A DNA stretch of 64,000 bases. It comes from Candidatus Nitrospira neomarina (lineage in GTDB: Bacteria > Nitrospirota > Nitrospiria > Nitrospirales > UBA8639). The stretch's first letter is position 1, and each line of letters opens with the position of its first letter. Below, one piece after another: positions 1-64,000 of the stretch. The stretch is from assembly GCF_032051675.1 (NCBI RefSeq), contig NZ_CP116968.1, forward strand, positions 4,271,001 through 4,335,000. Reading direction: 5' to 3'. The position numbers and the translations under genes are program-made. Under the pieces are notes generated by a model, which was given only the letters and a program-made list of their open reading frames with translations, ran no database searches and had not been told where the DNA came from.

Positions 1-985
1 CGCCGAGAAGAATCACATCCCGGTCGCGAGCGAGGAGGGGATCGATCGCTTCATCAATCCGGTTTAAGGCGTGATGCCGATCCTCCACGGCAAACACCGT
101 GGGACCGGATTTTAAATGCAATCCGATCAGATGAAAATCAACTCCATGGGGTTCTCTGGCTTGTACCCACGCATATTGCCCTGGGCGTAATCCGTAGGTG
201 CAGGCGTTATGAGCCGATTTTGCCCTCGCGTTAAACTGCCACAAGCTTTCAAACTGAGACAAGGACACGCGGGTGTCGTTCCACAACAGGCCGACATGAT
301 GGTCCTCGGGCCGGCCGCACGGTTGGCGATACCACCGCCATGTGTCTCCCGTCTGTTGATTCAGCGACGCGATGATCGTGTTCCAGGCTTTGGTGGCCTC
401 TGGGGTCGCGAGACTTTCCTGGACCGCGAGAATATCAATTTGCATCCAACGGATCGCACAGATCAGCCAGTCGAGATCGGTCGGATCGGCATGATCCTCC
501 TTTTGGTCTGTGGGCTGACCGATGGGAAACCATCGGATATTCCATGTGGCAAGCCGGATCTTGACAGAAGATTCCGCAGCCATACGGCTGCCTTGCTTGA
601 CGGCGGTCTCGCACTGATCCCGGCTGGCCCATACTTCGTGCTCTCCTCCTGCAGCAGTCTGAGGAGCTTCGGGTGTGGATTGTGGCTGTGGTTGCAATGA
701 ACCCGTTTTGAGATATTTTTTATGCACCCAGGCCGTTTTCCCATCTGGCAGGCGAAGGGAAAGCCATTGTCCATTCTGTGCAGTCTCCTCAATGGTAGCG
801 CTGGTGCCCGTCGGGACATGCTTCAGATAGCTCGGGGCAGGGTTGCGATGGAGAGGCACTCCGATTGGTTTAATGGCTTCAAGAGTCACCGATTGCCCAA
901 CCTCAAAATCTTGGGCGAAGGTGATGGTCCAGCCACACATGGTGAACCAGCATACAAAGCCGAATGTAGAGAAAAGCTTATGCAT
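1..985 (-). CDS. Secreted SH3-like / endonuclease-exonuclease-phosphatase family protein (partial, C-terminus cut by window edge)
   Basis: I translated the minus strand from the ATG at 985 (preceded by an AGAGGA-like site); the frame stays open for about 328 codons to the window edge. Residues 1-25 look like a signal peptide ending in a TFAQ-type cleavage site. A bacterial SH3-like stretch follows (around residues 35-95, containing NGQWLSLRLPDGKTAWVHK). From about residue 145 comes an EEP fold: LATWNIRWF carries the first Asn, AVQES carries the metal-binding Glu, and GLHLKSG precedes the catalytic His region. EEP enzymes cleave phosphodiester bonds in nucleic acids or phospholipids with Mg2+; the substrate cannot be told here. 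It is likely periplasmic or secreted, with the SH3 part possibly binding the cell wall (inference). The last catalytic motif lies outside the window. Confidence 0.8.
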   Translation of the reverse strand, partial: MHKLFSTFGFVCWFTMCGWTITFAQDFEVGQSVTLEAIKPIGVPLHRNPAPSYLKHVPTGTSATIEETAQNGQWLSLRLPDGKTAWVHKKYLKTGSLQPQPQSTPEAPQTAAGGEHEVWASRDQCETAVKQGSRMAAESSVKIRLATWNIRWFPIGQPTDQKEDHADPTDLDWLICAIRWMQIDILAVQESLATPEATKAWNTIIASLNQQTGDTWRWYRQPCGRPEDHHVGLLWNDTRVSLSQFESLWQFNARAKSAHNACTYGLRPGQYAWVQAREPHGVDFHLIGLHLKSGPTVFAVEDRHHALNRIDEAIDPLLARDRDVILLG

Positions 986-1313
986 GTCCTCTACTTACCA
1001 AAACTTGGGATAGAATACCAATCGGGGCCCGGAGTGCCTGTCATGCGGAAATAGGCCCTGAGGCGGACCTCCTTCTCGTTGTCTCCCGGTCAAAACCCAT
1101 CAATGCGGAATAGACCTTTGGTGTTTTCGAAGTTGTCCTGGGGTCCCCGCTTCGTCACACCGGGCAGACTTGATTGAATGCCAAAGCGAGGTTAGTGTCT
1201 CGGGCCGGCCGGCCACGGGGTGGGAGAACGGGCCCGCCGTCCGCTTCGAGTATGCGATAATGAATATAACATTTAGACCGTAACCCCATGCACGTTTTTG
1301 AGGAGTCAGCCTG
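986..1313. other. Divergent intergenic region before fhs
   Basis: This 328-base gap separates the minus-strand EEP gene from fhs and must hold both promoters. It includes the GC-rich palindromic run GGCCGGCCGGCC at about 1203-1214 and an AT-rich patch near 1257-1275 (ATAATGAATATAACAT) that could hold the fhs -10 element. I see no gene and no recognisable riboswitch. Confidence 0.4.
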
Positions 1314-2996
1314 ATGAGCCATTCTTCCATTAACCTCGACATCGCCAACCGCATCCCCTTGCAACCCATCGCCGAAGTGGCCTGGGAAAAACTCCAACTG
1401 GATGCGAGTCAAATCGAATTGTATGGGCGGTATAAGGCCAAAATTCCCTTAGCGTCCCTCCCGCCATTTCCGAACAAGCCGGAGAGTAAGCTTATTTTGG
1501 TGACCGCCATGAGTCCGACGACGGCTGGAGAAGGCAAGACCACGACACTCATCGGTCTGGTAGACGGCTTGAATAAGATCGGCAAACGGGCTGTGGCGGC
1601 CGTTCGGGAGCCAAGCCTGGGGCCCTGTTTCGGAATGAAGGGCGGCGGATGTGGGGGAGGGCATGCCCAGGTTGTCCCTATGACCGACATCAATTTACAT
1701 TTCACTGGGGACTTTCATGCGATCACGTCTGCGCACAATATGTTGGCGGCGCTGGTAGACAATCATTTGTATTGGGGGCACAAACCCCAGATTGATCCGC
1801 GTCGGGTGACGTGGGGTCGGGTGCTGGATGTGAATGATCGGTCCCTGCGATCCGTGGTCACGGGACTTGGGGGAAAATCCAACGGATTTACCAGAGAAGC
1901 CCGGTTTGATATCACCGCAGCTTCGGAGGTCATGGCGATTCTGTGTCTGGCGACCGACCTTCAGGATCTTCAACAACGTCTCGGTCATATTAAAGTGGGG
2001 AGAACGGCCAACAAGGAAATGGTTTTTGCGAAAGATATCCAGGCGGAGGGAGCCATGACCGTGTTACTCAAGGAGGCCCTCAATCCCAATCTTGTGCAGA
2101 CCCTGGAACATAATCCGGCCCTGGTTCATGGCGGTCCGTTTGGGAACATTGCCCATGGATGTAGTTCCGTCGTGGCCACCAAGGCTGCGCTGACTCTCGC
2201 GGATTACGTTGTAACCGAAGGAGGGTTTGGCGCCGATCTGGGGGCCGAGAAGTTTTTTAACATTAAATGTCGCCGATCGGGTCTCATGCCGGCATGTGCC
2301 GTGGTGGTCGGGACGATTAAGGCATTAAAACTTCATGGTGGAGCCAAGGAAAAAGAACTCGAACAGGAAGATCTGGACGCACTGCGTCAAGGGTTGCCGA
2401 ATTTATTACGCCATTTGGAAAATGTGAAAAAATTCGGGGTCCCCACGGTTGTAGCCATTAACCAATTTACGAGTGATACCAAACGGGAGTTGGAACTGGT
2501 GGAACAGGCGTGCGCGGATCATGGGGTCAAAATGGCTCTGGCGAATCATTGGGCTGAAGGCGGCGCGGGTGCCGTGTGTTTGGCCGAAACCGTTCGTGAG
2601 GTCATCGAAAAGGAGCCCGCCGACTTTCGCGTGCTGTATCCTGATACGATGCCGCTGGCAGAAAAAGTGCGAATTATTGCCAAAGAGATTTACCGTGCTG
2701 AGGATGTGGAGATTCCGCCGGCTGTCCATGCCCGTTTCGCTGAACTCGAAAAAAACGGGTTCGGGCATTTCCCCATTTGTATGGCGAAGACGCAATACAG
2801 CTTTTCCACGGACCCTGCCAAAAAAGGAGCCCCGACCGGATTTACGCTTCCGGTGCGAGAGGTTCGCCTCGCGATGGGCGCAGGATTTGTGGTGGTCATT
2901 ACCGGGGAGATGATGACGATGCCCGGACTTCCTCGCGTGCCGGCGGCGCAATCGATCGGCATCGACGCAAAAGGGAATATTGTGGGGTTGTTTTAG
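1314..2996 (+). CDS. fhs: Formate--tetrahydrofolate ligase
   Basis: Catalyses ATP-dependent ligation of formate to tetrahydrofolate, giving 10-formyl-THF for purine and formyl-Met synthesis or one-carbon flux; cytoplasmic. The 560-residue product is the usual length for the family. The nucleotide-binding loop TTAGEGKTTT is at residues 69-78, followed by the characteristic GKRAVAAVREPSLGPCFG stretch, the glycine-rich GMKGGGCGGGHAQV segment and the C-terminal GEMMTMPGLPRVPAA motif. The ATG at 1314 has GAGGAG about nine bases upstream. It is monocistronic: the next gene is on the other strand. Identity is certain by motif; whether it serves biosynthesis or formate oxidation cannot be read from the sequence. 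Confidence 0.97.
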   Translation: MSHSSINLDIANRIPLQPIAEVAWEKLQLDASQIELYGRYKAKIPLASLPPFPNKPESKLILVTAMSPTTAGEGKTTTLIGLVDGLNKIGKRAVAAVREPSLGPCFGMKGGGCGGGHAQVVPMTDINLHFTGDFHAITSAHNMLAALVDNHLYWGHKPQIDPRRVTWGRVLDVNDRSLRSVVTGLGGKSNGFTREARFDITAASEVMAILCLATDLQDLQQRLGHIKVGRTANKEMVFAKDIQAEGAMTVLLKEALNPNLVQTLEHNPALVHGGPFGNIAHGCSSVVATKAALTLADYVVTEGGFGADLGAEKFFNIKCRRSGLMPACAVVVGTIKALKLHGGAKEKELEQEDLDALRQGLPNLLRHLENVKKFGVPTVVAINQFTSDTKRELELVEQACADHGVKMALANHWAEGGAGAVCLAETVREVIEKEPADFRVLYPDTMPLAEKVRIIAKEIYRAEDVEIPPAVHARFAELEKNGFGHFPICMAKTQYSFSTDPAKKGAPTGFTLPVREVRLAMGAGFVVVITGEMMTMPGLPRVPAAQSIGIDAKGNIVGLF

Positions 2997-3047
2997 AAAG
3001 GAGCACGGGAACGTGACTGGCCGCAGGGGGTGTGCCGGTCGAGGAGA

Positions 3048-3488
3048 TCAGTTTCCCATCCGGGCGAGCAGGGAAGCCCGTTCTTTGTCGCTGACGCAAT
3101 TGTCAATCCACGGATAGAGGATTTTTTCTTCCTTCACATTGTGTGCAGTTAACACCCGAAGTAAACCTTCTTCCGCTTCCTCAGTGGTAAGGTCTCCCTC
3201 TGCAACTTTTGCCTGAATCTGTTCCAGAAAGTCCTTGATCTGCCGATGCTCATTTCGCATGACTCCGGTCGGCCCATGGTCTCTGACCATTTCCGCTTGA
3301 GCCTCAAAGACCGGAAAAAGAATTTCCTCCTCCCACCTGATATGCCGGTGCAGTCCGGTTAACAATTCTTGAAACAGTAATCGGGATTTTTGAGAATCCT
3401 GCTTCTTGAATGCTTGAAATCCGGTGAATATGTCATCCAGGCGGTCATGATCATGTCCCATAAACTCCGCAATGGTGGTGGTGGCCAT
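3048..3488 (-). CDS. Hemerythrin HHE domain protein
   Basis: A 146-residue all-helical protein with the His/Glu set of hemerythrin-like domains: MGHDHDRLDD near the N-terminus, LHRHIRWEEEILFP in the second helix, MRNEHRQI in the third and AHNVKEEKILYP in the fourth. These ligands bind a di-iron centre that can carry O2 or react with NO or other oxidants. It is cytoplasmic, with no signal peptide. The start ATG has a GAGGAGG-like site directly upstream on the minus strand. It is convergent with fhs and divergent from uvrB. Possible roles are oxygen or NO sensing, or iron-sulfur repair as in the RIC family; context does not decide. Confidence 0.92.
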   Translation of the reverse strand: MATTTIAEFMGHDHDRLDDIFTGFQAFKKQDSQKSRLLFQELLTGLHRHIRWEEEILFPVFEAQAEMVRDHGPTGVMRNEHRQIKDFLEQIQAKVAEGDLTTEEAEEGLLRVLTAHNVKEEKILYPWIDNCVSDKERASLLARMGN

Positions 3489-3623
3489 ACGTCCTCCTCT
3501 CTTGAAGGCGGTTTGTCCCGGATGTTCTTGGCGGATCCTGGACTGACCAGCATAACAGCGTCAAGGGGATCCACGGATCCCATCGGCCTGCCTCCCACAA
3601 TCGCCTTGTGATACATTGACAAG

Positions 3624-5630
3624 ATGCAAGCGACCAATACCTTTTCTCTCAAATCCGATTACACACCCAAAGGTGATCAAGGGAATGCGATTGCCGCGTT
3701 GACTGATGGCTTAGAGCAAGGGCTTAAGCATCAAGTGCTGTTGGGTGTCACGGGTTCGGGGAAAACCTTCACCATGGCCAATGTGATCGTCAATGTGCAA
3801 AAACCTACCCTGGTTGTGGTCCACAATAAGACGTTGGCGGCTCAGTTGTATCAGGAGTTTAAATCATTTTTTCCTGACAATGCCGTCGAATATTTTGTGA
3901 GCTATTACGACTATTATCAGCCGGAAGCCTATATTCCGACCACGGACACTTATATCGCCAAAGACTCCGCCATCAACGACACCATCGACCAGATGCGCCA
4001 TGCGGCTACGACGGCGCTCCTGCAACGCAATGACATTATTATTGTGGCATCCGTGTCGTGTATTTATGGTCTGGGATCGCCGGAGGTCTATCACGACATG
4101 TTGTTATATCTGGAGCCGGGTATGGAGATTCGCCGGGAGCGCATTCTGGCCAAGCTGGTGGATATTCAATATTCGCGGAATGATCTCGAGTTGCAACGTG
4201 GGATGTTTCGGGCGCGGGGGGATGTCATTGAGATCTATCCCGCTTCGTCCGATTCGAATACGGTCCGGGTGGAATTGTTCGGCGACGAAGTGGAAGCCCT
4301 GTATGAAATCGATCCGTTGACCGGCCAGTCGTTGCGGAAGCTGCCGAAAATTGCCATCTATCCTAAGAGCCACTATGTGATTGCGCCCGATCGCTATGAA
4401 CAGGCTATTACCGGCATTGAAACAGAGCTGGAAGAACGTATTGCCTACTTTCGCCGGACCAATCAATTGCTTGAAGCGCAACGGATTGAACAACGGACGA
4501 GATTTGACCTGGAGATGATTCGAACGATGGGGTATTGCCATGGGATTGAGAACTATTCCCGTCACCTGAGCGGACGGGCGCCGGGCGAGCCGCCGCCGAC
4601 CCTGTTGGATTATTTCCCCAAGGATTTTTTGCTGATTGTGGACGAATCGCATGCCACCGTTCCGCAATTTGGCGGGATGTACGAGGGAGACCGTTCACGC
4701 AAAAACACCTTGGTCGAGTACGGGTTTCGCTTGCCCTCGGCGATGGATAACCGGCCCCTTAAATTTCCCGAATTTGAAAGGTGCATGAATCAGGTGGTGT
4801 ATGTCTCCGCCACTCCGGGACCGTATGAACTGAAATATGCCGGCAAGGCGCTGGTTGAGCAGATCATTCGACCCACGGGCCTGATTGACCCCGTGATGGA
4901 CGTGAAGCCGGCGAAAGGTCAGGTCGAACAGTTGCTCGGGGAAATCCAGCTGCGAGTGACGAAAGGGCAGCGGGTGCTGGTGACGACGTTGACCAAACGC
5001 ATGGCGGAAGATCTTACCGAGTATTATCACGACCAGGGGTTAAAGGTGCGCTATCTGCATTCTGATATTAAAACGCTTGAGCGGGCCGACATCATCAGGG
5101 ATTTGCGTAAGGGTGTGTTTGATGTGCTGGTCGGCATTAATTTATTGCGTGAGGGATTGGATTTGCCGGAGGTCAGTCTAGTTGCGGTGCTGGATGCGGA
5201 TAAGGAAGGTTTCCTCCGGGGATATCGTGCCTTAGTACAGACAGCCGGGCGCGCCGCACGGCATCGCGAAGGCACCGTGATTTTGTATGGCGATGTGGTC
5301 ACGGATTCGATGCGGAGGGCGTTGGACGAAACCGGCCGCAGACGAACCATTCAATTGGCATACAACGCCGAGCATGGGATCACGCCGGAAACGATCAAAA
5401 AACGCATCCACGATTTGGAGTACCAATTGGCGGAAGCCGATTATGTGGATGTATCGTTGGCGGCAGAAGCGGTGGCGGCATACGGGGGCGAAAAAGATTT
5501 AGAACAGAATATCGCCGCATTGGAAAAAGATATGAAGGCGGCTGCCAAGGCATTGGAATTCGAACGAGCCGCCCAGTTGCGCGATACCCTTCGTGTTCTC
5601 CGCCAAAAGCAGATCCAGGTCGGAATTTAA
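3624..5630 (+). CDS. uvrB: UvrABC excinuclease subunit B
   Basis: DNA-damage verification helicase-like subunit of nucleotide excision repair; it works with UvrA and UvrC, which are not in this window. At 668 residues it is the usual length. The Walker A motif [10 protein letters not shown] is at 41-50, the beta-hairpin that probes the strand includes [12 protein letters not shown], the DEAD-type motif is VDESHAT, and the C-terminal UVR domain (about 625-665) that contacts UvrC is intact. The ATG at 3624 has only a weak ribosome binding site. I looked upstream for a LexA-type operator and saw none in the 135 bases to the hemerythrin gene, so SOS control is not supported. Confidence 0.98.
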
Positions 5631-5761
5631 ATCCAAACCACCGCCTTCTTTCATTCTCCCTTATTCAAATCCGGGATAGGGAACCGGTCCCTTTCCTTTT
5701 CGGTTGCCATGCCGGAAAGAGACTGTGTCGAAGGGTACGGTCGGGTCTTTTTTGAGTTAGT

Positions 5762-6025
5762 CTATACGTGTTTATAAACGTAAGCCCCGAGGAACATGCC
5801 CAACACGGTGAGGAGGTTCATTTTCAGGAGGAACCCGAGTGTGAATTTGATCAAGACCAAATTGACGGTCACGGGCGGGTCTAAGCCTAAGTTTAATGCC
5901 TGAATGAAAATATTTTGTACGGTGCCCTGCGGAGCCACGACCTGAAGAATTTCCCCTAAAATACTGCCTAACAGCCCGCCAATAAAAATAAATAAGAGTA
6001 AGTAGCTTCCACTCTTTTTTAACAC
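5762..6025 (-). CDS. DUF4321 small membrane protein
   Basis: An 87-residue hydrophobic protein with two membrane segments: one near residues 7-30 with a glycine-rich FIFIGGLLGSILGEIL core, one near 58-85. The arrangement, an N-terminal GGLLGS...LGE stretch followed by a variable loop and a second helix, fits DUF4321, a family of unknown function often found near cell-envelope or folate/RNA genes. Start is GTG at 6025, with GGGAGG about seven bases upstream on the minus strand. It is convergent with uvrB. No function is assigned. Confidence 0.8.
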   Translation of the reverse strand: MLKKSGSYLLLFIFIGGLLGSILGEILQVVAPQGTVQNIFIQALNLGLDPPVTVNLVLIKFTLGFLLKMNLLTVLGMFLGAYVYKHV

Positions 6026-6224
6026 CCGTTGCCTCCCGGCGCATGGTTGGGGATCAGGGACTTGTGTGTATGCGAACGGTGGAATGTATCAGAAATTTGC
6101 ACGAAATGATGGCTGGAATGGCCCAAGAATATGCTTAGGGTAAACTGCTCAACACATTACAAGAAACATTGAATTGAGTCAAGAAATAGGCCGGCGCCAA
6201 AGGTCTGTGGCCATAAGAGAGTGT

Positions 6225-6896
6225 TTAGGGTAAAGCGGGTGCGACAGGGTGAGGAGCAATGGTAAATCGCATGGTGCCTAACTTATTGGCGTCATTGGCG
6301 ATATACCCCACGAAGATTTCGACGCGGTATGGGCCTGGTTGCCAGGTCCCGTCCGGTGGGAAAAATTTCAGAAAGCCGCTCTCGTCTTCCGTAGCCAGAT
6401 CGACGATATCCTCGTCGAGCCATTGAGGAGCATGCATGCCGGTTTCTGAGTCAGAGAACAGACGGCCAATGATTTGATAGGACGACAAATGTTCATGGAC
6501 GGTAAACACCAGGTATACTGAGGTGAGGTCTGGCAGGAATGTCTCGGCTGGCCTGACGGGGATATGTGTATGACCGCCCCTGGTGGTCGGTTTGACCTCG
6601 AAACTTTCTGCGAAATCTAATCCCAGAAATACTCCACCTGGTTTTTTATCTAATGAGGGGATAAGAGGAGATTGGGAGTAATTATCATATAGGGATGGAG
6701 CATCAGAAAAGTGATCGGGCGGAGTATCATATTGGGAAAACCCATGTTGTGTATCTTTCGGTTGCAATACGGAAGGGGAGTCGGTCTGAACGGGAGAATC
6801 ATTGCCCAAAGCGGTGCCGGGCATCCTAAAGAGCATGATTGATATCAAGATGCCCCACAGGAGGTTGCGCCGCATGACGAGCAATGGATGTTTCAT
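6225..6896 (-). CDS. Secreted protein of unknown function
   Basis: I start at the ATG at 6896, which gives a 223-residue product with a clear signal peptide: basic MKHPLLVMRRN, a hydrophobic core, then MPGTALG before the mature part. The frame is open further upstream to a TTG, which would put 16 polar residues before the signal and is less likely. The mature region begins with a Ser/Pro/Asp-rich low-complexity stretch (about 35-75). It then has a compact beta-rich domain containing LTSVYLVFTVHEHLSSYQII and GTWQPGPYRVEIFVG, reminiscent of immunoglobulin-like domains. I do not recognise a family. Likely periplasmic. Confidence 0.7.
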   Translation of the reverse strand: MKHPLLVMRRNLLWGILISIMLFRMPGTALGNDSPVQTDSPSVLQPKDTQHGFSQYDTPPDHFSDAPSLYDNYSQSPLIPSLDKKPGGVFLGLDFAESFEVKPTTRGGHTHIPVRPAETFLPDLTSVYLVFTVHEHLSSYQIIGRLFSDSETGMHAPQWLDEDIVDLATEDESGFLKFFPPDGTWQPGPYRVEIFVGYIANDANKLGTMRFTIAPHPVAPALP

Positions 6897-7136
6897 ACAG
6901 GTCTTTATGTAGAGTGTGCGTGACTCGACAATCGTGATTTCCAAAAATCTTTTCCGGCTCTTTTTAAGAATCCACGTTCTCTACCTTCGATGGCGCCATT
7001 GAGTCAAGGAGTTTCGAGCTTGCCTTGCAGCACCATGAGGTGTTTGTTAAGATTCCGGCCGATTCTACGCATTTTCATCTACTTTGTTGCCACTGGCATT
7101 TTCATTCATTCTTTCTAAGGAATATAGGTTAGAACT

Positions 7137-8573
7137 ATGGGTGCTTCACCAAGTATGGATCCCGATGCATTGCCGCAACTCGTAGGAGATTTTCAACCGG
7201 TTGATATGTGGCAAGCTCACATTAATCGTCTATTTTACGGATTGAGGGGAAGTCGTGTTCGAGAATATTACCAAACGGTGGCTGCGGCCGATTTCCGGTT
7301 AGGCTTTGCCTTGGCCGAGGACTATTGGCGTCGGTGTGGACAACGAGCGAAAACTCAAGGTGGCGATCAAGCGACCACACCATTGACCGTGATGGAATGG
7401 GGCGCCGGAAATGGGAATCTCGCGGCGTGTTTCTTGGATCGTCTTCAGGAGTTGGATCAAGAAAAACGGATATTTCCAAGAATCACCTATCGTTGTATAG
7501 AGCGCGAACCGGTCTTGTTGGAGCAAGCCAAGGCCAACACGGATCTGGCCAAGCATGGTGACCGGGTCACGTTTGACCTTGTGTCTATCGAGGATCTGTC
7601 GAACTTTCCAGATGGGAGTATTGATCGGATTATTTGCAATGAACTCTGGAGCGAGTTGCCAACCAAGCTCATTCTACGAAAAGGCGGTGAGATCCATGAG
7701 GAACACCTTCGTCCCAATCTGAACGAAAAGCGGTTGGCAGATTTCCCGGATTGGCCAAAGTTTATTGAGGCCTTTGGTCAGCAGGATATTGAATCTCTCA
7801 CCGCGTTACCCTCGTTTCTCGAAGATCTTGTCTGGGAGCGGGAATATCGCCTCATCGAGACCAAGGACTTTCCATTTCGCCGCACGGTCGCCGAGTTTCT
7901 CAAACAGATCGACGAAGAAGTCCTCGTACCCTACAACGTGGGCGCGTGTCAGAGCCTTAAGGAAGCCAAACGATTGTTGGCCCCGAACGCGATCGGATTT
8001 AGCGGTTTTGACGCAGGAACGGTCGATCCGCATGTGCTGAATGATCCGGAAAAGCCCTGTTATACGGTGCAGGGTGGCCAATTCAGCTTTATGGTCAACT
8101 TTCAGTTGATGCAAGACGTGGCCAGGCATTTGAATATTCACACGGGCGTGATTGAATCCCAACGGGATTTTGTGGGACGGAGTTTGTCAACCAATGTGAT
8201 CACGGTCATGGATCTACTGGCATCACATCCTTCGCCGCCCGAAGGCCAGGCCTGGCAATTGGACGCGTTGATTCTTCAAACACTTGATGCATTGAACCGC
8301 ACATACCGGAGTCCATACTCACGTCATATCGAATTTCCGCTTTCCGAAAGTACTCCCGCTCACGAACGCGCCGAACTAGAAAAGCTGGTGCAATCGTTAC
8401 AGCCACATGGTGTGCCGGATACCATTGCCTTCCTCACGGAATCGGAAATTTGGAAGGCCATGCCCGATTTGGAAAAATTGGGATACGATTCAGAAGGCAT
8501 CAAAGGTATGCTGGAACTTCCCCTACAGCCGGTGGATTACATCCACATGTTTTTTGCCTTAAAGGATTCATAA
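7137..8573 (+). CDS. MidA-like SAM-dependent methyltransferase
   Basis: A 478-residue cytoplasmic protein with a class I SAM-binding fold. Motif I is VMEWGAGNGNLAA near residues 85-97, an acidic post-I motif follows at RCIEREPVLL, and IICNELWSELPTK occupies the place of the conserved NE-x-x-D-x-x-P element of the MidA/NDUFAF7 family. The C-terminal GGQFSFMVNF also fits that family. Mitochondrial NDUFAF7 methylates an arginine of a complex I subunit; bacterial homologues are less studied, so the substrate here is inferred at best. ATG at 7137 follows an AAGGAATATAGG stretch. It stands alone between divergent and Tat genes. Other SAM methyltransferases remain possible. Confidence 0.7.
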   Translation: MGASPSMDPDALPQLVGDFQPVDMWQAHINRLFYGLRGSRVREYYQTVAAADFRLGFALAEDYWRRCGQRAKTQGGDQATTPLTVMEWGAGNGNLAACFLDRLQELDQEKRIFPRITYRCIEREPVLLEQAKANTDLAKHGDRVTFDLVSIEDLSNFPDGSIDRIICNELWSELPTKLILRKGGEIHEEHLRPNLNEKRLADFPDWPKFIEAFGQQDIESLTALPSFLEDLVWEREYRLIETKDFPFRRTVAEFLKQIDEEVLVPYNVGACQSLKEAKRLLAPNAIGFSGFDAGTVDPHVLNDPEKPCYTVQGGQFSFMVNFQLMQDVARHLNIHTGVIESQRDFVGRSLSTNVITVMDLLASHPSPPEGQAWQLDALILQTLDALNRTYRSPYSRHIEFPLSESTPAHERAELEKLVQSLQPHGVPDTIAFLTESEIWKAMPDLEKLGYDSEGIKGMLELPLQPVDYIHMFFALKDS

Positions 8574-8823
8574 TTATCCTGAAGGTTGCGGGATGCGTTT
8601 TGTCGTGTGCCCATGAGTGAGTGCGGAACATGGTCAGAATGAATGTGAGATTGGAAGTCTCTCGAAGGTGAGTGGATCGTGTGAAGGCAAAAACTCAATC
8701 TGAAAAAAGTCATTGCCTACGCAAGAATTTTGCAATCAGGTAGATTTTTTGAAAATGGTTGTGTATACTTCGGCGGATTTTTCTAAGAATGTAGTCACTC
8801 ATTCACAATAAGACGAGGTTGCT

Positions 8824-9129
8824 GTGTTTGGATCGTTTGGATGGATGGAGCTTATGCTCATCCTTATCATTGTGCTCATCATTTTCGGTGCAGGGAAAAT
8901 CCCGCAGCTTGGTGAGGGCTTAGGCAAAGCGATCAAGGGCTTTAAAAAGTCTGTTGCCGAAGCGGATGCGTTGGATGTGACGCCTAATGAGCAAGGCGAA
9001 GGCGGGCAGGCCCCACCGCCCCAACCGGATCAATTGTCGAGCCAACACCAGACAGCAGAGGTTCCCCCTCCGCCTCCGGCGCAAGGGGTGCCGCAGCCAA
9101 CGGAATCCACGCAATCCAAACAGGGATAA
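8824..9129 (+). CDS. tatA: Sec-independent translocase subunit TatA/E
   Basis: Forms the pore-building component of the twin-arginine translocase, which exports folded proteins across the inner membrane. The 101-residue product has the classic plan: a short periplasmic N-terminus, one membrane helix (about 6-22, LMLILIIVLIIFGAGKIP), the hinge and an amphipathic helix beginning LGEGLGKAIKGFKKS, then a Pro/Gln-rich flexible tail. The start is GTG at 8824, preceded by GACGAGG. A second TatA-type gene follows 118 bases downstream. No tatC is present in the window. Confidence 0.92.
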   Translation: MFGSFGWMELMLILIIVLIIFGAGKIPQLGEGLGKAIKGFKKSVAEADALDVTPNEQGEGGQAPPPQPDQLSSQHQTAEVPPPPPAQGVPQPTESTQSKQG

Positions 9130-9247
9130 TTTGCGGGTGAGATTGACACGGTGAAGACCGCACACCGAAGAGACAGGCAGCATGGACTCAAGCCTGATCA
9201 ACGCTCAAGGTGTATATTCAGCGGGCAAATTATAGAGGAGTGGGAAA

Positions 9248-9535
9248 ATGTTCGGCTTAGGAGCGATGGAAATTTTGATCATCCTCGTCATCGCGTTCCT
9301 GCTCTTTGGTCCTAAGGAATTACCGGAAATCGGCAAGCAGGTCGGGAGAGCGGTTAAAGGGTTTAAGGAAACAACGGAAGATCTTCGGCAATCGGTTGAG
9401 CCGGAAATCAATATGATTACGCAGGAATTCAAATCTGTCGAACAAGATTTGGAATCGTCAATCAAAGAAGCCGAAGCAGAGATCAAAGGGGCGACAGAAC
9501 AAGCCACCGAGTCCGGTGGATCCAAAATGGGGTAG
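9248..9535 (+). CDS. TatA/TatB-type twin-arginine translocase subunit
   Basis: A 95-residue relative of the preceding gene: membrane helix at about 5-20 (MEILIILVIAFLLFGPKELP), then the amphipathic helix IGKQVGRAVKGFKETTEDLR and a charged coiled tail. The FGPKELP sequence and the long Glu/Lys-rich tail are compatible with either a second TatA or a TatB-like partner; sequence alone does not separate these. GAGGAG sits nine bases before the ATG. The pair probably arose by duplication and may be co-transcribed, although the 118-base gap leaves room for a separate promoter. Confidence 0.9.
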   Translation: MFGLGAMEILIILVIAFLLFGPKELPEIGKQVGRAVKGFKETTEDLRQSVEPEINMITQEFKSVEQDLESSIKEAEAEIKGATEQATESGGSKMG

Positions 9536-9567
9536 CCAGGGGAGGTGCGACTCCGTGAGGACGTTGA

Positions 9568-9825
9568 TTGCTGGATCGTTTCGTTGACACCCAAGCCTTA
9601 TTTCGATTTTTAAAATTTTTCTGTCATCACGAAATCCTTCCGGACGGTCCTCAGACTGTTCATTGTGCGCACTGCGGGCGGGTCTACGGTTCTCTTCTGT
9701 CGTGTGGTTTTTGCAACTATCGTAGCATTCAAGCGATAGGGCAATGTACCAAAATCATCAAGAAAGTCAGGGAAAAGACATTAATTTTTAATGATTTACG
9801 ACAAATAACGGGACTTGGCATCTAA
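9568..9825 (+). CDS. Possible small zinc-ribbon protein (doubtful)
   Basis: An open frame of 85 codons from a TTG with GAGG about seven bases upstream, close behind the second Tat gene. The only notable feature is a four-cysteine arrangement HCAHCGRVYGSLLSCGFC at residues 32-49, which could bind one zinc. The flanking sequence has no clear domain and base usage is more AT-rich than in the neighbours. It may be a genuine short gene, the remnant of a longer one, or chance. Confidence 0.3.
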   Translation: MLDRFVDTQALFRFLKFFCHHEILPDGPQTVHCAHCGRVYGSLLSCGFCNYRSIQAIGQCTKIIKKVREKTLIFNDLRQITGLGI

Positions 9826-10024
9826 ATGGCAAACGATAAAAGATCGGAAGAGTCGTAGAACAGGGCAACCAAAGATTTATAGAAAACATGTTAGTGCTTG
9901 AGATGGCAAAAGTTACGCAGTCAAGACGGAAGCGGATGAGAGAAACCATCAGCTCTGGATATAAATGGGGTACAGGGCGTTGGATCTTGAATCCACAGGG
10001 CTATTCACCAACAGGAGGAGTGCA

Positions 10025-11494
10025 ATGAGGACTTTTTATCGATCCTTTACCAGGTTGACAGCAGCGGCTTTGATTGTCGCCATGTCCGCAGCACCAGGGT
10101 TGGCCGCCAAGACCACTCCGGCGACCGACAAAAACACCAACGTACCTGCCGTACCACGGGCCATTCCCGATTTAGTGCCCTATCACCAGTTTGATCCACC
10201 CAAAGGGGTGTTTGATCCCAGCAAGTTGACGATTTCCGGCGACATGCGTGTCCGGCCTGAGTTCCGGACGAATGGGAATTTTAGCAACAACGGGGATTCT
10301 AATTCCTTTTTCACGCAGCAACTCATCCGGTTAGGATTTAACTACGACATTTCCCCGGATGTCGTGTTTTTCCTCCAACCTCAGGTATCAAATAACTTTG
10401 GTGCGATGCCGAACCCATCGAATGTGGGTGGGGCCGGGAATCCCAATTCCACCGATGCGGATCTGTTCCTTCGTCAGGGGTTCATGTTGGTCAGAAATTT
10501 CTTAATGCCAAATTTGACATTGAAAGCTGGTCGACAACTTGTGGTGTGGGGAAATCACCGGATCTTCGGTCACTTTGACTGGAACAACGTCGGGTTTGCC
10601 TTCGATGGTGTGACGATGCGCTATAACCATGCTACCGTGCCGGTGGAATTGGGCTGGTTGCGTGTGGCGGAAGGCAATTGCGTGCAAAATGCTGGCGGAT
10701 GTTCAACCGGGAAGGCCAGTAAGGGTGACGGCGACATTCTGTTCTTACGTCTCCCGATGAAGTTCGGGTCTGTCGCAATCGAACCCGCCTATATCTATGA
10801 AGACGGGGGTTCAACCACGGGAGCCGGTTCCCCGGCCTTCGGTACCGGTGGACAGCAATCCAATCAGGAACGAAGCACCGTCGGTGGCCGTGTCGCGTTC
10901 AAACAGGGAATGTTCGATCTCACGGGAGAAGGTTATTGGCAATTTGGAGAAATCGGGCCTGTCGGGGGAGCGAGTGAGACTCGCATCAATGCGTTGGCCG
11001 GACATTTGGATGGTGGTGTGACGCTGCCGGTTCCGATGCAACCACGGATCGGTTTTGAACTCAATTATGCCACCGGCAGCAGCAATAAGGATGGTGGCCA
11101 TACCTTCAGCCAATTGTTCCCGACGAACCACATTCACTTCGGGTACATGGACTTGATGTCCTGGCAGAATATGTTGAATTATGGCGGGAACTTGCAACTG
11201 CGTCCGACGCCGGAAAGCCATTTCGAAATTGCCGGGCATATCATGCGGTTGGCGAACAAGAGGGACAACTGGTACACGGCTTCTCAGGCCACCTTCTTTA
11301 GCACTCCTGCAGGCAATAACGAAAAGTCCCTGGGTGGAGAAATCGATGTGGTGTACACCTTATTCTTCCAAAACAATCATGTGGGTTGGCAAGTGGGCTA
11401 CGGCCACTTCTTCACCGGGGATTATCTGAAGAAGAACGGATTTGGCACGGCTGATCAGAACTGGGGCTACACCCAACTCTGGATCAACTTCTAA
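10025..11494 (+). CDS. Alginate-export-type outer-membrane channel
   Basis: The frame opens at 9965, but the ATG at 10025 has an excellent AGGAGG site and gives a 489-residue protein with a signal peptide (RLTAAALIVAMSAAPGLAA). The mature part is made of alternating amphipathic beta strands with Gly/Asn-rich turns and ends in aromatic WGYTQLWINF, a terminal strand typical of outer-membrane barrels recognised by BamA. Motifs such as LTLKAGRQLVVWGNHRIFG and FGHFDWNNVGFAFDGV fit the alginate export (AlgE-like) family. Barrels of this family are common in Nitrospira, but the solute is unknown. A strong terminator follows, so it is probably monocistronic and well expressed. Confidence 0.78.
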   Translation: MRTFYRSFTRLTAAALIVAMSAAPGLAAKTTPATDKNTNVPAVPRAIPDLVPYHQFDPPKGVFDPSKLTISGDMRVRPEFRTNGNFSNNGDSNSFFTQQLIRLGFNYDISPDVVFFLQPQVSNNFGAMPNPSNVGGAGNPNSTDADLFLRQGFMLVRNFLMPNLTLKAGRQLVVWGNHRIFGHFDWNNVGFAFDGVTMRYNHATVPVELGWLRVAEGNCVQNAGGCSTGKASKGDGDILFLRLPMKFGSVAIEPAYIYEDGGSTTGAGSPAFGTGGQQSNQERSTVGGRVAFKQGMFDLTGEGYWQFGEIGPVGGASETRINALAGHLDGGVTLPVPMQPRIGFELNYATGSSNKDGGHTFSQLFPTNHIHFGYMDLMSWQNMLNYGGNLQLRPTPESHFEIAGHIMRLANKRDNWYTASQATFFSTPAGNNEKSLGGEIDVVYTLFFQNNHVGWQVGYGHFFTGDYLKKNGFGTADQNWGYTQLWINF

Positions 11495-11541
11495 GAGTTC
11501 TGTTAATTAACAAGGGGACATAACCCTCCCCGTTATCCTGA

Positions 11542-11579
11542 ACGCCCCGGTTGGTATTCCCAGCCGGGGCGTTTTTTTT
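11542..11579 (+). terminator. Rho-independent terminator of the outer-membrane channel gene
   Basis: ACGCCCCGGTTGG pairs with CCAGCCGGGGCGT (13 bp with one G-U) across a five-base loop and is followed by eight T residues. It sits about 48 bases after the stop codon of the barrel gene. Confidence 0.92.
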
Positions 11580-12186
11580 CTTTGCCCTCGCTCGGTGGCT
11601 GACAGGGTTTGGTTTCAATCAGGCAGCCGAGGTCTTTTCTCTCGGAAAGAAACCACAAAATCATTATCACTCAGATCCAGTACCGGCCCTGTACTTTTTT
11701 GAAGTCCGGTATCCTAACGCCACTCTCGGCTAGTGTATTTCAGCAGACATCATTGTCCATGGTCCTCACCATCCGCAAGCGTTCAATACCGGCATTCGAA
11801 TGCGAGCAAAAATTCCTTTCTTTTTAACGATCCATCCATTAAGAATCATTGGGGCCGATAGGTGTTGTTTTGGCCGCAGTTACGCTGCAAGGGTTTGATT
11901 TCCTTTTGAGGACGCGTTCTCTCACAGTTAAAAGCCGGTCGATCTTACCTTCCTGTGTTTGAGCCCTCTGTTTCATCTCAAATTCTGTTTCTTTGCCAGA
12001 TTCGTGGAACAGTATTCTGTGTCACAAGATCTGGTCAGCGCGGCGACGAACAGTCAGATAATTTCATAAGTCATTGAAAAAAATGAAGATATATTGTGCT
12101 ATTTTTCACTGGCATTAGGCTTGTATTAGTCAGGAATGTGAAAGAACCCCTCTCTCCACAATTTTATCGGAAAGGTTCATAACACG
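11580..12186. other. Long intergenic region with a candidate promoter for the DUF3047 gene
   Basis: About 600 bases with no convincing gene; short open frames here lack ribosome binding sites. A candidate sigma-70 promoter lies at 12074-12102: TTGAAA, a 17-base spacer, then TGCTAT, about 85 bases before the DUF3047 start. The 11680-11780 part has mixed composition and no recognisable protein remnant. Confidence 0.4.
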
Positions 12187-13005
12187 ATGCGAACTCATAA
12201 AATTTATTTGACCTTCCTTCTGGGAGGAGTGGGTGTGTTGGGCTGTGTTATTTTTGGGTTTGTACCGACAACTTATGGCGCCACGACGCCCATTCCCTCT
12301 TTATATGAACCGACATCATTATCCCGTCTGGAGGCTTTGCCTCATAGGTGGTCTTTGAAAGTGTGGGAAGGGATAGGACAGGTTCAGGTGGTGCAGGAGG
12401 ATCATAGAAAAGTCTTGCGTCTTGAAACCGAGCAGGGATGTATTAGTCTGTTCCGTTCGCTGACGGTAAATCTTGAAGCAAGTCCTGTTGTCTCCTGGGA
12501 ATGGAACGTGCTTACGTTACCTACGGCCGTAGCGAGTAGCCAATCTTCACGAGACGATCACGGGGCCGCCTTATACTTGGTATTTTCATCCAGGGAGGCG
12601 CCAAGCAGGAAGACCATTCTTGGATATATTTGGGACAATGCTCGTCCGGTGGGGACAATCCTTGTACACCCCAAAGATCCGTCAGTTCATTATGTGATCG
12701 TGCGCAGCGGGCCTTCCCAGCTAGGAACGTGGTTCACAGAAGAACGGAATGTGCTTGCCGATTATCGCAGTATCTTTGGAGAGGAACCCTCAATTTTAGA
12801 GGGCATGTCCTTAGTGGTGGATTCGGATCAGACAGGGTCGAAAGCTGCCACTTTATTCGGCCCAATCGCCTTTCATTCCGAATTCAAGTTAGCCAGGGAG
12901 ATACCGGATCAGGGGGATGAGCCGTCCCAGGGGACTTCAAAGAATAAACTGCTTGGGGCTCTTCTGATGTATTTGGGATTGAAGCACTCACAAGGGACCA
13001 ACTAA
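12187..13005 (+). CDS. DUF3047 family exported protein
   Basis: A 272-residue protein. The N-terminus (LTFLLGGVGVLGCVIFGFVPTTYGA) is a signal sequence, and a C-terminal amphipathic tail follows the main domain. The conserved DUF3047 pattern is visible: a core ending in ISLFRSLTVNLEASPVVSWEWNV, then DDHGAALYLVF, TILGYIWDN and FTEERNVLADYRSIFGEEP, and finally a DSDQTGS loop. The fold is thought to be a beta-sandwich of carbohydrate-binding type, but the family function is unknown. ATG at 12187 follows GGAAAGGTT. It lies alone between long gaps. Confidence 0.82.
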   Translation: MRTHKIYLTFLLGGVGVLGCVIFGFVPTTYGATTPIPSLYEPTSLSRLEALPHRWSLKVWEGIGQVQVVQEDHRKVLRLETEQGCISLFRSLTVNLEASPVVSWEWNVLTLPTAVASSQSSRDDHGAALYLVFSSREAPSRKTILGYIWDNARPVGTILVHPKDPSVHYVIVRSGPSQLGTWFTEERNVLADYRSIFGEEPSILEGMSLVVDSDQTGSKAATLFGPIAFHSEFKLAREIPDQGDEPSQGTSKNKLLGALLMYLGLKHSQGTN

Positions 13006-13169
13006 TGTTTCTTGCTCATTCATATGGATTCCATCCCTGGCTTCCTGTCCATTGGATGATTTTAGGAGCCTCAAAATGTGTTTTACCCCACAACCCATGT
13101 ATAAATTGGTTGTATTCCTCAAACAGGTAACGTGGCTGGGACTAAAAATATTTTGGGATGATGAGTTGG

Positions 13170-14264
13170 CTACCTGGAGGATGGTTTTCTGGGTCCTGGT
13201 TGAATTTCAGCGCGGATGGTATGGGTTCCAGGCGGCAGGCCTTCCGAAAGGATGATTCCGATGATCAACTCACCTTGGACGTGTTCGGTCACCTGACCCA
13301 ATCGTCCCCGTATTTCTGCGGTCCGCTTTTCACCCGGCTTAAATGATCCTAGGGGAACGGGAAGAGGGGCTACCCGTTTAAAAGCCTCAACCAAAATAGG
13401 GGTCCCACGTAACTCCACATAGGCCGATGGAATGGATGTTTCGCTGGCATTGGTCGTTTCAATTAACAGGATGATGGCCTCTCCGCCCTCCAATACCAGA
13501 TTGCGGTTGGCATCAATTAATTTGGTTCTAAATTGAACTGATGGGCTTGCCACGGGTTGGGCGGTGGGCGGCACGCCTACAGCCGGACCTTGAAGAGCCG
13601 GCGCAGGGGATCCTGGTTGCGGGGCGACGGGTTGCTGGCCGGTATTGAGTTGGACCAATTGGGGGAGAACTCCTATCATCTGTTTAGCCAGAGTTTCAGC
13701 GGCGTCTTCTACTGTTCCGTCAATTTGACCGGTGTGGCAGGAGACGGATTGGCTTGTGAGTTCCGGCACCCATAGCCTGACTTTCTGGTGGTAGCTCAGG
13801 GGGCTCTGGGCAAGAGCGGTGCCGTTCGCATCTTCATAGACGGCGTGGAGTTTCAGATCTACAAAGACATCGTACCGATCTTCTTGTCCCGAACGGGTTA
13901 CTGGATCGAATCCAAATTCCTGGAGACTCAGGACGATTCGATAGCCATCGGGAGAAACGCCTTGCGCCTCTCCGACGGGGGGCTCGGCTCTCACGCCATC
14001 GAATTGTTCTTGGCCGATCTGGAGAAATGTTTTGGATATGATCTCCCCTACCGGAATCGTATAAGGCAACCCACACCCACCCACGGTCTGAGTATGGGTC
14101 AGAAGATTGGGTGCAAAGGCGTAGGTGATCGTGACAGGGATTCTTGGTTCATGTTTATCTTCGTGAGTCAGGCGGGGAATGGAGAGTTTGTCGCAGGCGG
14201 GAAGAACGGACAGGATAACCACGAGTAAGACATAATGGAAAAATTTTTTAAGCAGTGGGCACAC
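13170..14264 (-). CDS. Lipoprotein with C-terminal immunoglobulin-like domain
   Basis: Starts at a GTG (14264) after a TAAGG site; the N-terminus is a lipoprotein signal with lipobox VLPAC, so the mature protein is lipid-anchored at Cys24. Residues 30-205 form a mixed alpha/beta domain (contains GEIISKTFLQIGQEQFDGV and YDVFVDLKLHAVYED), resembling periplasmic domains seen in other small outer-membrane lipoproteins. A Pro/Ala/Gln linker follows (about 212-240). The last 120 residues look like an Ig/CARDB-like beta sandwich (LIDANRNLVLEGGEAIILLI, then GSFKPGEKRTAEI). No exact family recognised. It is divergent from two further lipoprotein genes, suggesting a shared envelope theme. Confidence 0.75.
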   Translation of the reverse strand: MCPLLKKFFHYVLLVVILSVLPACDKLSIPRLTHEDKHEPRIPVTITYAFAPNLLTHTQTVGGCGLPYTIPVGEIISKTFLQIGQEQFDGVRAEPPVGEAQGVSPDGYRIVLSLQEFGFDPVTRSGQEDRYDVFVDLKLHAVYEDANGTALAQSPLSYHQKVRLWVPELTSQSVSCHTGQIDGTVEDAAETLAKQMIGVLPQLVQLNTGQQPVAPQPGSPAPALQGPAVGVPPTAQPVASPSVQFRTKLIDANRNLVLEGGEAIILLIETTNASETSIPSAYVELRGTPILVEAFKRVAPLPVPLGSFKPGEKRTAEIRGRLGQVTEHVQGELIIGIILSEGLPPGTHTIRAEIQPGPRKPSSR

Positions 14265-14615
14265 CGCCTTACCCTACCCCAAGATCCTGAAAGATGGCAA
14301 CTGGATCCCGTGTTTTTTCAGAGACTTTCCTCTTGCTTTGGCAGGTCCGAATCTTAAGCGGGTATCCGGTTGTCAAGATAAACAATAAATAGCCTGAGAG
14401 TGAAAGAAAGTGAAAACCATGGGAGACAGAGAGGAAGATCTGGGAAGCAACAGTATGGATAATCCAGAGAGGACAATGGATCCCGGCCTTCAGCTTGGCA
14501 GCTTTTGACAGATATCACCTTCACGGGTTTTTCTGTTCTTGACGATCCTTGATTCAAGGGAGGAGAATTTAACATTCAGACGGCCATTTTTTTCTTAACC
14601 AATGGAGGCTTCATT
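14265..14615. other. Divergent promoter region between lipoprotein genes
   Basis: Holds the promoters of the minus-strand lipoprotein and the plus-strand lipoprotein pair. On the minus strand there is a perfect TTGACA at 14376-14371, but the -10 is unclear. On the plus strand a TTGACG lies at about 14538. No gene is visible here. Confidence 0.4.
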
Positions 14616-15386
14616 ATGTGGCGTCACATCTGGTTGATTGTCGGGTTCCTCTCTGCTTTTTCTTTCTTGGGCTGTTCGTTGGATAACACTCCCAAACGAT
14701 TGCCGGCTTACCTGCCCCAACCTTCCGGTCTGTCAGGCGGGAGCGTGGCAACAATGGCGCTTCCCGCCGAAGGAGTGACCGCCGTCTTAGTCGTTCTGAA
14801 CGATTCGGGATTTGAAAAATCAGCTCCTGAACTTCGCCGAGGGACGTTGGAGAATCTTGGGGAACACCTGAAGACGGAAATTCAAAAACAGTTACCGATT
14901 CAAATTCATTCGGTCGTGTATCCGGATGATGTGAAACCCAAGGGCTCCGTGGACCCATTCATTCAATTGGGGAAGGAGCAGCACGTGCCCTATCTTTTGT
15001 TGGCGGTATTATCCAGTTCCGAGTATGAGGTCTTTGATCGTTTTCCAATGGGCGGGTTGCAGCAGCCGACGGGTATGCGGGGTGGGGGAATGCCAGGGTA
15101 TCGTGCGGAAAATTATGCCCGTCTGGAACTGGCTTTACTGGATATCCAGACAGGTCAATCGGTGGTCTCTACGGATGGTCAAGCATGGGCGACCCTTGAA
15201 CGGCTGGTTGTCCCGATTGAATCGAATGTATATCCCGTGGTCCGACGGGCTCAGACCCAACCTCCCATTTATCCCAATTCAGAGGGTGAAGAGTATGAAA
15301 CGCTTCGATGGGTTTCCGGACAGGATGCCATTGCCCAGGCGGTGATGCATTTAGAAATGTTATGGAGGAAGAATCAGGCGGCTTAA
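14616..15386 (+). CDS. Lipoprotein of unknown function
   Basis: A 256-residue product with a type II signal peptide: WLIVGFLSAFSFLGCS with lipid attachment at Cys20. The mature part starts with a Pro-rich linker, then a domain beginning VTAVLVVLNDSGFEKSAP, whose strand-then-helix layout resembles nucleotide-free CsgG/GNA1162-type envelope lipoproteins. A glycine-rich loop (MRGGGMPGY) separates it from a helix-rich end. GGAGG precedes the ATG by 10 bases. Its stop is four bases before the next lipoprotein start, so the two are an operon. Function not known. Confidence 0.78.
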   Translation: MWRHIWLIVGFLSAFSFLGCSLDNTPKRLPAYLPQPSGLSGGSVATMALPAEGVTAVLVVLNDSGFEKSAPELRRGTLENLGEHLKTEIQKQLPIQIHSVVYPDDVKPKGSVDPFIQLGKEQHVPYLLLAVLSSSEYEVFDRFPMGGLQQPTGMRGGGMPGYRAENYARLELALLDIQTGQSVVSTDGQAWATLERLVVPIESNVYPVVRRAQTQPPIYPNSEGEEYETLRWVSGQDAIAQAVMHLEMLWRKNQAA

Positions 15387-15390
15387 ACCG

Positions 15391-16080
15391 ATGACCCTTT
15401 CAACAGTATTGTTTACCTGTGCGTTGGTTTCCATGCTGGCGGGGTGTGGGGCTGGTTCCACACCCCGTCTGATGGATCTTGTCGGAAAGAAGGCCTTTGA
15501 ATCACAGGAATTATCTCACAAGAGCGGTGAGTGGCCCCGGGTCCCTACGATTGGTCTCGTCGTGCATGCAGATGCCACCGCCCAGAATGCCGCTCCGGTG
15601 ATCATTCCCGAGTATCTTGAGACGCTTACACGACGCACCGAAGATTTTCTGAGACGGCGTTGTTCTTTTCAGAACATTATGACTTTTCCACGGTTGTCTC
15701 AGCCGGTAAACTTTTCCCAAGAATTGAAAGTCCAAGGCCAACACTTTGGCGTCCCTTATGAAATTGTCGTGGTGTTCTCAAGTCGTGAGAACACTGGTCC
15801 CGTAAAAATTGGAGAAGCGACGATGATGAATCAAATGGGCGGGTTGGTCATTGAAAATTCAGCAATAGCTGAGGTGGGTCTTCTTCGCCTCTCGGATTTT
15901 CAAATGGTCTATTGGACGCAGGGGGCGGCATCTGAAGTTTTAGAACAACTGGATGTTCCTATTGGGAAAAATCGCCCTTCCCCGATGGAGGCTCGGGACA
16001 TGTTAAGAGCCCGAGCCGGGCAACAGGCTCTCGACCGGGCGCTGGAAGACCTGGGGGCCGAATGTGAGCCTGCGGTGTGA
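15391..16080 (+). CDS. Second lipoprotein of the pair
   Basis: A 229-residue product with lipobox MLAGC near residue 19. The mature domain contains WPRVPTIGLVVHADATAQNA and a DFLRRRCSFQNIMTFP stretch, followed by FGVPYEIVVVFSSRE. The layout (strand, helix carrying a Cys, strand) parallels that of the preceding protein, so the two may be distant paralogues, though identity is low. The gene starts four bases after its partner's stop codon, which implies translational coupling, and it converges with yajQ only 15 bases away. No named family recognised. Confidence 0.76.
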   Translation: MTLSTVLFTCALVSMLAGCGAGSTPRLMDLVGKKAFESQELSHKSGEWPRVPTIGLVVHADATAQNAAPVIIPEYLETLTRRTEDFLRRRCSFQNIMTFPRLSQPVNFSQELKVQGQHFGVPYEIVVVFSSRENTGPVKIGEATMMNQMGGLVIENSAIAEVGLLRLSDFQMVYWTQGAASEVLEQLDVPIGKNRPSPMEARDMLRARAGQQALDRALEDLGAECEPAV

Positions 16081-16094
16081 CCCACGATTGTCCC

Positions 16095-16592
16095 TTACCG
16101 ATAGTTTTCAAATTGCAGATCGAGTCCGAAATCCTGTTCTTTGAGATGTTTCATGACGGCTTGAAGTTCGTCTTTGCTTTTGCTTTGCACCCTGACTTGT
16201 TCCCCTTGAATTTGTCCCTGGGCTTTGAATTTTGCCTCTTTAATCGATTTAGTGATGGCTTTAGCCTTGTCTTCGGGAAGCCCGCTCTGAATGGTAATGG
16301 TTTGGCGTACAGTTCCGCCTAGGGCTTCTTCCACTTTCCCATACGTCAGCCCTTTCAAGGACACGTTACGTTTGACGCATTTGGACTTAAGGATATCCAA
16401 GACCGCGTTGAGTTTGTAGTCATCATCCGAAATCACCACTAATTGCTTGTCCTTTTCTTTTAATGTCAATTCGGTTTTGGATCCTTTGAAGTCAAAGCGT
16501 TGTCCGACTTCTTTTTCTGTTTGATCCACCACATTTTTCATTTCCTGCATGTCGATGCGAGAAATGACGTCGAAGGAATAGTTGTCCGCCAT
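16095..16592 (-). CDS. yajQ: YajQ family nucleotide-binding protein
   Basis: A 165-residue protein of the family length, starting MADNYSFDVISRIDMQEMKN and including the RFDFKGSKTELTL and VKRNVSLKGLTYGKVEEALGG stretches that define YajQ/UPF0234. Some members bind cyclic di-GMP and act with transcription factors in virulence or motility control; others were first described as nucleotide-binding, so the exact role is open. AAAGGAGG lies three to ten bases before the ATG. It is 36 bases downstream of cstA on the same strand and is probably co-transcribed with it. Confidence 0.94.
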   Translation of the reverse strand: MADNYSFDVISRIDMQEMKNVVDQTEKEVGQRFDFKGSKTELTLKEKDKQLVVISDDDYKLNAVLDILKSKCVKRNVSLKGLTYGKVEEALGGTVRQTITIQSGLPEDKAKAITKSIKEAKFKAQGQIQGEQVRVQSKSKDELQAVMKHLKEQDFGLDLQFENYR

Positions 16593-16628
16593 AAGCCTCC
16601 TTTCAAGTTGTTGTGACAGACCCCTGGA

Positions 16629-18578
16629 TTAGCAGCACCGTCCTGCGGGAAGTTGAATGCCTTCGCCTTCGATCACTTCGGTGCTGTTCAGTGGTTGTTT
16701 GTGTATAAGATACCCGTACCATTTTCTGGCGCTGTCTGTGAGGACAATGAGTGCGAGTATGGCCACCAGGCCCACGAGGGAGGCATTGATGGCCATGGTC
16801 AGGCTTTGCGCCCCGTCTGTTGAGAGCGCCCGACTGATAAAGATCACCAGGAGTTCATAGCATCCGGCCAGCGTGATCACGCCAACAAACACCATCGGGA
16901 TCACCGTCACCCACAGATAGGATGTTTTGTTCATCTTGATGAGCACGGTCGTGGCAATACAGAGCGCGAGCATCCCGAGTAATTGATTGGCTGCGCCAAA
17001 CATAGGCCAGATGGTCGCAATGGATCCGGTGCCAATGAGATACCCCCACGCCCCAACCACGAACAGACTGGCGCCTAATACCCCGGGCCACCAATTGATC
17101 TGTTTGAGCGGGGTGTAGAATCGTCCCCCTAATTCCTGAACCAGGTAACGGGCGACCCGTGTCCCAGCATCAATGGTGGTCAAAATGAACAGGGCCTCGA
17201 ACAAGAGCGCGAATTGATACCAGTAGGCCATGAGCCCGGACATCCCCGGCAAGCTTGAAAAAATCGAGGCCATGCCAACGGCGAGGGATACCGCACCTCC
17301 CGGACGGCCCGATACATCTACCTCAACAAGCGTGGAGAGTTCCATAATGTGGGCCGTTGGAAATCCCATAGTTTGCAGGGTATCTGTGGACAGGCTGGTG
17401 TTGATGGCAAAATAATCTCCGGGAACGAGAAGGCAGGCGGCGATGAGCGCCACAACTCCGACAAAGCTTTCCAGAAGCATGGCACCGTAGCCGACGATGG
17501 CCTGAGATTCCCGACTGATCAACTTGGGCGTCGTCCCTGATGAGACCAGGGAATGAAAGCCGGAAATGGCCCCACAGGCAATGGTAATAAAGAGAAAGGG
17601 AAACAGCGTTCCTGGAATGATCGGTCCATTGCCCGCCGTAAATATGGTGGTGCGAGGCATTTCAATGGTGGGCGCGAGCACTATCACGCCGACGGCCAGA
17701 AGGGCGACCACACCCAATTTCATAAATGTTGAGAGATAATCCCGGGGCACTAATAACATCCAGACGGGGAGGACTGAGGCAAGAAATCCATATGCCGCAA
17801 GGCTCCATGTGAGCGTGGTGCGGTCCCATAAAAACCATTCAGCCCATTCTGATTGTGCCACGGTTCTGCCGACGAGAATGGCCACGATCAAAAGTCCTAA
17901 CCCAATCAGTGTCATTTCCCCGACTTGTCCCTGGCGAAATTTTTGAAGGTAGAGTCCCATGAGCAGAGCGATGGGAATGGTCATGACGATGGTAAACGTG
18001 CCCCAGGCATTGTGATACAGCGCATTGACCACTGCCAGGCCTAATCCGGCTAGCGCGACGACCACGATAAAGAGCACGGCAATCGCCGTGGCCATCCCGG
18101 TGATGGGACCTAATTCAGCATGGGCGATCTCCGGGAGTGAACGGCCATTTCGCCGCATGGAGGCGACAAGGATTATAAAATCCTGAACTGCGCCTGCCAG
18201 AACCGCGCCAATGACAATCCATAAAAACCCCGGGAGAAAGCCAAATTGTGCCGCCAATACGGGACCGAGTAATGGGCCGGCTCCGGCGATAGCCGCAAAA
18301 TGATGGCCGAAGAGAATGTATTTGTTGGCGGGATAGAAATTGGTGCCGTCCTCCAGCCGGTGGGCGGGAGTGCGACGTCGATCGTCCAGATTCATGACTT
18401 GCTGTGCCAAAAATCGGCCATAGAACCGGTAGGCCAATACGTAGAAGCAGGAGGCGGCGACCACGAGCCAGAGTCCGTTCACCTTTTCGTGAGGATTGAC
18501 TAGGCCTACGACATGGCCGAAGGCGACGGCACAGAGTCCGGCGAGTCCGAGCCATCCGATCTTGTTCCATACAGACAT
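16629..18578 (-). CDS. cstA: Carbon starvation protein CstA-type transporter
   Basis: An inner-membrane protein of about 649 residues with some 16 hydrophobic helices. CstA proteins take up peptides or pyruvate. Family hallmarks are YRFYGRFLAQQVMNLDDRRRTPAH, the NKYILFGHHFAAIAGAGPLLGP segment, the ITIACGAISGFHSLVSSGTTPKLI region and GMSGLMAYWYQFALLFEALFI. I start at 18578 because AGGA lies eight bases upstream; an ATG three codons earlier (18587) has no such site. The extreme C-terminus ends in two cysteines. It sits between a PGPGW membrane protein and yajQ on the same strand, a probable three-gene operon. Confidence 0.95.
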   Translation of the reverse strand: MSVWNKIGWLGLAGLCAVAFGHVVGLVNPHEKVNGLWLVVAASCFYVLAYRFYGRFLAQQVMNLDDRRRTPAHRLEDGTNFYPANKYILFGHHFAAIAGAGPLLGPVLAAQFGFLPGFLWIVIGAVLAGAVQDFIILVASMRRNGRSLPEIAHAELGPITGMATAIAVLFIVVVALAGLGLAVVNALYHNAWGTFTIVMTIPIALLMGLYLQKFRQGQVGEMTLIGLGLLIVAILVGRTVAQSEWAEWFLWDRTTLTWSLAAYGFLASVLPVWMLLVPRDYLSTFMKLGVVALLAVGVIVLAPTIEMPRTTIFTAGNGPIIPGTLFPFLFITIACGAISGFHSLVSSGTTPKLISRESQAIVGYGAMLLESFVGVVALIAACLLVPGDYFAINTSLSTDTLQTMGFPTAHIMELSTLVEVDVSGRPGGAVSLAVGMASIFSSLPGMSGLMAYWYQFALLFEALFILTTIDAGTRVARYLVQELGGRFYTPLKQINWWPGVLGASLFVVGAWGYLIGTGSIATIWPMFGAANQLLGMLALCIATTVLIKMNKTSYLWVTVIPMVFVGVITLAGCYELLVIFISRALSTDGAQSLTMAINASLVGLVAILALIVLTDSARKWYGYLIHKQPLNSTEVIEGEGIQLPAGRCC

Positions 18579-18651
18579 GGGGGCCATCCTATCAATGGGA
18601 GAAAAGGGTGTAAACGGGTGTTGACTGGGAGAGCTTCAGGTCGACGTGAGG

Positions 18652-19092
18652 TTAGGTCGGGGTGTTTTCATGAAACACAAACGGCAGTTTGCCCGCTTTT
18701 TCTCGCATGGCGTTGATGGCGTTAAGAATCTGGGGTTGTCGAATGAGTTTTTGTTCGACACGGTGTTTTCCCGGAAAATCCAGAAACAAGATACCCAGAA
18801 CCATTGTGAGGATACCTTGTCCTGGTAAAACCAGCATGGCAATTCCGGCTACAAGAAAAATGAGTCCCAGGCCGTTTTTCAACATCAAGCCAATGGCGCG
18901 AATAATTGGATGATGATTGGCAAACCACTTGCGGTGGCCGTGATTGTCGAAGTAATCAGGTGGCAGGCGAATTAACATAGCAGGGATCGCAATAAGGGTT
19001 CCGACAAACGCAATTAGGGAAAGAGTGATCATGCCGACCCAGATTTCCCTGGGAACCCAAGATTCGGCAAATTGAATTAATTGATCAATCAT
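18652..19092 (-). CDS. PGPGW-family membrane protein
   Basis: A 146-residue protein with one membrane span at about 17-40 (VGMITLSLIAFVGTLIAIP) and a hairpin at about 70-100 containing GLIFLVAGIAMLVLPGQGIL. The LPGQGIL turn with its following glycine-rich helix and FPGKH fits the putative transmembrane PGPGW family. An amphipathic basic tail ends the protein. It is immediately upstream of cstA on the same strand, so it may be an accessory of that transporter, but this is only neighbourhood inference. Function unknown. Confidence 0.8.
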   Translation of the reverse strand: MIDQLIQFAESWVPREIWVGMITLSLIAFVGTLIAIPAMLIRLPPDYFDNHGHRKWFANHHPIIRAIGLMLKNGLGLIFLVAGIAMLVLPGQGILTMVLGILFLDFPGKHRVEQKLIRQPQILNAINAMREKAGKLPFVFHENTPT

Positions 19093-19236
19093 GGTTGGTC
19101 ATGATGTCTTAAAAATATTAGGCACTCACGCGGTAGATGTGGTAGGAAAGGGTCCAATTGTACTCTGAAAAATATACACTTTATAATTGCTTAATGGTAT
19201 TGGTGGTTTTCAAAGCCAATAATTGGGTGAGGCAGG

Positions 19237-19728
19237 ATGGTACAGTATTGGTTGTTCAAATCAGAGCCGACAACATTTTCCATTGATGATCTGGTTCACT
19301 CTCCCCGTAAGACCACATGTTGGGAAGGCGTACGTAATTACCAGGCTAGGAATTTCCTTAAATCCATGAATGTTGGGGATTTGGGATTTTTTTACCATAG
19401 CAATACTGACCCTCCAGCTATAGTTGGAATCGTGAAAGTGGTTAAGGCCGCGTATCCCGACTCTTTTGCCTTCGATTCAAGGAGCCGATATTTCGATCCG
19501 CGTAGTGCTCCGGATTCGCCCCGTTGGTTCCTTGTGGATGTCCAGTTCGTTGAAAAGTTTCCTCAAGCCTTGCATTTGGATCAGTTGCGGGCCGTTAAGG
19601 GATTAGAAAAAATGGAATTGCTTCGTAAAGGTTCCAGGCTTTCGATTCAACCAGTGCGTCCGGATGAATGGCAACGGGTGTTGGATTTTGCTCAACATAA
19701 TACAAAACATTCGTCTGTTCCAAAGTAG
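19237..19728 (+). CDS. EVE domain protein
   Basis: A 163-residue single-domain protein with the EVE signature: QYWLFKSEPTTFSIDDL at the N-terminus, TCWEGVRNYQARNFLKSM in the middle and IVGIVKVVKAAYPD. EVE domains are PUA-like folds that read modified bases; stand-alone bacterial forms resemble human THYN1. GGCAGG precedes the ATG. It is convergent with the YciI gene, with a candidate bidirectional hairpin between. Ligand and role are unknown; the domain also appears in modified-base restriction systems, but no restriction genes are close. Confidence 0.93.
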   Translation: MVQYWLFKSEPTTFSIDDLVHSPRKTTCWEGVRNYQARNFLKSMNVGDLGFFYHSNTDPPAIVGIVKVVKAAYPDSFAFDSRSRYFDPRSAPDSPRWFLVDVQFVEKFPQALHLDQLRAVKGLEKMELLRKGSRLSIQPVRPDEWQRVLDFAQHNTKHSSVPK

Positions 19729-19731
19729 ACC

Positions 19732-19783
19732 ACCAGGATTTTCCCAAGCGTGGGATACATTCTTTTTCCACTTTCATCCTGGT
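19732..19783. terminator. Candidate bidirectional hairpin between EVE and YciI genes
   Basis: ACCAGGAT pairs perfectly with ATCCTGGT around an inner TCCCA/TGGGA hairpin and a TCTTTTT run. It lies between two convergent genes, so it could end transcription from both sides. The large loop makes this weak. Confidence 0.35.
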
Positions 19784-20070
19784 TAAAGTGAGAGGTTCGC
19801 TTTGGGAAACACCTGTAAAAACGGGTGGATGGTGACTTCCTGAAAAACCCCATGAAGAGCATAGGGATCATCCTTGGCAAATGCTTGGACTTCTTCGAGT
19901 GATTCTGCTTCAACCACGATTAAGCTTCCTATTTTATCGGTCAGAGGCCCAGCCAAAATAACTTTACCTTCTTGGGCCCACGCCTCAAGTCGTTTGAGGT
20001 GGGCCTCTCGATAGAGGGGGCGTTTTTGTGCGCCTTCAGGACCATCTTTACCTAAAATGACGAATTTCAT
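19783..20070 (-). CDS. YciI family protein
   Basis: A 95-residue protein when started at the ATG at 20070, which has GAGGAGA seven bases upstream; the open frame extends 20 codons further but without a ribosome binding site. MKFVILGKDGPEG at the N-terminus, the HLKRLEAWAQEGKVILAGPL helix-strand and the SLEEVQAFAKDDPYALHGVF stretch fit the YciI-like fold (a ferredoxin-like dimer with His/Asp near a possible active site). YciI proteins lack a settled function. Stand-alone cytoplasmic gene. Confidence 0.88.
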   Translation of the reverse strand: MKFVILGKDGPEGAQKRPLYREAHLKRLEAWAQEGKVILAGPLTDKIGSLIVVEAESLEEVQAFAKDDPYALHGVFQEVTIHPFLQVFPKANLSL

Positions 20071-20234
20071 TCTTTCTCCTCGTTCCTTTTCCGAAGTCGC
20101 ATCAATGGCCTTTTCTTCGACAACGGGCACAACTTCTCTATCCTATCAGAAGGCGGTCGTATGGACATGTTCCGTCGGAAGCTCCGGTTGTCCGGAGAGT
20201 GTGATTGCAACGAATAGGCGAATGTGCGGCAGGT

Positions 20235-20651
20235 CTAGGGATTCGGGTCTTCTAAAGGCTGTCTGTTCGCATACCCGCTGTCAATATCGTGCCACCAGCG
20301 AACCTGTTTTTCTCCGGATTTCCAACACAAAAAAACCAGACGGTCATCCAGCAAAAATGGGAAATCACATAATCCAATTTCGACATCTTTGATCACCACG
20401 CCGAGTTCCTGAATGGCATGCAGGCTGCCATTGATGTCTTGTAACCCTTTGATATATTGTACGCCCATGACCGTCCCTCCTCCAGAGGATGCTTGGGCGC
20501 TGGCTTTTTTGACTTCTTCCCTCGTGTCCATAAGTATTTGCCGTCCTGCCTTAATATTGTCCCAAAATTGTTCCAGCTCGGGAATTAACCCGTTGGCTTC
20601 GGAGAGGGTGAAAATCCGTTCGCTGGAAAAGGGAAAACCTGAATCAGACAT
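20235..20651 (-). CDS. DUF2203 family protein
   Basis: A 138-residue protein starting at ATG 20651, which has AAGGAAGG about nine bases upstream; an in-frame TTG 12 codons earlier is possible. ERIFTLSEANGLIPELEQFW is the N-terminal helix of DUF2203, followed by an Ala/Gly stretch, then ELGVVIKDVEIGLCDFPFLL and VFLCWKSGEKQVRWWHDIDSGY. These are the strongly conserved elements of the family. Function unknown. It is the first gene upstream of rho but on the opposite strand. Confidence 0.88.
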   Translation of the reverse strand: MSDSGFPFSSERIFTLSEANGLIPELEQFWDNIKAGRQILMDTREEVKKASAQASSGGGTVMGVQYIKGLQDINGSLHAIQELGVVIKDVEIGLCDFPFLLDDRLVFLCWKSGEKQVRWWHDIDSGYANRQPLEDPNP

Positions 20652-21157
20652 GGGAGAGGACCTTCCTTGTTGACTTTCATTTACCAATATGATGGTTTAA
20701 CATAATAAGATTCAGGGTGCCAACCTTACGAGAGTGGCTAACTTTTCGATGATTGGTTTGGGGAAAAATTTGAGTTTCGTGTCGCAACTTCCGAAAGGAG
20801 CCTATTGACAAGTTGTTCAATAGTGAGATAAATAATTACTTAAGACCTGCCCATTTGATAGCAAAATCCATTTCCGCCAATTAACTTCTCGGACTTCACG
20901 TATTATTTCAAATCGTAGATAGGACAACACGGTGGTTTTGACAAGTGTGGTTCTTCAGTTTCTCTAAACATTCTTCCTAAAACACACAATACCGGTCTAA
21001 ATCTTTTAACTTTTATAAAGTCTGGTGCGGTTCCCTTTTTGGGGATCGCCAAAATTCGCAGCGCATAACCCAGATGAAAATGTTCGTATCCTTTCCACCC
21101 CTCGTAACAGGCTAAGCCCACGAGAAAACCCTTCCGGCCAATGAATGGAGTAACCTA
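20652..21157. other. Long region upstream of rho with candidate promoter and leader
   Basis: 506 bases with no convincing gene. A TTGACA at 20938-20943 with a possible -10 (TCTAAA, 19-base spacer) would give a rho mRNA leader of roughly 180 bases. Long rho leaders are known in enterobacteria, where Rho controls its own synthesis. I see no attenuator peptide or clear terminator hairpin. An open frame on the minus strand at 20903-21121 has no ribosome binding site. Confidence 0.4.
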
Positions 21158-22408
21158 ATGTATCTTGCCGAATTGAAGCAAAAGTCCATTGGAGAATTAA
21201 ATGAAATCGCGCGTGATCTCAAAATTGATGGCGCGCCAAATTTGCGAAAGCAAGAGCTGATTTTCTCTATTCTTCAAGGGCAGAGCGACAAGAACGGAGT
21301 CATTTTCGGAGAGGGAGTCCTGGAGACTCTATCAGATGGTTTTGGATTTCTCCGGGCCCCGGATTCCAACTACCTACCGGGCCCCGATGATATTTATATT
21401 TCTCCGTCTCAAATTCGACGATTCAATTTGCGAACCGGTGATATTGTCTCAGGGCAGATTCGTCCACCGAAAGACGGAGAGCGGTATTTTGCCCTCTTGA
21501 AAGTCGAAAAAATTAATTATGATGAGCCTGAGGTGCAGCGGGATAAAATTCTGTTCGATAATCTCACTCCACTGTATCCTGAAGAGCGGATCAACCTTGA
21601 ATTTGATCCTGAAGAGTATTGCACAAGAGTGATGGAGCTCACGACGCCCATTGGCAAAGGGCAACGGGGACTGATCGTGGCGGCTCCCAGAACGGGAAAG
21701 ACCATGCTCTTGCAGGCTGTGGCGCGGGCCATTATTGCGAATCATCCGGAAATTGTCTTGATTGTCCTTCTCATTGATGAACGACCAGAAGAAGTCACCG
21801 ATTGGCAGCGCCAAGTTAAAGCTGCCGAAGTTATTAGCTCCACCTTTGATGAGCCTCCTCAACGGCATGCCCAAGTGGCAGAGATTGTCATGGAAAAAGC
21901 CAAGCGGTTGGTCGAACATAAACGGGATGTGGTGATTTTGTTAGACAGTGTGACTCGATTGGCGCGTGCCTATAATACGATTTCCCCTCCCAGTGGTAAG
22001 GTGTTATCCGGAGGTTTGGATTCCAATGCCCTGCAACGACCAAAGCGGTTTTTTGGTGCCGCCAGAAATATCGAATTTGGTGGAAGTTTGACGATTCTGG
22101 CCACAGCATTGGTTGATACCGGCAGTCGAATGGATGATGTTATTTTTGAAGAGTTTAAAGGCACGGGCAATATGGAAGTGCACTTGGATCGTCGGTTAGC
22201 GGATAAGCGGCTTTTCCCGGCCATCGATATCAGTCAATCCGGCACGAGAAAAGAAGAGTTGCTGGTTGATCGCGACCGTCTGAACAAAATGTGGATCCTC
22301 CGGAAGGTGTTAAGCCCTCTCGGGACCATGGAGGCGATGGAATTTCTCATGGATAAAATTGGCGGAACCAAGAGTAATAATGAGTTCTTGCAATCTATGA
22401 ATCGATAA
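21158..22408 (+). CDS. rho: Transcription termination factor Rho
   Basis: Hexameric RNA-dependent ATPase that ends transcription and releases RNA. The 416-residue length is typical. It begins with the Rho N-terminal helical domain ([20 protein letters not shown]), then the RNA-binding cold-shock-like domain ([20 protein letters not shown]), then the RecA-type ATPase with Walker A APRTGKT near 183-189, the Walker [17 protein letters not shown] and the Q/R-loop region. GGAG precedes the ATG. It is the first gene of a co-directional block that continues with rpmE and prfA. Confidence 0.98.
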
Positions 22409-22484
22409 TTCACAATAGAGGTTTGGCATTGTGGGCATTTCAAATTTAGATGATGAATAGAGAGATGGCGTTGAAGGAGGTAGT

Positions 22485-22706
22485 ATGAAAAAGGGCATTC
22501 ACCCGGCTTATGAATTTGCAAATGTGAGTTGTGCGTGCGGTATGACCTATCAAACCCGGACGACCGTGGGAGACTTAAAGGTCGATATCTGTTCCAGTTG
22601 CCATCCGTTTTTCACGGGCACTCAGAAAATTGTGGATGCCGAAGGACGGGTGGAACGTTTCAATAAAAAATACGCCAAAACGGCAAAGCCCAAGGCCAAA
22701 GCGTAA
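22485..22706 (+). CDS. rpmE: Ribosomal protein bL31 (zinc-binding type)
   Basis: A 73-residue 50S subunit protein. The sequence [20 protein letters not shown] opens with the bL31 signature. Cysteines at CAC and CSSCH (C16, C18, C36, C39) mark the zinc-containing form rather than the zinc-free paralogue. [24 protein letters not shown] is the conserved C-terminal portion, and a Lys/Ala tail follows. AAGGAGG sits six bases before the ATG. The rho-rpmE order is common in bacteria. Confidence 0.97.
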
Positions 22707-22979
22707 AGACCCTATTCTCTTTCTTCTCCATTGTCCTGCCTAACCAATCCCCAGGGGATGATGTCCGTGCATGGTGCTGAAGCCGTCCCGGTTGTTGTTT
22801 TTCTCGATTTGCGGTCGAGAAGACCAGGTTTCCCAGCAGCGGCTCCCCTGAGTGTTGACAAGGTTCCCCTCGGTTCAATCCCCTCTTTCTATGAAAAATT
22901 TCGTATGAGGCCAGCGGGCATGGTTGTCTAGGATAAAGGGTACATGTCGTGTTATTTCATTTCCTGTTAAACTAGATAT

Positions 22980-24059
22980 ATGCCACCAATTACTAAGACA
23001 GAGCTTAAAGAGGGCGGTTTATTTGGCAAATGGGAAGCCATTGCGAATAAATATGACACGCTCAACGATCAGTTGTCAGATCCTGCCGTTTTGTCTCAAC
23101 CGACCCTTCTGGTTGCGCTCAATAAGGAGCGATCAGAGATAGAGCCCATTGCGCAGTTGTTTGGGGGGTACCGACGGGTAGTCGAAGAGATTGCCCAGAC
23201 TCGCCTGATGACAGAGGATCTGCAATTAGACCCCGATATGCGCCGCTTGGCCGGTGAAGAATTGCAAAGCCTGGAAAGTCAACGCGAGGCCATGGAGTCC
23301 CAGGTCATTGAATTGCTCTGCCCGGCTGATGAAGGGGATAATAAAAATTCATTCATTGAAATTCGCGCAGGGACGGGTGGAAGTGAGGCCGCACTTTTTG
23401 CCGGCGATCTCCTTCGAATGTACACGAAGTTTGCCGAGGCTAAAGGGTTACGGGTCGAATTAATGGAATTTCAGGAAACCGGTCTTGGTGGGGTCAAAGA
23501 GGCGGTTTTGCTGGTTGAAGGCAAGGGAGCCTTTGGAAATTTTAAATATGAAAGTGGAGTGCATCGGGTGCAGCGGGTTCCGACGACAGAGGCTAATGGA
23601 CGAATTCATACGTCCACGGCTACGGTTGCGGTGATGCCGGAGGTTGAAGAGGTGGAGGTGCACATTGATCCGAAAGATTTACGGATTGACACCTATTGTT
23701 CATCAGGAGCTGGTGGACAGAGTGTGAATACGACCTATTCTGCGATCCGGATTACGCATATTCCGACAGGAGTGGTCGTGACATGTCAGGACGAGCGATC
23801 CCAACTAAAAAATCGAACAAAGGCCATGCGAACCCTTCGAACACGAATCGGCGATGCCGAGCGCGAAAAACAGGAAGCCTCTATTGCGCAACAACGCCGT
23901 TCCCAAGTCGGGACAGGGGAGCGGAGTGAAAAAATCCGCACGTATAATTTTCCACAGAATCGAGTGACCGACCATCGAATCGGGCTGACATTGCACAAAT
24001 TGGATCGAGTGATGGAAGGCGATCTTGACGGGTTAATCGCGGGCCTCAAAGCCCAATGA
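22980..24059 (+). CDS. prfA: Peptide chain release factor 1
   Basis: Recognises UAA and UAG stop codons and triggers peptide release. At 359 residues it is standard. The GGQ loop that reaches the peptidyl transferase centre is in [15 protein letters not shown]; the stop-codon reading region (PVT/PAT-type) lies in [19 protein letters not shown]. Its glutamine is the target of PrmC, encoded directly downstream, so target and modifying enzyme are paired. ATG at 22980 lacks a strong ribosome binding site. It is probably the first gene of the long prfA-dnaG operon. Confidence 0.98.
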
Positions 24060-24126
24060 TGTCTTTCGGGTAGCGCCAGTCCGTCTCTTTCAACGGTTCA
24101 ACGCGCATGTGCTTTTTGAGGCTCAG

Positions 24127-25005
24127 ATGCCCTGCTTCACTTCCTACTCACAGTTATATCGTGGTGCGGTTGAGACGCTGATTCAAGCGGGGATTGCCAA
24201 CGCCCGCCATGAAGCCCTGTGGATTCTTGAGGATGCCCTTGGTATTACGCGATTGCAACTGCATGCGAATCCAGACACTCCCGTTGATGCGGAAGTCTGT
24301 CAGCGGGCTGTAACCTTGTTCCAACGCCGTGCCTTACATGAACCACTTCAATATATATTAGGGAATCAAGATTTTTTCGGTTTGGATTTTCTCGTCCAAC
24401 CTGGTGTGCTCATTCCAAGGCCTGAGAGCGAATTATTGGTGGAAGAGACGATTGGACTGCTAGGGACTGACGTGCGGCCGGTGATTCTGGATGTCGGGAC
24501 GGGTTCTGGATGCCTGGCGATCAGTCTGGCGGTCCACCTTCCTGCAGCGGTGATTATCGCCTCAGATAAGTCAATCTCCGCGCTACATCTTGCGCAGGTC
24601 AATGCCATGCGCCATGGCGTTGCGCAACGAATTCTATGGGTGGCCGGTGACCTGCTTTCCCACTTGTTATCCAGAAATTTAGCAGGTAAAGTGACCGCCA
24701 TTATTGCCAACCTGCCGTATATCTCCCATTCGGAATGGGAACACCTTTCTCCAGATGTCAAAGACTTTGAACCACGGCTGGCGTTGGATGGAGGGCCGGA
24801 TGGGCTCGATGTGTACCGGCGGTTATTGGATGAATCGCCGGGACTTGTCTCCTCAAAGGGATATGTCCTCATGGAAGTGGGAGTTGGTCAGGCTGACCTT
24901 CTGTGCCGGGACCCTTCCCTGACGAATGCGTTTAGGATGGTAAAGGTCCTTCCGGACTCCCAAGGCATTCCACGAGTGGTATGCGTGCAACGGCGTCTTG
25001 TGTAG
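24127..25005 (+). CDS. prmC: Release factor glutamine methyltransferase
   Basis: Methylates the GGQ glutamine of release factors using SAM. I use the ATG at 24127 (GAGG five bases upstream) rather than the GTG 18 bases earlier; the product is 292 residues. The N-terminal helical domain binds the release factor; motif I is ILDVGTGSGCLAISLA. The catalytic N-P-P-Y site reads N-L-P-Y (IIANLPYISHSEW), a variant also seen in other members of the family and which keeps the key Asn and Tyr. RPESELLVEETI is conserved. It lies between prfA and murA on the same strand. Confidence 0.95.
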   Translation: MPCFTSYSQLYRGAVETLIQAGIANARHEALWILEDALGITRLQLHANPDTPVDAEVCQRAVTLFQRRALHEPLQYILGNQDFFGLDFLVQPGVLIPRPESELLVEETIGLLGTDVRPVILDVGTGSGCLAISLAVHLPAAVIIASDKSISALHLAQVNAMRHGVAQRILWVAGDLLSHLLSRNLAGKVTAIIANLPYISHSEWEHLSPDVKDFEPRLALDGGPDGLDVYRRLLDESPGLVSSKGYVLMEVGVGQADLLCRDPSLTNAFRMVKVLPDSQGIPRVVCVQRRLV

Positions 25006-25021
25006 ACACGGGATATTGTCA

Positions 25022-26281
25022 ATGGATCAAATTCGAATCACCGGTGGATTGCCATTAAAGGGGTCCGTGGAAATTGGCGGAGCCAAGAATGCCGCCTTGC
25101 CTATTTTGGCAGCGACGTTGTTAGGGGGTGGGGAATGCGTCATAGACCATGTTCCACATGTTCGTGATGTGATGACTATGGGGAAATTACTGGCCTTGTT
25201 GGGAGTGGCGGTTCAAGAGGAAGGCGCCAGGGTCAGACTGGATGCAGCTCAGGTGCATTCGATTGAAGCGCCGTATGATTTAGTCAAAACGATGCGAGCG
25301 TCTATTTTAGCCTTAGGCCCTTTACTCGCTCGGCTGGGAGAAGCCAAGGTTTCTCTGCCGGGCGGATGTGCGATCGGCACCAGACCGGTCAATCTTCACC
25401 TCAAAGGATTGGAGATGATGGGGGCTGAAATTCAAGTGGAGCATGGATATATCCATGCGAAAGCCGGTCGTCTTAAAGGAGCAAGGATTGACTTGGATTT
25501 CCCGACGGTCACGGGCACGGAAAACCTGATCATGGCGGCTTGCCTGGCACAAGGGACCACGAGTTTGCATAATGTCGCACGGGAACCGGAAATCACGGAC
25601 CTGTGTGCATTCTTAACCAAGCGGGGTGCCAAAATTCACGGAATGGGAACGGACACCATTACAATTGAAGGGGTGAAGGAACTTCATGGGGCAGGGCATT
25701 GGGTGATCCCTGATCGAGTTGAAGCCGGCACCTATTTAATGGCCGGAGCGATCACCGGTGGGGATGTGATGGTGAAGGGGTGCGTATCAGATCATTTAGG
25801 CAGCGTCCTGAAAAAAGTTCAGGAAATGGGTGCCGAGTTAACCGAAAGCCATGATGGTGTGCGAATTCGCCGGTCGGGTCCGCTCAAAGCGGTGGAAATT
25901 AAGACGCTCCCCTATCCCGGCTTCCCGACCGATCTTCAAGCCCAAATGATGGCGTTAATGTCGGTGGCAGAAGGCGTGAGCGTGATTTCCGAAACCATTT
26001 TTGAAGGGCGATTTTTGCACGTCCCAGAACTTCACCGGATGGGAGCGTCAATAGAGATTGATGGCCCACATGCCGTGGTCAAAGGTGTGCCGTTGCTCAC
26101 CGGTGCACCCGTCATGGCTTCGGATTTACGCGCCAGTGCAGGCTTGGTCTTGGCCGGATTAGCGGCTGAGGGCGAAACGATTGTGTCCCGCGTGTATCAT
26201 TTAGACCGCGGCTATGAACGCCTGGAAGAAAAATTTCAGGCCCTGGGTGCGAGGATTGTTCGCGTTCGCGAGGCGGCATGA
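25022..26281 (+). CDS. murA: UDP-N-acetylglucosamine 1-carboxyvinyltransferase
   Basis: Catalyses the first committed step of peptidoglycan synthesis: transfer of enolpyruvate from PEP to UDP-GlcNAc. From the ATG at 25022 the protein has 419 residues, the normal length; a GTG start 24 bases earlier is open but overlaps prmC. The substrate-binding GGAKNAALPILAA is at 19-31. The active-site Cys, the residue attacked by fosfomycin, is present as C116 in LPGGCAIGTRPV, so the enzyme is of the fosfomycin-sensitive type. Its stop overlaps the hisG start (ATGA). Confidence 0.98.
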   Translation: MDQIRITGGLPLKGSVEIGGAKNAALPILAATLLGGGECVIDHVPHVRDVMTMGKLLALLGVAVQEEGARVRLDAAQVHSIEAPYDLVKTMRASILALGPLLARLGEAKVSLPGGCAIGTRPVNLHLKGLEMMGAEIQVEHGYIHAKAGRLKGARIDLDFPTVTGTENLIMAACLAQGTTSLHNVAREPEITDLCAFLTKRGAKIHGMGTDTITIEGVKELHGAGHWVIPDRVEAGTYLMAGAITGGDVMVKGCVSDHLGSVLKKVQEMGAELTESHDGVRIRRSGPLKAVEIKTLPYPGFPTDLQAQMMALMSVAEGVSVISETIFEGRFLHVPELHRMGASIEIDGPHAVVKGVPLLTGAPVMASDLRASAGLVLAGLAAEGETIVSRVYHLDRGYERLEEKFQALGARIVRVREAA

Positions 26282-26940
26282 GCGAAGGGATTACCATTGC
26301 CCTTTCCAAGGGTAAACTGCTTGATCCGACTCTTGAATTGTTCCGCCAGGCAGGCTATACGGGATATCATGTCCGAGCGGACGACCGTCGATTGATTTTG
26401 GAATTCCCGGAGCACGGGCACCGGGTCTTAATTGTTCGCCCGAGTGATGTGCCGGCCTATGTGGAATATGGGGCCGCCGATTTAGGGGTGGTTGGGAAAG
26501 ATGTCTTGTTGGAACAGAGCCCGGATGTCTATGAACCGGTTGACTTGAACCTGGGAGTCTGTCGTCTGGTGGTCGCCAGGCCGAACGGGCCACAGCTGGT
26601 GCAACGGATGTCTTCCAAGCTTCGGGTGGCAACCAAATATCCCACGATCACCGAACGGTATTTTAATCAGCAAGGGTTGCCTGTGGAGTTGATTAAGCTC
26701 TACGGGTCGATCGAGTTGGCTCCATTGGTCGGATTGGCCGATCGGATTGTCGATCTGGTGGAGACGGGAAACACTCTGAAAGCCAATAATCTGGTCGAGG
26801 ATGGAGTGATCGCCTGGTCATCTGCCCGATTGATTGTGAATCGGGCAAGCTTAAAAATGAAACATGCCGTGATTACAGAACTGATTGCCCGGATGAAGAA
26901 AATTCTTTCTCGTTCCCGCTCCAAAAAGGTTCATGCATGA
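26278..26940 (+). CDS. hisG: ATP phosphoribosyltransferase, short form
   Basis: First step of histidine synthesis: condensation of ATP with PRPP. The 220-residue product has ITIALSKGKLLDPTLELF at the start and the PRPP loop VDLVETGNTLKANNL near 156-170. It lacks the C-terminal regulatory domain of the ~300-residue long form. Short HisG normally needs HisZ, a catalytically dead HisRS paralogue, for activity and feedback; no hisZ is in this window. It overlaps murA by four bases (ATGA) and hisD likewise, so it is translationally coupled on both sides. Confidence 0.97.
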   Translation: MSEGITIALSKGKLLDPTLELFRQAGYTGYHVRADDRRLILEFPEHGHRVLIVRPSDVPAYVEYGAADLGVVGKDVLLEQSPDVYEPVDLNLGVCRLVVARPNGPQLVQRMSSKLRVATKYPTITERYFNQQGLPVELIKLYGSIELAPLVGLADRIVDLVETGNTLKANNLVEDGVIAWSSARLIVNRASLKMKHAVITELIARMKKILSRSRSKKVHA

Positions 26941-28220
26941 AAATTGTTTCCTACAAGGACCAAGAGTTTTCACAAGCGGTGAATCGTGTCTGTCAGCGGG
27001 CAGCTCAACAAAACGTCAAGGTTGAAAAATCCGTCAAGACCATATTGGATGCTGTTCGGCAGGAGGGCGATCAGGCACTCCAGCGATTGACCTGGAAATT
27101 CGATCATGTCCGAATCAGTCCTGACAGTCTTCGTGTAACGTCCAAAGACACCGAGCGTGCCTATGGCGAACTACCGTCCTCAGATATTAAGGCGCTGAAA
27201 TATGCGGCGAATCGTATTCGGACTTTTCATCGTCGACAACGAAGGAGATCCTGGGTCTATCGTCAACAGGGGATTCAATTAGGCCAACGGATTACGCCGT
27301 TAGATGCTGTCGGTGTGTATGTTCCAGGAGGAAAAGCCCTGTATCCATCGTCGGTGCTCATGAATGCCATCCCCGCGAAAGTAGCTGGGGTGAAGCGAGT
27401 GGTCATGTGTACGCCGACCCCGAACGGCATCATCCACCCCGCGTTGTTGGTGGCGGCGGATGTCGCTGGAGTGGATGAAATCTATCGGGTCGGTGGAGCC
27501 CAAGCCATTGGGGCCTTGGCTTTTGGCACCTCGACAATCCGGCCCGTGGATAAAATTGTCGGACCCGGGAATTTGTATGTGGCCACGGCCAAACGCCTGG
27601 TCTATGGCCAGGTCGACATTGATATGATTGCGGGTCCGAGTGAGTTGTTGGTCATTGCGGATTCCGCCAGTGACCCACTGCATGTGGCGGCTGATCTTCT
27701 TTGTGAAGCCGAGCATGATGAGGAGGCCTGTGTCTATCTGGTGACGACTTCTTTGACTCTTGCCAGGCGGGTGGTGACTGAAGTGACCCGCCAACTCGCA
27801 CAGTTGGGGCGCCAGGCGATTGCGTCCCGATCCATTCAAAATCATGCCCTGGCATTTGTTGTGCGAACCTTTGATGAGGCCTTTGAATTAGCCAATCGGA
27901 TTGCGCCTGAGCATTTATCATTAAATATGGATCGGGCGGGAGACTATGTGTCACGTATACGTCATGCGGGTGCCATTTTTGTTGGCCGCTATACCCCTCC
28001 CGCGGTGGTGGATTATGTGGCAGGGCCCAATCATGTGTTACCAACTGGTGGAAGTGCCAGATTTTTTTCGTGTTTGGGTGTGGATGAGTACATAAAAACC
28101 AGCAATGTGGTGGCCTATTCGAAGGCCGCGTTGCGCAAATCCCATGCTCCAGTGATGCGGCTGTCTCTGCTGGAAGGCCTGGATGCACATGGGCGATCAA
28201 TGGAGAGTCGATGGACATGA
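26937..28220 (+). CDS. hisD: Histidinol dehydrogenase
   Basis: Carries out the last two oxidations of histidine synthesis, histidinol to histidine, with NAD and Zn. 427 residues, normal. Hallmarks: [47 protein letters not shown], the zinc/active-site region [10 protein letters not shown] with its Glu-His, RIAPEHLSL and the [14 protein letters not shown] segment. It begins inside the last codons of hisG (ATGA overlap) and its own end overlaps hisB by about 10 bases. Confidence 0.98.
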
Positions 28221-28819
28221 ACCAACATCTTGCTCCCAGAACGGCTTCTCAAGAACGGAAAACCGCGGAAACGGCCATTCGAGTGGAATGGGGCCTCGAC
28301 GGGTCCGGCCATAATCAGATTAAGACCTCGATCCCGTTTTTGGATCACATGTTGAATCTATTCGGTAAACATGGATTTTTTGATCTGACGGTGGAAGCGA
28401 AAGGGGATATCGAGATTGATGACCATCACACGATCGAAGACGTGGGTATTGTCATGGGGCAGGTCTTAACACAGGCTCTCGGGACCAAAGAGGGCCTCAC
28501 CCGATTCGGGTGGGCGACGGTTCCATTGGATGAAACCCTGGCCCAGGTGACGGTAGATCTGAGTGGCCGGCCGTACCTTGTTTACAATGTGGTGTTACCC
28601 ACGCGGTATATAAAGTCGTTTGATTTGGGTTTGTTTGAAGATTTTTTTCAGGCATTCGTGAGTCAGGGAGGGTTAAACCTTCATGTGAATGTGTTGTATG
28701 GGAGAAATCCTCATCACATCATGGAAGCGATTTTTAAGGCGTTTGCGAAAGCCATGGATCAAGCGGTGAGACGGGAAGAACGAATTAAGGGAGTGCTCTC
28801 CACCAAAGGGATGCTCTAA
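28211..28819 (+). CDS. hisB: Imidazoleglycerol-phosphate dehydratase
   Basis: Mono-functional HisB of 202 residues, which dehydrates imidazoleglycerol phosphate using Mn. Motifs: [13 protein letters not shown] and [15 protein letters not shown] carry the His ligands and catalytic Glu, and the second metal repeat is [18 protein letters not shown]. No histidinol-phosphatase domain is fused, unlike the enterobacterial protein. ATG 28211 overlaps the end of hisD; a second ATG two codons on is also possible. Confidence 0.97.
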
Positions 28820-28863
28820 ATGGTGAGAATCAGTGGGCGGAGAGAGAGGAAAACAGGCAGGAC

Positions 28864-29487
28864 ATGATTGCCATTATTGATTATGGGATGGGAAATCTCC
28901 GGAGTGTGCAGAAAGGGTTCGAATGTGTGGGCCATGAAGCGGTCGTGACTCGAGACCTTCCCGTGATTGACCGGGCCAGTCATGTCGTGTTGCCGGGTGT
29001 AGGCGCGTTTGGGGATTGCATGGATAACCTGGCTCGCTTTGAGTTGATGGATGTCATATACCGTTCCATAGCTTCGGGAAAACCTTTTCTCGGCATTTGT
29101 TTAGGATTTCAATTGCTGTTTTCGGAGAGCGAAGAATTTGGCTATCATCAAGGATTAGGGATCCTGGCCGGGAAGGTGAAAGCGATTCCCCGTCCGTCCG
29201 ATGATGGGGAAACGTCCTTTAAAATTCCTCATATGGGTTGGAATACGATTCAGGTCAACACGGTTGCTCCGCCTTTACGTGGCATTGTCACCGACTCCTA
29301 TGTGTATTTCGTGCATTCCTACTATGTGGAACCGACGGATTGTGCTCTCGTCAGTACCCACACCGACTATGGAATTTCTTTTGCGAGTAGTGTCTGGAAA
29401 GACAATGTGTTTGCGACTCAATGGCATCCCGAGAAAAGTCAGGCCGTCGGGTTGCAGGTCTTAAAGAATTTTGGTGATTGGCAATGA
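28864..29487 (+). CDS. hisH: Imidazole glycerol phosphate synthase glutaminase subunit
   Basis: Class I glutamine amidotransferase subunit that feeds ammonia to HisF. 207 residues. The nucleophile Cys is in FLGICLGFQLLF, and the triad His-Glu in TQWHPEKSQ near the C-terminus; both are intact. Start ATG follows AACAGGA with a 44-base gap from hisB. Its partner hisF is two genes further on, separated by a lipoprotein gene and hisA. Confidence 0.97.
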   Translation: MIAIIDYGMGNLRSVQKGFECVGHEAVVTRDLPVIDRASHVVLPGVGAFGDCMDNLARFELMDVIYRSIASGKPFLGICLGFQLLFSESEEFGYHQGLGILAGKVKAIPRPSDDGETSFKIPHMGWNTIQVNTVAPPLRGIVTDSYVYFVHSYYVEPTDCALVSTHTDYGISFASSVWKDNVFATQWHPEKSQAVGLQVLKNFGDWQ

Positions 29488-30293
29488 GGGGAATGTGTCT
29501 TGCGATCAATGGGCGGTCGAAACCGTTGCCCGTCCGGTTCCTGGTCATGGGCCTTATCGGGTGGTGGTGTCTCGGAGTAGGTTGTGTTCCCCCTAAAGTT
29601 CAAATTCAGGCCGCTCCACAATTTGACCCCTCCCGTATATCCAGTCTCGCCATCCTTCCATTTCAGACCATCAAAACGCCTCAATTGGCGGGTAACTCAC
29701 GTGGAGGCATAAGGGATCCCGAAGAAATTCGTACACAATTTCGGTTGCCGGGGACTGATCAGGCGGATGGGACAGAATTCAGACAAGTTCGTTATGTGGT
29801 GCCTGAAACGGCTGCACATCGAATTACCCTACAGGTGGCTTCTGTGTTGGCCGGCCGGCCTTCCTTGCGGGTGATCGGTCCAGAGGAGTCTTCTGCCGTG
29901 ATAGGTAAGGAAAGGCCGGAAGCGGAATCCTCCTTCTCCGTCATGGCCCAAGAGGTTGGAACGCGCTTGAAGGTGGATGGAGTTGTGACGGGACTCGTCC
30001 GGACATACCGTGAGCGTGAAGGAAGCAAGCTTGGGGCCAAGCCGGCCGCAGTAGGATTTGAAGTGTATCTCCTGAGACCGTCCGATGGTATGGTCGTGTG
30101 GACAGGGGAATTTTTTGAGGAACAAAAACCACTTAACCAGGATGTAGTAGGATTTTTTGAAAAGGGTGGAGGGTTTGTGACTGCCGATACACTTGCTGAA
30201 TTGGGTGTCAACAAAGTGATGAAAGCCTTCCCCGTCGGCTTGGGCGAACAGGGGCCTCCTCTTTCTGCTCCATCCTTGAAGGAGAATCCCTAA
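29484..30293 (+). CDS. Lipoprotein inside the histidine operon
   Basis: I use the ATG at 29484, which overlaps the hisH stop as ATGA; a TTG two codons earlier is also open. The 269-residue product has a basic N-terminus, a hydrophobic core and a lipobox LGVGC near residue 34, so it should be exported and lipid-anchored. The mature part begins VSLAILPF-like (ISSLAILPFQTI), a strand typical of CsgG/GNA1162-type envelope lipoproteins, and contains LKVDGVVTGLVRTYRER and EVYLLRPSDGMVVWTGEFFE. It has no link to histidine synthesis by sequence. Being embedded in a tightly coupled operon makes it co-expressed with it. Family not identified. Confidence 0.8.
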   Translation: MRGMCLAINGRSKPLPVRFLVMGLIGWWCLGVGCVPPKVQIQAAPQFDPSRISSLAILPFQTIKTPQLAGNSRGGIRDPEEIRTQFRLPGTDQADGTEFRQVRYVVPETAAHRITLQVASVLAGRPSLRVIGPEESSAVIGKERPEAESSFSVMAQEVGTRLKVDGVVTGLVRTYREREGSKLGAKPAAVGFEVYLLRPSDGMVVWTGEFFEEQKPLNQDVVGFFEKGGGFVTADTLAELGVNKVMKAFPVGLGEQGPPLSAPSLKENP

Positions 30294-30296
30294 CCG

Positions 30297-31043
30297 ATGC
30301 TACTGATTCCTGCAATTGATCTGAAGGACGGGAAATGTGTCCGCTTGCGACAGGGCGAGATGGATCAGGTCACCAGGTATTCTGATGACCCCGCGGCGAT
30401 GGCGGAACATTGGCAGAGTCTTGGGGCCCGCTACCTTCATGTGGTGGATTTAGATGGGGCGGTGACTGGAACCCCTCAGCATCTCTCACACATTGAAGCC
30501 ATTACCAAACGGTTAGGCATTCCGGTGCAGGTCGGTGGGGGCATACGAAACACGTCAACCATTCGCGCCTACTTGTCCTGTGGAGTGGACCGGGTGGTGA
30601 TTGGAACAGCGGCCTTACAGGATGCGGATTTTTTGGCGGCAGCCGCGACAGAATTTCCTGATAAAATTTTAATCGGGATTGATGTCAAACAGGGGTTAGT
30701 CGCGGTGCATGGGTGGAAGACCGTGTCCAGTCTGACCCCACGACAGGTCTTTGAATCAGTAAAAGACTTGCCCTTGGGAGGCATGGTCTTTACGGACATA
30801 TCCAGGGACGGCATGTTGGCAGGACCCAATATTTCAGCTCTGCGAGAAGCTGTGGACATTTCGCCGTTTCCCGTCATTGCCTCTGGTGGAGTCACGGTCC
30901 TGAAAGATGTGCAGACCATTCAGGCCCTCGGAAGCAAGATTTCCGGAATCATTATCGGAAAGGCCTTATATGAAGGCACCTTGGACTTGAAAGCGGCTCT
31001 TGAAATGGTGGCCTTGACAGAAGCGTCCCAAACATCATGCTGA
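30297..31043 (+). CDS. hisA: ProFAR isomerase
   Basis: Amadori isomerisation of the fourth histidine intermediate on a TIM barrel. 248 residues. The catalytic Asp is at the start ([16 protein letters not shown]), the phosphate-binding loops are VQVGGGIRN and [10 protein letters not shown], and the second catalytic Asp is in [11 protein letters not shown]. Starts three bases after the lipoprotein gene. The C-terminus overlaps hisF by 7 bases. Homologous half-barrel architecture with HisF. Confidence 0.97.
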
Positions 31044-31834
31044 CGAAAAGAATCATACCTTGCCTGGATGTTAAAGACGGGCGAGTGGTGAAGGGCGTCT
31101 CGTTCGTGAATTTGCGCGATGCGGGAGATCCGGTTCACATTGCCCAGGTGTATGATCGAGAAGGTGCGGACGAGCTGTGCTTTCTGGATATTACCGCTTC
31201 ACATGAAAAACGGGATACGATTTTAGATGTGGTGATTCGGACGGCGGAGCAGGTCTTTATGCCGCTTACGGTTGGGGGAGGGATCCGGACCATTGAGGAT
31301 ATTCGCCGGTTATTAGAGGCCGGAGCGGACAAAGTCAGCATTAATACGGCTGCTGTTGAACATCCGGACTTCGTAAAGGCCGCCGCCAATCGTTTCGGCT
31401 CGCAATGTATCGTCGTGGCTATTGATGCGAAACGGGCAACGACATGTGAAGGGGGGGAACCCGGGTGGGAAGTGTTTACCCATGGCGGGCGGAACTCGAC
31501 CGGCCTGGACGCCGTTGAGTGGGCGAAACGGATGAAGGATTATGGCGCCGGAGAGATTCTTTTGACCAGTATGGATCAGGATGGAAAGCAGGACGGATAT
31601 GATTTGGCTTTAACGGCGGCTATTTCCGAGTCCGTCTCTATTCCCGTCATTGCCTCCGGGGGGGCTGGCACGCTTCAGCACCTGTCTGAGGCGTTCCATG
31701 TGGGGAAGGCCGATGCGGTGCTGGCGGCATCTATTTTCCATTATCAAACCTATTCCATCGGGCAAGCCAAATCGTATTTGGCTCAACAGGGTATCCCTGT
31801 GCGCCCGGTAACCGTCCCGGTTTCAATTTCATAA
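31037..31834 (+). CDS. hisF: Imidazole glycerol phosphate synthase cyclase subunit
   Basis: TIM-barrel cyclase that joins ammonia from HisH to PRFAR, giving imidazoleglycerol phosphate and AICAR. 265 residues. Catalytic Asp in [17 protein letters not shown]; second Asp in [15 protein letters not shown]; phosphate loops [10 protein letters not shown] and [10 protein letters not shown]. One atypical point is the sequence after [12 protein letters not shown], which has an inserted [14 protein letters not shown], as in many bacterial HisF. Starts within the last codons of hisA. Confidence 0.97.
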
Positions 31835-31840
31835 CAACCC

Positions 31841-32536
31841 ATGAGCGAACTCTCTTCGATAAGCCCATTGCGATTTGATGAACAAGGATTGCTCCCCTGT
31901 GTTGTGCAGGATTGGCTGGACGGGACCGTCTTGATGGTGGGATTCATGAACCAACAAGCGTGGGAGATGACTTGCGATTCCCAACGGGTTCATTTCTGGA
32001 GTCGTTCCCGAAAACGGTTATGGAAAAAAGGTGAGACGTCCGGCCATGAATTGCTTGTAAAGGAAATGTTTGTGGATTGTGATCGGGATACAATTTTGGT
32101 GAAGGCCCAGCCCATTGGACCGACGTGTCATACCGGAACCCGTTCTTGTTTTTTTTCTCCCCTACCTTCTTTGCCTTCTGAAGAGCCAGCCACTCTCTTC
32201 TCCGGTACGGCCTGGGGGGGGATTACCCGGCGTCTGTATGAAATGGTTGGCGATCGGAAGGCCCACCCGAGCCCTGATTCCTATGTGTCGAAATTGATGG
32301 AGGGAGGCCTCGATCGTATGTTGAAAAAGGTGGCGGAAGAAGCCGGCGAAGTCCTTCTCGCTGGGAAAAATGGCGATCGGGAAGAAATTATTTACGAAAT
32401 GGCTGATTTGTGGTTTCATACCCTCATCATGCTCGGGCATTTTTCCATTCCTCCTGAAGACGTCTATCAAGAGCTTGGCAAGCGATTTGGGAAATCAGGA
32501 ATTCGACAGCCGGAAGGAGGCTCTCCCCGTGGGTGA
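31841..32536 (+). CDS. hisIE: Bifunctional phosphoribosyl-AMP cyclohydrolase / phosphoribosyl-ATP pyrophosphatase
   Basis: Two successive steps of histidine synthesis in one chain of 231 residues. N-terminal cyclohydrolase (about 10-115) has the zinc ligands in VDCDRDTILVKAQPIGPTCHTGTRSC and the WSRSRKRLWKKGETSGH signature. C-terminal pyrophosphohydrolase (about 125-225) has the KKVAEEAGEVLLAGKN helix carrying the metal-binding Glu residues and EMADLWFHTLIML. Starts six bases after hisF. Confidence 0.97.
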   Translation: MSELSSISPLRFDEQGLLPCVVQDWLDGTVLMVGFMNQQAWEMTCDSQRVHFWSRSRKRLWKKGETSGHELLVKEMFVDCDRDTILVKAQPIGPTCHTGTRSCFFSPLPSLPSEEPATLFSGTAWGGITRRLYEMVGDRKAHPSPDSYVSKLMEGGLDRMLKKVAEEAGEVLLAGKNGDREEIIYEMADLWFHTLIMLGHFSIPPEDVYQELGKRFGKSGIRQPEGGSPRG

Positions 32537-32873
32537 TTGTCTTTTTTGTCAAATCGTCAAGGGGGCTATTCCCGCCGACACCCTGTATGAGGATGAACAC
32601 ACGTTCGTGTTTAACGATATCAATCCTCAAGCGCAGGTGCATATGTTGGTGATTCCCAAGCGGCACGTGGTGTCTCTGGATGATACCAAAGAGACGGATG
32701 CCGCTTTGTTAGGTCACCTGATGCTGATCTGTGCCAAGATGGCCAGGCAGCGGCACATTGCCGGTGGTGGATATCGGGTCGTTGCGAATACCGGACCGGA
32801 AGCCGGGCAGAGTGTCTTTCATTTGCACTTTCACGTTATGGGCGGGCGAACATTTGCGTGGCCTCCAGGGTAA
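32529..32873 (+). CDS. hinT: HIT family (HinT-like) purine phosphoramidase
   Basis: The open frame runs further upstream inside hisIE, but the gene starts at the GTG at 32529, which has GGAAGGAGG six bases upstream and overlaps hisIE by eight bases. The 114-residue product begins VGDCLFCQIVKG and carries the histidine triad HLHFHVMGG, with QSVFHLHFHVM as the family signature. HinT proteins hydrolyse AMP-lysine and aminoacyl-adenylates; the physiological role is unsettled. The C-terminus is truncated after FAWPPG, as is normal. Confidence 0.95.
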   Translation: MGDCLFCQIVKGAIPADTLYEDEHTFVFNDINPQAQVHMLVIPKRHVVSLDDTKETDAALLGHLMLICAKMARQRHIAGGGYRVVANTGPEAGQSVFHLHFHVMGGRTFAWPPG

Positions 32874-32972
32874 AGCTGGTTTGCCGGGGACAAAGCGCCC
32901 CGAAATTATTTGGTATCCGCAGGGAACGACATTCGTGATGTTTCCCTAACGTAGTTCGTGGTGAGAAGTGAG

Positions 32973-34799
32973 ATGACCGGCGAAAAACGAGGAGTTCCTC
33001 CAGAGATTCTTCAACAAATTCGAGATCGCATTGATATTATTGATCTCATTTCCACCTACGTGAGTCTCTCCAAGGCTGGGCAAAACTTTAAAGGGCTGTG
33101 CCCCTTCCATTCAGAAAAAACTCCCTCATTTTCGGTCAACCCCGTTCGACAAATGTTTTATTGTTTTGGCTGCAGTGTCGGAGGAGATGCCTTTACCTTT
33201 TTGATGAAACAGGAAGGCATGGATTTCATGGAGGCTCTGCGTGAGTTAAGCCAACGGACAGGAGTGCCTCTGCCTGAACGCCGGGAATCAGCGGGGAAGA
33301 CCACATCAGGCTTATCTCGTGAACGGTATTTTCATCTGTATCAATTGGCCGTATCCTGGTATCACCGTAATCTTCAGGAAAATCCTGAAGGTCAAGTCGC
33401 CCGGGATTATTTGGATCAGCGGGGGATTACCAGGGAATCCTGGAACACATTCCAGTTGGGATTCGTTCCGGAAGGATGGAATGGCCTTTCCAAATGGTTG
33501 GAACAGCAGTCTGTCAAGCCGGAAGAACTCATACAGGCCGGATTGGTCGTGCGGAAAGAGTCTGAGGATGGCGGCAGAATATCAACATATGATCGCTTTC
33601 GTGATCGGGTGATGTTTCCCATAACTGATCCACGTGGGCAAGTGGTGGGATTTGGGGGTCGGATTCTAAAAGATGGAGCCTCTCCCAAATATCTCAATTC
33701 ACCCGAAACCGACTTATTCTTTAAGGGGAAATCCCTCTATGGAATGGACAAGGCCAGGCAGTCAGCCACTGCGTCCGGGAGGTTTTATTTGGTAGAAGGG
33801 TATTTTGATGTCATTGCTCTCCACCAAAACGGGATTGAAAATGCCGTGGCACCATTGGGAACGGCGTTAACCGCTGATCATGTCCAGATTTTACGCCGAT
33901 TAGCCCCTTCGGTGATGCTCGTCTTTGATGGAGATGCCGCAGGGATCGGCGCGGCCTTACGGACGCTTGATTTGTTTATGAATTCTGGCATTGAAGTCCG
34001 AGTGCTCCTGCTCCCGGCCGGTGAAGATCCTGACACATTTATTCGGAAAAACGGGGTGCCGGCGTTTCGTGAGTTGGAGGGGAAAGCCGCCACGTTACTG
34101 GATTTTGCCATCATGTCTGTGTTGAATAAAGCCAAAAATGATTCTATTCAAGATCGAGTCAAGCGGGCGGATGACATTCTTGCGATTCTTCATAAGACTA
34201 AAAATCCCATAGAAAAAGAAGAATATCTGAAAGTGGTCTCAGAACGGTTGGGTATTCGACCGGAATTACTCCGTAAACGTCTCCCGACCATCTCCCGGAC
34301 GATGAGTGTCGCCCAGCCGACTAAGGGGAAGGAGCAAGCTGCTACGAATCTGGCAATTCCTCAAGGCAAGCCGGAGGAACGGGATCTTATTGTATTATTA
34401 CTCCAAGGCCGTCTGGAGCCGGATCAGATTCGTCAACTCGATGAAGGTGCATTTACTGTCGAACTGTATCGCCATATTCTTGGCAGGGCCTTTCAGCATA
34501 CGGATGACGAAGGGCATTTGAACCTCGATGCACTGCATGCGGAATTCAGTCAGGATCCGGCTTATGAACCGGTCATTTCCCGGTTGAGTGTTGGGGAATA
34601 CAATTGTGACGAAGTGTCTATTCATGTCGCCGGATGTCTCCGTGTTTTAAAGAAAAACCAGATCCAACGCCTCATGGACGAGGTGATTAGTCAACTCAAG
34701 ATTGCACAACGGGAGGGACGCCAGGACTTGGTCGATGCTTTGGTCGCGGAGTCCAATGAGCTTCGTCAGAAAAAGGCCTTATTAACGGCTTCCACCTAA
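32973..34799 (+). CDS. dnaG: DNA primase
   Basis: Synthesises RNA primers at the replication fork. From the ATG at 32973 (GAGAAGTGAG upstream; a GTG at 32958 is also open) it has 608 residues. The zinc-binding domain has CPFH and CFGC ligands (LCPFHSEKTPSFSV and MFYCFGCSVGGD). The TOPRIM core includes YLVEGYFDVIALHQNG with its Glu and VFDGDAAGIGAALRTL with the DxD pair. The C-terminal helicase-binding domain (last 150 residues) is divergent but helical. dnaG is the last gene of the murA-his run. Confidence 0.97.
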   Translation: MTGEKRGVPPEILQQIRDRIDIIDLISTYVSLSKAGQNFKGLCPFHSEKTPSFSVNPVRQMFYCFGCSVGGDAFTFLMKQEGMDFMEALRELSQRTGVPLPERRESAGKTTSGLSRERYFHLYQLAVSWYHRNLQENPEGQVARDYLDQRGITRESWNTFQLGFVPEGWNGLSKWLEQQSVKPEELIQAGLVVRKESEDGGRISTYDRFRDRVMFPITDPRGQVVGFGGRILKDGASPKYLNSPETDLFFKGKSLYGMDKARQSATASGRFYLVEGYFDVIALHQNGIENAVAPLGTALTADHVQILRRLAPSVMLVFDGDAAGIGAALRTLDLFMNSGIEVRVLLLPAGEDPDTFIRKNGVPAFRELEGKAATLLDFAIMSVLNKAKNDSIQDRVKRADDILAILHKTKNPIEKEEYLKVVSERLGIRPELLRKRLPTISRTMSVAQPTKGKEQAATNLAIPQGKPEERDLIVLLLQGRLEPDQIRQLDEGAFTVELYRHILGRAFQHTDDEGHLNLDALHAEFSQDPAYEPVISRLSVGEYNCDEVSIHVAGCLRVLKKNQIQRLMDEVISQLKIAQREGRQDLVDALVAESNELRQKKALLTAST

Positions 34800-34890
34800 G
34801 TTTCCCTCCTGCCAGGGAATAAAATTCGCAAGGGGGAGTTTTTCCTGAGCGCCATTTATGGTAAAAGGGTGTGTGTGCCGTGATGATCTC

Positions 34891-34967
34891 GGGCCCATAG
34901 CTCAGTTGGTTAGAGCGGCTGACTCATAATCAGTTGGTCCCAGGTTCAAGTCCTGGTGGGCCCACCA
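34891..34967 (+). tRNA. tRNA-Ile2 (anticodon CAU, expected lysidine)
   Basis: A 77-base cloverleaf including encoded CCA: acceptor GGGCCCA/TGGGCCC, D arm GCTC/GAGC, anticodon loop CTCATAA, T arm CCCAGGTTCAAGTCCTGG. CAU can be Met or Ile2. The C4-G69 and C5-G68 pairs are those TilS uses to recognise Ile2 in E. coli, and the resemblance to known Ile2 tRNAs is strong, so I prefer Ile2 reading AUA; elongator Met is the alternative. Confidence 0.9.
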
Positions 34968-35028
34968 CGAGACAGGGCCGGACTTGAGTAACCGGTGAGC
35001 AAACATGTTCTAGGATATTGAGGACTTT

Positions 35029-35757
35029 GTGAATTTGCAGTTGCAATACCTGATTAATCTTCAAAAATTTGATCTTCGAATTTTTCAGATTCAAGACCAG
35101 TTGCGGAAAGCTCCAGAGCTTATCAAATCCGCTGAAACTCCGCTCCAAGATATTCTTGCCAAGCTACAAGTCCTTAAAAATACCGGTGAATCTCTCGTCA
35201 AACAACGACGAAGCTCTGAACGTGAACTCGCTACTCAGGAAGAACAACTCCAGAAAATCAGAAATCGGCTTTCTGAATTAAAAACGAACAAAGAATATCA
35301 GGCGCATCTGTTTGAAATAGAGTTAGCTCGGAAGAAAAAAGACTCGATTGAGGAGAATGTGCTGGAAATCATGGAGCGGGTGGAACAGAACGAGCAAGCC
35401 CTTAAAGAGCTGGAGGAGCAATCCACAGAAGCCCAGAAAGTTTTTGATAGCGAAAAGGCGAGGCTGGAGACTCATTTTGCCAATTTGGCGAATGAATTAG
35501 CCGATTTGGACCGTCAGCAAACAACTCTTTCCCTACAGGTGGATAAGCAACTCCTGGTTCGATACAACCGATTAAAGACCTTAAGAAAAGGATATGCCGT
35601 CGCCCAGCTTCGTGACGGGGCCTGTGGGGGATGTCAGCTTCAGCTTCCTCCTCAACTGGTTGCGGAAGTGAAACGCGGTGACGAACTTTTGGATTGTTCC
35701 TATTGCCACCGCATTCTCTATATGGCTCGGCATCTTGAAGAGGAAACGACCGAATAG
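35029..35757 (+). CDS. C4-type zinc-ribbon coiled-coil protein
   Basis: A 242-residue protein starting at GTG 35029. About 170 residues form a long charged coiled coil (heptads with many Glu, Lys and Gln), followed by a C-terminal zinc ribbon: GACGGCQLQLPPQL with CGGC, then LLDCSYCHRILY with CSYC. The layout fits the zf-RING_7 / DUF164 family, found widely and possibly acting in RNA or ribosome biology; no firm function. It lies directly upstream of the RNase P RNA gene on the same strand. Confidence 0.88.
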   Translation: MNLQLQYLINLQKFDLRIFQIQDQLRKAPELIKSAETPLQDILAKLQVLKNTGESLVKQRRSSERELATQEEQLQKIRNRLSELKTNKEYQAHLFEIELARKKKDSIEENVLEIMERVEQNEQALKELEEQSTEAQKVFDSEKARLETHFANLANELADLDRQQTTLSLQVDKQLLVRYNRLKTLRKGYAVAQLRDGACGGCQLQLPPQLVAEVKRGDELLDCSYCHRILYMARHLEEETTE

Positions 35758-35781
35758 CTTTTTCTCCATGTGACCTGCCTC

Positions 35782-35810
35782 TTGCTTTCATTATTTTCTC
35801 AACCTACGAT
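35782..35810 (+). promoter_or_regulatory. Promoter of the RNase P RNA gene
   Basis: TTGCTT (35782-35787), a 17-base spacer and TACGAT (35805-35810), ending some 16 bases before the mature 5' end of the RNA. Location and spacing support it; the -35 has two mismatches from consensus. Confidence 0.7.
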
Positions 35811-35825
35811 AGTTACTGATGGTGC

Positions 35826-36244
35826 GAGTGGGCCGGGTGGCCGCTCACGGAACTTTTCGTGAGAGGAAAGTCCGGACTCCAAAGGGCAAGGTGCTGGGTA
35901 ACGCCCAGGCGGAGCAATCCGACACCAGCGCCACAGAAAATATACCGCCAATGGCAAATTCCTCGGTTTTTGCCAGGTAAGGGTGAAATGGTGGGGTAAG
36001 AGCCCACCGCGCCTGTGGTAACACAGGTGGCAGGGTAAGCGTCACCTGGAGCAAAACCAAATAGGGGGACGATTCCCGGTTTGTCGAAGGAAGCGATTTC
36101 TCTTCGGACCGGGAGAGAGACCGGCCCGGTCGAGGTTCTCGGGTAGGTTGCTTGAAGCCTAGGGTAACCTAGGTTCCAGAGAAATGGTCACCACTGGATG
36201 AAACTCGTTTCATCTAGCACAGAATCCGGCTTACAGGCCCACTC
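35826..36244 (+). ncRNA. rnpB: RNase P RNA, bacterial type A
   Basis: Catalytic RNA that removes the 5' leader of tRNA precursors. The conserved P4 start GAGGAAAGTCCGGACTCC is at about 35862-35880, the J-region AGGGTGAAATGG near 35981, and the closing strand AGAATCCGGCTTACAGGCCC at 36220-36240 pairs with the 5' GGGCC. The first and last stems (GAGTGGGCC with GGCCCACTC) define the ends to within a few bases. Length about 419, normal for type A. The protein partner rnpA is not in the window. Confidence 0.97.
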
Positions 36245-36414
36245 CTTCACCATCTTTACTGATTAGGTTTTTGGTCCAAATTATGGTGGTTTCTCCTCAC
36301 GTGAGGTCGAGGCGTTTTCCGGGAGATCCCCAAAGGGAGTCAAAAGTTACAGTCGGAGCCACGTGCTGTTCTGGGAGCTGATAGTATTCAGAGAGTTGAG
36401 AATAACTTCCTGGT

Positions 36415-36443
36415 TTGACTCGTGTTTTCCCCATTGATAGAAT
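36415..36443 (+). promoter_or_regulatory. Promoter of tRNA-Glu
   Basis: TTGACT, exactly 17 bases, then TAGAAT: a strong sigma-70-type site about 60 bases before the tRNA. Confidence 0.78.
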
Positions 36444-36504
36444 GCCGGGTCCATCGCTTCCGTGTTAATCATACAAAGGCCTAACACTCATCCTCAATTA
36501 CCGC

Positions 36505-36582
36505 GTCCCCATCGTCTAGCCTGGCCTAGGACGCCGGCCTTTCAAGCCGGCAACACGGGTTCGAATCCCGTTGGGGACGCCA
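36505..36582 (+). tRNA. tRNA-Glu (anticodon UUC)
   Basis: A 78-base cloverleaf with encoded CCA: acceptor GTCCCCA/TGGGGAC, anticodon stem CCGGC/GCCGG, loop CTTTCAA giving UUC, T arm ACGGGTTCGAATCCCGT. The D loop (AGCCTGGCCTAGGA) is long, as in many bacterial tRNA-Glu. Confidence 0.97.
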
Positions 36583-36588
36583 TAGCTT

Positions 36589-36624
36589 AAGCCGTTGAAG
36601 GTTTCTTCAACGGCTTTTTTTTTA
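36589..36624 (+). terminator. Rho-independent terminator of tRNA-Glu
   Basis: AAGCCGTTGAAG pairs with CTTCAACGGCTT (12 bp, four-base loop GTTT) and is followed by a run of eight T. It begins seven bases after the CCA end. Confidence 0.96.
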
Positions 36625-36993
36625 TAATTTTAATCATTGACGGTGATTGCTGACAGAGTATGTAGCGGGGTCATTAAGGAAATCGACTGAGGCCTCTTCA
36701 CTCGTTCAGTTAAGTTCGATATGGTAGGTATAACAGTCGTACTTTTTCCCGGGCCTGTCGAATCTTACTCTACTAATTGAGAGAGGGATTCTTTTGGTTG
36801 CCACATAATGTTGTAAACGAGCATCATCACCAGAGTCGTCATTCAATTAGGCCGTATGGTGTTTGGCTGGCCGAGGTATCACTGAAAGTACTTAAATGTG
36901 TTTGATGATCATTCCGATTCCAGTGGCTGGTTGAAGAAATGTGACGCGTGTTGCGGACCAAAATTTAATAATTCAAATTTCTGGCGAGGTGTT
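36625..36993. other. Gap between tRNA-Glu and the SUMF1-type gene
   Basis: About 370 bases. The frame of the downstream gene is open from a GTG at 36898, but I place its start at 36994. I see no other gene. A Gly/Cys-containing N-terminal extension in that frame looks non-coding. Confidence 0.4.
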
Positions 36994-37860
36994 ATGACGC
37001 ACACATGGTTAGTGGGCATAATGGCGGCATTCTTCATGTTCAATGGTCTGATCGAGCCCACCTGGGCTCAAGAATCCAAAGGAGGAAATTCTTGGCTGGA
37101 TGCTCCGGTGCAAGATGATGGACCGCCGGGTTCAATGGTACTGATTCCTGAAGGGGAATTTCTCATGGGGGATAATGACGGTCCTCGCAACGAACGACCG
37201 GAACATACCGTGTGGCTGGATGCCTATTCTATCGATCGGTACGAAGTGACCATGGCGGAATATCAGAAACTATTGGATACCGATTACAGCATTGAACCTC
37301 CGCCACTGTGGGATGATGGCGTTGCCACGGGAGAGTTAGGGATTCGACCGGCCGTGGGCATTTCCTGGAACGATGCCCAACGGTACTGTCAGTGGGTGGA
37401 AAAACGCCTGCCAACGGAGGCCGAATGGGAGAAAGCCGCTCGTGGTACAGATGGGCGAAGGTATCCATGGGGTCACATGCAGCCATTTGTGGATATTGCC
37501 AACTATAATCAGGGGACGACGGGCTGGGTAAGTTATAAATTGACACTTTCTCCGGTCACCAGTGGGACCAGGGGCATGAGTATTCGTCACGGTTTAAAAC
37601 AGGGCGGAAAAAGCGCCTATGGCTTGTACCATATGGCCGGGAATGCGGCTGAATGGGTCAATGATTGGTATGAACGTTTTTATTATGAAGACAGCCCTAA
37701 AAAGAATCCTCAAGGGCCGGCGGAGGGCGATTATAAAGTATTACGCGGGGGATCGTGGGAAGATCAGCCGGTAAACCTGCGGGTGACCGCCCGCTCAAAA
37801 GGGGAAGTTGATTTTCAGGACCTGACCACAGGATTTCGTTGTGCCAAGGATGCGAAGTGA
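36994..37860 (+). CDS. SUMF1/FGE-fold secreted protein, probably not catalytic
   Basis: The ATG at 36994 has GAGG before it and gives a 288-residue product with a signal peptide (MAAFFMFNGLIEPTWAQ). The mature part has the FGE-sulfatase fold: SMVLIPEGEFLMGDNDG, DAYSIDRYEVTMAEY, ISWNDAQRYCQW, KRLPTEAEWEKAARG, GNAAEWVNDWY, LRGGSW and GFRCAKD. True formylglycine-generating enzymes have two cysteines in the RGGSFLC...C region; here the sequence runs RGGSWEDQPVNLR without them. The protein probably binds a ligand or partner rather than converting Cys to formylglycine (inference). Such proteins are frequent in Nitrospira and often flank signalling or iron-related genes. Confidence 0.88.
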   Translation: MTHTWLVGIMAAFFMFNGLIEPTWAQESKGGNSWLDAPVQDDGPPGSMVLIPEGEFLMGDNDGPRNERPEHTVWLDAYSIDRYEVTMAEYQKLLDTDYSIEPPPLWDDGVATGELGIRPAVGISWNDAQRYCQWVEKRLPTEAEWEKAARGTDGRRYPWGHMQPFVDIANYNQGTTGWVSYKLTLSPVTSGTRGMSIRHGLKQGGKSAYGLYHMAGNAAEWVNDWYERFYYEDSPKKNPQGPAEGDYKVLRGGSWEDQPVNLRVTARSKGEVDFQDLTTGFRCAKDAK

Positions 37861-37901
37861 CGGTGCGGCTACTCGTAAGAGTCGCCACACCCGGTCAAAC
37901 T

Positions 37902-38249
37902 CTACAGGGGGGAATGGATGAGATCGCGATTGGATGCTACCGGTTGTAGTGGAGTAGAAGGCGACCGTTTTTGCCCATAGAGCCAACGAGCCGTTGTACC
38001 CCCAATATTACGAATGGTATAAGGTGCACCGCTGGGAATAAGAACTTCTTTTCCCACAGATGGCTGAATCCGCTCTCCTGCGATTTCTAATTCCAATTCT
38101 CCTGACATTGCCATAAATATTTCTTCCATATCCTTGGTGGCGGCTCTCCATTCACGTCCGGCATGATCAATCCACACCCCACAGGAAAATCCGCGAGCAT
38201 GCCAGTTTTTTGCAACGATTGCACGGTCAATGATAGGACGGCTTTCCAT
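37902..38249 (-). CDS. Cupin-fold protein
   Basis: The open frame begins at 38456, but the ATG at 38249 has AGAGG upstream and gives a compact 115-residue protein. The upstream 69 codons read as non-coding. Features: MEEIFMAMSGELELEIAGERI with the cupin 1 G-(x)5-E type motif and the HAGREWRAATKDMEE strand, then GKEVLIPSGAPYTIRNIGG as cupin 2. The usual metal ligands His-x-His are partly absent, so metal binding is doubtful. Function unknown. It converges with the SUMF1-type gene. Confidence 0.75.
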   Translation of the reverse strand: MESRPIIDRAIVAKNWHARGFSCGVWIDHAGREWRAATKDMEEIFMAMSGELELEIAGERIQPSVGKEVLIPSGAPYTIRNIGGTTARWLYGQKRSPSTPLQPVASNRDLIHSPL

Positions 38250-38862
38250 GATAGGCCTCTTAAAGAATAAAAGACTTATAAAAAATTTTGATGAATACGC
38301 TGGTGACCGCCCACATTTAGGCATTGAATCCTGCACAGACAGAAGTTTGGAGAGGGACAGGACGGGCAGGGAAATACGCCAGTCACTCTTACGGAAGGAA
38401 AGCCAGAGAAAAGAATCAGCAGTGCATTCATGGGGGATAGAGAGAAGAGAATGCATGGGAGTTAAATTTTTTATGAATGCGACCTCTTATATAGAGGGGA
38501 GATACCTCTGTCAATGTCACAATTTGTGGAAAAGATGTGAACGGTGGTGGATAATTTCACTGTGTGGTCACAATATCCTTTGTGAAAAGGGATTTCATTA
38601 TGTGAATTCTGGGGATAAATATTTTTTTGAGGACTTTGCAAAATGTGAATGCGGCAAGCCAAATAATACGTATGGTTAAGGTAGGAGTTAGGCGGTGTCC
38701 AGGTTTATTGGTTGGCACCAGCGTGACATCTGCCGTAATCGAAAAAAAATGTGGCTGATTTCTTAATTCTGCCAACAGATTCTCTGGTGTGGAGCCCTGT
38801 CCTTCGCGTATATTTTTACGCGACTATGGTTCGCAGCAAGAATTAACTCTTAGTACAACAAC
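38250..38862. other. AT-rich intergenic region
   Basis: 613 bases of AT-rich sequence (notably 38460-38700). A plus-strand frame starting at ATG 38455 (74 codons, with CQC, CGHNILC and CECG cysteine groups) ends at 38679. It has a weak upstream site and a biased composition, so I do not call it a gene, though it could be a remnant or a small zinc protein. No promoter of note for the J-domain gene was identified. Confidence 0.3.
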
Positions 38863-39768
38863 ATGATTGACGGATTGAACTATTACCAAATTCTGGGGAT
38901 TCCTGAAGATGCACTCCTGAAAGAAGTTCAGAGTGCATGGCGGAAATTTGTCAAAGAAAATCATGAGGATGTCGTTCCACAAGCGGAACGACAGGCCGCC
39001 AAGGAAAGGATGTTCAGGATCAACGAAGCCTATGCCGTGCTCAGTCACGAAGAAAAGCGGGCTGATTACGATAACGGGTATATGCTGAACGGCGGGTCAA
39101 AAATTGAACTTGTCAGGAGTCGGGTCCGAAGAGCAAAAGACATCATTCTTCGAGATCGATCGCTCATTACCAGAGAAGAGATAAAGCTGATTGAATCCAT
39201 TATCGATTATCTTGATAGAAGTACCCAGGAAAGATGTTTTGTCTGGATGGCCGATATCTTATGCGAACGTCCGGAAATGGCCAAACATGTGGTGACGTCG
39301 GCGTTTGATGAGCAACTGTTGGGGGTCAATACCCATTTACTCGACAGGCTCTTAGAAAAAGCGCCATACGCCATGACATGGGAAAAAATCTACCTCTATG
39401 GAGAAGAGATTCTCGGGATTGCCGGAAAGGAAAACAAAGAACGAAATTACAACCAACTCGCCCGTATCTTGTGTCACAGGCTTGATTTGGCGAAACACTT
39501 TGTGTACCCGTCATTTCAGGAGCAAGCCTCCGGTTGTGAAAGCTGCCTGCTGCCAACATTACTGAAATTAGCCCCAAATGAAATCACGCAGGACCATTTT
39601 AATGATTACATTGATACCGTTCACGGCATGCGGTGGATCGTTTACGGCCAGCTCAGAAACTATAACGAGCAGGCCGTTTCATGGATTCTGAAGGCCCGGC
39701 CAGATCTTGTCAGAAAGCCGGAAGAGAAACCAGCACCGAAGGAGTTGCCACTTCCCTTGCGGTCATGA
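38863..39768 (+). CDS. J-domain protein with HED in place of HPD
   Basis: A 301-residue cytoplasmic protein. Residues 6-70 form a J domain: NYYQILGIPEDALLKEVQSAW, then KENHEDVVP, then the helix III pattern FRINEAYAVLSHEEKRADYD. The HPD tripeptide that activates Hsp70 ATPase is HED here (Pro to Glu). The rest (75-290) is helical, with repeated short motifs around DLAKHF, EMAKHV and CESCLLPTLL, suggesting helical repeats; no zinc-finger or CTD of DnaJ is present. It may recruit partners without stimulating Hsp70 in the usual way (inference). Start ATG 38863 lacks a strong ribosome binding site. Confidence 0.82.
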   Translation: MIDGLNYYQILGIPEDALLKEVQSAWRKFVKENHEDVVPQAERQAAKERMFRINEAYAVLSHEEKRADYDNGYMLNGGSKIELVRSRVRRAKDIILRDRSLITREEIKLIESIIDYLDRSTQERCFVWMADILCERPEMAKHVVTSAFDEQLLGVNTHLLDRLLEKAPYAMTWEKIYLYGEEILGIAGKENKERNYNQLARILCHRLDLAKHFVYPSFQEQASGCESCLLPTLLKLAPNEITQDHFNDYIDTVHGMRWIVYGQLRNYNEQAVSWILKARPDLVRKPEEKPAPKELPLPLRS

Positions 39769-39917
39769 CCCTAGGGTCTAATGGTATTGCTTGAAGGTAA
39801 AGAGAGACTTTGTCTGCTATTCTCATTTGGGCCAGCGCCATTCTAAGCATTCCCTTCTTCGTCAGTTACATATCCATCACAGAAGAAATCCAAATTAAGT
39901 TTGGCAAGCCTTTTTAT

Positions 39918-40114
39918 TTATCTGAACTAATGACAATTGCAAATTGGCCATTATTTGAACTCAAGTAGCACCATATCTCTGGCTTACGAGATTTTACTAC
40001 CAGATTCTCAACTTCTGTTATTCGTGTCTCAAGCCAATGCAGCGCATCGCGAAATCGGCTCTCAATGCTGTCTGTGATGGGTTGGGTTGACGTTTCTCCA
40101 AACTTGAATTTGTG
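39918..40114 (-). pseudogene. Degraded coding fragment, downstream half
   Basis: Minus-strand frame bounded by a TGA upstream and a TAA at 39918. It reads like protein: ESRFRDALHWLETRITEVEN and SRKPEIWCYLSSN. It has no start codon of its own, and an adjacent frame just upstream also reads like protein (VIIKLGPTSDLVGFQKVLTG), so a frameshift between the two is likely. Family not recognised; it may be the partner or toxin part behind the RHS-like tail. Confidence 0.3.
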
Positions 40115-40215
40115 TCAAGCCGGTTAGAACTTTTTGAAATCCGACCAAATCTGAGGTAGGACCTAGTTTAATTATGACTTCTTTAAGGGAAAACCCATTT
40201 GTAAAGATTCTTAGG

Positions 40216-40358
40216 CTAGCTATGATTTTTAACGCCGGACTTCTTCACGGGATCGATAAAGTTGGTCGAGTTATTAAGGGTATAGACATAGAAATTCTCA
40301 TCGCCACCTTTCAAACCGATCCGCGAGAAAAAGGCCACGTCCTCTAAAGAAGGGTTTC
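40216..40358 (-). pseudogene. Remnant of an RHS-repeat protein C-terminal core
   Basis: A minus-strand frame between a TGA at about 40360 and a TAG at 40216. It contains SRIGLKGGDENFYVYTLNN and STNFIDP, which line up with the RHS core pattern (DPIGL-x-GG-x-N-x-Y-x-Y-x-x-N-N-P-x-N-x-x-DP). The flanking sequence has stops in all frames. This is best read as the last part of a decayed RHS/polymorphic-toxin gene. RHS identity rests on the short pattern only. Confidence 0.4.
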
Positions 40359-40457
40359 TTCAGAAGAATCGTAGCCTTTTTCAATCTACCCAATTTTTTA
40401 GTGGCTAATAGCTCAAAAACCAAGAGAAGGTGAAAACAGATGAATAAGCGTATCTTT

Positions 40458-43400
40458 TTACGAGCACCCGTTGGTTGATCCGCAGTTATCACACTTCAAG
40501 CAGGTTCCGTTCCTTACCATTTTAAATTGCTTGCATTCCGGACAGGGGTCGCCCTCATAGCCTTTTTGCCGGGCTTCCTGTACTTCCGTGATAGTGAGGG
40601 TCTCGCGTTTCATTTCCACTTTTCTGGCGACTTTCCCATGCTCTCCGTTCTTTCCCACCCCGTTACCTACGGACTTCCTGGAGGGAAACACCTCTGGACT
40701 GATGGAAGTTGAGCTGAGTGAGCGTGGGTCCACTAAACCTTCTTCGCCATCATCCGGCATATCCGTTTCCTTCTTGAGGGCATCTACGCGAAGATCTTCA
40801 GGAGCGACTTGTTCCAAATCATGCCGGTCCAGGTAGGTGATCGCCAATTCGCGGAAAATGTAGTCGATAATCGATGTGGACATTTTGATATGGTCGTTGA
40901 GCTTGACCGGTCCGTTTGGTTCAAATCGAGTGAACACAAATGCGTCCACATATTCCTCAAGTGGTACGCCATGTTGGAATCCCAGGGAAATCGCAATGGC
41001 GAAGCAGTTCATCAGACTTCGAAATGCGGCCCCCTCTTTATGCATATCCAGGAAAATTTCGCCCAGAGTGCCATCTTCATATTCGCCGGTTCGGAGATAG
41101 ATTTTGTGACCACCGACAATCGCCTTTTGGGTATACCCGCCCCGACGGGTTGGTAGGGGACGGCGTTTCGCCAGGTAACGGACCAGCACCCGGGAAGCCG
41201 CTTGTTTTGCCACGGAGGCGATGTGCTCATTTTGGGCGGATAAATCGCCCCATTCACTCACAGTATTGAGCGGTTGACTCAGTTTCGATCCATCCCGATA
41301 CAGGGCCACGGCCTTGACCATGGAAGTCCAGGACAGCATATAAGCCTCTTTCACGGAGTCCACGGATGCCTCTGCCGGCATATTGATGGTTTTGCTAATG
41401 GCTCCGCTGATAAAGGGCTGGGCGGCCGCCATCATCCGGATGTGTGCCGGAGGAGAAATAAATCGTTGTCCTATACGTCCGCACCGGTTGGCACAATCAA
41501 ATACTGACAAATGCTCGGGTTTGAGGTGGGGTGCGCCTTCGACGGTCATGGTGCCACAGCAAAAGTCCGTGGCCGCAAGAATTTCTTCCTGAGTAAAACC
41601 TAGGATTTTGAGGATATTTAATTGAGGGCTCTGAAGTTGCGATTCGGTCAGACTTAATTTTTCTCGACAAAATTCCTCGGTGAGGGTCCATTTGTTAAAC
41701 GCAAAATGAATATCAAAGGCTCCGTCCAGCGTGGCCTCCATGCGTTCAAGCACCTCGCGGTCGAATCCCTTGGCCAGCAAGGTGTCATGGTTGATATAGG
41801 GGGCCTGTTTGAGCGTTCGGGTTCCCGTCGCATAGGTGATGATATCCTGAATCTGGCTGGAGCTGTATCCAAGATGCCGTAATGCGGGGGGAAGACTTTG
41901 ATTGATGATTTTAAAGTAGCCACCGCCGGCCAGTTTTTTGAATTTGACCAGGGCGAAATCCGGCTCGATCCCGGTCGTATCGCAATCCATAACTAAGCCG
42001 ATCGTGCCGGTCGGTGCGATGACCGTGGCTTGTGCGTTTCGAAACCCGTACTGTTCCCCTAGTGCCAATGCCCGGTCCCATGATTTTTGTGCGGCTTGCA
42101 AGAGGGTGTGGGGACATTGGTCCGGTTGAATGCCCATCGGCGGAATTGTGAGCTCTTCATATTCATCCGCCGAAGCATTGTAGGCCGCTCGCCGATGGTT
42201 TCGCATAACTCGAAGCATGGCTTCGGCATTACGTGGATAGGCATTAAAGTGCCCCAATTCTTTGGCCATTTCTGCGGAGGTGGCATAGGCTTCCCCGGTC
42301 ATCAGGGACGTAATGGCGCCAGTCCAGGCTAAGGCCTGTGGCGAATCATAGGGAATCCCGATTTTCATTAGAATGGAGCCCAAGTTGGCATAGCCAAGGC
42401 CGAGGGTTCTATAGGCAAAGCTTTTTTCAGCAATTGCACGACCCGGGAATCCAGCCATCAGCACGCTGATTTCCAGGACAATCGTCCACAACCGGACAGC
42501 ATGTCGAAAGCCATCAATATCAAATTGTCCTTCCGATGAGAGAAATCGTCCTAAATTGAGGGAAGCCAAGTTGCATGCGGTATCATCTAAAAACATGTAT
42601 TCGCTGCAAGGATTCGAGGCATTAATCCGACCATCCTGGGGACAGGTGTGCCATTCATTAATGGTGGTGTCGTATTGCACGCCGGGATCTGCGCAGATCC
42701 AGGCCGCCCAGGCGATTCGATCCCATAAATCCTTTGCCGGCATGGTTTTGCAGACTGCACCGTCGGTGCGTCTGGTCAACTTCCAATCCCCGCCTGCCTG
42801 AAGGGTCTCAAAAAACTCATTGGGAATTCGGATGCTATTATTCGAGTTTTGCCCGGAGACCGTCTGATAGGCTTTGCTATCCCAATTGGTGTCATATTCA
42901 TGAAACACAAAATGGGTAAATCCTTCCTGAGCGTAGCTGAACATCCGGTGTATATAGGGTTCAGGCACAGCGGCTTCCCGTGCGGATTGGATCGCCTCAC
43001 GTAAGGAATGGTTATCTCGGGGATTGGTATCGACCTGAGTCGTCCCGTCCTGACGGGGGACATGACAGGCCTTTAAAATGGCATTCAGATGACGCGCGCA
43101 GACTTTCGATCCGGTGACCATGGCCGCCACTTTTTGTTCTTCTATGACTTTCCAGTCAATAAATTCTTCAATGTCGGGATGATCTAAATCCAGGCACACC
43201 ATTTTCGCGGCGCGGCGGGTGGTGCCCCCCGATTTAATGGCACCAGCAGCCCGATCGCCGATTTTGAGAAAGGACATGAGTCCTGACGAGCGGCCGCCTC
43301 CCGATAACGATTCTCCATCGGCCCGTAACTTGGAGAAATTGGTACCGGTTCCCGACCCGTATTTGAAAAGCCGGGCTTCCCGAACCCACAGATCCATAAT

Positions 43401-43991
43401 TCCCCCTTCATTCACCAAATCATCAGAGATCGATTGGATAAAGCAGGCATGGACTTGAGGGCGTTCATACGCATTGCGGGCTTGTTTGACCCGGTGGGTA
43501 TTCGGGTCTACGTAGAAATGTCCTTGTGAGGGTCCAGTCAGGCCATAGGCAAAGTGCAGGCCGGTATTGAACCATTGGGGAGAGTTTGGAGCGGCCATTT
43601 GCCAGGCCAACATGTAGCTGAGTTCGTCTTTAAAGGTTTCCGCATCCTCAGGGGTATCAAAGTAGTGATGGGTCTTGCCCCATTCCGTCCAACAACCGGC
43701 TAGTCGATGGAACACCTGCCGGGCATCCCGTTCTCCTCCAAGAATGGGGCCGCCTTTGTCATTGAGGAGTGGTTGTCCTTGGTCGTCAAATTGAGGAACT
43801 CCGGCTTTGCGAAAATATTTTTGGGCTAAAATATCGACCGCTAATTGAGACCAATGTTCCGGGGCCAGAATATTATCTTGGTGGAACACGGCCGAGCCAT
43901 CCGGATTGCGAATTTCTGATGATCGGTGTGAAAAGGGAATGGTTTGATACGGGCTTTCACCGGTTTTTGTAAATCGACGGTCAATTTTCAT
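40458..43991 (-). CDS. nrdJ: Vitamin B12-dependent ribonucleotide reductase (class II)
   Basis: Reduces ribonucleotides to deoxyribonucleotides using adenosylcobalamin; works with or without oxygen. Using the ATG at 43991 (AAGGAG seven bases upstream; the frame is open nine more codons) the product is 1,177 residues. Signature regions: [15 protein letters not shown]-like N-terminal, [34 protein letters not shown] with the catalytic cysteines, the [21 protein letters not shown] substrate region, a TSCPD-type domain ([20 protein letters not shown]) and a C-terminal CPECKQ...CLKCDNCG cysteine cluster for reduction. The upstream region carries two NrdR-type boxes. Confidence 0.97.
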
Positions 43992-44293
43992 GTAGGACTC
44001 CTTTGGAAGAGACTGCAAACCTGAGGGGTAATTCTTCTGTCATTTTTTCCGCCTCATTTGGCGTCCCTGCCTTCCAAGAAAGCACATTGAAATTGTGCCT
44101 CTCTACTGCCTGGTATTCTCTCAGGGAATCTGGAGTTCATACAACAAGCAGTGCAACCAGAAGCCATCAAGGCAGCGTATCGGCGAATGACTGGCCTCTA
44201 GCAGGAAAGAATGGGCGTATGCCAAATGCCTGCACAAATCAGAAAAATAGGAAAAAATAAAACCGGAAGAAATAATTGGTATAAACCAATGGC

Positions 44294-44341
44294 CCACAAT
44301 CTATAGCGGATCGAAAAAAATGTCAATACTAAATGTTGTGA
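44294..44341 (-). promoter_or_regulatory. Tandem NrdR-box-like operators over the nrdJ promoter
   Basis: Box A, 44326-44341 (plus-strand ATACTAAATGTTGTGA), matches the NrdR consensus ACACWATATATWGTGT at 12 of 16 positions. Box B, 44294-44309 (CCACAATCTATAGCGG), matches at 12 of the inner 14. They start 32 bp apart with a 16-bp linker, the spacing known for NrdR pairs. On the minus strand a TTGACA (44326-44321) overlaps box A and TATAGA (44305-44300) overlaps box B, so binding would block RNA polymerase. The nrdR gene is not in the window. Confidence 0.72.
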
Positions 44342-44751
44342 CTGCTCCCTCATAAATGGGGATTTCTGTGCAGAACATGTGAGTTCAAAAAACCTAATAT
44401 TTCGTGCGGAGTTCTGAATGAATTTTGATGGTTATCAACAGGCTGAAATTTTCACCCAACAAGTTATGCACACGCATACGACCCAAGAAAAAAAATTTTT
44501 CGAAAAATGTCAGTGTGCCTTTTGAAATTTTCAGGACAATTCCTAACACCATTCATGATCTGAAAATTTATAGAGGAAAAATGTGTTCATTTGTCAGGGT
44601 GAAAGACGTCAGAAGGGAATCGATAGGACGTCGTTTGGAGAATTTTTTGATTTGCGACGGTATCTTATGCCACGTTAGGACATGTCGCAGGTGGACCGGA
44701 TAGGGTCCAAAGGAGACCGGGAAAACTATTTTTTGAAGAAGGAGCCAAATC
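44342..44751. other. Intergenic region between the nrdJ promoter and a small membrane protein gene
   Basis: About 410 bases. A plus-strand frame at 44425-44703 is basic, AT-rich and without ribosome binding site. A weak promoter, TTGAAA then TAACAC with 16 bases between, may lie near 44523-44550. I see no cobalamin riboswitch here or downstream towards nrdJ. Confidence 0.35.
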
Positions 44752-45042
44752 ATGTATGTGTGGAGTAAACCCTTGGTTCTTGGATTAGTGCTGGCGTTGG
44801 TCGTGTTGGAGGGAATGTTTTTCTTCCTAATCGGCGAGGAGGCGGAAGGCCAGTTACATGTCCGAACGACTCAATGGATTACGGCCAATTATGTGTTGCT
44901 CATGATTTGGATTTTTGTCTGGATGTATGATCAAGCGAGGGTGAGAGGAAAAAATGTGTGGTTGTGGGTCTTGCCCTATGTCTTATTTCCGCTTCCGACG
45001 CTGGCATTTTTTATTTTCAGGCTGCAACGACGGATTGTCTGA
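44752..45042 (+). CDS. Small membrane protein of unknown function
   Basis: A 96-residue protein with three hydrophobic segments: 5-28 (LVLGLVLALVVLEGMFFFLI), 44-60 (YVLLMIWIFVWMY) and 70-90 (VWLWVLPYVLFPLPTLAFFIF). The layout resembles DUF2834-type small membrane proteins. GAAGGAG sits seven bases before the ATG. Convergent with the K+ channel gene. No function assigned. Confidence 0.72.
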   Translation: MYVWSKPLVLGLVLALVVLEGMFFFLIGEEAEGQLHVRTTQWITANYVLLMIWIFVWMYDQARVRGKNVWLWVLPYVLFPLPTLAFFIFRLQRRIV

Positions 45043-45048
45043 GTCGAT

Positions 45049-46428
45049 TTACCCGATAATCACACGGGCCTTGGCATAACGATAGGGTTTGCTTACGGCC
45101 GTTTTCACGGCAAATAACCCGATCATTAACGGCCCGAACCGGCCCAATAGCATGGACAGCATAATCATCACTTTTCCAAAGTCGGTAAAGAGGGCCGATA
45201 GGCTCAGTGTTTCGCCGTTCCCTAATGACATACCCACAATGCCCATGGCTGAGGTGATTTCGAACATTAGAAATAAAAACGGTTGTGACTCGGTAGAATC
45301 CAACAGGAGGGTCATGCCGGTAATCATGACAATGGCCAGGACGGTGAAGCAAAGGGCTCGAGTAATGAGGTCCTGGGGAATTCGCCGGTTAAAGACCTCG
45401 ACGTCTCTATCTCGACGAAGCATGTTTATGATGGTCAGAAATACGATAGCGGCAGTGGTCGTTTTGAGGCCTCCCGCCATACTCCCGGGCGATCCTCCGA
45501 TGGCCATCAATAATAACAGGAAATAGAGGGTGGCATCACGCATGTCGACAATATCAATGGATGTGAATCCTGCGGTACGGGAAACGGAATGAAAATAGGA
45601 AATTGTCAGCTTTTTCCCGATGGAGGCGGATTGGAAGGTGGAGGGATTGTTCCACTCCAATATGGTAATGCCTATTGTTCCCCCTACGATAAGCAGGGCG
45701 GTGGTGACGAGCACCAATTTGGTATGGGTCTGTAGACGAAAGCGTTGCCCACGAAGATTGCCCAGCAGATCTTCAAAGACAAAAAACCCGATGCTTCCGA
45801 AGATCACCAAAATGGTGATGATTCCATTGATGGACCAGTCTGTTTGAAAGGACTTAAAGCTATCAGAAAAAAGGGCAAACCCGGCATTATTAAATGCCGA
45901 AATGGAATGGAATATCCCGTAATAGGCGGCGGTCCCCCAAGGCAATTCGACGGCAAAGCGAAGCGTGAGCAACACCGCGCCTAGGCCCTCTAATCCGAAA
46001 GTAATCATGGCCACCAGTTTCACGAACCGGACCAATCCCTGTAAATCCATGGTATTCATGGATTCGCTGAGCATCATGCGGTCTCGCAACCCCAGGCGAC
46101 GCCCTAAAATGAGTAAAATCATCGTGGCCATTAAGGCGTATCCTAATCCTCCAATCTGAATCAATCCGAGAACCACGCCCTGCCCAAACAAGGTGAAATC
46201 ATGAGGAGTATCCACGACGATGAGACCCGTCACGCAGACCGCAGAGGTTGCCGTAAAGAGCGCGTCAAGGAATGAAATGTCCACTCCGGGATGAGTGGCG
46301 AATGGCAGCATGAGTAGGCAGGCACCGAAGAAAATGAGTCCGAGGGCGGCTAATGCGACAATCTGGCCCGGCAGCAACCGAAAGCCGACAAAACGAGCTA
46401 TCAGGAGTCTTCCGAAACCGTCAGTCAT
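45049..46428 (-). CDS. ktrB: KtrB/TrkH-type potassium uptake channel subunit
   Basis: Inner-membrane K+ translocating subunit, 459 residues, with four membrane-pore-membrane repeats. The four selectivity-filter segments are visible: TATSAVCVTGLIV, HSISAFNNAGFALF, HSVSRTAGFTSI and EITSAMGIVGMSLG, each with the key glycine. The KtrB-type hairpin region GGLKTTTAAIVF is present. A regulatory KtrA/TrkA subunit normally sits next to it, but none is adjacent here. Start ATG has no strong ribosome binding site. Confidence 0.93.
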   Translation of the reverse strand: MTDGFGRLLIARFVGFRLLPGQIVALAALGLIFFGACLLMLPFATHPGVDISFLDALFTATSAVCVTGLIVVDTPHDFTLFGQGVVLGLIQIGGLGYALMATMILLILGRRLGLRDRMMLSESMNTMDLQGLVRFVKLVAMITFGLEGLGAVLLTLRFAVELPWGTAAYYGIFHSISAFNNAGFALFSDSFKSFQTDWSINGIITILVIFGSIGFFVFEDLLGNLRGQRFRLQTHTKLVLVTTALLIVGGTIGITILEWNNPSTFQSASIGKKLTISYFHSVSRTAGFTSIDIVDMRDATLYFLLLLMAIGGSPGSMAGGLKTTTAAIVFLTIINMLRRDRDVEVFNRRIPQDLITRALCFTVLAIVMITGMTLLLDSTESQPFLFLMFEITSAMGIVGMSLGNGETLSLSALFTDFGKVMIMLSMLLGRFGPLMIGLFAVKTAVSKPYRYAKARVIIG

Positions 46429-46720
46429 TGCTTGAGGGGAGAGGGTTCGATTGAACGTGAACAGGACAAGGAGATAGGGTCATGGTGTTTGAACCAACGG
46501 GACTGCCAAGCTGTGGTCCATATCCAAGCACAGGCCTTTTGTTATAAAAAAGAAGTGGGCGGGAGACAAGATTGAAAGACGATAGATAACTGTAGGGCAA
46601 TCCCCGAATGTGCCCGGCTGCATCTAGGATATAAAAAATATTAGCATGTTCGATCGGCAATGGAAACCTGGTTTCCCCTGCCTTGTTGTGTGGAAAGGCC
46701 TTCTTTATAATGCTTTGCCT

Positions 46721-48103
46721 ATGAATTCTGATGATTTCCAACAACCCCAACCGCGTGTCACGTTGTATACGTTAGGGTGTCGACTCAACCAGGCTGAAAC
46801 GGCTCTACTTAAAGACGGGTTTCAGCAAAGCGGATTTATCCCGGTCGAGTTTGGCCAGGAAACGGATGTGTTTGTGATCAATACCTGCACCGTCACGGAA
46901 GGGGCTGAGGTGGATTGTCGACGAATCGTTCGCCAGGTCCTCCGTCATTCCCCCCATGCCTTTGTCGCTGTTACCGGGTGTTATGCCCAGACCGGCTTGG
47001 AAGTGCTTCGTCGCATGGCCGATATTGACCTCATTGTCGGCAATCAATTCAAAATGAAGCTGCCTGAGATCATTCCGCCTTTTCCCCGGCTTAAAAAACA
47101 ACCTGAGCCACTGGTGCATCATGGACGAATTGATCCTAAGAATTTTTCGATAGAAGGCGTTGGAGCCTATACGACGACCCGGGCAAATCTAAAAATTCAG
47201 GACGGGTGTCAGTTTATGTGTTCGTTTTGTCTGATTCCCTTTGCCAGAGGCCGGGAGCGAAGTCGGTTTCTGGAGGATGCGGTTTGTGAGGCCGAGCTGT
47301 TGGTGGAAAGGGGGCATCGGGAATTAGTGCTGACGGGGGTAAACATCGGGCAATACCGTGATGGAGCTGCCGATATCCTGACCCTCATTCAACGCTTTGA
47401 AGCTATTAAAGGTCTGGAGCGGATCCGTATTTCCTCTATTGAACCCACCACGGTTCCTGAGAGTCTCCTGGACTATATGAGTAGTTCCACCAAGCTGTGC
47501 CGGCATTTACATGTTCCCTTACAGAGTGGGGACGATCGTATCTTGCAGGCCATGAATCGCCGGTATTCCGTGCGAGAGTACCAGGAGTCCATGGAATCAG
47601 CACTGAAACGCATTCCAGATCTGTGTTTCGGCACGGATGTACTGGTGGGGTTTCCTGGGGAGGGCCCACGAGAATTTGCGAATACGGAAGCGGTGGTCAG
47701 GGATTTTCCTTTTGCGTATTTGCATGTGTTTAGTTACTCGCCTCGGCCCGGTACGGCTTCCACCAAATTACCGCATCCCGTGTCTCCCGTTACGACGAAA
47801 GAGCGGAGTCGATCTTTGCGGAAAATATCCGATCATAAGCGAATGGCGTTTCAACAGCGGTTTGTCGGGCGACGAGTCTCGGTGTTATTTGAAGCAGCGG
47901 AGGCCGACGGGTATTGGCCGGGGCTCACAGATAATTTTCTTCGTGTCACCGTTCGTTCTCCACATTCGCTCCGGAATACTATTCAGCCGGTTGTCGTGAC
48001 CGGCATGATGTCGGATACGACGTTGGGGCTGCTGGAGCCAATTTCTGAAAGTCCTCCGCCGGCACAGGATCTGTTCTCTTCTTCACTTGTGTGTGTTTCA
48101 TAA
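46721..48103 (+). CDS. mtaB: tRNA t6A37 methylthiotransferase
   Basis: Radical-SAM enzyme that adds the methylthio group to t6A at position 37 of tRNAs reading ANN codons. The frame is open from 46646, but the ATG at 46721 (residues MNSDDFQQPQ) gives 460 residues, close to the family. N-terminal UPF0004 domain: TLGCRLNQAET, NTCTVTEGAE and GCYAQTG with three cluster cysteines. Radical-SAM CxxxCxxC in GCQFMCSFCLIPFARGRERS. A TRAM-like C-terminus follows. The CRLNQAE sequence separates MtaB from MiaB. A MiaB gene follows immediately. Confidence 0.92.
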   Translation: MNSDDFQQPQPRVTLYTLGCRLNQAETALLKDGFQQSGFIPVEFGQETDVFVINTCTVTEGAEVDCRRIVRQVLRHSPHAFVAVTGCYAQTGLEVLRRMADIDLIVGNQFKMKLPEIIPPFPRLKKQPEPLVHHGRIDPKNFSIEGVGAYTTTRANLKIQDGCQFMCSFCLIPFARGRERSRFLEDAVCEAELLVERGHRELVLTGVNIGQYRDGAADILTLIQRFEAIKGLERIRISSIEPTTVPESLLDYMSSSTKLCRHLHVPLQSGDDRILQAMNRRYSVREYQESMESALKRIPDLCFGTDVLVGFPGEGPREFANTEAVVRDFPFAYLHVFSYSPRPGTASTKLPHPVSPVTTKERSRSLRKISDHKRMAFQQRFVGRRVSVLFEAAEADGYWPGLTDNFLRVTVRSPHSLRNTIQPVVVTGMMSDTTLGLLEPISESPPPAQDLFSSSLVCVS

Positions 48104-48117
48104 GAAAGGCGATATTT

Positions 48118-49491
48118 GTGAGCGGACCCCCTTTACTCCTCCCTACCAGTCTGAAGGCCAGGACCCGTTCCCCTGGTCAAAGTGGCTATCAGGTGTATAT
48201 GGAGACCTTCGGGTGTCAGATGAATGAATATGATTCGGAAATCGTTCGGTCGCTGTTAAAAACCCGGGGATTTCAATTTACGCCGCATGATGATGAAGCC
48301 GATGTGATCCTGTTTAACACCTGTGCCATTCGTGAGAATGCACATAATCGCGTGTATGGCCATTTAGCCCGCTATACCAATAGAAAACAGGAACGTGGAT
48401 TGGTCATCGGGGTATTAGGCTGTATGGCGCAGAATCTGAAACAAGAATTGATGGATACCCGATCGTTTATTGATGTACTGGTCGGGCCGGATGGGTACCG
48501 GCGACTGCCTGATCTTCTTATGGATGCACTGGAGAATCGTAAACGAGGATTGGCCGTTGATCTGTCTGAATACGAAACGTATGCCCATATCGTCCCGGAC
48601 CGGCCGGATGGAATTAATGGATGGATTGCCGTCATGCGGGGCTGTGATAATTTTTGTTCCTTTTGCGTGGTGCCCTATACGCGAGGACGAGAACGTTCTC
48701 GAGACCCTGAGGGAATAATTCAGGAAGCCCATCAATTGGTCAGTCAGGGGGTTCGGCAAATCACATTATTGGGACAAAATGTCAATTCCTACCGGTCAGG
48801 GGAATGGGATTTTGCCCGATTGTTAATCGCCGTTGGGGATGTCCCAGGGATTCAGCGTGTGCGGTTTATGTCGCCCCATCCTAAAGATTTTCCTCCTGCC
48901 CTGCTTGAAGCCGTTGCGGAGCATCCTGCCGTCTGTAAAACGATTCATTTGCCGCTGCAATCGGCTAATGATCGAATTTTGGATCGGATGGGTCGGGGTT
49001 ACACTCAACGGGAGTATCGTAAGCTGGTGGAGGCTATTCGAAAAAAAGGTCCTCTTGTTTTGACCACCGATATCATTTGTGGATTTTGTGGAGAAACCGA
49101 TGAGGAGTTCCAGGAGACCTATCGTCTTATGCAAGAGGTGGGATATCAGGCAGCGTTCGTATTCAAATATTCTGAACGAAAGCACACAATTGCAGCCAGA
49201 AAATTTGTGGACGATGTTCCTGAGCAGGTGAAGGGATACAGGACCAACCAGATCGTGGAATTACAAAAAGAAATTTCCCTTTTAAAAAACAAAGAACTCA
49301 TCGGCACCACGGTGGAGGTTATGCTGGAAGGGCATTCCAAAAAATCCGACCTTCAATGGATGGGGCATAGCGACCACAATGTGACGGTTGTCTGGCCCAA
49401 GGATGACAAAGTCCGTCAACCAGGAGACCTTGTGCCCGTTCTGGTCATGGATGCCTCGCCTTCGACCCTTTATGGGCATGTCCGATCCTGA
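48118..49491 (+). CDS. miaB: tRNA-2-methylthio-N6-dimethylallyladenosine synthase
   Basis: Radical-SAM methylthiotransferase for i6A37 in tRNAs reading UNN codons. I use GTG 48118 (AAAGGCG upstream), giving 457 residues; an upstream GTG at 48091 is also open. The MiaB signature METFGCQMNEYDSEI is near residue 30, with NTCAIRENAHN and LGCMAQN as the other cluster Cys. Radical-SAM motif: GCDNFCSFCVVPYTRGRERS. C-terminal TRAM domain from about 390. It overlaps the end of mtaB, so the pair is co-translated. Confidence 0.96.
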   Translation: MSGPPLLLPTSLKARTRSPGQSGYQVYMETFGCQMNEYDSEIVRSLLKTRGFQFTPHDDEADVILFNTCAIRENAHNRVYGHLARYTNRKQERGLVIGVLGCMAQNLKQELMDTRSFIDVLVGPDGYRRLPDLLMDALENRKRGLAVDLSEYETYAHIVPDRPDGINGWIAVMRGCDNFCSFCVVPYTRGRERSRDPEGIIQEAHQLVSQGVRQITLLGQNVNSYRSGEWDFARLLIAVGDVPGIQRVRFMSPHPKDFPPALLEAVAEHPAVCKTIHLPLQSANDRILDRMGRGYTQREYRKLVEAIRKKGPLVLTTDIICGFCGETDEEFQETYRLMQEVGYQAAFVFKYSERKHTIAARKFVDDVPEQVKGYRTNQIVELQKEISLLKNKELIGTTVEVMLEGHSKKSDLQWMGHSDHNVTVVWPKDDKVRQPGDLVPVLVMDASPSTLYGHVRS

Positions 49492-49885
49492 TGAATTTGG
49501 TGTGCTCCCGAAGGCAAAAAGATTCTTAACCCCACCCTCCATAAATCTTCGATTTTCCTGCCATTCCCTATGCTCGGTTTCTCCTAAATTGTCTCTTTTT
49601 CCCGGTTGAGGGCGTGATTGCGTTGGAGAAATCAGTCAACCCGTAAGCTGGTTCTTTCTCAAGTCAGGTACTCATTGTCCGATAAAATCTTTGAATACTT
49701 GTGGAATTCCGGTCGTATGCCGGCGGGAACGAAATGTCCTTCAACTTCCTGGTGCTCATTCGGAAAAGAATTCCCTATCCAATCGATTTATGAAGACAAG
49801 CCTATACGTGGATAAGTCTGGATGATTGGTTTATGAAGAAATGCTGTTGTGGGAAATGGTGACAAGGGATGAGGTTTGACAAATA
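49492..49885. other. Gap between miaB and the HDOD gene
   Basis: About 394 bases with no gene that I can support. Short open frames on both strands lack ribosome binding sites. Confidence 0.4.
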
Positions 49886-50845
49886 ATGGATCCCCAGATT
49901 CTGCAGCGTATAAAAAATTGCAAGACCCTTCCGGCGATCCCTGCGTTGCCTCTGCAAGTCCTACAACTGTGTCGGGATGAAAGGACGACCGCCCAACGCA
50001 TTGGTGACGTCATTAGCAAAGACCCGTCCTTTGTCGCCAAGTTGTTGAATGTGGCGAATTCCAGTTTTTACGGGGGCAGTCGACATAAAGTGACGACCGT
50101 CACCCATGCGGTGACCTTATTGGGCATGAATTCCATTGCCACGTTGGCGTTTTGCTTTTCGTTATATCGGGACTTACGAAAAAAAGGTGGTGGTGCGTTT
50201 GATCATACCCACTTTTGGCATCGATGTATTTTGGCGAGTTTGGCCGCGAAGATTTTGGCCAAGCGCGTCCGGGTGACGAACGAAGAGGAGGTGTTCCTTG
50301 CCGGATTATTGCAGGACCTTGGCGTATTGGTGATGAGCGAGGCGTTAGGCATGGAATATGGATTACTTTATAAAAAAGCTGCGCAGGATCATCAGACACT
50401 TGAGGCGTTGGAACAAGATCGATGGAAAACGGATCATTGCGAGATCGGAGCATGGTTGGCGGAGACATGGGAATTACCTGAATTATTGCGAGAATCCGTC
50501 AAGGGGAGCCATGACCCCTCTTTGGCGTCGGGGAGCGATGACGTCTCCCGGTTAACTATTCAATGCGTGGCCTTGTCGGGGCGGTTAGCTGACATGTGGT
50601 GCCACCAACAGCCCGAGGTGGCTATTCAATCGGCCATTCAATTTTCAAAGGAGCTTTTGGAAATTGAACCTGACGGACTTGTGGAAGTGGCCAAACAAAT
50701 TGCTGACGGCATCCCCGATATGTCCAGTTTTTTTCAGATCAGCTTGGGTAAACCCGAAGATATTCAAAAAGTGTTGGATCATCTTATTCAAATTGTAACG
50801 GGCCTCTCTCAACCAGAAAGTTCAGAACCCATCCCTGCCCTTTAA
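49886..50845 (+). CDS. HDOD domain signalling protein
   Basis: A 319-residue protein. Residues 10-210 form an HDOD domain: CKTLPAIPALPLQVLQLC at the start, KDPSFVAKLLNVANSSFY, VTHAVTLLGMNSIATLA and FLAGLLQDLGVLVMSE in order. HDOD is an HD-like fold in which metal-binding His/Asp residues are mostly lost; members act in signalling, often with c-di-GMP and chemosensory proteins. No enzyme or receiver domain is fused. Start ATG 49886 lacks a strong ribosome binding site. Isolated gene. Confidence 0.92.
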   Translation: MDPQILQRIKNCKTLPAIPALPLQVLQLCRDERTTAQRIGDVISKDPSFVAKLLNVANSSFYGGSRHKVTTVTHAVTLLGMNSIATLAFCFSLYRDLRKKGGGAFDHTHFWHRCILASLAAKILAKRVRVTNEEEVFLAGLLQDLGVLVMSEALGMEYGLLYKKAAQDHQTLEALEQDRWKTDHCEIGAWLAETWELPELLRESVKGSHDPSLASGSDDVSRLTIQCVALSGRLADMWCHQQPEVAIQSAIQFSKELLEIEPDGLVEVAKQIADGIPDMSSFFQISLGKPEDIQKVLDHLIQIVTGLSQPESSEPIPAL

Positions 50846-50997
50846 GTCAGTGGTTCCTTCAAGGTTTTTCCTGAGTTTCTCCCAGCATTCAACCAATATC
50901 GCTTCCATTAGCCGAATGGATTTGCACGTGGCTTCTTATGTTAGGGGGGGATGGCGTGACAAGTCCGTCGTTTACCAGGAAATGCCGAGGGCCTGAC

Positions 50998-51171
50998 TTA
51001 GGAGCCTGTCGGACTTCGGATGAATCGGCTGCAAAAGTGACTCAGCGGTCCATATTTCGCCGCGTCCTTGGCCCATAGTCCCAATATGGGTCGGCAACAT
51101 CGTCAAAATCTGTCCTCGCTCAGCCACATTTTCGCTATCGATTCCCAAAGTCCGCCAGACTCCTAGGAGTT
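50998..51171. repeat. MITE-like palindromic element with ~50-bp inverted ends
   Basis: Left end TTAGGAGCCTGTCGGACTTC and right end (reverse complement) CTAGGAGTCTGGCGGACTTT continue to match for about 50 bases with a few mismatches and a two-base gap. A central hairpin CCCATA...TATGGG sits in the middle. Total about 172 bp. It encodes no protein. This looks like a non-autonomous transposable element or large structured intergenic repeat. Confidence 0.72.
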
Positions 51172-51222
51172 CTTAAGGCACAAAGCGACATTCACTCGCG
51201 AAGGTGTTGAGTGAAAAAGTAT

Positions 51223-51735
51223 TTATCCACTCAAAGGGAAGGACAGGATTGAGGCCCAGTCCATGGGATGTTCGCTCTTGGCATGGATAAGATGGATTGT
51301 GTCGACTGTGAAGTTGAGGGACAATGCTTGAGATAAGGAGGACGTGATTTTGTGTTTCAATTCAAGGGAATAATGACCATACAAGAGACTGAGATGGGGC
51401 ATAAAGGGGTTAGGTGCTTTGACGAACAGTCTATTTGCCAATTCATGCGCATTCGTGAGCGCCGGTGTTTCCTGAGCCTTTAAGAACACGCATTGAAAGT
51501 ACTGATCACCACAGGCCGGTTCGGCCAGAAAAATATCGAAGGGTGCAAGCGATTCTCCGAGTTTGACGCATCGAAGGGATATAGCCTCCTCTGTTCCTGG
51601 CAGAGAACCCAGGAGCGTCACATGCGGGTCGAAGACTGGAGCGTGATACGCTTTGCTCAAGTCGGTAATGGTCTTTTGGAGAATGTCGTAGACCTGACCC
51701 GTAGGTGTCAGCCAGAGGTGATAGGCGCTTGCCAT
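51223..51735 (-). CDS. 2H phosphoesterase (2'-5' RNA ligase / CPDase-like)
   Basis: A 170-residue protein, using ATG 51735 with AAAGG five bases upstream. It has the two H-x-T/S-x motifs of the 2H superfamily: FDPHVTLLG near 37-45 and PHLSLLYG near 116-123, about 75 residues apart as usual. 2H enzymes hydrolyse cyclic phosphates (ADP-ribose 1'',2''-cyclic phosphate, 2',3'-cyclic RNA ends) or join RNA. The plan matches cyclic phosphodiesterase-like members. Substrate unknown. Lies beside the MITE-like element. Confidence 0.85.
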   Translation of the reverse strand: MASAYHLWLTPTGQVYDILQKTITDLSKAYHAPVFDPHVTLLGSLPGTEEAISLRCVKLGESLAPFDIFLAEPACGDQYFQCVFLKAQETPALTNAHELANRLFVKAPNPFMPHLSLLYGHYSLELKHKITSSLSQALSLNFTVDTIHLIHAKSEHPMDWASILSFPLSG

Positions 51736-51807
51736 GCGCACCTTTCAGATCTGTAGAGAAGTGCCTGAATAACGCATATTTATGGGCTATGGCCCAAAGG
51801 AGTACCT

Positions 51808-52554
51808 CTAGGTAGAGGCCTTTTCTTTGGATTTTGAGGGTTTAATACCAGTCCAGATCAGCAGGCCTCCAATCATGATCAATGCCAATGGAACGAGCAT
51901 CAATACAAAGAGGTTCCCTTTGGCTTGCCAGGCTGCTGTGCCCATTGTCCCGCCCACAAAAGCCAACGCGGTGCCAAGTGTGATCAGGATGATCCTTACA
52001 ATGAAAATTGCGACATGCTTGACCTTGCTTGGATGCGCTTTTGGACGTTCTGCTTCTCTACCGAACAAGAGTGTTGGTCTCGTGGCCGGGGTGTGCCTTC
52101 GTTCCCCCTTGGTGCCTGGTACACCAGGTGGTTGCTTGTCACTGTCTTTTTTCCTGATGGGCCCAAGGATTTGAAATTTGATAGCAACGAATCCTTGATT
52201 TGCGACAGAGATGGAATCCAGCCTGAGTTGCAAAAATGGCCAGAGCCCGCTAGTCACAATCTGTTTGGCTACATCACCTGGAACATAGCCCAGCATATCC
52301 CGTTTCGTAGAAAAGATTTGCTCCGATACCCCAAATATCTTGATGGCATGAGGGTCTTGGGGATTGCTCGGTTCTTGTTCCCAGTCCAATAGGTGTTTGG
52401 AGCCTTGGATAAATTGCCAGACAATGGCCTGCCGTTCTTGAATTCCCTGAATCTCAAGGTTTTCATAGTAGATTTCATACCCGACTTGAATTGGGGGCAA
52501 GAAAGAAATGCCTTCAGGCATGACAATATTCTGATGGGCTTTTCGTTCCGACAT
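51808..52554 (-). CDS. HIRAN domain protein with C-terminal membrane anchor
   Basis: A 248-residue protein. Residues about 35-130 look like a HIRAN domain: DWEQEPSNPQDPHAIKIFG, then MLGYVPGDVAKQIV and FVAIKFQILGPI. HIRAN binds 3' ends of DNA and is usually fused to SNF2 helicases or found in phage/defence proteins. A basic Pro-rich linker (135-175) is followed by two membrane helices (about 177-205 and 215-238) and a Lys/Ser tail. A HIRAN domain held at the membrane is an unusual layout. No helicase gene is nearby. Start ATG 52554 has an unclear ribosome binding site. Confidence 0.78.
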   Translation of the reverse strand: MSERKAHQNIVMPEGISFLPPIQVGYEIYYENLEIQGIQERQAIVWQFIQGSKHLLDWEQEPSNPQDPHAIKIFGVSEQIFSTKRDMLGYVPGDVAKQIVTSGLWPFLQLRLDSISVANQGFVAIKFQILGPIRKKDSDKQPPGVPGTKGERRHTPATRPTLLFGREAERPKAHPSKVKHVAIFIVRIILITLGTALAFVGGTMGTAAWQAKGNLFVLMLVPLALIMIGGLLIWTGIKPSKSKEKAST

Positions 52555-53046
52555 ATTTCAGCTGTACCTATTTCGTTGATTTAAGGGGCAGAAATGGGGA
52601 CTTCTCCCACGAAAAAATGTCCTTTGTTCTATATCAACAGGGTCCTCTCTTTGGGCGTGGTGCATAAGACTGGATTTAACTCAAATCAAGCAAGGTTTCT
52701 TACACCATACAAAAATTGGAGGGTAAAGGAAATGTGTACAAAGATTTGTGGCTAATTGACATATTGTTTTGGTGCCGTGTTTTTAACCCACCAGAAGAGT
52801 GGCGAATCCCTCAAAAAAAATTGGGTTGGTAGGAAATTTGATCACACGGAGGTCTCATTTCTACCCTTGTTCATAAGGGCAGGGGGAGAGTGCCATGTTG
52901 AATCTGAAAGGAGAGCTATGAGACAGGGGGACTCATGAGTCAAAGAGAAAAGAATTCGGGGAAGTCCGCCTTTTTTACTTTCGTTTTTGGGATTAGGAAG
53001 GAGTTGCCTATAGGGATGAGAATCATCGCATGAAGATGAGATAGGA

Positions 53047-53151
53047 TTATTTCATAACCCATAAAAGAATCGCGGCAAAGAGAAAGAGCCACCACCTGAC
53101 ACTCAACGAGAGTTTTTCTCCCTCGCTTTGGTAATAAAAACGTTTGTCCAT
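53047..53151 (-). CDS. Small membrane peptide, 34 residues
   Basis: ATG at 53151 is preceded by GAGGA with an eight-base spacer, a good ribosome binding site. The frame reads 34 codons to TAA at 53047. The peptide starts MDKRFYYQSEGEKLSLSVR and ends in one hydrophobic helix WWLFLFAAILLWVMK. The layout (soluble basic N-terminus, C-terminal tail anchor) suits a small regulatory membrane protein. It is too short for automatic gene finders. Chance cannot be excluded. Confidence 0.45.
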   Translation of the reverse strand: MDKRFYYQSEGEKLSLSVRWWLFLFAAILLWVMK

Positions 53152-53278
53152 CTCATATATCCTCAGTTGATGATTTCAAAATACAGGCGTATGTTCATGC
53201 TTACCATTACACTTAGGACCTACATTCCAGTCAGGGGCTATTGTAGGAAGGGTCTTTGCACAATGAATAATTGGGTTA

Positions 53279-53316
53279 GAAAAAAAAGAGCCTGCCCCAT
53301 GTGGGGCAGGCTCTTG
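53279..53316 (-). terminator. Rho-independent terminator of the VCBS-repeat gene
   Basis: AAGAGCCTGCCCC pairs with GGGGCAGGCTCTT (13 bp, loop of about 4). On the minus strand it is followed by a run of T (plus strand TTAGAAAAAAA). It lies about 87 bases past the stop of the gene at 53403. Confidence 0.9.
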
Positions 53317-53402
53317 GGAGGCCAAAAAGTTATGTGTGGATTTCTTCGTGTTCGAGCCTTATCTCCTTCTCTCAGGGATTCAGCGAGTGCGTTGTTATCG
53401 CT

Positions 53403-54827
53403 CTAGGGTTGAATGTCCCAGGAGGAGGGGACTGTATCAGGAGAGCCGACCCCAATCAGGACTACCCCATTCATCAGCCAGACTTTCACCTCCCCTGTAG
53501 ACGTATTCTTCAAAACCACGTCGGCTTTCCCATCCCCATTCATATCCCCCACCTGCTCAATCTTCCACGCCGAGGCGATGCCGCCTAACACTTTAGATGA
53601 CGCAATAGAAGTCCCATTCATGAGCCAGATGGCCACAATGTCGCTTGTGTCATTCTTCCAGATAAAGTCGGCCTTCCCATCGCCATTGAAATCGCCAACA
53701 CCCTCAATTTTCCAATCCGTGGAGGTGCTGCCGGGAAAGCCCGTGCTGGTCACAGTAGTCCCATTCATCACCCACACGGCCACGGCCCCATTGCTGCCGT
53801 TATGCCAGATGATATCGGCCTTGCCGTCCCCCGTCACATCGCCGATCCGCGTGATCTGCCAATTGAGCGGCACCCCGCCCGGGAAGGCAACCGAGTCCCT
53901 GGCGGTTCCGTTCATCACCCAGATGGCGGTGTTGCCGTCACTGCTATTGCGCCATATCAGATCGGCTTTGCCATCGCCGTTGACATCCCCGACGGCCTGA
54001 ATGACCCAGGCAGTCGGCGCACTGCCGGGAAAACCTGTGGATGTCACGGCCGTGCCGTTCATCACCCATATCGCCACCGTGCCGTTGGTACTATTGCGCC
54101 AGATGACATCGGCCTTGCCATCTCCTGTCACATCGCCGATTCCCGCGATCTGCCAATTGAGCGGCACCCCGCCCGGGAAGCCGACCGAGGCCCGGACTAT
54201 CCCGTTCATCAACCAGACGGCCGTGCTCCCGGTGTTTGTGTTGCGCCAGATCAGGTCGCCCTTCCCATCTCCATTGAGGTCATAAGGCGTATTTTTGGGT
54301 AAAACGACAGGAGGAGGGACAGCCCCACTTCTGGTATCTGTGCCCATCTGAGTCCACTGACAGGTATCTCCCACGAGATCCTGACCGGCAAGCGTGTAGG
54401 TCAAGGTATTTCCCACAAGGGAAGCGGTTAAAGTGGATGTGCCGCTATACCAAAATCCGCCGTTGAGAGTAACCACATACGGACATGACGCATTCACTGT
54501 ACCATTCGCTGCTACGGTTCCTGAACAGGTCACTGTTTGTACAGCGGTAAATCCGTTATCCACCACGGTCTCCACCTGTGTTACGCTCCAGTTGGGGCCA
54601 GTTTGGTTGGTAATACTGTAAGTGCTCCCTCCGGGATCATTGAACGGTCCATTATCATCCGCGTCCTGACACCCCGTTGCTGAACCACTACTCGGGCCGT
54701 CTTTCCAGGTGCCTCGAATGTCCGGCACTGTCCCCGCTTGCAGCCTTTCTATGGCCAAAGGCATAAAAAATAATCCATTCGCTAAACCCACAATTACCAG
54801 TAAATATGTCAAATTTTTGCGCTTCAT
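53403..54827 (-). CDS. Secreted VCBS/FG-GAP repeat protein (six repeats)
   Basis: A 474-residue exported protein: signal peptide (LTYLLVIVGLANGLFFMPLA), then an N-terminal domain (about 32-175) with several cysteines and beta strands (IRGTWKDGPSSGSATGCQDA). Six repeats of about 49 residues follow, each with a Ca-binding GDVNGDGKADLIWRN-type loop and an AIWVMNGT strand. Repeats 1 and 3 share GGVPLNWQI and repeats 2 and 4 share TSTGFPGS, so a two-repeat unit was duplicated. Six blades could close a beta-propeller. The short distance between copies (294 bp) preserves near-identical DNA. Function is probably adhesion or surface structure (inference). Confidence 0.9.
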   Translation of the reverse strand: MKRKNLTYLLVIVGLANGLFFMPLAIERLQAGTVPDIRGTWKDGPSSGSATGCQDADDNGPFNDPGGSTYSITNQTGPNWSVTQVETVVDNGFTAVQTVTCSGTVAANGTVNASCPYVVTLNGGFWYSGTSTLTASLVGNTLTYTLAGQDLVGDTCQWTQMGTDTRSGAVPPPVVLPKNTPYDLNGDGKGDLIWRNTNTGSTAVWLMNGIVRASVGFPGGVPLNWQIAGIGDVTGDGKADVIWRNSTNGTVAIWVMNGTAVTSTGFPGSAPTAWVIQAVGDVNGDGKADLIWRNSSDGNTAIWVMNGTARDSVAFPGGVPLNWQITRIGDVTGDGKADIIWHNGSNGAVAVWVMNGTTVTSTGFPGSTSTDWKIEGVGDFNGDGKADFIWKNDTSDIVAIWLMNGTSIASSKVLGGIASAWKIEQVGDMNGDGKADVVLKNTSTGEVKVWLMNGVVLIGVGSPDTVPSSWDIQP

Positions 54828-55071
54828 GTGAAATGCCTCCTGTTGAATCCGAACAGTCGCTTTTCACCGTTGAATCTGAAATAAGTAAAAAATAAACCTT
54901 TTGTGGGAGACACAATTCTCGTGAGCGTTAATCTCTTGTAGAAATGCACCCTTGTGGAATGGGAAGCATGAAAAGACGACCTGTCGCACAGGGAGCCTTT
55001 GTAGAAAAAATGTCCAAACCATGATGCCACTTTGTCCATCTACTCCCCCCTAGCTGCTACGACAGTTAGCG

Positions 55072-55514
55072 TTAACATCTTCCTGGTTGGATCCGGTCCA
55101 TTAGTTTCTTGATATCCCCATTAATGAGGGTAATGCTCGGAATTCATCGAGCATGGTTCGCCCGCTCATCAAGGGCATATGCATATCTAGCAAAATTCCG
55201 TCGACCGTATAATTCATGCCCAATCCAGGCCTTCCCGTCCATTTTTCGCCAACACAGACGTGATATCCCGATTCTTTAAGGACAGAGTTGAGTAACTCTG
55301 CCACTGAAGGATCATCTTCAACCACCAAAATAGCTGCCCTGGTTTTCCCGTCATGCAAGGAATCAATTACGGAATCATGTGTGGAATCTGGTGTGTTCGT
55401 TCCTGGATTCTCCATTTCACTTGTCTTGTGGCGAGAAGGAGACAACCGGGGCTTAAGAAAAATGGCTCCTATGCAGTGGGAACCGGGTATCCGAAATTGC
55501 GGGTCCTTCACCAT
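55072..55514 (-). pseudogene. Response-regulator receiver domain, broken
   Basis: From ATG 55514 (GGA site upstream) the frame gives 137 residues. ILVVEDDPSVAELLNSVLKE and DGILLDMHMPLMSGRTMLDE are the first half of a receiver domain with both the acidic pocket and the phosphorylated Asp. It then stops at 55101 after ALPSLMGISRN, without beta-4, beta-5 or the conserved Lys. The neighbouring frame continues as NGDIKKLMDRIQPGRC, like a receiver C-terminus, to a stop at 55072. I infer an internal deletion with frameshift. An unusual natural truncation is the alternative. Confidence 0.55.
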
Positions 55515-55519
55515 TTTTC

Positions 55520-55741
55520 CTAAACCATGGGGAACAAATTTAGGGAAAGTAATGTCTGGAATATTCCTGGATAGCGATGTGGAAATGGAGTGCTCACCTC
55601 AACCGAGTTTTTAGGCTGTAGTCGGGTTTCTTGCTCAGCAAAATCAAGAACTGCGGGAATGGGTATTCCAAGAACGTGGTGAGGGTAATTCAAGGGGAGA
55701 TCTTCCGCCCTTTCTAAGGCTGAAGGGGATTGTTCAAACAT
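55520..55741 (-). CDS. Short protein between STAS and receiver genes
   Basis: 73 codons from ATG 55741, which overlaps the stop of the STAS gene as TAATG, so it is likely translated by coupling. The product (MFEQSPSALERAEDLPLNYP...) has no recognised domain and ends six bases before the receiver ORF start. It might be the N-terminal part of a larger broken protein together with the receiver remnant, or a short unknown protein. Confidence 0.35.
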   Translation of the reverse strand: MFEQSPSALERAEDLPLNYPHHVLGIPIPAVLDFAEQETRLQPKNSVEVSTPFPHRYPGIFQTLLSLNLFPMV

Positions 55742-56088
55742 TAAGGAGACTGGGGTTGAGCCTCCACAGCTTCTTTTTCAGATTGGTAGATAGGAACAAT
55801 TTCGGAGAGGTGGGTCGACTCTAAAAGATCTTTGACCGTCGGTTGCGGACTGACGATACTGAGGTGCACATGATTGGGTCTCATCATGTGATACCAAAGG
55901 AATAATTGTCCTAGTCCCATTGAATCAATCCAGGTAATCTCAGAAAAATTTAAGATGATATGTTGACAGCCCATTTCCTTTGCTCCGAGGATGGCGACTT
56001 CAAGTCCCACCTTGGAACTGGCGTCAAAACTCCCTGAGAGGTCCAGTATTTTCGTGTTGTGCTGACAATGCTCTCTAACCGCTAGCAT
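55741..56088 (-). CDS. STAS-domain anti-sigma factor antagonist
   Basis: A 115-residue protein from ATG 56088, with AAGGAGG nine bases upstream; an ATG at 56118 is also open. STAS core: NTKILDLSGSFDASSKVGLE, QHIILNFSEITWIDSMGLGQ and SIVSPQPTVKDLLESTHLSE. The Ser of the IDSMGLG motif aligns with the phosphorylated Ser58 of SpoIIAA, so partner-switching with a kinase is possible. It resembles the second STAS protein at 59.6 kb, a likely paralogue. The genes after it on the strand are degraded. Confidence 0.88.
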   Translation of the reverse strand: MLAVREHCQHNTKILDLSGSFDASSKVGLEVAILGAKEMGCQHIILNFSEITWIDSMGLGQLFLWYHMMRPNHVHLSIVSPQPTVKDLLESTHLSEIVPIYQSEKEAVEAQPQSP

Positions 56089-57112
56089 GGGTACTTCCTC
56101 CCTTCTTCTTTCATTCACTGAGGACTGAAATTAATTGTCTGATACTGTCTGGGCCTATCGTGAAGAGATCTTCGTGATGTATTCTTGACAGTTGACGCTC
56201 CCAGGAGATGGGCATCAATTCCCCAGACAGGTTAAATGAAAATACGTATATTCCATCGGGGAACTCCATCAATGAAAAAGGCGAATTCGTCTAAATGAAT
56301 TGTCATTCCGTCCGCTTGCCGAACCGATTAGATCCTCTCCAGTCTTATAGTCTGGTTCAAGACCGGGATGCCTGACCCAGGTACCAAATTTAGGGGTCTT
56401 GCCAGGTAGGAGCATCAGCGTTCTAAAAACAAGTCACAACGAAGAATCTCCTGTTGAACGAAGCATAGAAAAACCTGGGATTTCGTGGTGGTTCCGGTTG
56501 CCCCATACGGGGATGTGGCACATAACCAGGGTGCCATCAGATGGTAAGATGGCACCCGTGAGGTGCGGCGAGTCAAAATTTTGAGCAGGATTTTTGCGGT
56601 TCCAGCCTTAAGGCACGAAGTTCAGGAGGGGGCGGCGGCCGTATTAACGGGAGAACGAGTGAGGAATAATCTCAGGCGGGACATTAATCATTGACACCCC
56701 AAAAAATATGAATCTCCAGACAAAATGATCGGGCATTTCTCCTTAATTAAATTACGGCCCTTACACAAGAATTGGCCTTTCCAGAGCTTATTAATTTTCA
56801 CGACCACCTAATACCTACCAGACGTTCGAGAATTAAAAGTTTTCAAGATGGGTTGGCCTGTTCCTATCCAACGAATTGACGCGTTTAGGAAATAACGGGT
56901 ATAAGGCTGGTTGTTCCAGGATGGAAAGAGATTGACCACTTATCCGATTTTTAAAATTTCTGCCCATAAAATTAAGACATGAAAAGTTAGTAAATGGTAG
57001 AGTGGGTTTCACCACTAACAGGTGGGAACGGTTTCCGGATTAGCATTAATTTCACGCTAGTTAATTGCCCCTGTTTGACGAGCTCGCCTAACGTATTGAA
57101 AATGCAATAAAA
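56089..57112. other. Long gene-poor region before tRNA-Arg
   Basis: About 1 kb without a convincing gene. There is a hairpin GGGTGCCATC/GATGGCACCC at 56529-56557 (10-bp stem), shortly followed by the palindrome CAAAATTTTG at 56574-56583, which may be a remnant of a mobile element. A tRNA promoter near 57075 (TTGACG) is weak. Remaining open frames show no domain. Confidence 0.4.
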
Positions 57113-57188
57113 GCGCCCGTAGCTCAATGGATAGAGCACTTGACTACGGATCAAGAGGTTACAGGTTCGACTCCTGTCGGGCGCACCA
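57113..57188 (+). tRNA. tRNA-Arg (anticodon ACG)
   Basis: A 76-base cloverleaf including CCA: acceptor GCGCCCG/CGGGCGC, D arm GCTC/GAGC, anticodon stem CTTGA/TCAAG, loop CTACGGA giving ACG, T arm ACAGGTTCGACTCCTGT. The A34 is expected to be deaminated to inosine by TadA. A -35-like TTGACG lies 38 bases upstream. The flanks show no integrase or attachment-site duplicate. Confidence 0.97.
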
Positions 57189-57533
57189 TCATCGGTTATT
57201 CGTTTTTAGAACCCCTCACATATTTTTCCAAATCCCGACGTGTTGATTTGCTGTGTGCAAGATTGAGGGGGTCTCCAGGCATTTTTCACCTAAGCCATTT
57301 GCTTGCTCTTGTCCGTATTGGCTGTCGAAGAGTTTTTCTCAATCCCGATCCGTCATTAGCTTACGAGGCAGTTCGGTAAATATGGCGAGGACTTTTTTCG
57401 GCTGCGGTGGGGAGTAGAGGGAGAGAAAAGGCGACTTCCAGGATTTTTTTTGATTCATGTTTGAAAAATTAGAAGAGTCTTGGGTGAAATTCTCAGACAT
57501 GGTTTCTACCACGCTGAAATATACACGTGTGAT
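57189..57533. other. Gap between tRNA-Arg and the HEAT-repeat gene
   Basis: 345 bases, no supported gene and no repeat of the tRNA 3' end, so no sign of an integrated element at the tRNA. Confidence 0.45.
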
Positions 57534-58619
57534 TCATTCTGCGGTATGTGCGCTTGGACTCAGTTGCCAGAGGCTCCAACTCAGTATTTTACGGAGAGCC
57601 ATCATTTCAGGACCGGTGGAAGGATTTGTCCAGGTTTTCAGGTTAAGTTTTTCCAAAGGTTGAATCGCGCGTCGATCCCCAAGGTTCCCAAGGCCCTTGA
57701 CGGCTTCCGTTTGTATTTTGGGCTCTTCTGTATCCAAAGCTTTCATAAACTGAGTGAATAAGGCGGGAGCATTGCTCTGGGTGGCAATGGCGCTCAAGGC
57801 TTGCATAGCGGCTAATCTGTGGTCTGAGTTTGTGGAGGATTCCAGAAATGAAGCCAAGGCAGGGATAGCCTTTTCTCCTTGTTGCCCAAGGGCCGCTAGT
57901 GCCGTCGGTGTCAGGGGGGGGGTGGTGAGTGCCTGCTTAAGAGCTTCGAAAGCTTGATCAGAAGCCAGGGTTCCCAAAAGTTTGAGGATTGTCGTTTGTC
58001 GGTCAATATTGTTGGAGGATTTCTGAAAGAGCATCAGCAATCTGTCGGTTTGTTCCCATTCAGCCACTAGATACAATGGGAAATCATCCTGTTGAAGTCG
58101 GGTGTTTAGAGCAGTCATGGCGAAGGTTCCCGTATCCGAGGCTCCTGCGATTTCCGCAGCCTCACTTGTATCTTCAAATGAAGTGTGAACATCCCAGTTC
58201 CAAGGAGGATATTGTTCTCCATAGCGATAAGAAATATGACAGGCGGGGCCTTTCCATAATCGCGAAGTAAGGGCCGGACTGGTATGCCGATGTTTACTCG
58301 GGCCGGTGAATGTCTGTCGTTCTTCGCATTTCACCCGTATGACCGCATCGTGAGGTTCTTCTGGAGTTGCGACGATGGTAAATCCTGTGTCCGCCAATCG
58401 GTCGGTGACGGTCTTTGTGATAGCTGTGGAGTCCAGGAGTCCTCGCTCCGTGAGCGCGATGGTTTCGACCACTAAGACTTGGGCTCCTATCAGGGGATGA
58501 ACTGGATGAGCCTCCAGTGGTGTTTGTTGAGCCCAGGATGGTGAGGAAAGAACCATCAGACAGGAAATTCCTCCGACTATTTGCCAAAAGACGGAAAGAG
58601 GTGTGAAGAGTGTGCTCAT
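57534..58619 (-). CDS. Exported HEAT-repeat protein
   Basis: The ATG at 58619 gives 361 residues and places a signal peptide at the start (WQIVGGISCLMVLSSPSWAQ); the frame is open 47 codons further upstream but reads non-coding. The first 150 residues form a mixed domain containing VLVVETIALTERGLLDST and CHISYRYGEQYPPWNWDVHTSF. HEAT-like helices follow from about 200 to 340: TILKLLGTLASDQAFEALKQAL, LTPTALAALGQQGEKAIPAL, HRLAAMQALSAIA and QTEAVKGLGNLGDRRAIQPL. Such repeats bind proteins. It is likely periplasmic. No precise function. Confidence 0.85.
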   Translation of the reverse strand: MSTLFTPLSVFWQIVGGISCLMVLSSPSWAQQTPLEAHPVHPLIGAQVLVVETIALTERGLLDSTAITKTVTDRLADTGFTIVATPEEPHDAVIRVKCEERQTFTGPSKHRHTSPALTSRLWKGPACHISYRYGEQYPPWNWDVHTSFEDTSEAAEIAGASDTGTFAMTALNTRLQQDDFPLYLVAEWEQTDRLLMLFQKSSNNIDRQTTILKLLGTLASDQAFEALKQALTTPPLTPTALAALGQQGEKAIPALASFLESSTNSDHRLAAMQALSAIATQSNAPALFTQFMKALDTEEPKIQTEAVKGLGNLGDRRAIQPLEKLNLKTWTNPSTGPEMMALRKILSWSLWQLSPSAHTAE

Positions 58620-58860
58620 TATGGTACGGACCTTGATGTTCGGGTGAATGAAAAAATGAATTGTGTCGTGCACGAATTTACTTGGTCCTTGAAACCGTCG
58701 GTAAGAAGGAGAAAAAGGGGTTCTTAAGGGGGAGAATCTGGGGTCTGAGTAAAGACTCAAATGGAGAAACTAGCCACCCATCACCTATCTTATCAGGCAT
58801 ACAGGTCTAAAAAAAACTAGGTGAGGCAAAAAGGTGCAAGTTATGGAAGGAAATATCGCT

Positions 58861-59493
58861 ATGGTTTCAAAAATCGAATGGTGCCTACATGCTGTTCAAC
58901 GATGGGGCTTCTCATTTCTCCTTGGCATAGTGTCCATGGGGATTTGCCCAGTTTCGGCCGAAGTCCTCATCACTACGGATTTTGAATCGGGGACCCTTTC
59001 TGACTGGACGGTGTTTTCTACCTCGAATGGAACCTTAGGGGGCAAGGGATTTCCTATCGTTGCCCTGTGTGATCTTGGGAACCCGGTTTCTCCCTCTTAT
59101 TGTCTTCAAGTCCAAGTCGGCCAGCTTCATTTTGCTCCTGCCCATGACGTGCAACAAGGTGGAGGGATTAGTCTCACCACAATGACAATTGCCGGCCTTA
59201 TTCAGCTCTCAGCCCGTGTGGGGGCCACCTACCATTCTCCCGATTATAAAAGAAATCTGAATGGGGGATTGTTTGAATGGGTTGTTGATGATCAAGTCAT
59301 AGCCGATTTCGATGTCGGTCCGATGGAAGATGGTATCACGGTTCAGCAACATTTCATTGGAACAGTCCCTGTGGCAGCAGGTCGTCATATCATCCAGCTT
59401 CGGGTGACCCGTCCCTTTCAGAGCGGTGCCGGCAAGCCCTCACCGGTTCAGTTTATAGATGATGTTGTAGTGGAACTCCTTTCCGAACCCTGA
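58861..59493 (+). CDS. Secreted beta-sandwich protein of unknown function
   Basis: From ATG 58861 (GAAGGA eight bases upstream; other starts at 58834 and 58843 are open) the product is 210 residues with a signal peptide (GFSFLLGIVSMGICPVSA). The mature part begins EVLITTDFESGTLSDWTVFST, a strand-rich start typical of concanavalin-like or carbohydrate-binding modules, and includes HIIQLRVTRPF and VQFIDDVVVELL as late strands. No family can be named with confidence. It is a single gene before the STAS-PilZ pair. Confidence 0.72.
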   Translation: MVSKIEWCLHAVQRWGFSFLLGIVSMGICPVSAEVLITTDFESGTLSDWTVFSTSNGTLGGKGFPIVALCDLGNPVSPSYCLQVQVGQLHFAPAHDVQQGGGISLTTMTIAGLIQLSARVGATYHSPDYKRNLNGGLFEWVVDDQVIADFDVGPMEDGITVQQHFIGTVPVAAGRHIIQLRVTRPFQSGAGKPSPVQFIDDVVVELLSEP

Positions 59494-59626
59494 AAGGTCC
59501 CTTCAAGCTTTGAGCTTTGTTGAAGATAAAGTCTGTCCTTCCTTTGCCGGCATGCCGGGTTAAGACTGGAGCGAGGAAAACCGATATAGGAAGACACCAC
59601 CCAATATCACCACGAAAGCATCTTCT

Positions 59627-59992
59627 ATGGTTATTTCCGAACGGAGTCTCAGCCCCGATACCTTGGTGGAGACTTTTATGGGTCGATTTGATCAACATGC
59701 CAGACAGGATTTTAAATGGCGGATTGATCATGCCATTCTGCAAGGTTATCGGTTTGTGATGTTAAATATGGTGGCCGTATCATTTATTGACAGCGCTGCC
59801 CTCGGATGGTTGGTTCTCGCCCAACGGCGCTTTCAGCGAATTGGTGGCAAACTGGCCATTATTTCTCCGATAGGGTTTGTCCGGGATGTCCTGGAAATCA
59901 CTGAAATTGGGGAATGGATCCCTATCTTTTCCAGTGAGGATGAAGCCTTGAAGATCTTTGAATCTAGCAAAGAACATCCAGCGGAGTCTTGA
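59627..59992 (+). CDS. STAS-domain protein (paralogue)
   Basis: 121 residues. Core elements: LSPDTLVETFMGRFDQHARQ, GYRFVMLNMVAVSFIDSAAL and GKLAIISPIGFVRDVLEI, which parallel the STAS gene at 55.7 kb. The Ser of IDSAAL is at the position of SpoIIAA Ser58. It overlaps the next gene region, with its stop at 59990-59992 just before PilZ. This STAS with PilZ may link partner-switching to c-di-GMP (inference). Confidence 0.85.
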   Translation: MVISERSLSPDTLVETFMGRFDQHARQDFKWRIDHAILQGYRFVMLNMVAVSFIDSAALGWLVLAQRRFQRIGGKLAIISPIGFVRDVLEITEIGEWIPIFSSEDEALKIFESSKEHPAES

Positions 59993-59994
59993 CG

Positions 59995-60405
59995 ATGGGA
60001 ACATCGACTGCACTGAGACAAGATTTCCGGCAACCGATACCAATTCCTCAAGGAGATCGACGGTCTTTTCGCCGGATGTCCATCAAACCCTACCAAGTGC
60101 TTCCGGTTGCCATACGTTATGGGCAAGACACAGTGTGTCGGGGCCGTGTCCTCAATCTCAGTCCTCAGGGCATGCTCGTTGAATTCCCCGACAATCAAAT
60201 TCCTTCTGTGCTAAGGGGCACCCAGGTGTCTGTCAAACTGCATTACCTCGGCGATAGCATTTGGTTGCCTGGACTTGTCCGGCACTGCAAGGGCCAAAGG
60301 ATGGGATTTTTGTTCCCGGCCCTGACCAACCATCCCTCGAGAGCGACCAGGCACCCATTGACCATCGTTCTGCATTCTCTTTCTCGCGCAGTCACCTCTC
60401 TCTAA
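59995..60405 (+). CDS. PilZ domain protein
   Basis: 136 residues from ATG 59995, with GGAG eight bases upstream; a TTG at 59989 would overlap the STAS stop. DRRSFRRMSIKPYQVLPVAI contains the RxxxR motif, and RVLNLSPQGMLVEFP contains the N-x-S-x-x-G motif, the two parts of the PilZ c-di-GMP site; both are intact, so binding is likely. It begins two bases after the STAS gene stop, so the pair is an operon. The C-terminus (RATRHPLTIVLHSLSRA) is a helix after the barrel. Confidence 0.9.
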   Translation: MGTSTALRQDFRQPIPIPQGDRRSFRRMSIKPYQVLPVAIRYGQDTVCRGRVLNLSPQGMLVEFPDNQIPSVLRGTQVSVKLHYLGDSIWLPGLVRHCKGQRMGFLFPALTNHPSRATRHPLTIVLHSLSRAVTSL

Positions 60406-60540
60406 TTTTTTCTCTTTTTCATCATTTCAGCCATGTTCCCGATCCTGAGCAGATATTCATCTGACTCCTGAACAGAACGGCATCAGTAGAAACGTCCTCG
60501 TCCAACGCAACACCCATGACGGATTCCGTCTTCAGCTAAT

Positions 60541-60786
60541 GGGGCTGTTGAAAAAAGCCGCCAGCGGCGTTCTCGCCATTTTCCCGTGCTCACGTACTGG
60601 AAGTACGCTCTGCGCGCAAAACAAAAGGTGTGCCCTTCGGGACACGGCAGGCAATTTGCGGCCTTCCCTTCGGCATGACTCAGGGCAGGACTGGACGGAC
60701 TTTTTTGAACCGCCCCGAGGCCTCTAATATGCAACGTGCCTGTGGGTCAATATGCCCTTGGAAATTGGTTTTATTCAACACTCCCT
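60541..60786 (+). repeat. 245-bp repeat element, copy A
   Basis: Begins GGGGCTGTTGAAAAAAGCCG and ends TATTCAACACTCCCT; the ends form an imperfect inverted repeat (AGGGGCTGTTGAA versus AGGGAGTGTTGAA). An inverted copy is at 62752-62996, with long stretches identical, such as GTGCCCTTCGGGACAC. The inner GTTGAAAAAAG and CTTTTTTGAAC also pair. It encodes no protein. It fits a MITE or a large palindromic intergenic repeat. Confidence 0.9.
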
Positions 60787-60879
60787 TAATTGAAAAAGCG
60801 AAGTCTGGCGAATGAGGATTGGAAGGACCAACGACACATGAAATATCCGCCGTTAGAGAGGGACGGACGTGTCTGGATT

Positions 60880-61395
60880 TCAACAAGGATTATGGTCTGT
60901 TGAAGACTGAGGGACAGTTCGGGGACTGGTTTTGGTGACCATCGAGAGAGTTTTGGGGGATCGGATTGTCCGGGCGATGGGTTCCTGAATAGCTAATAGG
61001 CATTCTAGGCGGGGACGGACCGAATCCAGGTCTTTGTGTAGATGAATTTCAGTGATGCGGTTGTCATTGAGATCGATGGCTTGGCAAATGGCATCCTGCG
61101 CGATTTTGAGCCCGCCATCCAGATCCCGTCGCAGGGCTGTTTTGAAGTGGAAGCGGAGGGAAAGGCTAAGGGTGTGGTTCTCCAATTGCTCTAAAAATTC
61201 CGTTCGATGAGATGATTGCCGCAAGATGGTGAGTAGGTGGCGGGCCACGGCGGTCTTATACTGCCGGCCTGGGGAGGCCAGGACCCTCCGTCCGTTGACG
61301 GTGGCGTATTGATGATTAATGCTGGGTGGAAGCGGTAAGACAACAAAAAGTTCGCGAGTCGACAGAGTATCGGCGCCCAAATTCGACCAATCCAT
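60880..61395 (-). CDS. RusA-family crossover junction endonuclease
   Basis: I start at ATG 61395 (171 residues); the frame is open back to a TTG at 61548 just past mraZ. LFVVLPLPPSINHQYATVNG opens the RusA domain. RRDLDGGLKIAQDAICQAID carries the two catalytic Asp (D-x-D), and DLNDNRITEIHLHKD the third acidic site. RusA cuts Holliday junctions in phage and bacterial recombination. Family members have DLDN where this has DLDG. The C-terminal tail is unusual and longer. It is in the same orientation as mraZ, with 166 bases between them. Confidence 0.85.
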   Translation of the reverse strand: MDWSNLGADTLSTRELFVVLPLPPSINHQYATVNGRRVLASPGRQYKTAVARHLLTILRQSSHRTEFLEQLENHTLSLSLRFHFKTALRRDLDGGLKIAQDAICQAIDLNDNRITEIHLHKDLDSVRPRLECLLAIQEPIARTIRSPKTLSMVTKTSPRTVPQSSTDHNPC

Positions 61396-61561
61396 CCCAG
61401 AACCTGCTGTTTTGGCTTTTCGTTTATGACTGTGGAGGAGGATCAGGCCACCTTTCCCTTTGGACTGCAAAAGCTTGGGAAGGGAGGGAATACGAATCGT
61501 TCTCAATGGGGCATCTATGAAAGGGGTTTGGTATCGGTGTTGGAACAAGGCAAAGGGTCTG

Positions 61562-62002
61562 TTAGAGGAGGCTCTGAATTTTGCTCATGCTGTGTTCAAA
61601 GGTGTCTTCGTTTACATGGACAAAACGTCGCCATTCCGATGGATTCCACACTTCAAGGCGATGAAACATGCCCACTAATACCACTTCCTGATCCTCATCC
61701 ACCGGGACGAGTTTGCGAAACCGGCCCGGGATAAGGATGCGACCTGCCTTATCCATTTCTGAGGCGGAGGCTTCCGAGACCATGTGATACATGAAAAGGC
61801 GTCGTTGATCTTCATCAAGAGATTGTTTGGCGTTTTCCAGGATTTTGGCCCATTCCGGATTGGTATAGGCGGAAACGGGCATATCCTGCCCCTTGAGAAA
61901 CATCAGACTATTTCCGTGAATTTCGATTTCTTCACGAATAGGACTCGGGACAACAAATCGTCCCTTTTCGTCGATTTTACAATAATATTGTCCGGCAAAC
62001 AT
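61562..62002 (-). CDS. mraZ: Transcriptional regulator / cell division protein MraZ
   Basis: 146 residues, close to the family. Two MraZ repeats: FAGQYYCKIDEKGRFVVPSP with the D-x-K-G-R motif near 11-15, and ASEMDKAGRILIPGRFRKL with D-K-A-G-R near 84-88. MraZ binds repeated boxes upstream of its own operon. It normally leads the dcw cluster with rsmH; here a RusA-like gene follows instead. Upstream I see TTGACT...TAAGCT but not the usual tandem G-rich MraZ boxes. Confidence 0.95.
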   Translation of the reverse strand: MFAGQYYCKIDEKGRFVVPSPIREEIEIHGNSLMFLKGQDMPVSAYTNPEWAKILENAKQSLDEDQRRLFMYHMVSEASASEMDKAGRILIPGRFRKLVPVDEDQEVVLVGMFHRLEVWNPSEWRRFVHVNEDTFEHSMSKIQSLL

Positions 62003-62045
62003 GCAGAATGTTCCTGGGATCTCCTGAAGTCCTATCTGTGAGTGT

Positions 62046-62073
62046 AGCTTACCGAAAGTTTAAGAAAAGTCAA
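62046..62073 (-). promoter_or_regulatory. Promoter candidate of mraZ
   Basis: On the minus strand, TTGACT (62073-62068), a 16-base spacer and TAAGCT (62051-62046), ending 44 bases before the ATG of mraZ. No repeated G-rich MraZ boxes seen. Confidence 0.5.
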
Positions 62074-62096
62074 GTAGTTTTGCTTGAGTAGTCGAG

Positions 62097-62444
62097 CTAG
62101 TCGCCTTCGGTGGCAGGCATCCCCATATCCATCTCGTCTGTGTCCATCGCGTCCATGGCCTCGTCCATGTCATCTCCCAGGTCTTCTCCCATCTCCTTAC
62201 CCATTTTTTTCATGAAGCGGGCCATGCTCTGTGGGTCGTTTTCGTCGAGGTCCCCGAAGTTACTGGGATCGGCCAAGGCTTCCATTCTGGCTTCTTCCGA
62301 TTTGGGTGCAGCAAAGCGGGACATGATGCGTTCAAGGTTGGTACTTTGGCAATGCTTGCAGGATGGGACTGGGGCTTTCGAGGTGAGGATTAAAAAGGAG
62401 TTGCGCTTCCGGCAATCCTGACAACGGTATTCGTAAATGGGCAT
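62097..62444 (-). CDS. FmdB-type zinc-ribbon protein with acidic tail
   Basis: 115 residues with AGGAGG eight bases before the ATG. N-terminus MPIYEYRCQDC plus CKHCQSTNLERIMS is the FmdB/CxxC regulatory zinc ribbon. Residues 75-110 are Asp/Met/Glu-rich (DLGDDMDEAMDAMDTD and more). Function of FmdB proteins is unknown; some may regulate amidase genes. It is upstream of mraZ on the same strand with 94 bases between. Confidence 0.9.
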   Translation of the reverse strand: MPIYEYRCQDCRKRNSFLILTSKAPVPSCKHCQSTNLERIMSRFAAPKSEEARMEALADPSNFGDLDENDPQSMARFMKKMGKEMGEDLGDDMDEAMDAMDTDEMDMGMPATEGD

Positions 62445-62751
62445 TGAGTCGTTCCTCCTGATCGCAATGTAGGGGCTGTATATATCGCAAAATTGTTTCT
62501 TTGGGAAGAGTCGAAAATTGATTTATGCGAATCGCAATATCTCAATTACGTGAATGGTGCGGAGGTATCGGACTTATTCTTCTATGACCCTCATAGAAGG
62601 GGCTGGTGAAAAGGACCAATCGAGAAAAGACAGACACGGGGAAAAGTCATGGAGGTGGGGATTTATTCAGAGAAAACAGCCAACAATAGATCCATGTTGG
62701 CAGACTATTTTCCTCGTCTTCCAAAAGGAAAATTGGCAACCAATTCCTTAC
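62445..62751. other. Gap between FmdB and repeat copy B
   Basis: About 300 bases. The heptamer ATCGCAA occurs three times (near 62461, 62485 and 62530), which could be a regulator site for the FmdB gene. No gene supported. Confidence 0.35.
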
Positions 62752-62996
62752 AGGGAGTGTTGAATAATAAATATTTTCAAGGGCATATTGACCTACAGGT
62801 ACGTTGCATATCAGAGGCCTCGGGGCCTTCAAAAAAGTTCGTCCAGTCCTGTCCTGAGGCCCCTCGAAGGAAAGGCCGCAAATTGCCTGTCGTGTCCCGA
62901 AGGGCACACCTTTTGTTTTGCGCACAGAGCGTACTTCCAGTACGTGAGTACGAAAAAATGGCGAGAACGCCGCAGGCGGCTTTTTTCAATAGCCCC
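62752..62996 (-). repeat. 245-bp repeat element, copy B (inverted)
   Basis: Reverse complement of copy A with substitutions; outer end AGGGAGTGTTGAATA on the plus strand, other end AATAGCCCC next to the comF stop codon TAA (62997-62999). The two copies face each other around a 1,965-bp segment with the RusA-like, mraZ and FmdB genes. Confidence 0.9.
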
Positions 62997-63809
62997 TTAC
63001 ACCATTCTGGCGAGTGTCAGCCCATATACCGGGCCTGAGCCGGCCCGTCGAAGCGTCTTGGCGCATTCATGCAGGGTTGTGCCAGTGGTTAAGACGTCGT
63101 CCACCAATAAGATCCGTTTGCCTTTGATACGGGCCGGCTTGGGGACAGAAAAAGCCCGACGCAGATTCGTGAGTCGCTCTTTCCTTGATAACGATGTTTG
63201 GGGGACTGTGGGACGAATTCGGAGTAAACACGCCAGGAAAAGAGGGATCCCCAGGTGGTGACTCAGCCGGTTTGCGAGCATCAGGGATTGATTGTATTCA
63301 CGTTCTCGTAAGCGTTGCGGATGAAGTGGGACGGGAATGATGACATCTAAGGATGGTAAAGCGGGCAACGCTTCAACTATGGCTTGGGCGAGTGGTTGAG
63401 TCAACGACAGTTTTCCCCGGTATTTGAACAGGGCAATGGCTTCTTTCAGGGGGGATTGATAGGGGAAGAGACTCCAGACTTGCGTAAGAGCCATTGGTCG
63501 TGCGCGGCAGGCGCCACACTGATGAGTGGGACTATGTAAAAGGGCAATGGGGGAGGCAAAGGGGCGTCCACATCGCGGACAAAACGGGCCTGGAATTGGT
63601 TTGAGCCTATCCCAACACCGGCGGCAAAAAAACGGAACGGGATCGTCCTCCAAGGGATTCTGACAACCGGCACAGGCGGTGGGAAAAATGACATGCAGGA
63701 GCCTTCGGAGTAGACGTGTCATGGTAAATGGTGGAGCAACGGAGGCGAACTTTCCGTGCTGATGGCAACCGGGAAAGAAACCTAATATTCGTGGGGCGTC
63801 TTGGTCCAT
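62997..63809 (-). CDS. comF: ComF-family phosphoribosyltransferase-like protein
   Basis: 270 residues from ATG 63809 with GAAGG four bases upstream; an ATG at 63722 would give 241 residues, closer to family size. An N-terminal zinc-finger region contains CAGC, CRRCW, CPRCG and CGAC pairs. It is followed by a phosphoribosyltransferase fold with VIIPVPLHPQRLREREYNQS and the PRPP-loop ILLVDDVLTTGTTLHE. ComF supports DNA uptake in competent bacteria; here its role is unproven. Its stop abuts repeat copy B. Confidence 0.92.
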   Translation of the reverse strand: MDQDAPRILGFFPGCHQHGKFASVAPPFTMTRLLRRLLHVIFPTACAGCQNPLEDDPVPFFCRRCWDRLKPIPGPFCPRCGRPFASPIALLHSPTHQCGACRARPMALTQVWSLFPYQSPLKEAIALFKYRGKLSLTQPLAQAIVEALPALPSLDVIIPVPLHPQRLREREYNQSLMLANRLSHHLGIPLFLACLLRIRPTVPQTSLSRKERLTNLRRAFSVPKPARIKGKRILLVDDVLTTGTTLHECAKTLRRAGSGPVYGLTLARMV

Positions 63810-63894
63810 TTACCTTCGTTATGATATAGGAGAGATAGTGAATATGCCATGATTCAAGAGCGTAACTAAGGGCAGAAATTTCTGATAGGTTCAC

Positions 63895-64000
63895 GTGATT
63901 CAGTTTCAACATGTCTATAAGGAATATCAGCGCGGACCCACTTCGGTCGTGGCGCTACGGGATGTCTGTGTGGAAATTCAGCAGGGAGAATTCTGTGCGC
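63895..64000 (+). CDS. ABC transporter ATP-binding protein (partial, start only)
   Basis: From GTG 63895 the first 35 codons to the window end read VIQFQHVYKEYQRG, then VVALRDVCVEIQQGEF. This is the N-terminus of an FtsE/LolD/MacB-like ABC ATPase, stopping just before Walker A. It is divergent from comF. The substrate cannot be told. Confidence 0.8.
   Translation, partial: MIQFQHVYKEYQRGPTSVVALRDVCVEIQQGEFCA

Follow-up and report, generated by a model that had tools for sequence, protein, structure and literature searches.

The frame at positions 38863-39768 of the window (the whole stretch of DNA that was analysed, 64,000 nucleotides in length) is open on the forward strand and encodes a protein of 301 aa, composed of a J-like domain and a predicted helical solenoid (Table 1). 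It reads ...FVKENHEDVVPQ..., and at the site of the HPD motif it carries H34-E35-D36 (HED). The original prediction had noted both this replacement and the soundness of the rest of the domain, and both observations were borne out: the former by the reading of the frame and by all of the orthologues described below, the latter by Pfam DnaJ (PF00226), which matches residues 6-70 over its full profile (1-63/63) with 53.1 bits against a curated cut-off of 27.8, placing the protein in PF00226. J domains of the PDB were also matched by the sequence of these residues. Gln23 is taken here to occupy the position of R22 in E. coli DnaJ, a numbering which agrees with the match ranges to 5nro_B.

Table 1. 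Features of the HED protein and its gene, in window coordinates
Feature	Position	Strand	Evidence
301-aa protein, J-like domain and predicted helical solenoid	38863..39768	+	Orthologues in 21/48 family genomes; dN/dS 0 to 0.093 (10 pairs, 9 usable)
J domain, residues 6-70	38878..39072	+	Pfam PF00226, PDB J-domain sequence matches
HED replacing HPD, residues 34-36	38962..38970	+	Codons CAT GAG GAT
Gln23, presumed E. coli DnaJ R22 position (Hsp70 NBD contact)	38929..38931	+	Q in 18/18 distinct HED domains; basic in 91% of 79 HPD
Phe51, E. coli DnaJ K48 position (SBD-beta salt bridge)	39013..39015	+	F or I in 18/18 HED; basic in 94% of 79 HPD
Predicted solenoid unit 1, residues 102-171	39166..39375	+	Internal duplication with unit 2; helices in model
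Predicted solenoid unit 2, residues 172-241	39376..39585	+	Internal duplication with unit 1
Possible partial third unit, residues 242-290	39586..39732	+	Not significant: 49/2000 and 126/2000 shuffles as good

Within the window, a cupin/FGE-sulfatase-like block flanks the gene on one side and a class II ribonucleotide reductase on the other. The FGE-like gene, the cupin and the reductase adjoin the HED gene only in a sub-group of eight genomes and in G027, and among 30 loci around the FGE-like gene, eight contain the J gene, 17 have the reductase without it and five reach neither; in the other carriers the HED gene occupies different sites. Apart from L058, which represents the same site as the window (as does L057, with separate flanking matches), the similarity between genes in 13 loci ends within 7 bases upstream of the ATG and within 13 bases downstream of the stop codon. 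Because the contexts share little more than the coding sequence, the neighbours say little of possible partners. An operon or partner could likewise not be proposed from a comparison of 16 loci (several of them short, some from close relatives or the same genome, and with groups of fewer than three loci left out), as no neighbour occurred in more than four; a helicase-like and a hypothetical protein were the most frequent real neighbours (4/16 loci each). In G033, a helicase-like ORF (L052:10693-12462) precedes the J frame by approximately 60 bases in the same orientation.

A homologous site without the gene is present in G009, where the similarity runs up to window position 38627 and resumes from 40456; in G019 it extends to 38833. 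No convincing repeats indicative of mobile element ends were seen within 38400-40500. The promoter scan yielded 6 candidates compared to 3.1 (sd 1.9) in shuffled sequences, and the terminator scan 2 compared to 1.7 (sd 1.4). Rfam reported solely RNase P RNA (36000-36249, truncated where the searched stretch begins) and a tRNA (36505-36579) within 36000-41000, both just upstream of the FGE-like gene. When 38763-38863 and its equivalents in 13 carriers were inspected by eye, with no background comparison, few of the 14 showed a clear Shine-Dalgarno sequence ahead of the conserved ATG. A 149-aa ORF at 38230-38679, on the strand opposite to the cupin frame which it overlaps, has no Pfam match, is variable among relatives and may be spurious.

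Conservation and distribution of the HED motif

A profile search with the 301-aa protein identified full-length orthologues in 21 of the 48 genomes of the same family, and HED was read in all of them, with the Glu encoded by GAG in 11 rows of the alignment and by GAA in 10. Two of the rows, G398 and G399, are loci L029 and L028, assumed to belong to the same genomes since the J sequence and the ORF length are identical; the own loci of these genomes (L060 and L061) also read HED. The original prediction had raised two objections against itself, a sequencing error at this codon and HPD-bearing homologues in relatives. The first is ruled out by the uniform motif with its two Glu codons, and also because a change from Pro (CCN) to Glu (GAR) requires at least two base changes; as to the second, HPD is absent from all 21 orthologues.

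As a control for the motif, we scanned 108 family loci, which are part of the family's J matches, with a J-domain model that was seeded with HPD sequences, yet recovered HED ones. A J domain was obtained from 107 of the loci; the 97 distinct domains consisted of 79 HPD and 18 HED, with no third motif among them, and the single locus missed by the scan (L117, HscB-like, in the genome of the window) carries HPD. That genome contains six J matches, of which the gene at 38863-39768 is the only HED one and the remaining five are HPD. In L116 (G000:C1:4413898-4414059), a protein of 280 aa, an HPD J domain lies towards the C-terminus and Pfam gave nothing else at E 0.001; similar J-domain sequences were found in 213-aa frames of the small-genome genus g4.

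Beyond the family, a profile of the J domain of the HED protein run against 395 genomes of the phylum returned 10 family orthologues at 173-204 bits and all others at 64 bits or less, and the 20 loci ranking next after the orthologues all carry HPD. A short-peptide scan of contigs, a method which finds close relatives only, returned 12 loci, all titled Nitrospir-. No relative was detected among viral contigs; 141 plasmid records matched, none covering 80% of the query, and the 10 matches listed lie within residues 6-82. No bacterial HED J protein was found in the literature searched, the scope of which takes in few subscription journals.

The gene is nevertheless patchily distributed: 27 of the 48 genomes lack a full-length match; these include all 14 members of g4 that were searched, and some of the others are incomplete assemblies. 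One possible explanation is a J protein that is decaying and heading for loss, a view to which the patchiness lends itself, as does the copy in G027 (L057, G027:C56:82917-83817), which is frame-shifted in its second half and appears as two overlapping matches in different frames. Across nine pairs, however, Nei-Gojobori dN/dS was 0 to 0.079 for residues 1-71 and 0.032 to 0.093 for residues 72-290, and in eight of the nine it was lower in the J domain than in the rest; in two of these pairs dS exceeded 1 for one or both parts, and a tenth pair, saturated, was dropped. Because dN/dS is below 0.1 in both halves of the protein, we do not regard it as decaying, and consider this explanation highly improbable. 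The distances between orthologues correlate with those between DnaK sequences (18 of the 21 carriers; Spearman 0.61, the pairs not being independent), in keeping with mostly vertical descent accompanied by losses of the gene.

The C-terminal half and the structure models

The repeat which the original prediction had read in the C-terminus was confirmed, since residues 102-171 align to residues 172-241 with a score of 102 compared to a mean of 21.9 (sd 4.1) in shuffled sequences, none of 2000 being as good, and with a profile-profile E of 1e-13. An alpha-solenoid with two tandem units of 70 residues is predicted for the C-terminal half. AlphaFold2, supplied with 13 sequences, gave a mean pLDDT of 71.3; averaged over ten residues, pLDDT was 60-96 in residues 91-290 and 38-56 in residues 1-80. 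A separate model of residues 1-96 placed helices at 7-11, 15-32, 40-61 and 63-75, in the order of a J domain, at a mean pLDDT of only 67.1 and a pTM of 0.41; in Foldseek, J-domain entries ranked first for this model, but with E values of 0.02 to 0.13, TM of about 0.4 and rmsd of 6 to 11.

The best Foldseek E for the solenoid part was 0.043, to HEAT/ARM/TOG chains, and the model of residues 80-287 aligns to chains of Kap121, TOG and beta-catenin with Z up to 11.7. For helical repeats, such a Z falls short of the trusted level, so the resemblance may extend no further than the general arrangement; moreover, unlike these solenoids, the C-terminal half is matched by no Pfam model above its cut-off, nor by NCBIfam. 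PDB profile matches to EFHC2 and to a regulator (E 0.0002 to 0.008, over 64-67 residues) were set aside as probably due to chance. The domain was found in 7 of a sample of 295 phylum genomes when used as a single query and in 12 of a sample of 196 class genomes when used as a profile, in every case within the same family and in neither sample outside it. Weak matches of 24 and 38 residues to the C-terminal profile were seen in G033 and G030.

The Hsp70-facing surface and the Hsp70s of the genome

The contact positions were compared between the 79 HPD and the 18 HED distinct domains, groups that are defined by the motif itself. Among the contacts of the J domain with DnaK, PMC8215388 describes R22, K26, R27, K48, K51 and HPD, and it places P34 and K48 against SBD-beta. 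As listed in Table 1, the residue that is basic in most HPD domains is replaced throughout the HED domains at the R22 and the K48 positions, and Pro at the P34 position gives way to Glu. All 97 domains, including 18/18 HED, retain H33, D35 and an Arg at the K26 position; the R27 position is basic in 78% of both sets, the K51 position is basic in neither, and the N37 position is Val in all HED domains compared to N, H, Q or R in the HPD ones. Out of 13 columns in which at least 90% of the HPD domains share one residue, 10 are unchanged in the HED domains, the other three being P34, an Ala-to-Val and a Glu-to-Lys/Arg change. The mean net charge of helix II is 1.94 in HED and 2.89 in HPD domains, a modest drop with overlapping ranges; it is larger when helices II-III are taken together (0.39 compared to 2.15).

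In a simulation of P34A described in PMC13012618, helix II extended into the motif and the orientation of H33 and D35 was loosened. Without Pro34, helix II of the HED protein could similarly extend into the motif, so that H33 and D35 would lose their common orientation; with K48 and P34 replaced, the contacts with SBD-beta would be gone, and the J domain would fail to trigger ATP hydrolysis by DnaK in the classical way. The original prediction had described an adaptor acting without classical Hsp70 activation. The loss of this activation has become likely, both because the changes at R22 and K48 are fixed in 18/18 distinct domains and because of the P34A simulation, whereas the adaptor role and a total lack of DnaK stimulation are our inference.

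Since H33, D35 and the Arg at K26 have been retained, residual or altered binding to DnaK may persist. The protein could then be a regulator of the DnaK machine, which docks on the NBD and linker through these residues, or pairs with a normal J protein in the manner of Pam16 and Pam18, and acts as a brake or a competitor. Such a role would suit the pattern seen in 18/18 HED domains, in which H33, D35 and the Arg are retained while P34 and K48, on the SBD-beta side, are replaced, and Pam16/Pam18 provide a precedent (PMC13254874); but the R22 position is lost as well, so that docking on the NBD should be weakened, and no J gene adjoins the HED gene. We regard this possibility as rather unlikely.

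Four Hsp70 matches were obtained in the genome of the window, and the three listed are DnaK, a 631-aa protein and a weak partial match of 352 aa; DnaK and the 631-aa protein are thus the two full-size Hsp70s among the matches listed, with no third among these three of the four. DnaK adjoins its own HPD DnaJ, and the 631-aa Hsp70 adjoins an HscB-like HPD gene. The segments of DnaK at the J-contact sites are nearly identical in 18 carriers, the fragment in G024 lacking the last segment.

Relation to type IV J proteins and proposed role

Type IV J proteins are described as having a clear J domain with a non-conservative replacement in HPD (PMC13254874), and the HED protein shows both traits; the HPD motif that characterises classes A, B and C was found in none of its 21 orthologues. 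The examples given in PMC13254874 and PMC10349383 are mostly eukaryotic, and include RESA and its relatives in Plasmodium, human DNAJB13 (HPL) and Pam16 (DKE/DKS). Like these, the HED protein has a J domain that can be recognised as such but whose motif is changed non-conservatively, and it is presumed to be unable to stimulate Hsp70; unlike them, it is bacterial, has Glu in place of Pro while retaining His and Asp, and is attached to a predicted alpha-solenoid. Type IV proteins being already known, it is, as judged from its sequence, a new bacterial variant of restricted lineage. Inactive J domains for which a role independent of Hsp70 was proposed are described for TbPam16 and TbPam18 of Trypanosoma (PMC11349236), a precedent for the reuse of the J fold without Hsp70; these, however, are mitochondrial integral membrane proteins, and nothing suggests kinship to the HED protein outside the J domain.

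The bacterial J proteins with an altered motif that come closest are DjlB and DjlC of E. coli, in which HPE is tolerated, with HscC as partner (PMC13254874); DjlB is classed as type IV in PMC10349383. Following their example, the HED protein might be a working co-chaperone, HED being tolerated in this background and DnaK or a second Hsp70 still being stimulated on behalf of a special client, and the H and D kept in the HED domains would fit such activity. The change in DjlB and DjlC, however, is at Asp and not at Pro (the frame at 38863-39768 reads HED, not HPE), and their Hsp70 partner is divergent; neither an HscC-like protein nor a third full-size Hsp70 was present among the three of four Hsp70 matches listed for the genome of the window, and K48 and R22 are changed in addition to the motif. 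This explanation appears to us still less likely than a regulator of DnaK.

We favour, with about even confidence, a lineage-restricted bacterial type IV (pseudo) J protein uncoupled from classical Hsp70 activation, its most likely role being that of an adaptor or scaffold. The J fold would act as a module for protein binding next to the solenoid, whose task would be to hold a dedicated partner. Counting for uncoupling are the fixed HED with its synonymous codon turnover (21/21), the changes at R22 and K48 in a domain that is otherwise unchanged in 10/13 conserved columns, the low dN/dS, the near-identical DnaK contact segments of the carriers, and a DnaK that has its own HPD DnaJ. Counting against it are the retained H33, D35 and Arg, as one might expect a J fold free of Hsp70 to have lost its H and D, as is the case in Pam16; the modest size of the charge difference in helix II; and a genomic context that is uninformative as to the partner. 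Since the J domain is conserved overall, the invariance of these three residues is weak evidence either way. A narrower formulation, which we offer more tentatively, is that of a J fold in Nitrospirales selectively uncoupled from the SBD, one that has lost the P34, K48 and R22 contacts but retains His and Asp and is fused to a new solenoid, to act either as a brake that docks on DnaK but does not trigger it or as an Hsp70-free scaffold.

As HED is found in every copy seen in the family, the shape of the J domain is probably used there for something besides the usual switching-on of Hsp70. At 301 aa, the protein is small enough to be produced in E. coli and tested with DnaK in single-residue variants. 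Whether deviations from HPD are evolutionary accidents or were selected is called enigmatic in a recent review (PMC13254874), and the HED protein offers a bacterial case in which fixed co-changes on the Hsp70-facing surface are accompanied by strong purifying selection.
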